A DNA stretch of 64,000 bases from positions 1-64,000 of the forward strand of contig ML210229.1 of the NCBI GenBank assembly GCA_004369085.1, in the 5' to 3' direction. The notes beneath the pieces were generated by a model. The model was not told the DNA's origin and did no database searches. It saw nothing but the letters and a program-made list of their open reading frames with translations. The stretch is from Coprinopsis marcescibilis. Taxonomy: Eukaryota; Basidiomycota; Agaricomycetes; Agaricales; Psathyrellaceae. How positions within the stretch are numbered: the first letter of the stretch is position 1; the number at the start of each line of letters is the position of its first letter. Below, one piece after another: positions 1 through 64,000 of this stretch. The position numbers were made by a program, and so were the translations under genes.

Positions 1-1857
1 TTGCTAGCAAAACTCCTCCTTTGCTCACTTACCACTTCCTTGAAAGGTGCAGTGATCACATCAAGGTCATGCGCTCAACCCCACTTGAATTGAAGTGCGC
101 AAATGCCATGAATGAGAACAATAATGCAGCATGGTTTGACCTACTCAGGAAGACCCAGAAGGAGTACGACATCAAGGACTGGAATACATATGGCATTGAC
201 AAGTGTGGAATTCAGCCCTATGGTGCTGACTGGGAATATGGTCATTGGTCCCAAGAAGAAAGGGCCTCAATACCAACGACAAGGTGGCAACAGGGAGAAT
301 ATCACCATTCTTGTGACAATATGCAGCAATTGAACAGCCCAGCCTCCAGAGGTCATCTTCAAGGGGAAGGGGTTTCAAGTGAAATGGGCACGGAACAATC
401 CAGTGAATGCATTGTGAGTCTCTGATTGATTGAATGACATCGTTCTGCTGATATCTTATCATTGTACCAGCATTGGGTATTCAGAGAAGGGATGGACCAA
501 CAACACAATCGGCCTTGACTGGCTTAAGCTCTTTGACAGCCAGACAGCTGAGAAGGCTAAGGGCAAGTATTGCTTACTGCTCATTGATGGACACATGTTG
601 CACTACAGTCACAATTTCCTCAAATATGCATGGGAACACAAAATTGTTGTACTCTGCTACCCATCCCATGCTACTCATGTCTACCAAGGACTTGATGTGG
701 TTATCTTCACCACCCTCAAGGTCTGTCTCAGCCAGGAATGTGACAAATGGATGAGGAAACACATTGGCAAGATCAAGAAAGAAAACATCCTCAAGATCTA
801 CAGAAAAGCCCACATTGCCACCCTCACCCCTGAGAACATCAAATCAGCCTTCCAGAAAACAGATGTCATCCCCTTTGATCCCAATGTTGTCACCGCCAAC
901 ATGATGGCACCCAGCCGCCCTACGTCTATTGAGTCAAACCTTCCAGCTCCTCCTGCAACACCCATGAGAATCATGACAAAGTTGCTGCATGAACTGTCAA
1001 TAGAAGACAATACTGGGTTAGCAACAATCAATAAAGACAGCAATGAAGATACACCTCCATTGCCTTCTGATGCCCAAGCAGCATGCCACCAAGAAATCAT
1101 CCAAGATAGTGCTCATCAACTGACCAAACAAACTTCAGTCACCTGCTTGGAAAGGCACCAACAACTTCCAACTCACCCATGTTGCACATTATGCCCCAAA
1201 CCATTTCCCCTTTGGCTCCCCCAACCATCAATACCCTCTCCAACATGCAGCCCACCAACAAGACCAATGCTCTCCTTATTGCAGTGCTGAAGGAGCTCCA
1301 GGGCAATAACAAACATTTGCGAGCGCCCGTGATCCAGATGCAGGTGGTGAGCATCCTAAACAAAGCACACTGCAATATGCTACGATTTCAGCTGATGGAG
1401 AAGGAAAAGGAAGCAAAGAAGGGTAAAGGGAAGGGGTAAACTGATGGGGGATGGACTTCCAAGGCTCCTCTCGGGCAACAAGTTCTTCCAGAGGGTCGTT
1501 GAGTTCACAGAGTGGCAGGAGCAGCAGGAGTAAAAGGGGCATGCTTGAGTTGATGCAAAAGCGGCTTGGCAGGAGGTGGTGAAGGAATGGGAGGAAAGGG
1601 AGGTGGCCTGAAAGGAGGAAAACAAGATGATAACCGGAACTCACCAAGAGAACATCACAAAATGGGAGCATGACAAGGCTGTGGTGAAGAAAACCCAGAA
1701 AACCTTTGATAAACCCAAGCCTAAGCAACCCACCCTTCAGATCAGGAACCAAAGCTGAGATTGAAGGATTTTGAGGCAGCATTGGATGTCAAAGATGTCT
1801 TGGATGATGAGGCTGGCAATTCCAAAGGCAATGGGGCTGAGGATGAGGATCTGTAGC
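1..1857 (+). pseudogene. Decayed pogo/Fot-like DDE transposase, 5' end outside window
   Basis: Remnant of a Tc1/mariner-superfamily (pogo/Fot, DDE_1-type) transposase. Visible pieces are a VIGPKKKGPQYQ segment followed by GGNRENITILVTIC near 230-330, then LLLIDGHMLHYSHNFLKYAW and CYPSHATHVYQGLDVVIF near 583-700, which carry the second catalytic Asp block and the YPSHATHVYQGLD motif typical of fungal DDE_1 enzymes. A Lys/Glu-rich C-terminal tail continues to about 1857. An intron at about 409-477 (GTGAGT..CAG) keeps the frame. The copy is broken: the frame changes near 225-240, there is an in-frame TGA near 328, and more shifts and stops occur after about 1170. The start lies beyond base 1. 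It is best read as an inactive, truncated copy; the family is confident, the exact subfamily is not. Confidence 0.8.
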
Positions 1858-2896
1858 TGGAATGTCAAGAGGGATGTTTATTGAGTGACTGATCTTGCAT
1901 GCTGTTGCCTGTTGATCTTGTTGTCACATATTATGATCTCATGCTTATTCAGACCTTTCTCACTTGCATCAACATTTTGTATGCTTCCAGTTTAGTTATT
2001 TATATTGAATTTACACATGAACTGCAGCCCGGAATCTTCGCTACACAGTGATATAATTTTTGTGTGAGGGGATGTGAGCATATATGTTGAAAAAAACAAA
2101 TCATATTTCATTGTCATGTTTTCCCATCATTGACTGTACCTTTTTGCTTTGATCATTTTGCAATAACCAAGTCAGTCTTGATGGAATGTGCTCAAAACTC
2201 ACTTGGAGTGACATGCAGAACTTGCTCAGAGCACACTCATGACCCACTCAGAGTGCCCTCAGCACCTGCTCAGTGCATGCTGCATTTAAACCTACAAATA
2301 GACGACATTTCATGCCAGCACTGACCATTTGAAAACCCTACCTCAAAATGTTAAGCTTTGTGGGTGCTCAAAATCTGCCCCCAAAATGTAACATTCCTTT
2401 CGCTTGAAACGATCAATTTTATCAACACATTTTACCAGGTGCAAAAGCAGGCTATATTGTTTTCATTCCAGAAACTCAAAATACATCCAATATCCAAACT
2501 TTTCTATTGTCTTTTACTTACCCTGAAACCCCCTGTAATTGAAACATATCCAGAGCCCAAAATAATTGACATATTTGTCATATCCCGATAATTTTTAGGT
2601 TCAAATACACAATGTTGAATGTATGTTTTAGCTCAAAATGCTCCCTCAAGGTGGTAACCTTTATTCAAAAGTTTTGCAAATATTTTGCGCTATTCACTAA
2701 AAACCTGTGCTGGCAGTGAGACCTTCAGGCTCAAATTGTATATTGTATTACTACCCTAGGACAGCAATATATACATGGTAGCTAGCCCCTCTAATCCCCA
2801 GTGGTTATCACAATATGAATTGCTAGGGGGGTGGGACAACTATTATTGTAAGTCAGTGTACATATAAAATAAACAACCCAGCAATAAATACCACAT
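1858..2896. other. AT-rich stretch without a recognisable gene
   Basis: This stretch is visibly more AT-rich than the rest of the window and has many stop codons in all frames. It probably represents the 3' flank of the transposon remnant plus the 3' untranslated region of the minus-strand gene ending at 2897. The short open frames at 2130-2324 and 2358-2591 show no recognisable domain. No terminal inverted repeat or target-site duplication could be identified by eye. Confidence 0.5.
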
Positions 2897-5460
2897 CTAA
2901 TCATACGGCTTAATCTCAACCTCCACAACCTGGAGATTATGCACAGCCGGAATAGCCACCTTGGCAATGATAGTCCCCGCTCTCCCCCTCCTCCAATGAT
3001 CCACCTGATCCTCATCCAATCTCGCACTCCTGCTCTCCCCACCCCCTTCCGGATTATCCGAATCACACGGATCCGAATCATAATAAAAGTTTGGATGGTC
3101 ACTATCCTCATCCCTGCCATCAAACTGACAATCATCCTCCTCTTCGTTCGAGCTCGAACCAAGCTTGGAGGGAACACCCACTTGATCAACCCAGCCACCC
3201 TTATCGAGCTGCAGATCACCATTCTTCCCACCCACTCCCGCATTTGCATAATCACGCCTCACAACCGTCTGTCCAGGCACACCCCCCTGCTCCTCCTCCT
3301 GCTCACTCTCCACCGCACCTACATCCTCCTCCTTCTCACTCTCCACCACACCCACATCACCCCGCCCAACCATCCCAGGCCCAAACGTAAACCTCCTCCC
3401 CCTCCTCCACTTGCTCCAAATCATCTCAAACAACACCCTACACTCATCAACCGTGAACCCACCCTCCGTCATCCCCTGCACCAACAGCGTCAGATGGGCA
3501 TCCAGCCTCCTCCGCACATCCCCTGGCGCAGCCTTGATCAACCGCGCAAACAAGGTGCCCAAATCATACATATCATTTACACCCGGGATGAGCTCCTCGC
3601 GCTTGCTCGATTCAGGTTGGCTCTCCGGCGGGTCGTCCGGAAGAGGGACAGGCAAAACACGCGTCGCAGCCGAAAAATCGACAAAGAGGTACCGTGGACG
3701 CGAGGTTCCATCTCCCGCTACTTCATGCTGGACCATGAACGAACCAGGCGCTGAACACTGCATATTCCCAATACGCTGATTCCGAAGGAACGCAAGTCCC
3801 TACCAAAACACCTCAACAACTTGCCACTCGAAACCCACTCGAAACACGCACCTCGAGCAACTGCCGGAACAGATCAAAGTACCTCCCCTCGCAATCAAGC
3901 TTCTGCACATCAAACTCCTCCATCTCTCCCAACACCAAAAACACCTGCAGTTCGCCTATATCCACCGGCTGCGCCTCTAGAACACCCATAATACCCGGCA
4001 CATGGTTGGTTGGATCGAGCGCGGTCACCTCGGAATGGTTCAGCTCGAGCAACATCAACAACTCGGGGGATGAAAGCGGAAGCTGCTTGATTGCCAGCCT
4101 TTTCGATTTCAAAGGGGCCTCGGGCGAAAAGATGATCTGAGTATCAATCAGCACCAACCGACAACCGACAAAGAGCAAAACATACAAGGTTTCGACCATC
4201 AATCTCATACTCGTTCGCGTGCAGCAACCTCTCAGTCTCAGCATCAAGAATCGGGCCAAGCCCTGCTTCCTTCCTCTTTGCCTGCGTCTGGGTCATAACC
4301 GCCCTTAACAGGACCCTCACATCATGTCCCGACTCGCTCCATATATTGGTAGTCGGCAGATGAAAAGCCTTGCGCGAAAGCCAAAGCTTCTTCTTCTTCT
4401 TCCCATCTTCCTCTCTCTGACTACCCGACCCAGAACTCTCCGACCAATCGCCCTCCCTCATATCATACTCATACTGATACCTATCCCCACTGCTAACACC
4501 AGTCGTAGTGGTGGAATAGCTCGCGACACTCGCCTCCTCATCATCGCCACCCTCCGCTTCCCCAAACAGATGCACCTGCTGCCACGGGTCCAAATATTTG
4601 TTCAACAAAGACGGCCGTTTGGCTTTCTCCCTGTCCTTGTCCGGCTCGTCCATCTTGTGATGATAATACGCCGCCTGATTGAACCCCTTGACCTTGCCCG
4701 GCATCCTCTGCAACGGATGTCCAAGTGTATACCCCTGCTCCTCCTCCTCCGCCGTTGACGGTTCACTGTCAAGGGTCGGGTCAAACTGGCCAGCCGACGT
4801 AAAATAGTCCACCCCCTCCCTATGCTTCCTGACCCTCTCCTCTGCCCTTCCCCGATCTTCCACACTCGTCTCGTCATGGAACGCCGTACTCGGGTTGAAC
4901 ATGCCCAACGGACTCTTCAAAGACGCCCTCTGCGAAGGCGGTGCAGAATCTTCCGTGTCCGGCGACCACCTCGATCCCAACGCCCCCTCGGCATCTCCAA
5001 TATTCAGCGGGGAGATCGGGTTCCTCAAAACGCTCGGAAACGTTTCGGTGACAAGCCTCGGCAGCTGCAGCAACTTTGCGTTTGGTGACGGATTCGGTGG
5101 GGACAGGAGGACGGTAGGCGGTTGGCTGTCTTGGGTCTGAGGACGTCGAGGCGAAAACGGATCGTCATCGGCAACCCAACCAGACGACCCCTCTGACCGA
5201 CTCAGCGATCTCAAATTCCTAACCGCAGGTTTATGCTTCAACTGCGGAGAACCAGACATGGGGATTTGGGGACTATCATCCTGTGTCTGCTCCGAGCTAT
5301 AAATCGACTCGGGAGAACTCGTCCTAGGAAAAAAAGTCAGTGCGTGTTTGAACAGACGAACTGAGGCTACTTGCAATTGTTTCGAATCGTGATAGAAATC
5401 GTCGTCTGTTGCGGTGTACGTATCGCTTTCGACATCAGCGAAATCCGAAGAGGTAGACAT
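2897..5460 (-). CDS. Pseudokinase-like protein with long disordered N-terminus
   Basis: Predicted 820 residues in three exons (5460-4186, 4136-3852, 3799-2897). Residues 1 to about 365 are Ser/Pro/Asp-rich and probably disordered. From about 400 to 640 the pattern follows a protein kinase fold: an AIK-type beta-3 strand, a DPTNHVPGI segment like those of agaricomycete kinases, RQLLEGLAFLRNQRI where the catalytic loop should start, LFVDFS (D561-F562-S563) in place of DFG, and NDMYDLGTLF like the alpha-F Asp region. The HRD catalytic triplet is replaced by GNM and DFG reads DFS, so phosphotransfer is doubtful. The tail is acidic. The chosen ATG starts MSTSSDFAD; a longer in-frame extension to 5742 runs into the noncoding repeat at 5575-5855 and is rejected. 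The role is unknown; a regulatory or scaffold pseudokinase is the likeliest reading. Confidence 0.6.
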
Positions 5461-5574
5461 GGTAGGCAAAGAGCAGAGAGCGAGACATTCTGGTGCAAAA
5501 GAGGGATGTGTCTCAGGTCGATCCGTATTCGATGGCCAAAGCACCACAAATGCTCTCCAATGTCCAATACATGT

Positions 5575-5855
5575 CGTTGTTGTCGTTGTCGCGTCACCGT
5601 CGTCGTGGTAGAAAGACAACCCGAAAGTGATCCGGGCACTGTCAATGTGATCGAACTGAGCGCGTCGAGTCGGACCGCAAACACTGTTTTGTAGTTTGAT
5701 GGCTGGGAAAGGTTTTCCAAAGATCTTTATCAGATCCCCCACTTTTTAGCTTACCTGCCTATCTGCTGGCATGAGTGATGTGAGCTACGATGCTGCCAGG
5801 AACAAGATTCTATTATCGCCGCAGTCGCTCCGCGCAACATCCGTCAATGTCCCGT
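5575..5855 (+). repeat. Noncoding dispersed repeat, copy 1 (module order A then B)
   Basis: Two modules read on +: A (5575-5690, containing GTAGAAAGACAACCCGAAAG) and B (about 5698-5855, from GGCTGGGAAA through ATCAGATCCCC to ATCGCCGCAGTCGCTC). Both recur in inverted orientation at 12105-12405, with module A close to 90 percent identical by eye and module B more diverged. The repeat fills much of the 522 bp between the divergent pseudokinase and ADP-ribosyltransferase genes, so it probably overlaps their promoters. No coding potential or known RNA family was recognised in it. Confidence 0.75.
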
Positions 5856-5982
5856 CAGACGCACCAAATGGGCGCTTAACAAACTCACATGAGCAGTCCG
5901 CGAAGCACAATGCCTGATATCTTCCCACTGCATGCCCATAACTAAGCCCTAGCCCAGATAGATACGCATCTCTCCCTCCACC

Positions 5983-7227
5983 ATGTCGAGATCGGAGCCC
6001 ATCGACGTCGAGCCAGGAATCTCCCGCCATGCGCCTGCAGTCCCAGCTGCTTCCGGCACCAGAGCCCAAACGCGGTTCACCAACTGGTCCCAAATCGAAC
6101 GGCTAACGCGCTTCGGGAATGCGACGGATGGGTCCCCCCTGCGCTCCTTCTTCCAAGGAGTGGGCGTGCACACCCGCATGTCGCTCATCCGCAAAGCGAT
6201 CACACAGATCCGACATGAGTGGTCCGAAGGCTACCCGGGGTTCATGGAGGAGCTGCAGGCTTCGTTCTTCATGAATGCCCCGCATTTTCAGGACCTTGCA
6301 TTTTCGTTGGATGTCAGGAAGGAGTGGGCGGATCGGAAGAGGCAGGGTGAAGAGGGAGAGGAGGAGGAGTACACGTTCCTACGGTTGTATACGGATAAAG
6401 ATGGGTATTCGCAGATATTTTCGGTGCTGAATGGGGCGTTCAGGACGGACGACCTTGCGAAGACGGAGGAACAGCTGCGAGCGGCTGTTTTTCTGGTTGA
6501 GCTGCTCACAATCGAGCTGTTCAACTACACGCTCTCAACGCGGTCGATTGAGGCAGCCCCGGCGTATGAAGGATTCACAGGGACGGTTTACAGAGGAATG
6601 GCGGTCTCGCCGTCGCACCTCCAGAATTTCTTCGACTTGATGTCCAAGCCGGTTAAAGAGCGGTATTGGGCCATCCCACTTGCCTTCATGTCCTGCTCCG
6701 CGTCGCGTTCGCTCGCACTTGAATTCGCCTCGCCAGTTTCACCCCATTCTCCAGATGCCGAAGATAAGGAAGAAGAGACGCAGGTCCTGCTCCGCATCCA
6801 CGTCTCGAGCCTGCCCCCCGCGTTCCTGGCAGAATACCGCGCCAAGTTCCCCGCAAGCGTGGTCACGACGATCTGTGCCGTCGATATCAGCCGGCTATCT
6901 GCGTTTCCGGATGAGCAGGAGGTTGTGCTCCGCGGGCCGTTTTTCCAGCTCGTGCATATGTCGAGGGAGGCTGTAGAGGGGACGGGGAGGGAGGTTGAGG
7001 TGTTTGATGCGGTGGTGTTTAATACGAATCGGGATCATCCGTCTACGATGGAGATGGACGATGAGCAGGGCGAGGCTGCCCGTGTGTTTTTTGCGACTTT
7101 GATCGAGGTTGCGAGGACTGAGGTGTGTGCTGATTTGGCAAGGTCGGTTGGGCGAGAGGAGGATGCGGAGAGGTATATGCAGATACATACAGAGGCAGTA
7201 GACAAGTTGAATAGGTTACGGTGTTAG
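5983..7227 (+). CDS. R-S-E class mono-ADP-ribosyltransferase-like protein
   Basis: Single exon, 414 residues. The C-terminal half carries the three hallmark elements of arginine-type (R-S-E, ARTC/ART fold) ADP-ribosyltransferases: Arg204 in TVYRGM, the Ser-X-Ser strand S237-C-S239 in FMSCSASRSLALEFA, and the E-X-E turn E311-Q-E313 in DEQEVVLRGPFF. By analogy with the family it would bind NAD+ and transfer ADP-ribose to a protein side chain, commonly arginine. The first 190 residues are helical and resemble no domain I can name. There is no signal peptide or membrane segment, so the product is probably cytosolic. It lies divergent to the pseudokinase gene, 522 bp away, and 68 bp upstream of RRP6. 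The start at 5983 is the first ATG. Confidence is high for the fold and moderate for activity; the target is unknown. Confidence 0.75.
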   Translation: MSRSEPIDVEPGISRHAPAVPAASGTRAQTRFTNWSQIERLTRFGNATDGSPLRSFFQGVGVHTRMSLIRKAITQIRHEWSEGYPGFMEELQASFFMNAPHFQDLAFSLDVRKEWADRKRQGEEGEEEEYTFLRLYTDKDGYSQIFSVLNGAFRTDDLAKTEEQLRAAVFLVELLTIELFNYTLSTRSIEAAPAYEGFTGTVYRGMAVSPSHLQNFFDLMSKPVKERYWAIPLAFMSCSASRSLALEFASPVSPHSPDAEDKEEETQVLLRIHVSSLPPAFLAEYRAKFPASVVTTICAVDISRLSAFPDEQEVVLRGPFFQLVHMSREAVEGTGREVEVFDAVVFNTNRDHPSTMEMDDEQGEAARVFFATLIEVARTEVCADLARSVGREEDAERYMQIHTEAVDKLNRLRC

Positions 7228-7295
7228 GCTTGGCATTGTAGCACAGCTTTTGCAATTATTTCACTCCGTCGCGCGGCTGGTGTGCATCTTTGAAA

Positions 7296-9964
7296 ATGAC
7301 CTCTTCCTCGAAATCACCGCTCGCACCAGAGACGTTTGCAAACTTCCATAATGCACTACAGAGCATAGCATTAAAGGCTACAAAAGCATCTGCGGGTCTT
7401 CCGCCTGATATTGGGTTTTACAAGAGTGTGGATGGGGCGCTGAAGGACGAGGTTGAGGGGCTGGAAAGGCGGATTCTGCGGTTGGTCGGCAGGGTCGTTG
7501 GTTTTGTCGATGTCAAGGGCAAAGGCAGGGACCAGGATAGGGATAGGGATAGGACGGTGGGCGCAGAGGATTTGGTGGATGATTTTCATGCGGCTGTTGT
7601 GGATTCGATGGATGTGCTGTTGGAACGCGCTGATATCTGCCTCGACGAGTTTTCGGGAAAGCTGAAGAGGCCGGTCGTCCAGCTTAAAGCACTGCAGAAT
7701 CAGAAGCAGAAGCAGAAGGAGAAGCAGAAGGAAGAGAGACCGGGGGATGCTAGGGGGTTCTTGCCACCGTCTCTGCAGCACGCGGCACATCTCGCAAAGC
7801 CGCAGGAGCTGTTCCCCCGCAAACCGGATAATTCAGACGGTGCCCGTCCTCAGCTGGCCCACAAATACAATGCTAGCGTGCCATTGGGGTATGTGTTGCA
7901 AAAGGAAGACCTGGCACTCAAGTATCTAGGAGAGGGAGACGAGGAGATGTACGTGTTTTTATTTTTCTTGTTAGATAATGCTGATTGTGTACGTAGATCG
8001 GGACATCCGTATTTCTATGAGACGACGCATTTGAGCTACCCGAAGCATGTGTACGAGCCCCCGGCTGAACCGCAGGCCCCGCCGCCGCTTTCTGCGGACC
8101 CTGTCGCGTATGTGGACAGTGCAGAGGCGTTTGGGGCGCTCTTGGACCATCTGGCGGGCGCGGACGTGCAGGAGATTGCGGTGGATTTGGAGCACCATTC
8201 ATACAGAACCTATCGTGGTTTTCTGTGTCTTATGCAGATCACGACGAGGGGCGGGGGGCCTAGCCGTGCGTATTATTTATCATCCTTTGTGTCATTGTGC
8301 GAGTTGTTGATGGGTGCGTTTAGGACCTCCAAGGGATTTCGTTGTGGATCTGCTCGTACCGGATGTTAGGGCGAGGATGCAGGAGCTGAATGCGGTCTTT
8401 ACGGATCCGAACAAGATCAAGGTGTTCCATGGGGCGGAGAGCGATATTGTGTGGCTGCAGCAGGATTTTGGGGTGTACGTCGTTGGGTTGTTTGATACGT
8501 TCCATGCTAGCAAGCTGTTAGGTGAGTTTTTGTTTTTGTTTTTGGAGAGGGGTTGGGTTGAGCTGATGGGTTGTGATAGAGCTTCCGAGGCATTCGTTGT
8601 CGACGCTTTTATCGCTCTATGCGGATTTCACCCCGGACAAAAAGTATCAGCAGGCGGACTGGAGGATCCGGCCATTACCGAAGGAGATGCTGGATTATGC
8701 GAGGAGTGATACGCATTGGTTGTTGTTCATTTATGATTGTGTGAGGGGAGGGTTGGTTGATAAGGGTCTGGCGAGGTCGAGGGGTGGTTCCCCTGTTGAG
8801 GGGGTGGGTGGTGTGGAGGAGGTGGATCGGTTGGTGTTGCTGCGTGAGGTGCTGTTTAGGTCGAGTTTGACGTCGTTGAGGGTGTGGGGGGTTGAGGGGT
8901 ATGATTATGCGCGTGGAGGTGGGAGTGGAGGGTGGGATACGTTGGCGAAAAAGTGGAACAAGCCTGGGTTGATGTGTGCGAATGAGGATTGGAGGGCGGT
9001 GCCGGTGCAGAGGGTGCAGAGGGCGGTGTATCGGGGTGTGCATGCGTGGAGGGATAGGGTGGCGAGGGAGGAGGATGAGAGTACGCGGTATGTGTTGCCG
9101 AACCATTGGTTGTTTATGTTGGCTGAGAGTCAGCCGGGTGATGTGGCGGGGTTGTTGGGGATGTTTAGGGGGGGTGTGCCGGGTGTTGTGAAGAAGAGGG
9201 CGAGGGAGCTTTTGGAGGTTGTGAGGGCTGGAGTGAGGGAGGGGCTTGAGGAGGAAAAGGTGGTGGAGGTGGAAGAAAAGGTGGTGGAGGTGGAGGAAAA
9301 GGTGGTTGAGGAGGAAAAGGTGGTGGAGGAAAAGGCTCCCATGTCGATTGTGGCACCCACTTCTCGCTTGTTTGGGGGTGCAAAATCTGATATTTCGGTC
9401 CGCACCAGCTCGTTCTTTGGGGAAGTGCTAGGACACGAATCTGCTGGATCGAGGGATGGCGCGTTTAGAGATCTTGTTGCAAAGATTCATGGCGATTTGG
9501 TTATTGCGCCTAGCGTGCCAAAGGTTGTGGTGGAGGTAAAGAATGATCCTGCGGTTGGGATGCAGGTTGATGATGAAGGACCGATGGCGTTTGTTCCTGC
9601 GGCTGAACGTGAGCGGAGGAGTGGGGATGATGTGAGGATGATGGATGATATGGGCCCGATTGTGGTTGTGGGGAAGAAGAGTGTGAAGAGGAAGAGGGTG
9701 GTTGAGGCTGGGAGTGTTACTCCTCCCGAGGATAAGAAGAAAAAGGTGGAAGGAGAGGAAGAGGAAGAAACGTTTGATTTTGCTGCTGCGCCGAACGTGT
9801 TGGATGCTGTAGTTGCCAAGAGTTCCAAGGCGAGAAAGGGAAAGAAGGAGAGCAAGGGTGGGGAGAAGAAAAAGCCGACTAATTTCTTTGGTGATTTCCC
9901 TGCGCCGCCCAAGGCGAAGAGCGAGGTTCGGTCTGGGAATATAAGCAAGTCGTTCAAGTCGTAG
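7296..9964 (+). CDS. RRP6: Exosome 3'-5' exoribonuclease RRP6 (EXOSC10)
   Basis: Nuclear exosome-associated DEDD-Y exoribonuclease that trims and degrades rRNA, snoRNA and aberrant transcripts. The model has four exons (7296-7948, 7997-8265, 8324-8521, 8580-9964) and 834 residues. In order: a PMC2NT-type N-terminal domain (about 10-110), ExoI DLEHHSYR with the catalytic D-x-E, Exo[17 protein letters not shown], Exo[13 protein letters not shown] with the Tyr of the DEDD-Y class, an HRDC domain after KWNKPGL, and a basic, low-complexity C-terminus rich in Lys and Glu with repeated EEKVVEV units. The 48-nt first intron is a multiple of three and lacks a stop, so it could be retained without breaking the frame. 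The start is the ATG at 7296 (MTSSSKSP). The stop is 52 bp from the stop of the convergent ArgRS gene. Confidence 0.93.
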
Positions 9965-10016
9965 TTGTGTATATTTCGCAATTAAAAAGTATGATTTTAC
10001 ATAAAGAAAAGTGTGT

Positions 10017-11973
10017 CTACATGCGATCCAATGGTCGGATGGTAAGCAGCCTCAGTGCACTGGCGAGGACGTCCCTGGCTGAAAAGTAGAGGAAGAGCCG
10101 GGCGCTGGCCTTTTCCCGCTCCTCTTCTCCGAGGGATTTGACGCTGACTGCGTCCCAGGCGCTGCTGATTGCATGTGCGAGTCTAAATGCAAAGGTGACG
10201 ACGCCGCTCGGTTCGTGTGTTTTGAGCGCTGTCTTGACGACGTCGGGGTATGAGCCGAGGAGGAAGGCGATGTCGCGTGCTTGGGATGAGGTGTGTGGGG
10301 CGGCGAGGAGCTCGAGCTTGAGCTCGCTGGGAGGCGCGAGCGGGAGGAGGTGGGGGTTCTTGCGCTCGAGAGAGGCGAGGCGGACGTGGGCGTATTGGAG
10401 GTAGGGCCCTGTGTCGCCTTCGAAGGAGAGCATGCGGTCCCAGTTGAAGGTGTAATTGTTGATGCGCTTCGCGGCCATATCCTGGATCTTAACTCCTGTG
10501 ATCCCTACTTCGCTGGCGACTGTCTCGGGGTCGATCACTGCGTTGTATTTTTCCTCGTTTTTCTGCATTTGCTCGTGCATGACGTTGGCGGCTTCGGAGA
10601 TGATCTGGTTGAGGAAGACGACTGTGCCTTTTCGGGTGGACATGCCTTGCACGAGGCCGTAGTTGATGTGGAGGAGGGATTGTTTGGCTGGTTGCGCCCA
10701 TTCGTAGTCCATCAGCTCGAGCACCTTGAAAAACTGGGCGAGGTGCAGGTCCTGCTGGGAGGAGACGACGTAGATCATCTTGTCGAATTTGTACTTTTCG
10801 TAGCGCTCGATTGCACCGCCGATATCCCGGGTGAGGTAGATGGAGGTTCCGTCCTTTTTGCGAACGACGGCTTTGCCGAGCTTGTATTTCTCGAGGTTGA
10901 TGAGCTTTGCGCCGTTGCTGTCTTCGATGAGGCCGAGTTCGTCGAGTCGTGCGAGGGCCTTGTCGATGCTTTCCTTTGAGACCTCGCTCTCGCCGGTGTA
11001 GACGTCAAAGTCGACGTTGAGGCGTTTGTATTCTGATTCGTATTTTTTGATGGAGAGTGCGCGCCAGGTTCGCCAGTTGGAGAGTGCGCTCTCGTCGCCG
11101 TCTTCCATCCGTTTGAACCAGGCTGCGGCTTGGACTTTGACTTCTGGGTCTGCTTCGGCGTCTTTGTTGACTTGGACGTAGATGTCGAAAAGGTGCTTTA
11201 TTGCATCTGCTTCGAGTGCTTCTTGGTTGCCGTACTTTTCGTAGCCGCTGGCGATAAGCCCGAACTGGAAAGATATAAGTGGGTGCTGAGAAGGAAAAGG
11301 GGAGAGACGTACCTGGGTTCCCCAGTCGCCGAGGTAGTTCATGGAGATGACGTCCCATCCGCAAGATTTGTAGAGGTTGGTGAGGAAGGCGCCGATGATT
11401 GTGCTGCGCAGGTGGCCGACGTGGAAGCTTTTGGCGATGTTGGGCGAAGAGTATTCGATGATGACGCGCTTACCCTCTCCGAGGCTGTTGGAGCCGTAGA
11501 TTCCAGGGTCTGTGCTGGACTTTGGCAGAACGTGGGTGAGCTCATGGACTTGGGTGAGCACTGCACGGATCATGTTGCTCGAGTTTAGGCGGAAATGCAG
11601 GAATGCCTTGTCCAGCACGACGGATTCGAGATATTCGTCTGGTGTGAACTGAGGGGTTGGTTAGCTTTAGGCGGGATTGGGAGAGAGGATTCGTAGTGAC
11701 CTTTTCGATGACCTTTTGCGCGATCTGGTCAGGCTTTCCTGGCAGACGGAAGCGGGGCAGGGCGACTGTAAAGTCTTCGCCCTTTTTGCCATAGTCGACA
11801 CCGTTGTAGGCCTGTTCAATGGGGATCCCGAGCGAGTCTGAGAGCAACTGGGCAATGGCAGTCCTGAACTGGTCGAGGACGCACGCCCTTGGGTTTGTGT
11901 CTGGAACGATTGGCAGCGAGGGCAGCGAAAAAGATGGCTGGTACGATTTGAGCAGCTCAGAAGCAGAGGCCAT
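10017..11973 (-). CDS. Arginyl-tRNA synthetase
   Basis: Class I aminoacyl-tRNA synthetase that charges tRNA-Arg. Three exons (11973-11701, 11648-11313, 11264-10017) give 618 residues, close to fungal ArgRS length. The class I HIGH signature appears as HVGH in SSPNIAKSFHVGHLRSTIIG, followed by NYLGDWGTQ. The KMSKS-equivalent loop reads MSTRKGTVVFL, the normal eukaryotic variant. An N-terminal Add-1-type region precedes the catalytic core, and an alpha-helical DALR-type anticodon-binding domain ends in TIRPLDRM. The frame is open upstream to another ATG at 12018, adding 15 residues (MYSVQRRRP then a Thr run). That basic, Ser/Thr-rich extension could be a mitochondrial presequence, so the gene may supply both compartments through alternative starts; this is inference. 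It is convergent with RRP6. Confidence 0.95.
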
Positions 11974-12104
11974 CGTCGTCGTCGTTGTCGTTGGTCGTCG
12001 TCGCTGGACGCTGTACACCCGGTGGAATTGGCGGATAGGCTGGATAGCCCTTGAAAGTAATCGGAAAGCCAGTTTTCTAATCGATGGCTAATTAATTGAC
12101 CGCA

Positions 12105-12405
12105 GCTTGTGACTCGACGCGCTCAGTTCGATCACATGGACAGTGCCCCGGATCACTTTCGGGTTGTCTTTCTACCACGACAACGGCGACGCCGCAACGA
12201 CGACCTTGCGCGGAACGATGAGAGCGACTGCGGCGATATCGGAAGACCCCCAGGAATAAAGCCTTATCTCCTTCAAGTCGCTGGCAGCATCGGCCTCTAA
12301 AGACATTACTCATGCCTCTGTTTAAGCCAGCAGAGAGGTAAGGTGACAAAAAAAGTGGGGATCTGATAAATATCTTTCGAGAGCTTTCCCAGCCAAAATT
12401 ACAAG
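12105..12405 (-). repeat. Noncoding dispersed repeat, copy 2 (module order B then A on the minus strand)
   Basis: Inverted partner of the repeat at 5575-5855. Read on the minus strand, module B (12405 to about 12220) comes first and module A (12215-12105) second, whereas copy 1 has A before B. The two arrangements are circular permutations, as expected if both were cut from a tandem array of a unit of roughly 300 bp. They do not behave as terminal inverted repeats of one element. The repeat sits upstream of ArgRS. The rest of the 12019-12838 gap (12406-12838) shows no gene or recognisable element beyond likely promoter sequence for the gene starting at 12839. Confidence 0.7.
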
Positions 12406-12838
12406 GCAGTAACGTCCCCAACACGGACTCTCGAATTTGCATGAGATTATTGGTCGAGTGCAAAGATGACGTCCCAGCATCATTTCACGTCATACTCATA
12501 ACCATGTTCACCAAACGGAAGGTATGCGGAACTCAGGGGCACAATTTATCCTACTTTATCCACCACGTTTCCAAAAACACAGCACGAACATCAACTGTCG
12601 TCCCTAAACCGACATGTCTAAAAATATCGATTAAGCCGCACACGACCAACTCATCATAGCTTCTTAATTAGTTCGTATCCAACAACAGCACTCACGTACG
12701 CCTCAGGCTTATCGATGAGAACCTCTCTCGTAACTGCATACTTATACCAACCTTCACGTTCATCCCAGAGGCCCCATCTCTCGCTTTAACAAACCAAGAT
12801 ACTCCACCGTTGAATGCACAGCGTCATCTCTATAAACC

Positions 12839-14230
12839 ATGTCAATCATCCGCGAGAGACGATCTTCCTATCCAAGCCTAGATATTGAAGCATGTCCCGA
12901 TCCCGACCTCTCCAAAGACTCGGACAGCCCGTACGTTCTTCCCTCCCTTACATACCTCACCCTTAACTCAAAGCCCACAGCAACAGACCAGACTCCACAT
13001 CCTCCATGTCCATATCCATGCTCAAACTCCTCCTCTCCCTCAACTGCTTTTCAAAACTAACAAAAACAGCCACCCTCGTCTCCCAATTCCTGATCGTAAG
13101 CACACCAAGTACATCTCAGTGCACACCTAACAACCTATCCCACAAACAGGATAGAATCAAGCTCAAGATCACACTCTGGCGGTTCCTCAACACCGGCGTC
13201 ATTGCAACATTCGGAATATGGAAGACCATCTGTGCTTACAGCGACAACGGCGAAGTGAATGCGTGGGACATGGCCCTCGGCCTACTCTGGGCAGTCATGT
13301 ACGTAGCAGTATTATCCCTCTACCCATCCGAACCGCTTCAAATCTCACTCTTAATGATACAGCTCATATTGGGGTAATTTAACAGAAGCAGAGTACCCAG
13401 AAGCCTGTCCGGCATTGTTCCAGAAGGACGTCAAAACAGTGTTAGTACGGCCCTGCCTCACATGGCTGATCATCCTCGCTACAGCGATGCCTATCTACAT
13501 CTCTGGATACATGGGTCAGTACTCCCCGAAATTTCCCCTCCACCCTAATCATTAAACTCACAACGCGTACAGCCCTAACAACCTGTGCGTACACCAATGA
13601 CATTCAATGACTCCACGGTACTAACCAACCAATCATCGGGTCAAGTACAACACAAACGTAAGTGCCCCGTCCCCCCCAAGCTCAGCAGATCCCTAACATC
13701 CACCCCGCCGCAGTATCCACCAAACACCCAACCACAACCCAATTCCCAGAACGCGCAATCGCACTCGGCTGGCTAGTAGCCGTCCTCTTCCTCCTCGCAC
13801 TCCTCGTCCGCATGCCAATCCTCATCATAACCTACCGCGCCAGACGGCTCTTCCACCGCCTCTTCATGGCGAAAGACTGGAGCCTGTCCGCCACGACGCA
13901 CGAAATGGCAGACAACGTCCGCTTGCTCTTCAAATTCATGCGGTAAGGCACAACACCCCACAAGCCTCACCCAAAATTGCACATTTACAGCACACACATT
14001 AACGAGATATTATACCCAACAGGTTAATCCTCTCCATCGTATTCTTCTTCCTCCTAACATCCCGGACAAGTCTGCTTTCAAGCCTCCGCATACACCCCAT
14101 CTCCACCCCAATATACTTTCTCTCAGTCGGACTTGTCTCCGTCATATTTGCTTCATTCTCCATCGTTATTCCAATCGGACTCTACCGAATGACCACACGA
14201 CTTTCCAGGAATGAACCCTTAATGAAATAA
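12839..14230 (+). CDS. Multi-pass membrane protein of unknown function
   Basis: Predicted 322 residues in eight exons: 12839-12930, 12981-13095, 13150-13298, 13363-13514, 13573-13584, 13646-13657, 13714-13942, 14023-14230. Two of these are 12-nt microexons; the second, between CAAG and GTAAGT, is optional because skipping it keeps the frame. The N-terminus is a short polar segment (MSIIRERRSS). At least four hydrophobic helices follow: ALGLLWAV, TWLIILATAMPIYISG, LGWLVAVLFLLALLV and LILSIVFFFLLTS, with a last helix ending near GLYRMTTR. No family is recognised. The length and the cytosolic basic loop RARRLFHR are the only other features. The exon chain sums to a multiple of three, which supports the model, but the microexons are the weakest part. 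Confidence 0.6.
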
Positions 14231-14297
14231 TACAGAACTACCTCTCAATCATATGTAACTAGTATCAAATACTAACCGACCACTTTAAATATCATCA

Positions 14298-15938
14298 TCA
14301 CACACTTTCGTCCCTAACATGAGCCAACGAGACTCTCCAACCCCTCCTCAGCGCCCCAACTCTGCTCCACACACCCTCTCCCCCCCGTTGCATCTGCCTA
14401 ACCAAATCCCCAGAAAACTCCTGCACAACAACATACTCCTGCGTAGAGCTCGCATTCCCATACGACTCCACATAATCCGTGCGGCCAATACTGGGCCCAC
14501 AATACACAAGCACATGCGACACGAACCCATTTCCGCGCAGGAAGCGTAATATCGTCTCTCCTGCTGAGAGGTTCATAATCGCTTCACCACCACCTGCACC
14601 TGCACCGTCCGAAAGGCCCCCACTCCCGCTGCTCAGCGGCTCGGACTCATACCTCGTATTATCCGTCACAAAGCGTAAAAGCGCCCTAGCTTCAAGCCGT
14701 CGCAAATGGTCTAAGTCGAAACTTCAAGCTCCAAGCTTCAACTACAAAACACAGTTGTACTCACCTTCATACGTCTTGATCCACAGCTTTGCGGCGTACG
14801 TCGAGGGCAGGAGTACGACCCGGATGCCCAACGACTTTGCATGCTCAACTACGTCAGTCACATTCTCCGGATGATCATCTACCCAAACAATCGTCGGTTC
14901 GAGCAAGACGTCCTCGGAATTCACCTTCCCAACCCGTTCCTCTCCATCCCCAAACCCTTTATCTTTCGAGCAAATATTCTCAATCTGCAACAATCGACCT
15001 CCACGCGCCGGAGCTCTCACCCCAGATCCTACAACAAACAATTCAGTTTCATTTTCAGCACCACATCACCTCCCACCAAACCAACAGAACGGACATAACA
15101 TACCATTCCGAGATCGCAGTTCAGCCACATACCCAAGCACCGTCCTGCCCCCAACAACCCCAACAACCCTCCTCTTCAAAAACACACCCAAATCCTCCGG
15201 ATCAAGCTCGATCGTCAAAGACGCAACCACCACATAATCCACGCTCTCCCTGATCCACGCCCTGACAGCAGCCAAAAGCTCTCTCGGGCTCGCATACTCC
15301 ACCTACACGGCCATTATCAGTCCACACACACGCTAGTAAACAGGCAAGACCCAACACACCTCTTCCCCAATCGCAACATCCCAAAACCGTACAACATCCG
15401 ATCCTCCTGTCTCCTTCTCATTCTCTTTCACCTCACCGTCTTCCACCAAGTCCAAACCCACCCCACCACCCAAAACAACCGCCCGAACCTCCACCTGCAT
15501 CCTAAGCACAAACATCTCCATCCACCTAGACAGCCTCTTCTCATCCTCCTCCAAACTATTCACCACAACCCCCGGATTCACAAACTCCATCAAGCGCCCA
15601 AACCTAAACTTGGCCGAATACAACGAAAGGTGCTGGCGGATCCCGCTCAGTATCTCGGCCAGTTCGAGGAAGAGGGTCGTATAGCGATGCAAGTTGCAGC
15701 GGAAGCTCGAGTTGGACGGCGCTAAATCCCTATTCATTTTGGGTCCCAGCTTTAAACCTTCACTATCCTTATCACCACCACCACCGCCAAAAACAAAAGG
15801 CTGCAAAGTCTCCAACAGCGCCTCCATCCTCCACCGCAGCTGCTTCAGCTTCTCCTTCTTCGTGTTCAGATCTTCGATCGCACTATGGATCCCGCGCGCG
15901 ATGCCGACGAGATTGACCAGCAAGCCAATAGCATCCAT
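14298..15938 (-). CDS. Helical HeLo/MLKL-like plus receiver-like protein, paralogue 1
   Basis: Predicted 484 residues in four exons (15938-15360, 15302-15104, 15028-14765, 14710-14298) with intron phases 0, 1, 1, identical to the paralogue at 26857-28324. The N-terminal third begins MDAIGLLVNLVGIARGIHS and is a charged helical bundle reminiscent of HeLo/HeLo-like or MLKL-type N-terminal domains of fungal cell-death and STAND proteins. A middle segment starts at VRFWDVAIGEEVEY. The C-terminal third follows a CheY-like alpha/beta order: IVWVDDHPEN supplies an acidic pair after beta-1, LRFVTDNTR an aspartate after beta-3, and HVLVYCGPS resembles beta-4. A Gly/Ser/Asp-rich insert of about 20 residues interrupts it after the beta-3 Asp. 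The domain assignments are inference; the paralogy is visible directly. A function in regulated cell death or non-self recognition is speculative. Confidence 0.6.
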
Positions 15939-18028
15939 CTATCCAGTCTCCCAGTCTCCGAGTCGTCTGTCTGTGGAGGCTCTGAAGCTTAGAGTCGTTG
16001 GGTCGGTCGCCGTTGGCAGTAAACCAGATGGTAGAAACAAAGCCAGAAAGAAATCTAAAGGGTCAGCGTGCAGTGCAGTGTGGCTGAGCGCTGATGTCCG
16101 ACGTCGCGGCCTAGTCCAAATTGCTGTTAAATACCCCAGGTCAGCTCATCCGATACAAGTACACCATTCCTCTAACAAAGGCGGATCACATACCGCAGCT
16201 CTCCGACCGCTACAAAGTAGTAATTACAAAGTATTGAAGCAAACCGTCATCAATATGTAACAAAAATCGCCTCGCCCTGGGCATCTAAGCGCCCACCATC
16301 ACATCACATCGCATCACCGCGCCAAGCCATCCATCCATCCTTGTCTCTCCTTCCCCTTCTCCTTCAGCACTTTCCACTTCCCAGGCCCTTCGGAGCCCCT
16401 CGGGAAACCACGTAACAATAGGTAACAATCCCAAAGCCCAACCATGTGCGGCCGCCGCCAAGGGCCAAGGCCTAGCCTCTTCACGGGCACGACGGACACA
16501 TCCCGGTAACCCGTACAGCGCCCGCCGGCCCTCATTGTCCAGCCTGCTTGCGTGAATCAGCGTGATACATACGTACATACTTGGGTGGATACGGCAAGGC
16601 CGCCATGACTCGTCCAAGGTGTTCTTGGCATACTTGCTTCTACATAGACGCGTTTTAAGGTTGATTATCACGATCATCCCTGTTCTGGTTGCGTCGAGGG
16701 TTGAGTATCATCATCAACCTTTAAGATACAGAAGGGGGGAGGAGGGCTCGGGGAGCCGCTGCAAAGAAGCCCGCACGTTCGATTCCACCACCCACCTCTC
16801 AACCAAGCGGCCCCGTTGTAGGTACACAATCTAATAATCCCAATCAACGGACCAGAAAGGGCTACAGGTACACACTGACAAGCCCACCGCTCAACACGGG
16901 CATTCCGGCGAACACGAGTCAGAACTTCAACTTCATGGCGCCCATATTCAACATAGCGCACGCTCAGACCTCAACAGATTGACAACAAGTTACATACATC
17001 ATCACGCACGTACCGCGTGTAATATGTCGTACGGTGAGTATACATTACATATCAAGTAGGTATGTACTCGCAGTTGATCGAGGGGCGATAAACACGGAGT
17101 CCGAATCCGAATCTCCCTTGCTGTAAGTACGGTAAGTAAATCATCCATAAACCGGACGTTTCTTACACCGACGCTGGACGCCTCCGACTCAGGGGAACAG
17201 AGCACGGGCGCTCACAGCTCCGCGCTGAAATTCAACAGACTGCGCGGGCTCGTCCACTTGAAGGGTATAATAATCTAATCCTCTCCTCCTCGCCTAAATC
17301 TAGAGTCCGGAGGAGGTAGCTAATCCTTCGATCTCGAATCCCAAAGCTCCATGACCTTATTATTAAGAGCATCAGCCGAAATACTTACTACATAGCTACA
17401 CCCAGCAGAAAGCCAATTCTGCTCAGAAGCCTCAGGCATCCAGCGCTCAGCCAACAGCTGATCATCCATCCCAATCCCAGTCCCCATCTGCATATCACGA
17501 GTGCAGCATCCAGATTGACCGATCTCGTTCAGGAACCACGCCCCCGAATATATTAGGACTATGTAGACAGTAACAGTATCGGCAACGCAGCCGTGGACAA
17601 TCTCCAACTTCAGAAGCAAGATCCAAGCACTCTCATGCGGGTCTTCCAATTCTCAAGATCTCAATTCTTGCACTTGCACATCCAAAGAAGTTTGTTGGCC
17701 GATGCGATGAATCAAAGAGGCGGGAGTTGGCATCCCAGTGCACTGGCACAAAAGGCAACGGCTGCAAAATACATAGCACCAAAATCACAATTCCCACTTC
17801 GCTTCGCGCTTCTTTCAACCACATCGCAGAATGGCTGTGAACATTTGCACTTTACTAGCGGTAGCTCTTACACAGGAACGTTATGGGAAGAACGACAACT
17901 GCCCGGTCATTAGGTTTAAGCGGTGCAGCACCCAAAAGCCAGTACCGGCCCCGGATCAATTCAAGTCCCAATTAGGCAACGCATCCGGAGCTAAACTTTC
18001 CGGTTAGCACACACATCAACGTACCGTC
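15939..18028. other. Intergenic, no supported gene
   Basis: About 2.1 kb without a convincing gene. The 109-codon minus-strand frame at 17320-17649 has a protein-like composition but no recognisable motif, no paralogue in the window and no splice partners. A B-box-like GTTCGATTCC near 16783 lacks an A-box and a foldable cloverleaf. The first few hundred bases are the likely promoter of the minus-strand gene at 15938. Confidence 0.5.
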
Positions 18029-18363
18029 CCCCTCATCGCCCCTCACCATCCTCGCCGTTCCTCAAGGTAAGCGCTCGATTCCAGACGAAATGCTGCTTGT
18101 AGGGGTTCTGTAACGCCGTATCGAGCTCCTGATGTCATCGGAATGAGGTTGGAATGTGGATTTTGGATGGATGCGCGGGTGGGGTGTCTGGATGAGGTTT
18201 TTAGGGCTGGCCGGGTGATGTTGGTTATCGGAGATTGGTGCGCCTCCGGGTGGGTTGGACGTGTAGAAAGTGATCAGAAAAGGCGTTACAGAACTCTCTC
18301 TTCTTTCAACTACTGCTTCTGCTGCTGCTGTGGGGTCCAGGACTAACCTCTTTCGGTTCACAG
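18029..18363 (+). promoter_or_regulatory. uL23 5' region: pyrimidine-rich tract and 5'UTR intron
   Basis: A C/T-rich tract at about 18029-18062 resembles transcription-start sequence of ribosomal protein genes. It is followed by a probable 297-nt intron in the 5' untranslated region, 18067-18363, with donor GTAAGC, branch-like CTAAC at about 18343 and acceptor CAG. The acceptor lies 12 nt before the ATG. Leader introns in ribosomal protein genes are common in fungi and often enhance expression. I saw no clear C/D or H/ACA snoRNA inside it. Confidence 0.55.
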
Positions 18364-18375
18364 ACACGACTTGCA

Positions 18376-19059
18376 ATGGCCACCACAAAAGTCACCAAGG
18401 GCTCCAAGCGTGCGTCTCAACCCATCCAATATACACGGAATAAGGCTAACATGTATTGTTTCTAGCAGCGGCGAAGGATGCCAAGGCAAAGACCGCCAAA
18501 AAAGCAGCGCTCCAGGGAGCTCGTTCTCATTCGTCGAGAAAGACAAGGACCTCTGTGTCTTTCCACCGCCCCAAGACCCTCCGTCTCCCCCGTGAGCCCA
18601 AGTACCCCCGGAAATCGATCCCCCATGCCCCCCGTATGGACCAATTCCGAACGATCATTTCGTGAGTTTCAAAGCGGCGGCTTTTTGTACTTGTACGGGT
18701 AACTGACGGGCTGATCAGGCCATTGAACACGGAGTCGGCGATGAAGAAGATTGAGGAGCACAACACGCTCGTGTTCATTGTGGACATCAAGGCCAACAAG
18801 CGCCAGATCAAGGATGCTGTTAAGAAGCTGTACGACGTGCAGGCGGCCAAGATTAACACTCTGATTCGGTAAGGGCACTCGCTTTGATTTTGCGGGATAG
18901 GGGAAGCTGACATGATGATTATAGACCGGACGGAAAGAAGAAGGCATATGTTCGCTTGACAGCTGATCATGATGCGCTGGATGTCGCCAACAAGGTAGGA
19001 ACCAAGTAGATCAAAAGGAGAATGATGCTGACGTTGTGTTGTAGATTGGGTTCATCTAA
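18376..19059 (+). CDS. RPL25: 60S ribosomal protein uL23 (L23a/L25)
   Basis: Large-subunit ribosomal protein that contacts 25S rRNA near the exit tunnel and docks signal recognition particle. Five exons (18376-18409, 18466-18661, 18719-18868, 18925-18994, 19045-19059) give 154 residues, about the normal length. The N-terminus is Ala/Lys-rich ([15 protein letters not shown]), followed by the diagnostic [58 protein letters not shown] and the end IGFI. The first intron ends in TAGCAG, a NAGNAG tandem acceptor whose use would add or drop one Ala. The last exon is 15 nt including the stop. Strong expression is expected, helped by the leader intron at 18067-18363. Confidence 0.96.
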
Positions 19060-19596
19060 ACTTGTACATAGGCTTGTTTTTCTTTACTGTTTTTTTATGC
19101 GCACACCTGTGTTACATGACCATGCAAATGATTTCTATTGAGAAGAAAGAAAAAAGTAGTGGTCGGGCCTTGTATGATTGTTACGGCATGGTCAAGGTCT
19201 GGGCATCAAGTGCTGAGCGCTGAGCGCTGAAAGTTGAAACAATTAGAGAAGGGAAGACAGAGAAGGCGAGAGTGTATAGACCAGGCGTCCAGTATACCAG
19301 TAGCAGCTTGTAGGACGTGCAGAGCGGAATAAAGATAAATAAAAGGAAAAAGGGGTCGAGAACAATTGATGATGGCGGAAGATGCCGAAGTGGAGGTGTG
19401 GGATTGATGGGGGATTGGTTGGGCAGGGATCATTCTTTCTCTTTTCCTCTTTCCTCCTTGTATATAGCTGACTGTCGTTGTCCTGCGCGTCCTGCGCGCT
19501 CTCCACGACGTCCTCGATATCCTGCTCGCTGCAGCACATCCACGCTCATTCACTCTTTTATTCTATTTCCCACCGACCTAGCGACCACCAGCAGCC
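19060..19596. other. Intergenic region between uL23 and the Msb2-like gene
   Basis: This 537-bp stretch holds the uL23 3' region and the likely promoter and leader of the next gene. A TATATAG at about 19460 is a candidate core promoter. The antisense frames at 19206-19553 show no domain, and no other feature is visible. Confidence 0.4.
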
Positions 19597-22123
19597 ATGC
19601 GAGTCTCTATCTGGTCTCTGCTCACCTTGCTGGTTTATTCCGCGGTTGTCGCAGCGAACCCGAACGATGGGGCCCAGCTAGTGCGCAGACAGACTGGGAT
19701 TAACGGTTCAGACCTGGACATTGTCGGCGCTGCAGCTGGAGGTGAGTGCGACGCACAGGCTCGTTGACGACGACTAATGCCGTTCAAAGACCTCGACGAC
19801 CCACCGAACGGACAGGAGAATGGAGGTCCCACTGTACCGAATCCTCCGCCGCCGCCGCCGTCTGTACCGGTTCCTCCTCCACCGCCCCCGCCGTCTGTCC
19901 CAGTTGTACCTCCTCCGCCCCCGAGTTCTCCTCCTCCGCCGCCGCCCCCACCGCCGTCGTCGCCGCCAGTGCAGAGCCCACCGCCCACTACGTTGGTCCT
20001 GCCCCCGACGTCGGTCACCTTGACTGGGACGTCCACCCGTGGGCCCCCTCCTACGTCTGAGCCGCCGACGACGACGTCCGAGCCACCAACGACAACGTCT
20101 GAGCCTCCCACAACGACGTCTGAGCCCCCTACAACGACGTCTGAGCCGCCAACGACAACGTCTGAGCCTCCTACGACGACATCTGAGCCTCCTACGACGA
20201 CGTCCGAGCCTCCTACGACGACGTCCGAGCCGCCTACGACGACATCTGAGCCTCCTACGACGACGTCTGACCCACCGACGACTACGTCTGACCCCCCTAC
20301 GACTACGTCTGATCCACCAACGACTACGTCTGATCCACCAACGACTACGTCTGATCCACCAACGACTACGTCTGACCCACCAACGACTACGTCTGACCCA
20401 CCAACGACGACGTCTGACCCACCAACAACGACGTCTGATCCACCGACGACTACGTCTGACCCTCCCACCACGACCTCGGACCCTCCTACCACAACGTCTG
20501 ACCCTCCTACCACAACGTCTGACCCTCCTACCACAACGTCTGACCCTCCTACCACAACCGAGGATCCTCCTACCACCACGGTTGATCCTCCTACCACAAC
20601 AGAGGATCCTCCTACTACAACAGAGGACCCTCCCACAACCACGGTTGATCCTCCTACCACCACGGTCGACCCTCCTACCACAACAGAGGATCCTCCTACC
20701 ACTACTGAGGACCCTCCTACCACCACGGTCGACCCTCCTACCACAACAGAGGATCCTCCTACCACTACAGAAGACCCTCCTACTACCACGGTTGACCCTC
20801 CTACGACCACGGTTGACCCCCCTACCACCACCGAGGACCCTCCTACTACTACAGTTGACCCCCCTACTACTACAGTTGACCCCCCTACTACCACGGTTGA
20901 CCCACCTACCACCACGGTTGACCCCCCTACCACCACCGAAGATCCTCCAACCACCACCGTTGATTTCCCCACTGGTACAATCACATCCGACACTGACTCC
21001 CTTGCCACTGAAATAACCACCTCGGAGGACCCAAGCACAACCATTCGCGAGGTTGACTCTGATTTCCAGTTCATCACAACCCTGACAGAACTGGCTCTCC
21101 TGTCCTCCTCATCCGGGGCATCTTTGTCTCTCACTGACCCTGACGAGCCTACCCTTTCGCTTGACGACATTCCATCCGCTGCACCCACCGAGAGCGAAGG
21201 TCCAGAGCTTCCTCCTGACCTCCCCAACTTGATCATCTCGGACTTCGATCCGAACATGGACATCACGGGTTACACCCTCGTCAACCTGCTTTTCAGCGAG
21301 AGGCTCAGCTGGCAGTACGTCGTCGGCAGCCAGGTTGCATCCAGTCAGATTTTTGCCTTCGTTCCCATCCTTATCGCTGAAGGCGTTGAAATCGGAAGTA
21401 CGTATCATGATTTATCTTGAGAATGATGATCTAACTCTCCCCGCAGCGGGCTCTATCCACACATACGGTCTCCGTGTCTTCATTCCAAGCACATACAGAG
21501 GCCCGTCAGATGCCGCTCAGCTCCGCACGACATGGGTCGGATACATTCCCACTGACGCCGTCGACGCCCTCGCTCTCGCAATCAGGAACAGGAACTCGCG
21601 ATTCTACACTGGAGCCGAAAGCTCCGTCGCGCGCGCTCTGGCCGCAGAAATCAACTCTGGCTTCGCCGTCCGTGCCCTCCAAGTCCCCGGTGGTCCTCCA
21701 GTAGGCGGGACGCCCAGACAGGACGCAAACGTCGCAGCCGAAGCCCGCGCCAGCAAAGCACGTCAGGACGCCATCATCGGTGTAGTCAGTGCCCTAGGCT
21801 CGATCGCCGTCATCGTCCTCGTCTTCCTCGTCTACCGCTCACTCAAAAAGCGCAGAGAGCTCGCCCATCACCGTCTCTCCGACAACGATCTCGCCGGGTA
21901 CAGACAGGACGGACGCGATTTCGACCAGGACAGTATTGGTGGTCAGCGCCGTCGCAGCTTCTACTTTGCAGAGGATGCGGTGAGGGGCTATCAGGATGTG
22001 CCGACTAATGCCAGTGCGGTTGCTGCGTCGAGCAGTGGGCAGATGAGCCAGATCAATAGGCGGAATGTCCCCACGGGAGCGATTTCGGCGCCGGTGTTGA
22101 AGGAGAGTAGTATGAACTGGTAG
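19597..22123 (+). CDS. Msb2-type transmembrane signalling mucin
   Basis: Predicted 809 residues in three exons (19597-19741, 19790-21397, 21447-22123). It has a signal peptide (MRVSIWSLLTLLVYSAVVAA), a dibasic site RRQ near 30, a long poly-Pro tract, then about 43 seven-residue Pro-Pro-Thr-Thr-Thr units forming a heavily O-glycosylatable mucin rod. Next comes a conserved extracellular domain containing SWQYVVGSQVASSQIFAFVP and YIPTDAVDALALAIRN, a single transmembrane helix (about 692-715) and a cytoplasmic tail starting KKRRELAHH. The membrane-proximal domain matches the Hkr1-Msb2 homology pattern. In fungi Msb2 works upstream of Cdc42/Ste20 and a MAPK cascade in surface, osmotic or invasive-growth signalling, often after ectodomain shedding. 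Assignment rests on architecture and motif resemblance. Confidence 0.8.
20053..20970 (+). repeat. 21-bp coding minisatellite of the mucin rod
   Basis: Roughly 43 tandem units of 21 nt encode [S/E/V][E/D]PPTTT. The units fall into three zones: SEPPTTT first, then SDPPTTT, then a mixture of EDPPTTT and VDPPTTT, as if it grew by local unit duplication. Codon choice changes between zones (ACGACGACG early, ACCACCACG or ACTACTACA later). Copy number is expected to vary between strains. The opposite strand also stays open for the whole tract, encoding a Val/Gly-rich repeat that is most likely a by-product. Confidence 0.9.
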
Positions 22124-25100
22124 TTGGGCGTGTGTGTGGATGGGATTGGGCTGACCTGATGGCGGTACCCTTTCGTTGTTTTTCTTCCTGCTCTTTCATA
22201 CCCGTCCTCGTCGTCCCGTCCTCGTCTGCCGTGGAAAAAAGGAAACCAAGATTTGATGTCTGGTCTACTGCGTTTGGTCAGAGGCCCTGGTGGTGTTATT
22301 TGGTGGATGGACTGACGGACGGATGACGGATGTGAAGACTTTCTGGCGGGGAGGATGTGTTGCTGGTGTGGCTGAGGCGGATGGACCCCCCCCCCGAACA
22401 AAATGCTTGATCTCTTTATGCCTACTTATTCTAGACCTTTTTTTTGGTGGTTGTTGTGGCTGTTGTGGTTGTTGCTCTGGTTGTGGTTGACGGGGTGTTG
22501 TTGTGCTTTACTGACCTCTAACGCTGACGAAATGAACTTCGGGTTGTGTTTACCTTTCTAATCTTTCGTGTTCACAGTTCATCGCTCGATACTCATACTC
22601 CCTCTATCCTCAATCCATCTTGCTCCGTGCTCGAGCGGCCAACGTAACTCCATACCTTTATTTATATCTCTTCTTATATTCCATGTTCCATATACCTTGC
22701 TTTCATTTTCATCGTCTCGGTCCGTTTCGACACTTTCTTGCCCTGCTGGTTTGGACCTTGCTTTGCTTTGCATACTGCTTCCTACGCGGCCGGCCGTCAC
22801 GTTCAACAACGCCAGCCCGACTACGTATGTACATACCAAAAGCAAGACCTCCAGCAGTCCGGGTTGCCTGCCTTACCTATAGCTAGTACCCTAACCCTTA
22901 TTCACAAGTTTCATCAACAGTTTTTCACATGTAGCTTACATTCAAACGACAAGTCCTTTCCTCTTATTTCTTGTACATAGTCGGTAGTTGGCTGGGGTTG
23001 ATTAGTTTTTCTGTCTGGATGGGTGGTTTTTTCCAAATATTCATATTCATGCTCATATCCTGTACTCCATGTTTCAAATTTCAGATTTGCTATTTCAAAT
23101 GGGTAGTTCACATTTTACGACAGGCTTGCTTGCCCCAGTACTACCCCCTCCCTTTATTATCCGTGACTTTCTATTACATTTGTGCGTTGTGGAGTTGGCA
23201 ATACATGTGGTTTTGGGTTACCGCTCGCCAGATTGGGATATGTGACATGGACAATTCAAGGGGTACCTGCTCCACGAGGACGAGGGCGAACATACACCAG
23301 GCACTCGACGATCCTTTCATATAACGCATGTATGTACTCCACCCACCGACGGACGGGGTTTGTCCCTGCAAATCTCCGAGCTCCAAGCTCCATAACGAAA
23401 CTCGAAAGAGTCAATAACCAAACTAAAGTGCTCCACACCCACTGTGTCCGTCTCCATAGCAATGGTCTGTAAGAGAATCGCACACCCTCTCCGAGCTTTC
23501 CCTCCGGCATACATACACTCGACCCACAGCCCTATCAAGCCCATTCCTCCCAACACGGCACGGTACGGTACACAAGTTAATTAACACCCTAATCCAATCC
23601 AAGCAAGACACCGCCGTAATTAATTACGCCAGTCGCTTATTACATTACATTACATCGATAGTAATTAGTTATTAGACTTCCTAATGAGGTTTCCTATGAA
23701 CCACTAATCGCCCTTGTCTTCGTCTTCCCCAAAAGTACATACCCAATGCCGCACTACTGTCAACTGACGCCGATCGCGACGAGCTTCCTGCACTACTCGA
23801 CAATGTCCACTCCCTCGCTCTGCTCAAAATTCTTTTTTCCTGGGCTGTGTGAACACATTACTCGGTTTCCTCATATCTCATATCCGCGTCTTCCATTGAA
23901 CGTTGAACCTACAACGATCATGATCGATGCATGATCCCGTATAATAGCTTGAACCACTAGACCAACCAGCAGTAACTCGTTTCTCGACGGCAAGTCGGTT
24001 ACTCTAAAATACGTACATTACAACAACCTCGAATAAGTGTAGCTTGTGGTCACAGTGGCGCCTACCTTCCGAATCCATTCCAGCTGCTTCCCAAATTCCC
24101 AGATTCTCGCCTATTCAAGGGGCGGAATTAACCGGCGAATGGAGGATCTAAGTATCTCGGACGTCAACTCTTCGCGAAGCTCTGTTCGGGCCCCACTGCT
24201 CGGTGCTCGCAACTGATTCCACCAATGGCGCGCTTATACCGCTTACCCCCTGAAACCCTACACGCACACGCACCAAGTACCAACCAAAATATTAAACGCC
24301 GACTAACCCAACCAAGAGAAGTCACTCTCTTCGACATCCCACCATCCTCCCCGGCAACAAACAAAAAGTCCCACTATGCGAAATTCCATCCCTCCACAGA
24401 TCAAGTCCATCAAGGTATGTACATTCCCTCGCTGAACGTCTTCGGAAACCCCATCCGCATACATGCCTCCTTCGATCAATACAATACCCCAATAGCGGTA
24501 TCTATACTGGTAGCGGAGCCTGCGACGATCCCTCCCGCCGTCCCACCATCGATATCCCACATCGTACCTACAAATTCCTATTACAGCCCACGAATTTCGC
24601 GCAACGCCTCCACCCCGAACCATCCCTCAAAACATTCCGTTCCACAGAAGCTCGGAAGTTCGGAAGCACACGATACGATATGTGCTGTACTGTACAACGG
24701 CCGGCAACTGAGATGAAACCCTTGCATCAAGCATATCCCATCCCATCCCGCAGCTTCCTTCAGCTTCGACCTTCAAACCTATGACATCATTCACACACAA
24801 AGCGAGATGCGGGCGCTCAAGTCCCTACCCCTATCATCAGATAGACATAGACACACTCAGTACTACTTGCACCCCAGCTCATTAAGAACACACAAGTTGG
24901 CAACCAGGCCGCTGCGGACACGCTACATATCACAACTTCATCACCGTATCTCAACGCAATTAAATCTGAATCCCCAATAACATTGCAAAATGTAATGACC
25001 AACTTGAGTACCGGTCGCAGTATTACTAGTAGCATTAGTATACTAACCGACTCTTGTCTTTCTCTTCTGGACCTTACCTTCTTCCAATTCAATCTTACAG

Positions 25101-26856
25101 CTGCCAGGGCCTAGGGCCCAATGGTCAAAAGAAGGCACACCGCCTTCTGGACTATTAATACGGATTACCACTATTACAATACCCTCCGTAAAGACCCCAG
25201 CAACGAGAAGATCCACTGGCACTTCCAACTTCTCCAAGTGTTCTCGTCTCCGAAACTTTGAATAACATCCGACCCTGAGGCCTGAGGCCCAAACGCGCAA
25301 AGAAGGCGTGGCCAACGTAAACACGGCCGCACTTGAAAATCGCACTTATTTATCCACATACATGACCCCAGCAGCGAGAAGAGGGCCAATTACAATTCCA
25401 ACTCCTTCTCTTCCCCCGCAAGTTTTCCGAATTCGAGTGTTCTCGTGTTCGAGCTCTGAATGCATCCGGTCCTGGGACCTGGATGGAAAGAACTTGGTGG
25501 AACCAATTGGCCAACACGGCTGTACCGGACAGTCGTGCTTATCCACGTGTGCGACCCCAACAGCGAGGAGAAGTCCAATTCAACTAACCCTTCCGCAAGT
25601 CTCCTCTGAATAAGACCCAATCATGAACGCAGAAAGACCATGTAGCCAATTGGCCCTTGTGCCGCCGCAGGCCAGTATTTGACTGTGCATTAGCGACGGC
25701 GGACCACGGTGACATCGCAGCTAAATTTACCCCACGCATAGTCAGTCCTACTATTCATTGTCGATCTAGAAACATACATGTACAGCTGTACTATGATCCC
25801 TTAAGTAATTCGGGTCAGTCACCGGTCCAAGTTACCCTCCGCGAAGCCCGACTCGTAACCCAGAGCTCAATAAAATGCTCAGAACGTGTCAGCCGTTAAT
25901 CGGCTCCCTTTCTTCCTCTCCACCGTCTCCAAGCTAGAGGCAAGTATGCAACAAGATGAAGTGCAAGCCTAGGTTTTTCACATCCTTTAGCATCGACTTG
26001 GCTTTTCTGCCTGTCGCTTGAACGACCGTGCCAGTGCAATGGCAATGCTCTTGCTCTTCTGCACTATCGACTTGGAGCCCTGTCTCTCACTGCCCGACTT
26101 CGAGGATCTGGTCCACTTAATGTCAGTTGGAAACACTGATAGTCTTGACGAAGGACACACCGCCATCCCGCGCCTTCCCAAAGTCAATCATACTTTGCTC
26201 TCTGGCATCGACAGGGTCTATGTATAGGCAGTCTCTGAAACAGGTACCGCCCAATCAAACACCGTACCTGAAGCGACTGTCATCACGCTGTGGACACCTG
26301 GCTACGGAATCCACTCTTGCTTAATCTAGCCGCAAAGGGGCGTGAAACGGGGGCGGCATGACATTGTGAAGGGACAACAGCACTTTACAGCCTTATCACA
26401 TCCATATCTTACGGAACCATAGCTCATGTGAACAACTTAGGCGCTCGTTCCAAATCAGGGTCTTGGCAGGTTCCCGACCGTCAAAGGCGATGCCTGTCTA
26501 CCCTGTCCTGCTACTTACCAGGGTGCTCAGTCTATCGGCACAGAAAACAAGACAAGCACTTCATTAATCCATTGTTCTGCGGCCAATATCCTCCGAGGTT
26601 TCTCAGTCCGCTGGCCACCAGAAAAGGTATGCACCAGCGCATTCGGCGTCTTTCCAGTGCTAGTGGTGCGGCATCAACCCGACACAGAGCTATTTCTGTA
26701 GTCCCTCGCTCGTGACTCTGCCACGTTCACAACCAACACCCTCGAACCTAAATCTTCATTAAAAGACGCAGTGCCTGCCTATTCTGTTCTCTTATCGTCT
26801 CACAACAACAACCCTAGAACCCCACTCCCACTGCACACTCAAGTCGTGCCAGTGTA
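22124..26856. other. Gene-poor 4.7-kb region
   Basis: No gene could be supported here. The first 400 bases are the Msb2-like 3' region with T- and G/T-rich tracts. Open frames such as 24225-24716 and 25308-25613 have no recognisable domain, no splice context and biased composition. A diverged tandem repeat lies at about 25190-25640. CCCTAACCCTTA at about 22889 is a single short telomere-like match, not an array. The last few hundred bases are the likely promoter of the gene at 26857. Confidence 0.5.
25190..25640 (+). repeat. Diverged tandem repeat, about three units
   Basis: Three imperfect copies of a segment recognised by CTTATTTATCCAC-like sequence, then GACCCCAGCAGCGAGAAGA, CCAATT-rich sequence and GTTCTCGT-like sequence. 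The anchors (GACCCC..CAGCGAG or equivalent) start near 25190, 25363 and 25552, so the unit is about 170-190 bp. The copies carry many substitutions and small indels. There is no shared open frame, so it is probably old noncoding duplication. Confidence 0.5.
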
Positions 26857-28324
26857 ATGGACGCTTTCAGCCTCCTCACAAACATCATTTCCGTCGCTCG
26901 CGGGATCCACAGCTGGCTCGACCAACTCCAATGCAAAAAGGACAAACTGCGCCAGCTGCAATGGCGCGTCAAAACCCTTATCGACACTCTCCAGCCCCAC
27001 CTCGACCTTCAGAAGCACGACAAACTCCCCAACGATGGGATGATAGACATCTTCCTCGAGCTCGCAGCGATTCTCAGCAGCATTCGCGAGCGGCTCTCCG
27101 TATACCGCGCGAAATTCCGCCTTAGCAAGTTTATGGAGTTCATAAACCCCGCTGTACTGCTGAGTAGACTCGAGGACGATGAGAAGAGGCTATCGAGGTG
27201 GATAGAGCTTTTTTCGCTGAGGCTTCAGGTCAATGCCACGAAGCATGTGGAAACGCTGTTGAGTCTGTCACCAACGACAACCGTCAACAGGGACGCTGTC
27301 ATACATCACTGTAAAGTTGGTGATGTCGTCGAGTTCTGGGATTTATGTGTCGGAAATGATGTAAGAAACGCTTCCTCAGATTGGTCAATGATAAAAGCTC
27401 AAACCCTGATAGGTTGCGATGGCGAGTCCAGCAGAGTTTCTGACTGGGCTGAGATGCTGGATTAGAGAGAACATCGACGAGTTCCTATTCTCTAGCTTGC
27501 TTTCAACGCTTGACCCGGATAATTTGGGATCAATATTGCGCAAGAACCTTGACGCAGAAGTTGGGGATACCTCTCTCAAGCAATACGTGTCCCAGCTGAA
27601 AGAAACACTATCCAATGGTCAGTCACGCTGCATCGCAAGGTACAGGTTGGTCTAACTAGCTATTAGGCGCCGAGCCTCCTTCTCAGAACCTCATGGACTC
27701 GGATGACGACGTCACCGTCGTAGACGAAGACACAACCTCCCACGAAGAGCCCAACGTGCATCCCACACTGGTGTGGATTGATGATAGGATGCAAAATAAC
27801 AAACACGAGATCAAACATGCGGAATCGATGGGTATCCACGTTGTCACTCTCCCTTCAACCGCCGTAGCCAAGCTCTGGATCGAGGAAAACGAGGGTGAGC
27901 TAATTCATATCTGATCCCAGGCGAAAGATCGTGTTGACACGCCATATAAGCGCGACTCCGCGAGCTTGAGAGGACGAACAGCCTCCGGTTCATCACAGAT
28001 AACGCCAGGTGGGAAGGAAGCGAACGAACGCAGATGTTCCTCAACATGACCGCAGGCGAAACAATCCTACGTTTCCTGCGGGGGAAACGTTTGACCTCCC
28101 CGGTGCTCGTGTACTGCGGTGAGAGCGTAGTATGCACCGAATACGTGAAGCTCTATAGTGCAGCAGCATCTACGAAGCAGGCCGATACATGCCTGAAGTT
28201 CCTTGAATACCTTTCCCCCCTAAAGGGTCGCAAAGCGGTTGTGTGGGACGATGAAGAATTCGATGCGGCATGGGACCAAATGTTCTCGATTCGACACGGC
28301 TGGAATATTAACATCTCATCCTGA
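26857..28324 (+). CDS. Helical HeLo/MLKL-like plus receiver-like protein, paralogue 2
   Basis: Predicted 436 residues in four exons (26857-27360, 27413-27617, 27667-27894, 27951-28324), intron phases 0, 1, 1. It is paralogous along its whole length to the gene at 14298-15938. The start is MDAFSLLTNIISVARGIHS, followed by KKDKLRQLQWRVKTL, a helical region to about 160, and a middle segment with FWDLCVGNDV and STLDPDNLGSILRKN. The C-terminal receiver-like part carries TLVWIDDRMQNN (D275, D276), LRFITDNAR (D329), LNMTAGETILRFLRG and SPVLVYCGES. The acidic pair and the later Asp sit where CheY-like domains bind metal and accept phosphate, but no conserved Lys equivalent is clear. It lacks the Gly/Ser-rich insert of paralogue 1. 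The prolyl oligopeptidase gene starts 411 bp downstream on the same strand. Confidence 0.62.
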
Positions 28325-28735
28325 AGTACTATGGACTCTCTTGACCTATATACACTCCTAATACTATGTACTTGTATGCAGACCTAGTATGTCGACAGAC
28401 TTTGGCCAATTTCAACTTTCAACTACCGATTCAAGCTGGGTTTCAACTTCTTGAGTCTTTCTCATCCTGGGCCTTGAGGCTTCCACACGTGCTAACTATG
28501 TTCGTGCTCGTATTCCGAAGCTAGAGAGCTTCAAAACACCCATGAGTTCGTCTTACGCGCCATACGTCGATTTCTTAAGAGGGTACTGGCCACAGTCGTG
28601 ACATTACAGTGTTTTTATTGTATCGCAGACCACAGCCTGAGGATGACGCTTCAAGCTTGGAGCGCAGTCGAAACTGAGTATTTCTGATCACGCATGCATT
28701 AGTGAGTTATCGGTCTTACGAGTACTACTACGAAC
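28325..28735. other. Intergenic, probable promoter of the prolyl oligopeptidase gene
   Basis: A 411-bp stretch with no coding signal. It was examined for a short ribosomal cyclic-peptide precursor frame next to the oligopeptidase and none was seen. Confidence 0.4.
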
Positions 28736-31700
28736 ATGTCGCCTTGGGTCCCCAACAAATACCCAGAAACGCGCCGTGGCGACCACGTTGACATCTATAA
28801 GAGCACAAAGGACTACGAGGTCAAGGTCCCAGACCCCTACAGATGGTTGGAAGGCGCATCAGAGGAGATCAACGAATGGACGTCTGCACAAGATGACTAT
28901 ACCCGCAAATACATCGACGATTACCCACATCGTCAGGAGCTTGAAGATGCTTTCCTGGCTAATTACGACTACGCAAAGGTTAGTCTGGATCTGACTTTCA
29001 ACCGAGGTCACAATGAACGAACCTTTTGATAGTTCTCTGCCCCTTACCTCGCAGATAAGAAGCGATGGTATTGGTGGTATAACAGTGGTTTGCAGGCTCA
29101 ATCAGGTCTGTATCACGAAGAAAAATGCGGGTGACTTACTGATAAGTTTTGACTGCCCAGTCTATTATCGATCCAAGGATGGCCAGCTGCCCGATAGGTC
29201 CGATGGCGCCAACAACGGCGACATCTTCTTTGACGTACGTGAATAAATGAACTGAATAGCTGTACCTTGCATAAATCCGTCTTCGCGCAGGTCAATGCTC
29301 TCACTGAAGACGGGACTGCCTCCATCAGTGTTCACGGATTCTCTGAGTCAGGCGAGTACTATGCGTACGGTATCTCTTACTCCGTGAGTCCACGGCAGGA
29401 TTTTCTTCTCAACGACTTCCAGCTGAGACTTATCACGATACAGGGAAGCGACTTTACGACTATCTATGTTCGTCGCGTGGATTCTCCTTTTACCTCCAAG
29501 GAACAACTCACCAATGACCCGGGACGCCTCCAAGACGAGCTGAAATTTGTCAAATTCTCGTCCATAACTTGGACCCCTGACTCGAATGGTTTCTTCTATC
29601 AGGTACGTGATCGATGCATAGAATTCGTTGGCCGTTCTGAGGTCCGCTACAGAGATATCCTGAACCAGAATCTGGTGCACCCGGGATTAAAACAGGCCGT
29701 GATACAAATGCCAAACTTTATTACCATCGAATCAACACAGCACAATGTGCGTCGTCTCCAATAGACAAAGTTGGAGAAAGTATTAACACAGGACACAGCG
29801 GAGGACATTCTTGTTTATTATGACGAGAGTAAGCCCGAGTATATGTATGGAATTCAAGTCACAGACGACGACCAATATGTCGTCCTATATATATCCCAGG
29901 ACACTTCAAAGGTAAATCAACTCAGAACTTTCTCTTAAATAATAAAACAATAACGTCGTTTCAGAGGAACCTACTTTGGATTGCACCTCTAGAACAGGAG
30001 TCTATTGACGCTAGTTTTACATGGAATAAGATGGTGAATGAATTTGAAGCAGGATATAGATAGTAGGTCAAATTTCAGCTCATTCGCTTCATATGGACTC
30101 AAATGATTCTCCACCAAGCGTATCCAATGATGGGCCCATTTTTGTTCTTAAAACCAACACAGGCGCACCAAAGTATCAAGTAGTTACCATTGATACATCC
30201 AAGGACAACATCCTGCAAACATTTATACCAGAATCCGACGCAACATTAATGAGCATATCCCCTGTTAACAAAGGACAGAATTTTGTTGTTGTATACAGCC
30301 GGAACGTAAGTCTACACCACTTCCAATGCAATTTGAGTACTGAGCGGTTGGATAGGTCAAAGACGAAGTTTATATTTACTCTAAAGAGGGCACAGAGATC
30401 TCCCGACTTGTCCCCGACTTTATTGGCAGTATTTCTGTCATTACAGACTTCAAAGACTCTTATTTCTTCGTCACATTGTCAGGGTTCACAACCCCAGGCA
30501 CGTACGGACGGTACGACTTCACGGCCCCGGAGGAACAGAGATGGAGCATCTATAGTACTACCAAGGTTCCTGGCTTGATCCTCGATGAGTTTGAGTCCCA
30601 GCAGGTGCGCAGATGGCTTAGTGCTTAATCTCCAACAACGGGCTTACGAACGACAAACAGGAATGGTATCAAAGCAAAGACGGAACAAAGGTTCCTATGT
30701 TCATTGTTCGTCACAAATCCACCCCTCTAAATGGCACGGCGGCGGCGCTACAATACGGTGGGTGCTGTTTAATTGTATGTTTTACAAGGCTGATGAGCTT
30801 GTGGCACATTTGACACTCGAAAACAGGCTACGGTGGCTTCAATAACTCTATAACACCTTCATTCGGCCCTGTTACCCTTACCTTTTTGAAGATATACCCC
30901 ATCATCTATGTGGTCTGTAACATCCGGGGCGGCGGGGAATTTGGAAAGGAATGGCACGAAGCCGGGTACCGCGAAAACAAAGTACGTACTGCATGGCATA
31001 CTTCAAATGGCCTAAGCTTTCTTACACGTACATTGTATTGACATCGTAGCACAACTGCTTTGACGACTTCATCGCGGGAACGTGAGCATAATATTCCTTT
31101 ACCATTTACGACTATAACACTTGTCTAACGTCCAATGTTGTCAGGGAATTCCTGATCAGGAACAATTTTGCTGCTCCTGGAAAAGTTGCGATTCAAGGAG
31201 GGTCAAATGGAGGTCAGCTAAGACTTTGATCAGAGTGCATGCGTATAATGCTAATAGCTGAGAAGGGCTTCTCGTCTCGGCCTGCGTTAACAGAGCCCCT
31301 GAGGGGACATTTGGCGTCGCCTTGGCCGATGTCGGAGTCCACGACCTTCTTCGGGTAAGCAATAAACAGCATACGCAAGCATGTCGACTCAAGCTTACCA
31401 ACGAGGCCTGTTTCCTAGTTCCACAGATTCACAATTGGTATGGACTAGTTGACTGCTCTGTACAAACCTGGATTTTAACGCAACTACAGGAAAGGCATGG
31501 ACTAGTGACTATGGGGATCCGGACAACCCAGACGACTTCGACTTTATCTATCCCATCTCGCCACTACACAACGTCTCATCGACCAAGGTTCTTCCACCAA
31601 TGTTGCTTTATACAGCGGATCGTGCGTGATTTTCAATCTGATTGAAGTCTGTTAACTTAACACGGAAAACCTTAGATGATGACCGCGTTGTCCCCAGCCA

Positions 31701-31950
31701 TTCGTTCAAACTTGCTGCGACTCTGCAACACCTTCGTGCAGATAACCCAAGTCCCATACTCCTTCGCGTGAATAAGAAGACTGGACACGGTGCGGGAAAG
31801 TCAACCAAGAAACGGTAGGCTGTTTTGCTACCTTTGAGCAACCACGGTCCACCATTAATCGCCACGGTAAATAGGATCCAAGATTCAGCGGACAAACTGA
31901 GCTTTGTTGCTCAGGTCTTACACTTGAAATGGAGGGTAGAGTCCAACTAA
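28736..31950 (+). CDS. Prolyl oligopeptidase (S9A family)
   Basis: Serine peptidase of the POP family that cleaves after proline in short peptides; some mushroom paralogues act as peptide macrocyclases. The model has 19 exons from 28736 to 31950 and 729 residues, close to the family's 710-740. Exons include 30356-30604, 31050-31081 (32 nt), 31145-31212, 31419-31437 (19 nt) and 31875-31950; all 18 introns are GT..AG and frame-consistent. The N-terminal part shows the family start ([16 protein letters not shown]) and a beta-propeller. The alpha/beta-hydrolase part has [16 protein letters not shown] and the triad Ser576 in GGSNGG, Asp661 in [12 protein letters not shown] and His696 in GHGAGKS. 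No signal peptide is present, so it is cytosolic. Nothing in it is broken. Whether it is the housekeeping POP or a specialised macrocyclase cannot be decided from this sequence alone. Confidence 0.92.
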
Positions 31951-32085
31951 TAACTGCTATCCCTTCGCAAAGTCTATATAGCCCGGATATAAACAGAGAT
32001 CAAACTTTAATAATTGTTCGGCGCTTAACATGTTGAGACGAAGGGTTTGGGCTTCTATGTCACCTGGTCGCGCGAATATAATTAG

Positions 32086-34665
<2,580 letters not shown>

Positions 34666-35229
34666 GTCCCCCAGTGCTAATAATACGTTTGCACCAATAA
34701 CATACGTCTATCGAAAATGGAGGAGATCTAAATTACCTTGTACGAATATAGGACAACGCCTCCCAGACTTTTGCATGAGGTCTGTGTTACGAGAAATTCA
34801 AAGGGATGATGCAAGGTATTAAACCAGAGAAGTTAAGTTAGCATGTAGATTTGTCGAATTGAACTCTGTCAATAGCTATGACGCAACACGCGCCTAGTCT
34901 TGGCGCTTGCCGTTTCGTATCGAGCGCGCAAACTTTATCTGCTGCCATGGGGCGAGCTAACGAAGTTTGGAGGCAAGCCCATGTGGCCTTTCGCTGTTTA
35001 TAAGTTCATTTTGGGTCATCGTGTCTCCTACACGCATTAGTGACTTGGGTTGTGGACTAGGCGCCCCTATGTGCCAATACCACATCCTTTGCATATTTGG
35101 GAGCAGTGACATTACATCGAATACAGGGAGCAGTGTAAATACATGGAATACAAGGAGCAGTGTAAATACATCGAATACAGAACCTACATAGAGAAGTAGA
35201 GTTGGTAGGCACAAGGAACACACAGGCTT
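34666..35229. other. Intergenic between convergent GMC and BTB genes
   Basis: Convergent 3' regions with no gene; it contains the 27-bp triplicate at 35099-35179. Confidence 0.4.
35099..35179 (+). repeat. Three tandem copies of a 27-bp unit
   Basis: Units 35099-35125, 35126-35152 and 35153-35179 share the pattern GGGAGCAGTG, then three to five variable bases, then ACATCGAATACA, with only a few differences between copies. It is noncoding and lies in the 3' region of the BTB gene; probably slippage-derived. Confidence 0.85.
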
Positions 35230-36381
35230 TCAATCAAAGTTGAGGTCTTTCAATTCCGCCCAGGGTGGAAGGCCAAACATTTGCGGTACTTGACTCCAAG
35301 CATGCCTACGAGCAGTATCAAAGAGTCTTTCAGCCACTCCCGTACATGTAGTACAAAATCCCTTTGCAAGTTTGGCCCTGTCGAAACGTTGCAGCAGGTA
35401 AGCACATTTGGGAAGGGGGGTGAAGACCTCTTCAACCAATTTGAGGCGTGCGTTCTTACATGCCCTGTTGTTCAGGCACGCAGGACTGGGGCTGGGGATG
35501 GCACCCGAAAACAGCCAGGAGAGACTGGAGTCCTTCAACGCTACATAGAAGCGGTCGCGCGCCAATATGAGTGTTTGGACGAGGTCGGGAGAGATTCTGG
35601 AGATATTTCCGTCATTGCTGGTTGTTCCGGTGAAGAGAATTAACTAGGAGGTTATTAGCGAGCATTGGCGGGACAAAACGAAAGAAGACCTACCGGGAAG
35701 TCCGGATGACAAATGGCTGTCGCATATAACGCTGGGAGAGACCGTTCCAGATGCATTTTGTGGGCCAAATTGATGGCGTCGAAAAGCGAGGTGCTTTCGC
35801 CAAAGATTGTCACGTCATCGTTGTCCTTACATGGGGCCGCTGTATATCGATCCAGATGGCATGGAAAGGCGTTTCCAAAGCGTTTGATGCCTTCTGAGAG
35901 GAGAGCTTGGAAATCGTACTTGTGACCCAATCGAATCATGGCAGAAATGGCAGAAAAGGACGGACTTTCGTGAGCCTGTGACAACCTGTTTACACAGTGT
36001 CAGTCAGGATATATAGTACCGCAAAAAGGCTCACTGAAGTCCATAGTATATTAGTTCAAGAACGTGCGTCCAATCGGCACTCGAGTCGTCGTTGAACTCC
36101 AAAACAAGACATCCTTCGCTTTCTGATTCAGGGTCATGAACCATAGGCTGAGGTACTGAGAATGTGTCGCACAAGACGGTAGACTGGATAGAAAGAATGG
36201 ATTTGTGAACTCGAAAAAGGGTGTTTTCTGCGCGAATAACGATGTTTCCGTCTTCGAACCAGCAGCTGGGCGATCGGATGCAGGTTGAATGTGGTTTCTC
36301 AGTGCTGGTACTGGCGCCGTCGTGGGACTGTTGTCCCAAAGATGTCCGTTTACGCTTCTTGTCAATATGGCCTGTCGACAT
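35230..36381 (-). CDS. BTB/POZ domain protein with C-terminal Cys pairs, paralogue 1
   Basis: Predicted 350 residues in three exons (36381-36035, 35985-35694, 35643-35230). After a basic start (HIDKKRKRTS) comes a BTB/POZ fold: SCWFEDGNIVIRAENTLFRVHKSILSIQS, then VLEFNDDSSADWTHVLELIYYGLQ and SAMIRLGHKYDFQAL. The C-terminal part has C-x5-C and later FCTTC (C-x2-C), which could bind zinc, and ends WAELKDLNFD. BTB domains dimerise and often recruit Cullin-3 or repressors, but this basidiomycete family is uncharacterised as far as I know. The frame extends upstream to 36450; 36381 was chosen because it gives the same spacing to the Lys/Arg cluster as in the paralogue at 42079. It is divergent from SMC3. 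Confidence 0.82.
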
Positions 36382-36801
36382 AGTTTCCACGGATCTACGA
36401 ACTTGCGTAAACGTTGTGGCTGCTGGAGGAGATTCAAACGCATTCCTCAATGATTTCTCGCGCCAGAGAAGGTTTAGTCTCCGATTGAAACCGGGCTAAA
36501 ATCCAAGGGAACACCAAACGCATGCGATTTGGCTGGTTGACACAGACAAAGTGTACATAAATACATTCATCTCCGAGATTATCTCAATATCATCTGCATT
36601 CCGGTCGAAATATCGGTTACGGTAGATGAGCCTTGAGGAACACGAATAAAGCAGCCGAAGTTTCGCGACGCGCCCGCGTCACAGTCACGTGGTGTGGTTG
36701 TCACAAGCGCTCGGACCCCGTCCTTGATGTTCCCATTCTAATTTCTACCACCATCTTTGACTCGTTCCTTTTCGTTGTACAGGGCTGCAGCGAGGCGAAC
36801 C
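36382..36801. promoter_or_regulatory. Shared divergent promoter region of BTB paralogue 1 and SMC3
   Basis: The only space between the divergent BTB and SMC3 starts is 420 bp. It contains CGCGCCCGCGTCAC near 36669, which includes an ACGCG-like core of the kind bound by MBF-type cell-cycle regulators in fungi. That connection is inference only. No other feature is seen. Confidence 0.35.
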
Positions 36802-41163
<4,362 letters not shown>

Positions 41164-42078
41164 CCGATGATTCCGGCCTGGCTCCACGATTGTACTTCCA
41201 GTTTCGATTTTGCCCTATGTTTTGTTGTAGACTTATCCTTCTAATTTCTTCTTTTCGTTATGCTTTGTTGATCTGTATTTTATCGCTTTGACATCTGACA
41301 ATCTCGAATACCCCGATTGGGCCTGCTGAATCTTTCTATCACCAGGAACGAGAAGTGTTTCCCTTTACAGATTTTCGCGCGAGTTCGGTAGCCCCTGACC
41401 ACGCGCTGAAGCCAGCCCTAAAGGCCCAAAGTTCCGCGATAATCACAATACTGTGCTTTGTCGGCTATAAATGCAGGATAGTATCCATGGGCTCAGTACC
41501 TCATTCAGATGGCCAGAAGAGGAGGAATGTGCTCTGATAGTCCCATTGTTCAATGCTCAACGTTCACCCTTGTACCCACGCTGAACATGAACTTGATCTT
41601 CACACCGCGGAGTATGAAGTGATGTGTGAACAGTGGAAAGCAACCAATGGGGAAAACATTAGGGCCGAGCTTGGAACATTTCTCTGCCACAAAGTTTGCG
41701 GGGAGGACTTGCTATTGAAGAATTCCCCTGGATATGTTATCTCCCCTATTCCGACCAGTGGTAGAAGGCAAGCCGTCTCTCTTGGCTTATTGAAATATCA
41801 CCAGCCCAATCCATTGTCCAAAGCGCTATATGGTCAATTGGAGACTCGCGATACTCATGGGAGCTCATGGCTTGCTGCCTCGTGGCAAAAGCCCCGAGTA
41901 AATCAACTTCAGGGATCCTCCTATTCTCCCCTATCGCGACACGCGACATCTAAAACGACCGAAGAACCACCTACTGGACGCGTCCAGACCAGCCCTAAAG
42001 TCCTGACGCAATCTTCTAATAGTCCCGCCTTCTTGAAGTTGATTGCCTCCCGTTCTCTACTCTACTCTTCTTCCCACC
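41164..42078. other. Intergenic, no supported gene
   Basis: SMC3 3' region and the upstream region of BTB paralogue 2. The frame 41553-42116 overlaps the BTB start, has no domain and is probably chance. Nothing else is seen. Confidence 0.45.
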
Positions 42079-43324
42079 ATGGCCAATCCATGCGCCACCA
42101 ACCGCGACGGACCTAGGACTAAACGGAGGCGATCTGAATCGGCGGAGGGATCGTCGCTGGCGCTGGCAGCTACTACGAAATTCACTCGATTCGAGCACCT
42201 TTGGTTCAGCGATGGGAATGTTGTCCTACAGGCGCAGCATACGCAATTTAGGGTTCACTGCACCCTACTTTCAACTCAATCGACCTTCTTGAAGAAGATT
42301 TTTACTGCCATCCAGCCCAAGACTTCGACGACCGACTCGTCGGAGCTCATTGAGGGCTGTCCTCTGATCCGTCTTACCGACTCAGCGGCTGATTGGAAGA
42401 ACGTGTTGGAGACAGTATACCTTGGCCTTGCGTGCGTGTCTGGTACAGTTCTTCTACCCTTTCTGTCGATGCTGAGCTGGAGGCGCTCCAAAACCTAGGG
42501 TCACAAAATGGCGCGGGCCTATCAAGGTGTCCCGACTTGTTGCAATGCTCAGGCTGGGACACAAATACGATTTCGCTCATTTGAAAGAAGAGGGTTTGGA
42601 TCGGCTAATGGCAGTCTACCCCGACAACCTCGAGACATTTATGGGGGCGCGGAACGGCGTTGATCTCGAGTGGGACGGCGGTTGGACATTCTGCGACTTG
42701 GTGAACCTAGCGATCGAGCTGCGACTGCAGAGGCTGCTACCGGCGCTGTATTTGCGTGCCATGTGTAGCATGGCGTTTACCATGACGGTACGTGAGCTGC
42801 CCAGGTGCATATATTTAATAAAAGCGCTGCTGGCTCAAACTATGTTACTGTAGGAACTTTTATACGACGGACTCACACGATCACCAGGGGGTGAAAGGGT
42901 CAAGATTCACCCCTCGGCACACAAAGCCCTGGTCATGGGCCGCGATGCGATCATTGCTCGAATGCACACGGATATCTTCGGCTTCCTGTCCTCCGTTTAT
43001 GAGTGGAGGAGCCCGACCGATACGAGCGCGTCAACAGAACTAGGGTTTCAAGATTGCACTAGCCCAGAGTGCCGACGCTCAAAAGGTCTTATCCATTACC
43101 ACGTATTTGTGCCCACTACGCAGCTGCACGCCATTTTTATGAACTGGGACTCGCATCAGCTGGGCCAGGGAATCTGCGACGAATGTCGGAGGGATATTGA
43201 TCTCTGGGGTGCAAGGAATCGTCTGTGGGAGGCCTTGCCCCAGATATTCTTCCTTGGGAACGAGTGGAAGGATCTGAAGAACTTTGACTGTGACTCGGAC
43301 TTGCATCGTTCAGCGGTGCCATGA
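42079..43324 (+). CDS. BTB/POZ domain protein with C-terminal Cys pairs, paralogue 2
   Basis: Predicted 370 residues in three exons (42079-42431, 42499-42787, 42854-43324). The ATG lies in a strong CCACCATGG context. A basic segment (RTKRRRSES) precedes the BTB fold: LWFSDGNVVLQAQHTQFRVHCTLLSTQS, then CPLIRLTDSAADWKNVLETVYLGLA and VAMLRLGHKYDFAHLKEEGLDRL. The C-terminal part carries CTSPEC and ICDEC Cys pairs and ends with LPQIFFLGNEWKDLKNFD, the same order as paralogue 1. Exon number and intron sites correspond between the paralogues. The middle of the first intron is the least certain boundary. Sequence divergence is large, so the duplication is old or evolves fast. Function unknown; transcriptional or ubiquitin-adaptor roles are possible for BTB proteins generally. 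Confidence 0.8.
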
Positions 43325-44286
43325 CATGCTTTGCAATATTGTATGTCTAACCAACTATATAGATTTCCTGAAGGTTCCTGCATTGATCACCAATCCATAG
43401 GTCCTCAATGATATGTCTTGCACATCTGATGTGTATTTGTATTGTCCCCCCCTTTGTGCTCACTGCGTCCCTTGGTGTTATTGACCCGACTTGTCTGCAT
43501 ACTCTTACCCTATTCGAGATGGAGTACGAATCAATGGAACTCCTCAACCCCATACGTTTAGACGTTAAACAAAGGTAACGAAGAAAATGTTGATCTTAAC
43601 GCTCAACAAATCATAGCCAATCCTATATATGTACGTGGGCCCCGAAGATATGGATGCAATCCTGGTGCGATATATTCTGCCACTCCAGAGCACTCCAGTG
43701 ACTTTGAACCACATATGATATGTTTATCACCAGCAGTTTGACTTTGGACGAGGAACCTCGGGCCCCTATAGTGCCTAATCCCAATATGGGCCTCTAAAAA
43801 GGAGGCCCAGAGGAGAAATGGTTACAAAGGGGTAAAGAAACAAGTCTGACGGCGGCACTGTTCTGTGGAGTTGAATTTCAATTATATGGACTGCCAGCCG
43901 AGGGGCCAGGACATATATAGGCGCCGATCAGAATTGACGCCATCGAATCGCGTTGCTGGTCCGAGTCTTACTTGCTTTGAACCACCATGTCCTCCCGGCA
44001 TTGCACGATCTATGCGTTCTTTATCCGCAACCAGCTCTCGGCAATGACCCATTGTTTAAATTAGGATCTCCGCTGCTCGTCACTGTCCAAAAACCGATCA
44101 AACTGACGCTATATGACATAGGCTGAGGCTGACCGAATTTCGATCTCGCCAGCGGCTAGCCGATTGGAGGCTAACCGCAAATGCTAGATATTCGAGGGAA
44201 ATGTCGATCCTACTCTTTCTTCCTATCTCTACGATTTGCCAGCGACCAACCAGGGTTTCAACCCCGAACACTCGCCAGTCACAACT
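43325..44286. other. Intergenic, no supported gene
   Basis: About 960 bp with no coding signal. It includes the BTB 3' region and the probable promoter of the gene starting at 44287. The frame 43865-44047 has no motif. Confidence 0.45.
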
Positions 44287-47200
44287 ATGGTCACCGTCGG
44301 GTGGCTCTTCCGCCGCTTCCGTGGCGGCAAACCTCACGACATGGAGCCTGTCGACAGATCTCTCCTTGTCAAGCTTGTCCTCGGAAACATACCAGCATTT
44401 CTCAGCTACGCACTCTCACCCTCCGGCAATGCCAACTTCAAGACCCTCAAGGATAAAGCGCGAGGAACCCTTCGGGCCCAGTATGCAAGGCCAATCGACT
44501 CAGGTTCCAGCAGTGCAAGAACTCGCAAACCAGCAGCTACCCCGACCCTCGCCATAACCCCAACCCCCACTGTTGCACCAGCTCTGCGCGGTAGGCTCCA
44601 AGCCGCCGCTGCGAAGGTGCAGCTGACACTCTCTGCTTCCCCTGTCTCTCTCGGCCTCCCTATCGCACCTATGCCTATCCCTATTCCTCTGGCGTCACAT
44701 TACCCTATCCACCCCGCCATTGGACAAACATTACCTTATACCTTTTCTGATACCCCCGCCCTCGGACTTTTCAGTATCTTCACCATTTTCACCATCGCAC
44801 TGGTCGCCGCCAGTGTGGCACTCGGAGTCGCCATTCTGACGACCCTCGTGGACATCCTCAGCCAGGTGTACATCTACTCCTGCGCTGGTCTTAAAGGTAC
44901 GTTCTTGCATCTAATACTGGGACTCGCATTAACAACATGATGCTTGCAGATGTTTTAGGCCAGATCGCCTTTCCAACAGATACCCGCCCACCAACTGTTT
45001 ACACCGATGTTCAAGAATTGTTGGACATCCTCATATCTCACCCCCAAATCTCTCCACACGACTTGTCCCTCGTATATTCGGACCCTACGATCTATACCCC
45101 TCAATCCGACGCTCCCGACGGTGGCTCAAGGTCAACCTCGCGTACCAACGGCGGTCGGTCCAACGCCAACGCCAGCGGTAGCTCTAATTCGGGAAGTTCA
45201 AACATCTCCATCGACTCTGGATACGGCTCTTCAGCCAATACCCAAGGTGGAAGGGGAAGAGACGACGACGGAGACGAGGACAAGCGGAAACCAACCGGTA
45301 GTGGCCGCGCACCAGACTACGTTCCCGATCCTGTCGACAGGAAGCGCAAGGGCAAGAAACCGCGGAAAGGTGGCAAGCAGCAGGCGGCCCCCGCCGTTCC
45401 TCCCAATGCCATCAATGGAATCGTTGACCTCACCCGGACACCCGGGTTATCCTCTCCCCTGTCCCCAGTTCCGTTTACGCCTGGGACCGCCATCTTCTCT
45501 TTCCGCACTCTGGCCAATGCTCTCGGGGATTCCGATGCTGAGGATGAGTCCACAGATGGAAGCGAGCGCTTTGGACGCGAGATATCCCCAATACGGTTCT
45601 TGACTCCTGGCCCTGAATCTCCTTCCCTGAGACCATCGGTGTACTCCAGTCGGCGTCAAGGTACTTTCTTCCATGTTGTCGTTTTTCAACCAAGACTAAT
45701 TTATCAATCCTCTCTCTCTCTTAGAATATCGAGTTGAGAACCGACCTGTTGTTCCCAGCTCATCCGCTCCTACAACCACCATCCCGACCATCATCATCTC
45801 CGCCGACAACAGCCTTGTTCAAGAGCAACCCCAGACGTCGTTAACACCACTCAACGAAGAACCAGTGCCGCCTTCCGGTGGCATCGCTCCGGCTCCTACT
45901 AGGGCCGTAGAAGCAGGACCTACTTGGTTCGACGAGCAGAGAGTGGGAGGAGGACCCAGAGAACCGCCCTCCTCGTCTTCTTTGGCTTCAACAGAGCAAG
46001 GCCCACATGGCCCTAGTCGCCTTAACCCAAACAGACTGGTCGTGCCAACGGGGAATACTCGCCGACGTCGTGTAGGGGGTAACCCAATTGTGACTGTTGA
46101 TGTACATGTGAAGGAAGAGGAAGAGGAGGATGTGCCTTTATGGCCCGCTGCCGCTGGCGGAGGAGGACCGCCTGTTCCGGGTGATGGTGGTGGTGGTAGC
46201 GGTGGTGGTGGCCCTCCAGGTGGCGACCCTACTCCCTCCAGCCCCCATGTTGAACCCGTAGACAACCCAAACGGCAATGTCAGCACCAACAGTTTCATCT
46301 CGTCTCATCCCATCCTTTTCGGTCTCCTGGGGCTACTTGTGGTTGGCGCTCTTGCCTCGTGGGGAGTCTCCTTCGGAGTACTTGGTGTTTACACCGTGCG
46401 GTTTGGCGTGAGCGACGGGATGAAGGAGATGGTGGAGGAAGTATGCCGTGGCATGGAGAACGTCTGGGTGAGGAGGAGCGGCGTCCTTGCAGTTATTGTT
46501 GAGCATCTAGGCTCCATCTGCAACTACGTTTTCGCTTCTCTTGCCCCTCTCCAAGTGCTGCTGGCTGACTACCTCGGTCTTGACATTCGCCAACTCCAGC
46601 GTTACGGAATTGGGCTCAGGTACTTCCTCGTGGATGTGGGACTGGACGGCGTAGTTGACACTGCCGTCCCAATTGTGGAGAGGCTCGGGATGGCTTTTGC
46701 TGCAGATGTTGGTGTTTCTGCTATGAATCGGATCATACGGGGGGTTTCACGCAGTCTAAACCATCTTGTCGACCGAATCTCCATCCATGATACCCACGAA
46801 GGTCCAGCTGCAGCTATCACTGACGTCGGCCGGCATAGCTTCCGTCAGTTGGACAGGGTCGTAACTTCCCTCAAGGCTGCCGTGACTGCGGGGAGTCTGG
46901 TCTTAGCCTCAGTCCTGGCTTGTTGCTCGGGAATGGTGGATGTCTGGGGTGGCGAAGGTGCTGTTTCGAAGAAGCACAGCGCGTTTGTCAACAACTCTGG
47001 TGGTGGCATTGTGTGGGATGGCCATAGTTCTCCGCCCCCTGGTGAGTTACCTTGATCTGACTTTTATTCTGGCTGGTGCTCATATCATTATCAGAGACGT
47101 ATAATTTATATGCAGAAACTGTACCTGCTACCTTCGAACTTGCGGGCGGAGTATACGTCTCGGAGAAGGTCAAAGGCTACGCCAAAGCTACACGGGATGC

Positions 47201-50200
47201 CCCCCTCGGACGTGGAACCCGTGCTCGCCCCACCATCGATTGGCATAAAAACTTTGCCCGCCTTCGATCTGCCAGTGATGCCACGGCCAAATCCGCTTCT
47301 ACTGGGGACGTGGGCACCCCAGCTATAGCATTGGATATGGTAAGAGCAACTGCTGCTCCCTACGCCGTGGATGGTTTTGATTATGGTGTGGTTGAGGATA
47401 GCATCTTCAAAGTCTCCAAGGTGACTACTGATAGTATGTCGCTTGTCCACCTTAATTATAAAAAAGTGCTCTCTGACATTTATTAGATGCCCCGTCCATT
47501 GCTCAAAAAACCCAGGCATCCTCCGATGCTAGTTCCCCGCCAGAAGACACAGGACTCGACACCGTACTTGTCTACGACCCACTCGATGCATCCTTTACCT
47601 GGTCCTACAAAGGCAGCATACTGCATGATCACGATTCAGTGTCACTCTTCTCACAGCTTGTCTCCTACGTCTTTGGCGTTCCCCACGATTTCTCTGTCAA
47701 CCTGACCTTCAGAACCATCGCATTCCCCTCGTTCTGGCGCGCATTCAGCATCTCTTGCTCGGGTGTGCCTCCTGAAATCACACAAGGTGTTGGAGGGCGT
47801 GAAAAGTATCTGGGGCAAGATTGGAGAATATTCTATCGTTACAAACCTTTCTGGTGGCTTGGTGTTTGGGAAGCTGTTCTAGCGCTGGCATGGAATATGG
47901 GCAAAAGGCTGGTGATGGGCGCTGGGATACGTGTTATAGACTATCTTGTCCAGGTGGGGATAGCAACGTACCACCATTCTTTCTTCATCTGGCTGGCTGT
48001 GAAGGCGGTGAAGACCATCTACCTTGTCGTTTGGCCCACCGCCAAACTTGCTGCCGTCGCTGTCGCCACTGTCGCCAAACCGCAACTTCGTCACGAGCAA
48101 GGTCTAGTCAACACTCTGTCGACTATCCTCTTTGGCGTCCCATGGCTTGTCAAACTGCTCTTCGACTACACGGTCTTTGCGTTCCTGAAACGGACTGTGG
48201 CCCTTGCGGAATTGGCCTATCGGTTGTTGGCGGACTGGGAGTGGTGGATCGACACGAAGGTTCTGGGCTACTTTGTTTTTGGCTTGGTGTGTTTGCTTGC
48301 GTTTGTGGTGCTGGTTTTCAAGTTCCCGCCTGAGGACGAGATCACGATGGAGGATTTGGAAGATTCTTACGACGTCGAGGATCCACTTGGGGACTCTGAT
48401 TCTGAGGGCTATGGCGACGACGACGACTCTACTGCGTCTTTTGGTCGTGTAGCCTCTTATTCACCGTCGGCGGAGGCAACATCAACTCTTGGTAGCTCAT
48501 TGGCGGGGACGGGTGGTGTGGATACCGAGTGGCGGGGAGAGAGTGGGGGAGCGAAGGAGGGCGGGGAGATGGACGTGGACGTGGACGCGGTGGTACATCG
48601 TGGGGAGGCGGTGGATGGTTTTGAGGGATTCGTGGTGGCTGACGCTCCTGCTGCACCTGCTACTGCTTCTGCTGCAGGCACTGATGCTGCTACCACTGGT
48701 ATTCATGCCAGTTGTGAGGAGGCCTTTGCCGAAGTTTCGTTGGGGACGGATGTCCCCGAAATATGGGTATACATTGAGGAAGAGGGTGGTTCTGACGGGT
48801 TCATGGCGGATGATGCTTTGGCTGCTACTGCTGCAGGCACCGACGCTGACGCTGATATTACTGGTGCCTATGCCAGCTGTGAGGAGGCCTTTGCCGAAGT
48901 TTTGTTGGGGACGGATGTCCCCGAAACATGGGTATATATGGAGGAAGAGGGTGGTTCTGAGGGATCTGTTGGGGATGATGCTCTTGCTGCTACTGCTACA
49001 GGTGCTGACATTGATATTGCTGGTGTTCATGCCAGTCGCGAGGAGGCCGTTGCCGAAGTTTTGCTGGGTTCAGGTGCTGCGGAGGGTCTGGTTCAGGACA
49101 CTCCTGGAGGAGCTGGTACTGGTGCTTCAGAGCAAATGGTATGCATTTACCTCTACTCAAAACTTTTTACCTAACCGCTGTCTAGATTGGACGGATGCTA
49201 CTGGCGATGCAAGAACGACTTTGTGCTCACATCGACGAAAAGTTAACCGCCGGTTTGTATATGCAAACACTGCAGGTTCAGAGCCAGTTCAAAATGCTTG
49301 AAGAGACTCACTCTCGCTCTGTGCGTAGCCGTCTATTTCTTCGTAAACTCGGTCATTTCTGATTTTCGGCATTCTTCGTGCAGATTCTGGCTCTTGAACA
49401 ACAGATGGACAGGGTAGAAGCTCAGGTGTGTTGCATGGTTTCTGTCATGATTTGTGTGTTCTAACGTGTGTCTGGCTTCAGAGGTTCCGCCAATCGATCA
49501 GCCCTCAGCCGAAGGTTGGTCAAACCAGTGAAACTGTGGTCAAGGACTTTGGCGTTGTTAACGATGTAAAACAGATGGTGAGTTGGTGTTGAGCTAGATT
49601 GAATTAAGGGTGCAAGTTTTTTTGACACCCTCCTCTAGATTGCCACTGCTCGGAAGGAGGATTCCACGGCACGCGTCCTCTCGACGTCACCACCCACCTA
49701 TGGTACCTTCATCCTGAAGCCTGTTCAAACACCCATGTTTCTACGACCTCCTGCTGCGCCGACCCCCCTCTCAGATCGACTTTCCGCCAGTATTCCCGCC
49801 TTGACAAGGTCCCGACAGCCTATCACTCCACACCAACTCCCCGCACAATCCGGGAATGCATACGACGGTGATAGCTCTTCCGCCGAATCGCTTTTGCCCA
49901 TGTTTGATGATTCGTACGGCTCGGATGGACGTGTGGACATGGATACGCCAGGAAGCTCCCAACCAACCAAGAGTCCACTGGATTTCCTCCACCACCGACA
50001 AAGCTCCAAGCTCGTTTTCTACACCGAAGTTGAACCAAGCTGTAGCACCGGAGATTGTCCTTCCCTGCCTAGGATTATTGACCCTTTACGCTCGTCGGAC
50101 TATTCCGACGTGTTCAAGCCAAGTTCTGACTCACGGGAAGCGAGCGTTATCTCAGATTCGGGTGGGAGTGCCCAGGACAAGAAGGAAACTCATGGGATGA

Positions 50201-50880
50201 CTGCGATTCTGGTGAGTTGAACCCTTTCCTTTTTGGGAGACTGTACCTTACGGCTGCTGCTCATAGGCCAACCTCGATGATGGCAGTACACCGTTGAAGG
50301 ACATCAAACTGAAGGAAGGTCTCGACAATATGCCGTCGACGACCCCCCTGCAAATCCCCGAGGCTGGTCCCTCTCAGCCCGCTGGGTCTCTAGGCCCAAG
50401 AGAATTCACGAGGTCTGATATAACCGCACAATCAACTCCCATAGTGGTACGCATGTCCTGTCGTGTCCAGTGAATCGTTGGCTAACACTCCTCGTTTGGC
50501 GACAGATTCAGAATATCCATCGTGATCCAGCCAATCATAAACGTGGACACGATGAAGTTGAGCAGCAACGGTTGGACGATGAATCAGAACCCTCGGTTCC
50601 GCACGATAGCAATGCGGATTCACTGCCCATCACTAACAGTTCTGCTCGCAAGAGGAGGTGGAGGCGCACCAGGGGCACCAGGGGCAGAGGCCGCGTCATA
50701 AACACGCCCCCGCTGGATCCCGATGACGATCCTGACGCCGCCGCGTCTGATTGCGAGGCCGGTGGCTCCCACTCTGTCCCTAAACTTCCGCGCCTTGCTG
50801 TTATTCCTGAAGTAGGACAACGCCTACGGGATGTTTTTTCCGAGGACCGAGACTATCCTAGGCTTGCTAGAGATGGTTGA
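44287..50880 (+). CDS. Very large multi-segment membrane protein, function unknown
   Basis: Predicted 2009 residues in eleven exons: 44287-44896, 44950-45660, 45725-47041, 47095-47433, 47487-49138, 49186-49320, 49384-49425, 49482-49577, 49639-50211, 50267-50446, 50506-50880. The sum is divisible by three. The N-terminal part has a hydrophobic segment (FSIFTIFTIALVAASVALG, about 157-190), then a long Ser/Gly/Asp-rich stretch with Arg/Lys clusters. Hydrophobic stretches follow near 635 (ILFGLLGLLVVGALASWG), 825, 1113-1190 and 1250 (YFVFGLVCLLAFVVLVF), then an acidic region with three tandem repeats (about 1378-1530). A short coiled coil (about 1545-1600) precedes a disordered tail with basic RKRRWRRTRG. 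No family is recognised. The start could instead be the ATG at 44236. A split into two genes cannot be excluded, but no internal stop or promoter argues for it. Confidence 0.6.
48641..49095 (+). repeat. Three tandem coding repeats of about 55-57 residues
   Basis: Units start at 48641, 48812 and 48977 (171, 165 and about 120 bp). Each runs DA..A..TA.G.D, then ASCEEAFAEV.LGTDVPE.WVY and EEEGGS. The third unit is cut short, with ASREEAVAEVLLG. Units one and two are nearly identical in their second halves at DNA level, which indicates recent duplication or gene conversion within the exon. Confidence 0.88.
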
Positions 50881-51605
50881 AGCTCGATACTATGCCTACT
50901 CTTCTTTTTTATTTATAGCATGTTAGTATTCTATATATATTCGATACCTATCTACTGCGCCCTTGTATCATACCTTTATGAAAATTAATCCATGCCAGCG
51001 CCTTTTTGAAACCTTGCCGTTTGTAGTAGAGAAGCGAAAGGGCGTCTTGAAGTGATCACCAACGGCAACGGATTTTACTCTTTGATTACCGTGCAACTAG
51101 GGATCCTTATAATTGAAGAAACGAGAAAAGGGAATATGGAGAATCACGGGCACATTTACCAAAGATGAATAAGCGCCCAGGACTTGACAAACCGTATGAC
51201 AGTGGCGGACTCCCTAAACGTAAGTGCACTAGATTCAGCTGCTGATTCAATTATATGCTGGGTCTCTTTTGCGGCCTATACAGTCGCTTTGCCGTCCTGA
51301 GGGTGATGCGGAGATATCGTATCTGAGGTATCTGAAATAAATCGGTCAGCAGGGGCCTTCTTATGTGCTTAAAATAGCGGTCCTTTCTGCGCCACCGCCG
51401 ACAGCAATGTGCACTCTAATTCAGTACTCCAGCTTGTTCTCATACTAAAAAGTCAGCATGACCAGCTGAGGCCTTCTGAGAATGGAAACAACGTTTGGCC
51501 AAACCCCTGGAACTCGAACCGCCATCGTTGTCTGTGTATAAAAAGGCGAGAAATGTATGCGAGAATTAGAACCTCCCATTTCAAATACCAATAAGCTAAT
51601 CAGAC
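50881..51605. other. Intergenic, no supported gene
   Basis: About 725 bp of 3' region and promoter sequence without coding signal. TATAAAAAGG at about 51536 is a good TATA-box candidate for the gene starting at 51606. Confidence 0.45.
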
Positions 51606-52273
51606 ATGCGTGTTGACCTTCCTCCTGATAATCCCTACGCCAACGTTCCGGAATTGGCAAAGTTATACGACAAAGGGAAGGAACTAATCCAAAAGGTACC
51701 AACGTTTCTGCCTCTCGAGTCTTTGCTGTAGTAACACCATCTGATGTCGTTTCAGGGGTCCTTACTTGTCGAGAGCAAAAACATCGCCGGAGCTGCTGAC
51801 TGCTACAGGGATGACGCCGTTATCCAGTTCTGCAACCTACCTCCCACTCAACCAACCAGAGCATCGAAAGAAAACTTGCTTCGATGGGTATTCAACATGT
51901 GCGAGAACATCGAGGCACAGTAGGTCTCATACGCCAACATAACTTTAAAACTCGACTCTAACCTGTCGTCCAGCATCAAAGGCGTAAATCTTGCAGATGG
52001 GCAGATAGTTTCCGAGTTCAACCAAGTTTGTCACTTCAAAGATGGAACTACTGAAGTCCTACCCATCGTTGTCACAATACGCGGAGACTCTGCTGTAAGT
52101 AGTCTGTCACTTCATACTAGTAATCGAATCTTCTTGATGTATACTTACCCGTTCCCCCACCATATCAGCTGCTTGAAACCGGAAAGATCGGCGATATGGT
52201 GCTTGCAGGAGACTTCTCCACGATATTGCCAAAGGCAGTTCTGTATGCAGGGCCTGTTCCTGAGGTTTGGTAG
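51606..52273 (+). CDS. SnoaL/NTF2-like fold protein
   Basis: Predicted 159 residues in four exons (51606-51695, 51756-51919, 51974-52094, 52169-52273). The pattern, an N-terminal helix pair (LAKLYDKGKELIQKGSLLVE), then CYRDDAVIQFCNLPPTQPTR, a helix and a series of beta strands (IVSEFNQVCHFKDGTTEVLP, then KIGDMVLAGDFSTIL), fits the small SnoaL-like/NTF2-like cone fold. Members include isomerases, cyclases, dehydratases and non-enzymatic binding proteins, so no reaction can be assigned. There is no signal peptide, so it is presumably cytosolic. The stop is 300 bp from the stop of the minus-strand peptide precursor gene. Confidence 0.65.
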
Positions 52274-52573
52274 ATACTGCGTAGCTCGTATCATGCATGG
52301 TTCGAGATGTACTTGTACAGAAGTTTTCTTCGCAGGTATCGATTGGGCATCAATGAGGATATAAAAAAACAAGCTACTACTATGGAATACATGATGATCA
52401 TTTACTTCTACTCAATTGATGGGCATCGAGCAGGGGTCTGTTATCGTGCCAAACAGCCTAGCATTCCCAAAACTATGAGAACATAATTAATAGTGAGAAC
52501 CACGCAGAATGAACCACAATAGTCCAGAAACATACCAGTCGCTTCTTCCTCGCCCAGATACTGGGGTCAACAC

Positions 52574-53065
52574 TTAAGCGTCGAACTCGCGCCTCCAGGC
52601 CTTGCTCCTGAATTGGGGCTCGGGTTCGCGCCTCCAAGCTTTGCTGCGGAACTGAGGCTCGGGTGCAGGCTCAGGTTCACGCCTCCAAGCCTTGCTCCTG
52701 AACTGGGGCTCAGGCTCGGGTTCGCGCCTCCAGGCCTTGCTGCGGAACTGGGGCTCGGGTGCAGGCTCAGGCTCGCGCCTCCAGGCTTTGCTGCGGAACT
52801 GGGGCTCGGGTGCAGGCTCAGGTTCGCGTCTCCAAGCCTTGCTCCTGAATTGGGGCTCTGGCTCAGGCTCGCGCCTCCAGGCCTTACTCCTGAATTGGGG
52901 CTCAGGTTCGCGCCTCCAAGCCTTGCTCCTGAACTGGGGCTCGGGATCTCGCTTGAGGTTGACTGCAACCTCGGCCACATCTCGCTGCGCAACGGGTGCG
53001 GCGCCGGCGAACGTGGTCAGGCCAAGCATGGCGACGAGGATGAAAGAAGGGGAAAATTGGCGCAT
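52574..53065 (-). CDS. Secreted kexin-processed repeat peptide precursor (alpha-factor-like)
   Basis: Single exon, 163 residues. A signal peptide (MRQFSPSFILVAMLGLTTFAGA) is followed by a short pro-region ending in a Lys-Arg site. Then come eight exact copies of the heptapeptide QFRSKAW. Each copy is preceded by Glu-Pro/Ala-Pro dipeptides (EPEP, EPEPEP or EPEPAPEP; the first follows DPEP) and followed by Arg-Arg; the end is EFDA. This is the layout of alpha-factor-type precursors: kexin cuts after RR, and Ste13-type dipeptidyl aminopeptidase removes the X-Pro/X-Ala pairs to free the peptide. Released peptides would start with Gln, which can cyclise to pyroglutamate. Basidiomycete mating pheromones are instead lipidated CaaX peptides, so a mating role is not implied. 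It could be a signalling peptide, or the precursor of a modified RiPP. The frame is open upstream to 53338, but only the ATG at 53065 opens with a signal peptide. Confidence 0.85.
   Translation of the reverse strand: MRQFSPSFILVAMLGLTTFAGAAPVAQRDVAEVAVNLKRDPEPQFRSKAWRREPEPQFRSKAWRREPEPEPQFRSKAWRREPEPAPEPQFRSKAWRREPEPAPEPQFRSKAWRREPEPEPQFRSKAWRREPEPAPEPQFRSKAWRREPEPQFRSKAWRREFDA
52580..52955 (-). repeat. Tandem coding repeats of the peptide precursor
   Basis: Eight in-frame units of 39, 45 or 51 bp differ only in the number of Glu-Pro/Ala-Pro codon pairs. The core is identical at protein level and nearly so at DNA level, indicating recent amplification or homogenisation. Confidence 0.92.
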
Positions 53066-56000
53066 TGTTGGTGAATGGACGTTATCGGTATGTGTATGTT
53101 GTTGATTTGGGGTATAATATGAGATAGACCAGGCTTCTGGCTTGCTGGGTATTGGGACTTGGGAATTGGGTATCGTATCGGCTGGATATGGGTACAAAAG
53201 AGCGTGTGGCGTTTCAAAATCGTTATAAACAAACGGTCGTAAAGTCGTTAGACTCCGGGGTATATCGCGGGTAGCGGTGAAGACAAGAGAGTTAAAAGTA
53301 AAAATAAGACGAGGACAGTTTAGTACAGCTGCAAGCAAGAGAGCTCGAGAGAGAAGAAGATTGTCGTATTAAAACTCCAGCTGAGCTTTGTGTATTTATG
53401 CACCGGGCGCTTATTATACTCGCGCTATCGACATGTCGCGACCAGCCAATAATAAGCACGTGGCTGAGTAGGCGTTGCTGAGGTATCGACGGTCCATGCT
53501 CTGAACCCTCCCTTGTGCTGCAAAAGCTGCAACGCAGGGTCACAATAGGACCATGCTCAAGGCATGGAAACCTAATGGCCCATTGTGGCTGTACATCTTC
53601 TCGAACGTCGGGAGAATGGGGCTTCCGCGGCGCGCGCCCTCTGTTCCACGCGACGATACGGGACATTTGAATGTCATTCTCCCTTTGAACACAATAGAGG
53701 GGGTTGTGGATGGCGACATCGACATTATGATTACAAGCGCATTCATTGACGACGAACGCCTTGTTGGTCGATGGCTACGAGGCTCTATTTGTGACTCAAG
53801 CGTCTCTAAGGCTGGCCGCCGACGCTAAGTTCTCTTCGGTATTCGTGTTCCTGATGACAAGCCTGACGTGACAGCAGCAAAGTACAGAGAGGGATGACGA
53901 GCTCCCCCAAAAGTAAGCACTGTCGCTGTCCATCCGAGTCAAACTCACAATTGCCTCAGCATGAAATCCACGCGGTGCTCCGACCAGCACTAGCCCGGCG
54001 ACCCTCTCTAACGTTCCCAACGGCGCCACGGCTCGAGCCTAATTTGATCCAAGTAAAGAACTTTCAGAAAGCTCAGAACCAAGGCCCGATCTTTCCGCTC
54101 AATATTAGTTCTCGAAGAAGCATACGCACACGCTCATTGGTGACTTGGATGGATGTCCGGATGTCCGTGCGGTGCCCTGTCTCTGCACCGCTGACAGCAT
54201 GTCTGGGAACTGCCTGATTAATGAGTTCGTTTATCTGAATGAACTTCGCGTAGCACTGCTAGATGGCGTGACGAGGATATATATAGGATGTATTTCAAAC
54301 TTGGTGCTGTTTGTGCGGTGCTCGTCGATTGATGGGTCGATTCCTGAGATTTACTGTAACATACTCGGAGTCGCTTAGTAGTTCAAAAATATATAAGTGC
54401 GTAGAAAAGGAAAAGGAAAAGATTTTTGAGCGTACGCCTTGAACCATTATGCACGGCTGAACCTCAGCGAACCAAATATTGACGTCGCATACTACCATCC
54501 CAGAGCTCGGGCAGACCTTGTGACAACCATCCTGCCTCGGGGATGACGCGCGGATTAGCTGAGACGAACGCTGATAACCAACTCAAAACTTACACATGCA
54601 TCTGCATCTGCTCAGGAAACGTGACCTGACATAGTGGTATACACAGCGGGCCCGAGCCATTCAATATAGTTGAGAATGAAAATGGTGGCGCTTTACTTAT
54701 GTAGTGTGAATACACTCCAACGGATCTGTCAAGCGGATGTGGAGGATTTGTAAGTGACAGTGCGAGGGTACCGTAGGACCATCGTATCATTTATAATTAT
54801 GGTGGCGGCGTCAAACTGATGACCACTCACTGCCTGGACGAGAAACATCTACAAGTAGAGTCTAGACAGAGAGTTGAGGGTATGTCACTCAGCTGTTTGA
54901 TTTTGATATTCATGAGGATACATTCTGGCAAAGTGTCAACATGACCAGGCAAATAACACGAGGCAAGGTCTACCGTTCCGCTAGACTCTAGGTTCATCTC
55001 CGGACTAAAATTGGAGGAGAGTGACTGTTTAAGTTATACTTACATGATTGTGGTTTGGCGGGGTCAGGCGGTAAACGCCAACAGCGAGCTTCGGGGAGAA
55101 AGGACCAAGAGAAGAATATAAGCTCGGGGCAGCGAAAGCATAGCGACATTAGCCTGCGCTAAATGGCATGATAGGCAAAAAGGGCTCATAGATCCGTTGA
55201 AGGAGCATGTGCAAAAGTGAGAGCCTAAGCGGGAGAGCGCTGCCGTAAGCGACGCGGACGGCAGTCGAGTGACCAAAAGACCACAGAACAAGTTCCAGGG
55301 GAGCAAAATAGACTTCCTACCTTGACCACGTTCCAACCACGCTGCATATTCTGATTAGAGTTTGGAGTCGGAGTCAGGGATCGGAGACGCCTTGTCCCGC
55401 ATTCCCTGTTTCGAAGCGATCAGCCTCGAGGACAAAGCCTCTTTGCCCATGTAGACGCCAGTCGAGTGCTTGATCTGGATGTTTTTAGCAGAACCCTGGA
55501 AAAAGTTACGTCACGCCTGCAAGAGACATCGTTTTCTCGAGTCTAAGCAGCATGTTGGCAGCCTTGAAGCTGGTGCCACGATGCATAGGAGATGAAAAGT
55601 CTAGTTAGCAAGGGTAATGTTGGACTCGGAAGAAAGAAGTACGGCGTCCATGCTTTTGGAAGACGAAGGAGCCAGAATGGTAATAGTCAGACGGATCTTG
55701 GTGAGCCACGGCCGTTTAAAGCGGCTAAACCTGTCAGAAGCTGCTGGTGGTTTGTTGACTTGGAGCAGGATATGTAAGGAATTCAGGACAAGTCCGAGTT
55801 CAAGGCCGGTGGAGGGTGGGAGATGTGGCTGTGCGCTGGCTGACTAATTGACGGCGCCTTTTACGCTCTGACCAGTGCTGTTGTGTTCTTGCTCGTACCG
55901 CCATAAGCACGCAGAACTTCATCCCCCTTTGTCTTGTCTACAATACGACATCCATTCGTTTCCCATTACCTTACTACCAAAAATCCAGTGCCTTGGTGGC

Positions 56001-56103
56001 GCATAATATCTCCTTTCTTTCTCCGACGCTACTCCTAGCTCTTCCGGGCAACACATTACCAACCACACCGATCCTGGAGTAGCGAGAGGAAGTATAAATT
56101 GAG
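53066..56103. other. 3-kb intergenic region, no supported gene
   Basis: Contains the promoter of the peptide precursor gene (TTATAA motif on the minus strand near 53223) and the leader of the gene at 56104. Frames at 53553-53828, 53894-54217 and 55592-55847 have no domain or splice context. No transposon or repeat family was recognised. Confidence 0.45.
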
Positions 56104-59100
56104 ATGGGCCAGAATGGGTCGAGGGTACAGGGACCCACCGGGTCCTTGACGAGAAACAGCAGTAGGACTAGCGGGGCTACAACTACCAGGACGGCAAAGA
56201 CGAGGACGACTGCGACGACCACAGCAAAACCGACTGCAACGACTGCGACGACCTCCACGACACCGCTAACAGCAGTGAGCAAGGAACAAGTACACGACAG
56301 CACAGTTACTACGTCCACATCTGCCTCGACGTCTGCATCTGCAACCGCCTCCTCGTCATCATCATCATCGCCATTTGCATCGACATCGGCGTCTGCTTCG
56401 ACGTCGAGCACGATGACTGCGTCCCCCGACGAGTTTGGACTCGGAAATGGCCATACATTGTCCGCTACTACTGGAACTGCAAGACCGAAGGAGGCTAGAC
56501 GGGCTAGCTTACGGAAAAGCGTTATGAACCTCGTCCGCGCTCGTGCTACATCCTTCAGCAGTGTAAAGGCAGAGGGAGAGGAAACAGGGGATCTGAATGA
56601 GCGGAAGAGCGACAAGGACAAGGACAGGCGCAAGTCTTGGAGAGGTTCGAGGAGATGGTCGAAAGCACCTCTGGATTTGGTCAATGGGTCTGCAAATCCA
56701 AACCCTATCCCGACTGTTGCAGAAGAGAGGGAGGCTGAATCACCAGCCCCGAGATTCTCTGGTGCTGTTGGGAATGATGCAGCGGCTGTGGAGGACGATG
56801 CGAACCCGTCATCATCAACATCGTCGACGAAGGGCAAGGAGCCCCAGCGCTACCCCAACATCGACCAGGACAGCTCTTTATCACCATCTGCATCGTCTTC
56901 TTCAGCATCAGCGCCATCTAATGCACCTCCACAAGAATCTACCAACCAAGAAAACTCAACTGTGGACGCACCAGTACCGGTGGCCACTCTAAACCCTCCC
57001 AGCGCCTCGACGATCAATACGGCTATCACTGGCGGTGCGGGTGAAGAATCCAGCATGTCACAAGTTGTAGAACCTCGTCGTGAACCTGTCATTGAAAGTG
57101 GCGTCGCTGCTGCTACTATTCCAACCTCAACCTCTTCTACCTCCACTTCCACGACTACGCCATCACCATCGCAGCGGTCTATGCCAACTGCGGCGCCTGC
57201 AACTACCACTCGGGCTGCTGCTGCTACACCTGCTACTGGTACGACAGCTCCAATCAACCAGCGCGCATTCCCTCCCCCTGGAACGCTCGTCGTTGTGCAA
57301 GGCATCGTGCATACGACGGATGTGGCGCGGCCCGAAGGGAACGGAAGCAACAACAACGGTTGGGCGAACGGCAACTCACGGAGCAACAATACAAGGGGCA
57401 CAAGCCCTCGGCGCAGGAGCCGTCGCGGCGCAAACGCACCTTGGAACGACAGCTCGCATTATCACGGCGGCGGAGATCTCAATCATCGCGCTCCCACACC
57501 TTCTTCGGCAAACGATGCTTCCCGGGGCTGGAACCAGCCTGGCCAGCGATCTCCACTGTCACAATCCCCGCCTCCCCATTCCACCAACCCCGATTCGAAT
57601 GGCGGTAGTACTGGTAGCAGGAGGTTAGATGCACTCCTCCACCCCGGTCGCCGCGGCCATGAAGACGATGACATCTTTGGACCATCACACTCAACCCTAG
57701 CCGACAACATCGTCCGTTCCAACACCTCCAACGACCTCCTCTTCAACCACCCCCATCTCCACGCTGACCAACCGTCCTACACCCCCAGCACATCCAACTC
57801 GGTCCTCGACGACCTCCGTCCGGACCCTTCCAACATCGAACCTCGACGTAGCTCAAGCTATCACCGCCGCATGAATGACGCACTCCGGCACAGGTATCAC
57901 CAAGACCATTTCCGGCGTGCAGGCGGTGCGCCTCCTCCCGGCTCTGTCAATCCGCGGGACGGGCAGCCCCGTGGGGGGATGGAGGAGGTCTACCGGCGGG
58001 ATAGAGAACGAGAGCGTGAAAGTAGGCGGGAGAGGAGGGAGCGGGAACGGATCGAACAGGAAGAGCGCGAGAGACGCGAGAGAGAAGAACGGGAAAGAGC
58101 TCCGGCTATTTCCCCGGGCAGTATAGATGTACTTGGGACGTTGCTCAGGTCAGTAGCATCCATCCTCCTTCTCTCATCCAGCTGTGCTAACGAAACGTAT
58201 CTATTAATCTGTTCTAGTGTCGCTGCAGCCGCTACGGCCGCATCTCTGCTTACCGGATCCGGCGACGGCGTGAACCACAACGGTACGTTCAGCTATTTTC
58301 TGATACGCTCCTCGCAAGTACTAACATGAACTTCAGGCAACAACCCAGCTTCCCCCTCGTCCCCGTCATCCCCCGTCAGCGCCACCTCCGACACTTCAAC
58401 CGGCACTACCGCGACCCCGAGCATCCACAGCGACAGCAACAACAACTACCTCGCCAGTCGGGCCGAGCGTATGCGGCAAGCATGGGGTACGATTCGAGAG
58501 AGGCTGGGATTGAGGCCTACACCTGCCCCTGCCCCTCCTGTACAGACAGCCGTCGCACCCGGCCCCTTAGCGGGAGACGGGTCTGCCAACACCGCAAACA
58601 ACAACACCACCAACAACGACACCGCGAACGCAAATCGTTCCAGACCCAACGGTACCGTCACCTTCCACCCCTCCAACAATCCCGAGCCCAACCACACCCC
58701 CGCCCGCAACCCGAACCAGCACGTAACTGACACGCGAGAGCTGATGCTCGCTGAGATGGCTCGGGCGTTCAACATCGGTTTAGGGCTCAATGGGATGGCC
58801 GGTGGGCCTGCTGCCGAAACTGCCAACGCCACCACCAACGCCACCGCCAACGCAAACAACCCTGCACCCAACGCTGCTGCACAGGCCGGGAACGGCTGGA
58901 GACATGGAGGAGGGTTTGGGTTTACAGGGAGTGCGGGGCCTGATGCTGCCGCTGCTGCAAATGGTGGGAGTGGCAATGGAAATGGAAATGCGAATGCGAA
59001 CGGGAGTGCGAACGCAAATGCAAATGGTGCAGCTGTGGGCAGTAGCGTGTACGGCAACGGATACGGCTACAACCCCGCGAGCGGTGCACCGCTCCCACCT

Positions 59101-61503
59101 GAGGGAAGCTTTGATAGGTTCTTGGTGGACCTGCAGGCTGATCTGAGGGTTGCGTTGACCCAGGAAGAGGAAGAAGAACGGGAGGTTCGCGAGGAGGCGG
59201 TTGTGGACGCCAGGAGGGAGGGAGAATCGGAAGACGTGAATGGTGGCGAAGAGGTTGTGGAGGAGGAGAGTAGATCGGGTGGGGTTGTGCCATCCAGGTC
59301 GGATACTACGATCAACGCTCGCTCGCCTTCCAATGTCCCTGACAATACTTCGACTGCTGCTGAGCCATCGGCTTTGGGTGTCGTGGCGGAGAGCTCAAGG
59401 ACGCTTTTGGAGGGTGATGGAGAGCCTGTGGCGAGGCGGTTCACTGTGTCCAATGGAGAGAATGAAAATGGAGCGGAAACAGAAACAGAAACCGATGCTG
59501 AGACGGCTGGTGCTTCTGCACCTCCCGCTGCCGCTCCTCAATCAACTGCAACTACTCCCCCCACCCTTGCAAGCCTCGAAGTTCCTACTGCAGATTCCAA
59601 CACGGAAGCAACTGCCGCAGAAGCTTCACCCGCCACAACAGCTGCGAGTGGGTCTGGGAGGATAGACGCGAATGGGAGAATCAACTGGTGGAGATTGTAC
59701 AGGTTCCCAGCCATCACTGCTCCTCAAGGTGCCGCCCCGGGTGGTACCGCTGCCACGCCGCCAGTCCCGCCCTCTGCCAGCGCGACCACTATCACACCCG
59801 CCAGCATCGCCGCCGCCGCCTCATCTTCATCTTCCTCAGCCTCTTCCGGATCCACCGCACCATCCCAACCGTCCACCCAGACCCACACGCGGACGCAAAA
59901 CTCGGGACTGGCGCCGCTCCTGCCCAACTTTTTGCCGCCGCCGCCTGGACAGACTGTCGTGCCTGTGATCGTGGTTGGGCTGCAGAGCGTCAACTCGGGC
60001 TCGGACGTGGCGGCTGCTGGATGGGATGAGGGGGTGCATGGGCCTCTGGACGCTGGAAACGCTGCTGGTGCTGGTGCTAATACCGGAGAAGAGTGGGTTC
60101 AACGACCGGCTCAGCGGCGACAACGCCAACCGCAATCACCGCAGCAGCAACAGCCTAGAGTGTACTCGGAGCTCGAAGGTGATGCGTTTGGGTACCCGCC
60201 TATCAGCTTTTCGGACGATGAGGACGAGGATGGGGACGGGGAGCTGGAAGCCAACGATTGGGATCTGCATCGCGAGAATGAGGGTGTGGATGTCGATGAG
60301 GTGTACGGGTTTGAGCATGCGTTTGAGCAGGTTGAGAGGAGGTATATATCTGATCTGTTGGACAGCGAGGATGAGGAGGAAGAGGAGAGCGACGAAGATG
60401 AGAGCGAGAGCGAGAGGAGTGGAAGTGATAGTGAAGAATACGACGACGATGAGTCCGACGCGGGCGATACGGAGGACGAGGCTTGGGAGAGGGAGTTTGA
60501 GGAGCGCTTCTGGGCGCGCACGAGGGCACTGCGGGAGCGGGAGGTTTCGCGGACGAGTCCTGCGCGATATCCCTATGGATCCTTGGCAGAACGCAATGCA
60601 GAGTTGGCGGCCAACGAGCGATTGGTGGGGCGGGAAGTCCGGAGGGACATGCGCAGAGAGCGGATTGAGGTCAAGAAAGCTGCCAAACGCGAAGCTGCGA
60701 AGAGGCAGAAGGAGGCGAGGAGGGAGGAGAGGAGGGCGGCGAGGCGGGCCGCTCGGGCTGACGGGGAGAGGCGGTCGAGGGTTGCTGCGGATGTACCGAG
60801 GGGTGTGGGGAGTTCTGGATCGAGGGTGAGGAGACCGAGGTCTGGTGTACGGGGGACGCCTGTGCCCCCTGCGAGACTGCCTGTTCCTCCACCGCCGCCA
60901 CCGCCTCCGCAGATGAGGCCCAGGACTGCGAACACGGCTGCCGCCGCCGCCGCCAGTGCCATGCAGGCCAACGCTGCTCCTGGTTCCAGGACGTTCTTGA
61001 TATACGTGATTGGTGGATATTACCCGCCAGACCATACGATCGTCACCGGAGGGTTGGAGAACTTTGAGTCGTTTGAGGCCTTGTTGGAGTTGGCGGAGAT
61101 GTTGGGCCAGGGCAAGACGCCTACGGTCACCAAGGAGGATATTGATAAGAGTGGCCTGGAGATCATCAAGAGCACACAGTTGATGCAGTATGAGGAGGAA
61201 GGAAGGATTGCCTATAGCTGCGTTGAGAGGGTGAGTGCTTTTGTAATTGGCGTTTTCACGAGGGAGGGTATTGATTGATTGATTTTATTTGCAGTGCCTT
61301 ATTTGCTTGGACGACTATGAAGTTGAGGATGATGTGAGAGTCATGACATGCCGCCATGCGTTCCACAAAGACTGTGTGGACAAGTGGCTGCAGACTGGGA
61401 GGAATAATTGCCCTGCTTGTCGGTCGACTGTGAGTCCTTTTATCTCTTTTGCTTCGAAATCATACTAATCCTTGTTTATTAGGGTGTTTCGTCGACTGAG
61501 TAA
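56104..61503 (+). CDS. Large RING-H2 finger protein, putative E3 ubiquitin ligase
   Basis: Predicted 1719 residues in five exons (56104-58148, 58218-58282, 58337-61230, 61295-61429, 61483-61503). The N-terminus MGQNGSRV has a Gly2 and Ser6 pattern compatible with N-myristoylation, implying membrane attachment if processed. Most of the protein is low-complexity: Thr/Ala/Ser tracts, Asn/Gly runs, an acidic block (EDEEEEESDEDESESERSG) and a basic block of Lys/Arg/Glu with R-rich repeats. A folded segment FLIYVIGGYYPPDH leads into the C-terminal RING-H2 finger starting at Cys1669: C-x2-C (CLIC), then C-x1-H-x2-H-x2-C (CRHAFHKDC), then C-x2-C (CPAC). The RING would recruit an E2 and catalyse ubiquitin transfer; substrates are unknown. 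The last exon encodes six residues and the stop. Confidence 0.82.
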
Positions 61504-63412
61504 AACTGCAGTTCCTCGTGGTTGCTGCCGCAAACGCAAAAGAGGCACTCAACAAAACCGTAACACGAAGCTCGATGACGATGAAAAACTCGACCGACCT
61601 ACCGCCATTCCCTATTCATTCCCTCTATTCACATCCGCAAGTTCTCATGCCCCAACTACCCCTTATTTACATGATGCCTACTTGCTTCACACATACCCCG
61701 TCATCGTCTTCACCTTCACTCACCTTCATCTCTACTCGCGCTAACCATCTAGAATCAAAGTTTTGTATTTCTGTCTTGTTTTCTGCATCGCTATAATCCA
61801 CCTGCTACCTACGGGTCCTACCACTATCCATTCCTTTGCATTCATTTCCATTTCCATTGTCATCCCTTTCCGCTATTCATTCTCCATCCATGTTTTGGCC
61901 TCTTGTAATTCTTCAAACTGTGTTCCTTCACATCAAAGGTTGTGAACACGCCATGTATCGCGTAAATTTTATCTATCTCTCGAGCTTTGCTATTATCAAC
62001 TAGTAGCCTTTGATCCTCTCTCATTCAAACTCAAACATTTATGTTTTGTACCCACTGTCATAACTTGCTGCTCAATCCATTGTTTATTTCCTCTTGGAAC
62101 TGTCAGTGGGGCCGTGTTGTTCGGGTGTTTCCAACCATCCACTTCTGGTTGTGACCAAAGCTTGGGAGCAATAGTGAACACTGCTCTGCTGAATAGTGCA
62201 CTTCGATGAGGAAACCAACACCGGAGACAATTCCAAGCGATGGTCTGTCACTGAGATGCTTGCGTCATGCTACAAGGGGTTCTCCATTACTCGCGATGCT
62301 GGTAAGGTTTACCTGCGAAAGAACCTGATATCTGCTCAAGGAGGAGATGTTGTAGTTTCTCCTTGATGTATGGTGTCGGGCCTCGGTTTAATTTAATTGG
62401 TGGGCACAGTACCCGTGGATGGATGTCGCATATCTCTTACCCGTCGTGGTAGGTTTCCAACGCTAACATGTTCCACCACTCACGTTTACCCATGTCATCA
62501 GTGCTGAGTTCGTGTAGGCGCTTATAGTAGGTCCGCCGAGGCTTGGCAGCAAAGACTTCACAATACATCTGACTCCAACATACCAGTAAAGCCTACCAGA
62601 GTCCTATCAATGTACATACCTACCCGTTATGACATACTAGTAAACTACTAGTAATATCTAGTATGGCATGATTGGTTTCAATTTGATTACAGCCCATCGT
62701 GCCCCATTAGCGAGGCGACCCAGCTTACGCTGGCTGAAAGGCTGTGGGCCATCCATCAGGCCGTCGTTGTGAGCCTACCACTTATTTCAGCTATAGAATA
62801 GGACATGTACGAGCAGCTGGCATATTTATGTCAAGTCCTTTCACCGCAGATAATCATTCTCCTTAATTCCTGGACGAACAGCGCAAAGACGAACCACGGG
62901 CCGAATTTCGGGGCTCGTTGGCATTTGCGCGCACCGCCCCAACAGAGTTATCAATATTCCACATCAAACAGGGGCTACACATCCACCAAACAGGGAGTAC
63001 TCTAGGAACAATGGATTAAAGGGCTCAAAGACCTGACTTCAGAGTCAGACTGTCGAACTTCAAGATCATGATCATTGAGTTATTGCTCTCGCAATGCTTG
63101 CGAATCTTGGGCGGATAATCGCAATTCAGTGGGCGACATCAAGCACTCCTAGTTCAAGTGAGATTGTATCTGTTTCTGACTCTACACTAAAAATTTGCCT
63201 CTGCTCCACGGCGTAACGTCGGTGTTGTCCGTCTGAGATCTGCGACCCCTATTGGGATGCGAATTGAAAAGCGCGATAAGATAAGATTGATCTAACACGG
63301 GACCGTGGAAACAGCCTTCCTCATTCACATGCCCCAGATTCGGGCGCACCTGACATCGGGAGACCCGATTTCAACGGTCCAATTTGTCGACCTCCTCCTA
63401 CATATCCCAACC
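61504..63412. other. Intergenic, with one orphan coding-like fragment
   Basis: Starts with the C/T-rich 3' region of the RING gene. No complete gene is visible. The one stretch that reads like coding sequence is 62202-62366, listed separately. The 3' part holds the likely promoter of the ETF-beta gene. Confidence 0.45.
62202..62366 (+). pseudogene. Orphan exon-like fragment of 54 codons
   Basis: Frame from FDEETNTGDNSKRWSVTEML through YKGFSITRDAGKVYL to a TGA, with balanced amino-acid composition and an AATAG acceptor-like site just upstream, but no ATG, no preceding exon and no recognised family. It may be a relic exon or transposon fragment, or chance. Confidence 0.2.
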
Positions 63413-64000
63413 ATGAGGCCATCTCCCAGCCGGCTACTCAACATCCTGGTACCCATTAAACGGTAAGAATCGCGTGCAAAGCGTGTAAAATGGCTTCAAG
63501 GAGGAGGGTGCTGATCAACCATGCTGGCCAGGGCAGTGGATTACGCTGTCAAGATCCGTGTTAACCCTCAACAGACCGGGATTGACACCAATGTCAAGCA
63601 CTCCATGGTGCGTCCTTATTCCACCAGTTCTCAAAGTTCCGAGAGCCAGCAACTATATACACGTATACTGACATTGAATACCTTTGCAGAACCCATTTGA
63701 CGAGATCGGTCAGTCCAGAATGCTGAGGAAACAGAGGTGGTCATGCTAAAATTCACCTCACTCTCCTCGGACGCACATGAACGTTCAATAACACATAACA
63801 GCGGTCGAGGAGGCTGTCCGTCTGCGCGACAGACTCAAGACCGAGGTCAAGCAAATCAAAACAGTCTCAATCGGTCCACCCAAGTCTCTCGACGTTCTGC
63901 GTCAAGCACTTGCAATGGGCGCCGACTCTGCCATTCACGTCGAAGTTCCAGAGTCGTCCCCCGCTCCAGAGCCTCTTGCCGTCGCCAAAGCTCTCCAAGC
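63413..64000 (+). CDS. Electron-transfer flavoprotein beta subunit, 3' end outside window
   Basis: Mitochondrial ETF-beta passes electrons from acyl-CoA and other dehydrogenases to ETF-ubiquinone oxidoreductase. Exons seen: 63413-63462, 63532-63607, 63690-63708 (19 nt) and 63802 to beyond 64000. The N-terminus reads [17 protein letters not shown], then [39 protein letters not shown] and [19 protein letters not shown], all diagnostic of ETF-beta; the [10 protein letters not shown] part lies in the nucleotide-binding core. The gene is cut by the window edge after about a third to a half of its length. Confidence 0.94.

Follow-up and report, generated by a model that had tools for sequence, protein, structure and literature searches.

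The 64,000-nucleotide stretch of Coprinopsis marcescibilis DNA analyzed here (the window) contains, on its minus strand, a gene that very probably encodes a KEX2-processed repeat protein (KEP) with Ste13 sites. Eight identical heptapeptides, QFRSKAW, lie in its single open frame. The gene call is sound, and the peptide is a good candidate for a processed product. The QFRSKAW core appears to be new, while Ste13-signature KEPs of mushrooms were already known. The gene presents one exact, conserved peptide from a congener of the genetic model C. cinerea. Its features are the following:

52574..53065, minus strand: KEP gene, 163 amino acids in one open frame, from ATG (53065) to TAA
53000..53065, minus strand: signal-peptide-like N-terminus MRQFSPSFILVAMLGLTTFAGA, read from the sequence, likely cut after AGA
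52949..52954, minus strand: Lys-Arg pro-site, from the translation
52916..52936, minus strand: core 1, QFRSKAW
52877..52897, minus strand: core 2, QFRSKAW
52832..52852, minus strand: core 3, QFRSKAW
52781..52801, minus strand: core 4, QFRSKAW
52730..52750, minus strand: core 5, QFRSKAW
52685..52705, minus strand: core 6, QFRSKAW
52634..52654, minus strand: core 7, QFRSKAW
52595..52615, minus strand: core 8, QFRSKAW, then Arg-Arg and the tail EFDA
53113..53119, minus strand: box-like stretch TATTATA, some 48 bases ahead of the ATG, found by eye only

Translation of the minus strand from 53065 to 52574 gives 163 residues followed by a stop. The precursor starts with MRQFSPSFILVAMLGLTTFAGA-APVAQRDVAEVAVNLKR, continues with eight units made of dipeptide spacers and QFRSKAW, with RR after each unit, and ends in EFDA. 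The units open with (D/E)P-type dipeptides. At the N-terminus, the hydrophobic stretch FILVAMLGLTTFA (Kyte-Doolittle mean of 2.26 for residues 8-20) is followed by AGA-A. This N-terminus is signal-like, and the precursor is probably secreted. An earlier note on this DNA had described an alpha-factor-like precursor of a basidiomycete, with a signal peptide, a Lys-Arg pro-site, eight identical cores, and spacers of 4, 6 or 8 residues. The description is borne out: the host is an agaricomycete (Psathyrellaceae), the anatomy supports the layout, the Lys-Arg site is present in the translated protein, QFRSKAW is exact in 8/8 cores, and the computed spacer lengths are 4, 4, 6, 8, 8, 6, 8 and 4 residues. 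The placement of the cores between Arg-Arg sites needs correction, as seven of them follow Arg-Arg but the first follows Lys-Arg and Asp-Pro-Glu-Pro. KEPs are defined by an N-terminal signal peptide, for which the hydrophobic stretch is the candidate here, by at least three repeated motifs between KR, RR or KK sites, and by repeats that account for 15% or more of the residues; the eight exact cores occupy 56 of the 163 residues. All dipeptides after the Kex2 sites (24/24) are X-A or X-P, the STE13 signature.

At the DNA level, the eight identical heptapeptides take 7 different forms. There are six variable nucleotide columns in the core and two in the Arg-Arg, and none of the real codon differences changes an amino acid, a double AGG/CGC change included. 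The minimum of 8 changes, if random, would all be silent with a probability between 8e-7 and 2e-5 under transition weights of 1 to 8, in a calculation that takes the changes as independent, which duplication of units may violate. Because all eight variable columns are synonymous, the QFRSKAW peptide looks to be under selection, as had been claimed for the core before: codon variation in core and Arg-Arg is entirely silent. With the shared Glu-Pro before the core added, there are nine variable columns. When these single-site changes are read in all six frames, 8/9 are silent in that of the gene (the exception being one half of the AGG/CGC pair), 7/9 in one of the antisense frames, and 0 to 2 in each of the remaining four. 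The frame does not look like a chance product or a fresh DNA repeat. It is scarcely credible that it arose by chance from a GC-rich DNA repeat, or that the opposite strand is the coding one, since the openness of other frames across the repeat and the tolerance of that one antisense frame stand against a minus-strand frame that has processing sites, an N-terminus resembling a signal peptide and codon variation that is silent throughout, and against a paralogue that keeps the same layout with a different core.

The paralogue was found in a genome search with the QFRSKAW protein, which gave two matches at E 0.001, the gene itself and a locus on contig C76 (E 1.7e-9, 44% identity, extending beyond a TAA). 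Genome searches covered 36.3 Mb in 448 contigs, a sequence set that may be incomplete, since the C. marcescibilis assembly is given as 38.91 Mb (PMC10182949). A back-search with the C76 exon recovered the QFRSKAW gene at E 1.5e-5, and an antisense match to the C76 exon itself had an E-value of 0.01.

C76:22299-22838 (L002:1276-1815): paralogous KEP-like precursor, first peptide IFKSSSW, five exact QGGRPNQGRPW

The C76 frame contains VERDP-IFKSSSW-RR-EADP and then the five QGGRPNQGRPW units, separated by RR-EPEADP, EPEANP, EPEADP and EPEAAP. QGGRPNQGRPW is exact in 5/5 units, and the 5 variable core columns are all third-position and all silent. Possible GT..AG introns of 68 and 55 bases were read by hand. 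The unspliced frame is open as well, and the N-terminus of the paralogue is therefore unsettled; the N-terminal pieces of the match align weakly with the QFRSKAW precursor. In both genes together, all 13 of the spacers counted have an even number of residues and 38/38 dipeptides are X-Pro or X-Ala, a count that left out the paralogue's first unit (a single Arg, then just DP). The dipeptides have E, D, A or N as their first residue. Even spacers built of X-Pro and X-Ala pairs are what a Ste13-type dipeptidyl aminopeptidase would require. IFKSSSW, in the first slot, resembles QFRSKAW position by position, while the other five units are different, suggesting that the core may have been replaced along most of the C76 array.

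Candidates for the processing enzymes are present in the genome. P-domain matches fall on contigs C2 and C6 (four in all, counting exons and not kexin genes). The frame around one of them has its best match to solved Kexin (E 5e-50) and, by eye, has an acidic tail as well as a hydrophobic stretch. On C197, a DPPIV_N gene (three matches) is similar to DPP4 (E 2e-27), and an upstream frame at this locus has a hydrophobic stretch that, by eye, resembles a type II anchor. In the maturation that we propose, the signal peptide would carry the precursor into the ER, and kexin in the late Golgi would cleave after Lys-Arg and Arg-Arg. A Kex1-type carboxypeptidase would then take off the C-terminal Arg-Arg, and a membrane dipeptidyl aminopeptidase would strip two to four X-Pro dipeptides and halt at Gln-Phe. 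The exposed N-terminal Gln could cyclize to pyroglutamate, and each precursor would release eight linear copies of (pyro)QFRSKAW. The computed MH+ values are 922.489 for linear QFRSKAW (2+ ion 461.748) and 905.463 for pyro-QFRSKAW (2+ ion 453.235); for the paralogue's QGGRPNQGRPW they are 1252.629 and, in the pyro form, 1235.603. While the sequences themselves establish the anatomy of the precursor, the silent-only variation of its core, the kexin-type and DPP4-type genes and the paralogue, we infer the processing, the pyroglutamate, the secretion and the function.

Ascomycete alpha-factor precursors share the Kex2, Kex1 and Ste13 layout with the QFRSKAW precursor. To our knowledge, the QFRSKAW core is unrelated to known alpha-factors. 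Unlike ascomycete alpha-factor, which has MF_alpha Pfam domains, the QFRSKAW protein matches no Pfam family at E 0.01.

That a basidiomycete has a precursor in the style of alpha-factor holds true, but this had already been described. Basidiomycota KEPs with clear STE13 signatures were reported by Le Marquer et al. (2019; PMC6339444), who suggest hormone-like roles for them. The QFRSKAW precursor resembles these proteins in its probable secretion, Kex2 sites, repeated X-P/X-A dipeptides and repeated cores, and the QFRSKAW core is absent from the main text of their paper, figures and supplementary tables apart. A survey by Umemura (2020; PMC7329392) gives a total of 7878 KEPs, spread over 1345 of the 1461 strains; DUF3328 neighbors accompany 22% of these KEPs. 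A precursor in the genus of our species has been studied by Vogt et al. (2022; PMC9769878), in whose work the C. cinerea KEP 490115, expressed in Pichia, yielded QMRPPSW, QYKAPSW and pyro-QYKAPSW, with cleavage at RR and removal of X-A/X-P. The peptides confirmed within C. cinerea itself stem, according to this report, from precursors other than 490115. The novelty of kind that the earlier note had implied is not supported, with alpha-factor-like basidiomycete KEPs published in 2019 and Trp-ending heptapeptides of a congener in 2022.

The QFRSKAW precursor and KEP 490115 come from the same genus and have RR sites, X-A/X-P Ste13 motifs and heptapeptides (PMC9769878), and QFRSKAW shares with QYKAPSW and QMRPPSW the Gln in first place, the basic third residue and the Trp at the end. 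The two precursors differ in that KEP 490115 contains at least two core sequences, whereas the QFRSKAW precursor has one core in eight copies. A large number of basidiomycete relatives are reported to have a C-terminal Trp (PMC9769878), and the combination that marks this agaricomycete group, a core with C-terminal Trp plus a Ste13 motif, is found in our gene. KEPs of Pleurotus with Ste13 motifs give rise to peptides that were found in the mushrooms themselves (PMC9769878). The -AADW KEPs of Pleurotus and Lentinula likewise have a C-terminal Trp, with peptides in fruiting bodies, and those of Pleurotus have Ste13 motifs as the QFRSKAW precursor does; their cores SGVAADW and SGTGEASAADW are acidic, in contrast to the basic QFRSKAW (PMC9769878).

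Further precursors were sought in the genome with DNA patterns, in scans that are partial and intron-blind and do not amount to a census of KEPs. A W-R-R pattern gave 11 matches, namely 7 in the QFRSKAW gene, 1 in the paralogue and 3 without precursor context (0 in the reversed control). With Q-[FY]-basic-x-x-[AS]-W, which would let Ser encoded as AGY escape, there were 13 matches, 8 of them in the QFRSKAW gene and 5 without precursor context, and again 0 in the reversed control. The pattern Q-x-basic-[A/P/S/T]-P-x-W, modeled on C. cinerea-like cores, matched 9 times in the genome, never in precursor context, compared with 4 matches in the reversed control. A looser three-site pattern was too noisy to use (76 matches versus 41 in the reversed control), and could not catch the C76 paralogue because of its gap limit. 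As QFRSKAW matches the 490115 pattern and the DNA patterns revealed no second such gene, the QFRSKAW gene is a candidate for the C. marcescibilis counterpart of KEP 490115, on the basis of peptide likeness and Ste13 sites.

Protein searches, limited to lengths of 0.55 to 1.75 times 163 amino acids, yielded no relatives. The whole QFRSKAW protein was compared with 5.8 billion proteins, and among the 7989 candidates scored, none reached E 0.001; residues 1-56 gave 2 candidates, none at E 10. The collection includes at least one protein of this contig, the C. marcescibilis arginyl-tRNA synthetase, whose 618 residues are all matched by exact 10-mers from the translated window, and since no similar protein scored even so, the QFRSKAW gene appears to be unannotated. 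Its apparent absence from the protein sets searched implies that proteome-based surveys could overlook it. In a search of the main texts of open-licence papers, no paper contained QFRSKAW, FRSKAW or QGGRPNQGRPW. The core had not been recognized in the earlier note.

With regard to function, the most likely role of QFRSKAW, at about even odds, is that of a secreted signal that serves self-communication or biotic interaction and not mating. A toxin-like, antimicrobial or nuisance peptide directed against other organisms, matured as proposed above, is possible, though we lean against it. Knocking out 6 KEPs of C. cinerea, 490115 among them, is described as producing no phenotype visible in axenic culture, and biotic interactions are the role that the authors favor for these proteins, but they also report synthetic KEP peptides to be without antibacterial activity (PMC9769878), and the QFRSKAW core is short, with a net charge of about +1 to +2 when counted by hand. 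For the signal, a more specific and rather doubtful proposal is that (pyro)QFRSKAW is a hormone for hyphal sensing of self or neighbors via a receptor, with alpha-factor processing employed outside sex. The family would then switch its messages by core replacement, the C76 array carrying the older-type heptapeptide IFKSSSW in its first slot and the new QGGRPNQGRPW in the other five.

The earlier note had also considered the peptide as a substrate of RiPP tailoring, and a mating factor is a further reading. Both roles lack support, because the contig of the gene, C84, has no UstYa match and the genome gave no STE2 match (with a control that was silent too). A dikaritin-type RiPP precursor, its core crosslinked by UstYa (DUF3328) enzymes, would share the KEP layout with ustiloxin precursors, and DUF3328 genes lie near 17 of 76 KEPs homologous to putative basidiomycete pheromones (Umemura, 2020; PMC7329392). 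A UstYa/DUF3328 gene near the precursor would be expected in this case, but the 8 UstYa matches in the genome are located on C59, C72 and C280, and none is on C84 or C76 in an exon-wise search that a divergent gene could escape. In addition, the precursors of epichloecyclins and of toxic cyclic tetrapeptides in ascomycetes are reported to lack Ste13 signatures (PMC6339444). The peptides of KEP 490115 are linear, but they were made in Pichia (PMC9769878), and this evidence weighs less against tailoring because Pichia need not hold the tailoring enzymes. Altogether, we regard a dikaritin-type precursor as quite improbable. Still less probable, to the point of being very hard to defend, is the reading of the gene as a genuine precursor of a mating pheromone, equivalent in role to ascomycete alpha-factor and perceived by a STE2-like receptor. 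The precursor has the layout of alpha-factor, but the STE2 profile had 0 matches in the 36.3 Mb searched (the positive control gave none either), and the 18 STE3 matches are on C24, C40 and C210, with none on C84.

The UstYa matches elsewhere in the genome (C59:34707-36299, C59:105491-108103, C72:68488-71113 and C280:8240-16091) form four groups of two, and two of these groups are oppositely oriented on one contig. They mark candidate RiPP loci in other parts of the C. marcescibilis genome.

Other features were noted in the window:

430-1287, plus strand: gene or remnant of a DDE_1 superfamily endonuclease (transposase)
15336-15938, minus strand, and 26818-27462, plus strand: pair of related proteins, 40% identity
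20053-20930: 21-base repeat, about 42 copies, encoding DPPTTTS-like units within a long open frame
29243-30575, plus strand: prolyl oligopeptidase gene pieces, Pfam Peptidase_S9_N
32784-33113 and 34131-34640, plus strand: GMC oxidoreductase pieces, near the prolyl oligopeptidase
48705-49002: 165-base near-duplicate repeat, 1.8 copies, in an open frame without Pfam match

One of the prolyl oligopeptidase pieces has its best matches to the solved prolyl oligopeptidases 5n4b to 5n4f and to OphP. The KEP lies about 20 kb from this gene; a link between the two was weighed but not upheld, as nothing connects them. In the pair of related proteins, the one encoded at 26818-27462 matches Pfam MLKL_N above the cut-off and the one at 15336-15938 only below it, suggesting that the two possibly carry N-terminal domains of the fungal cell-death type.
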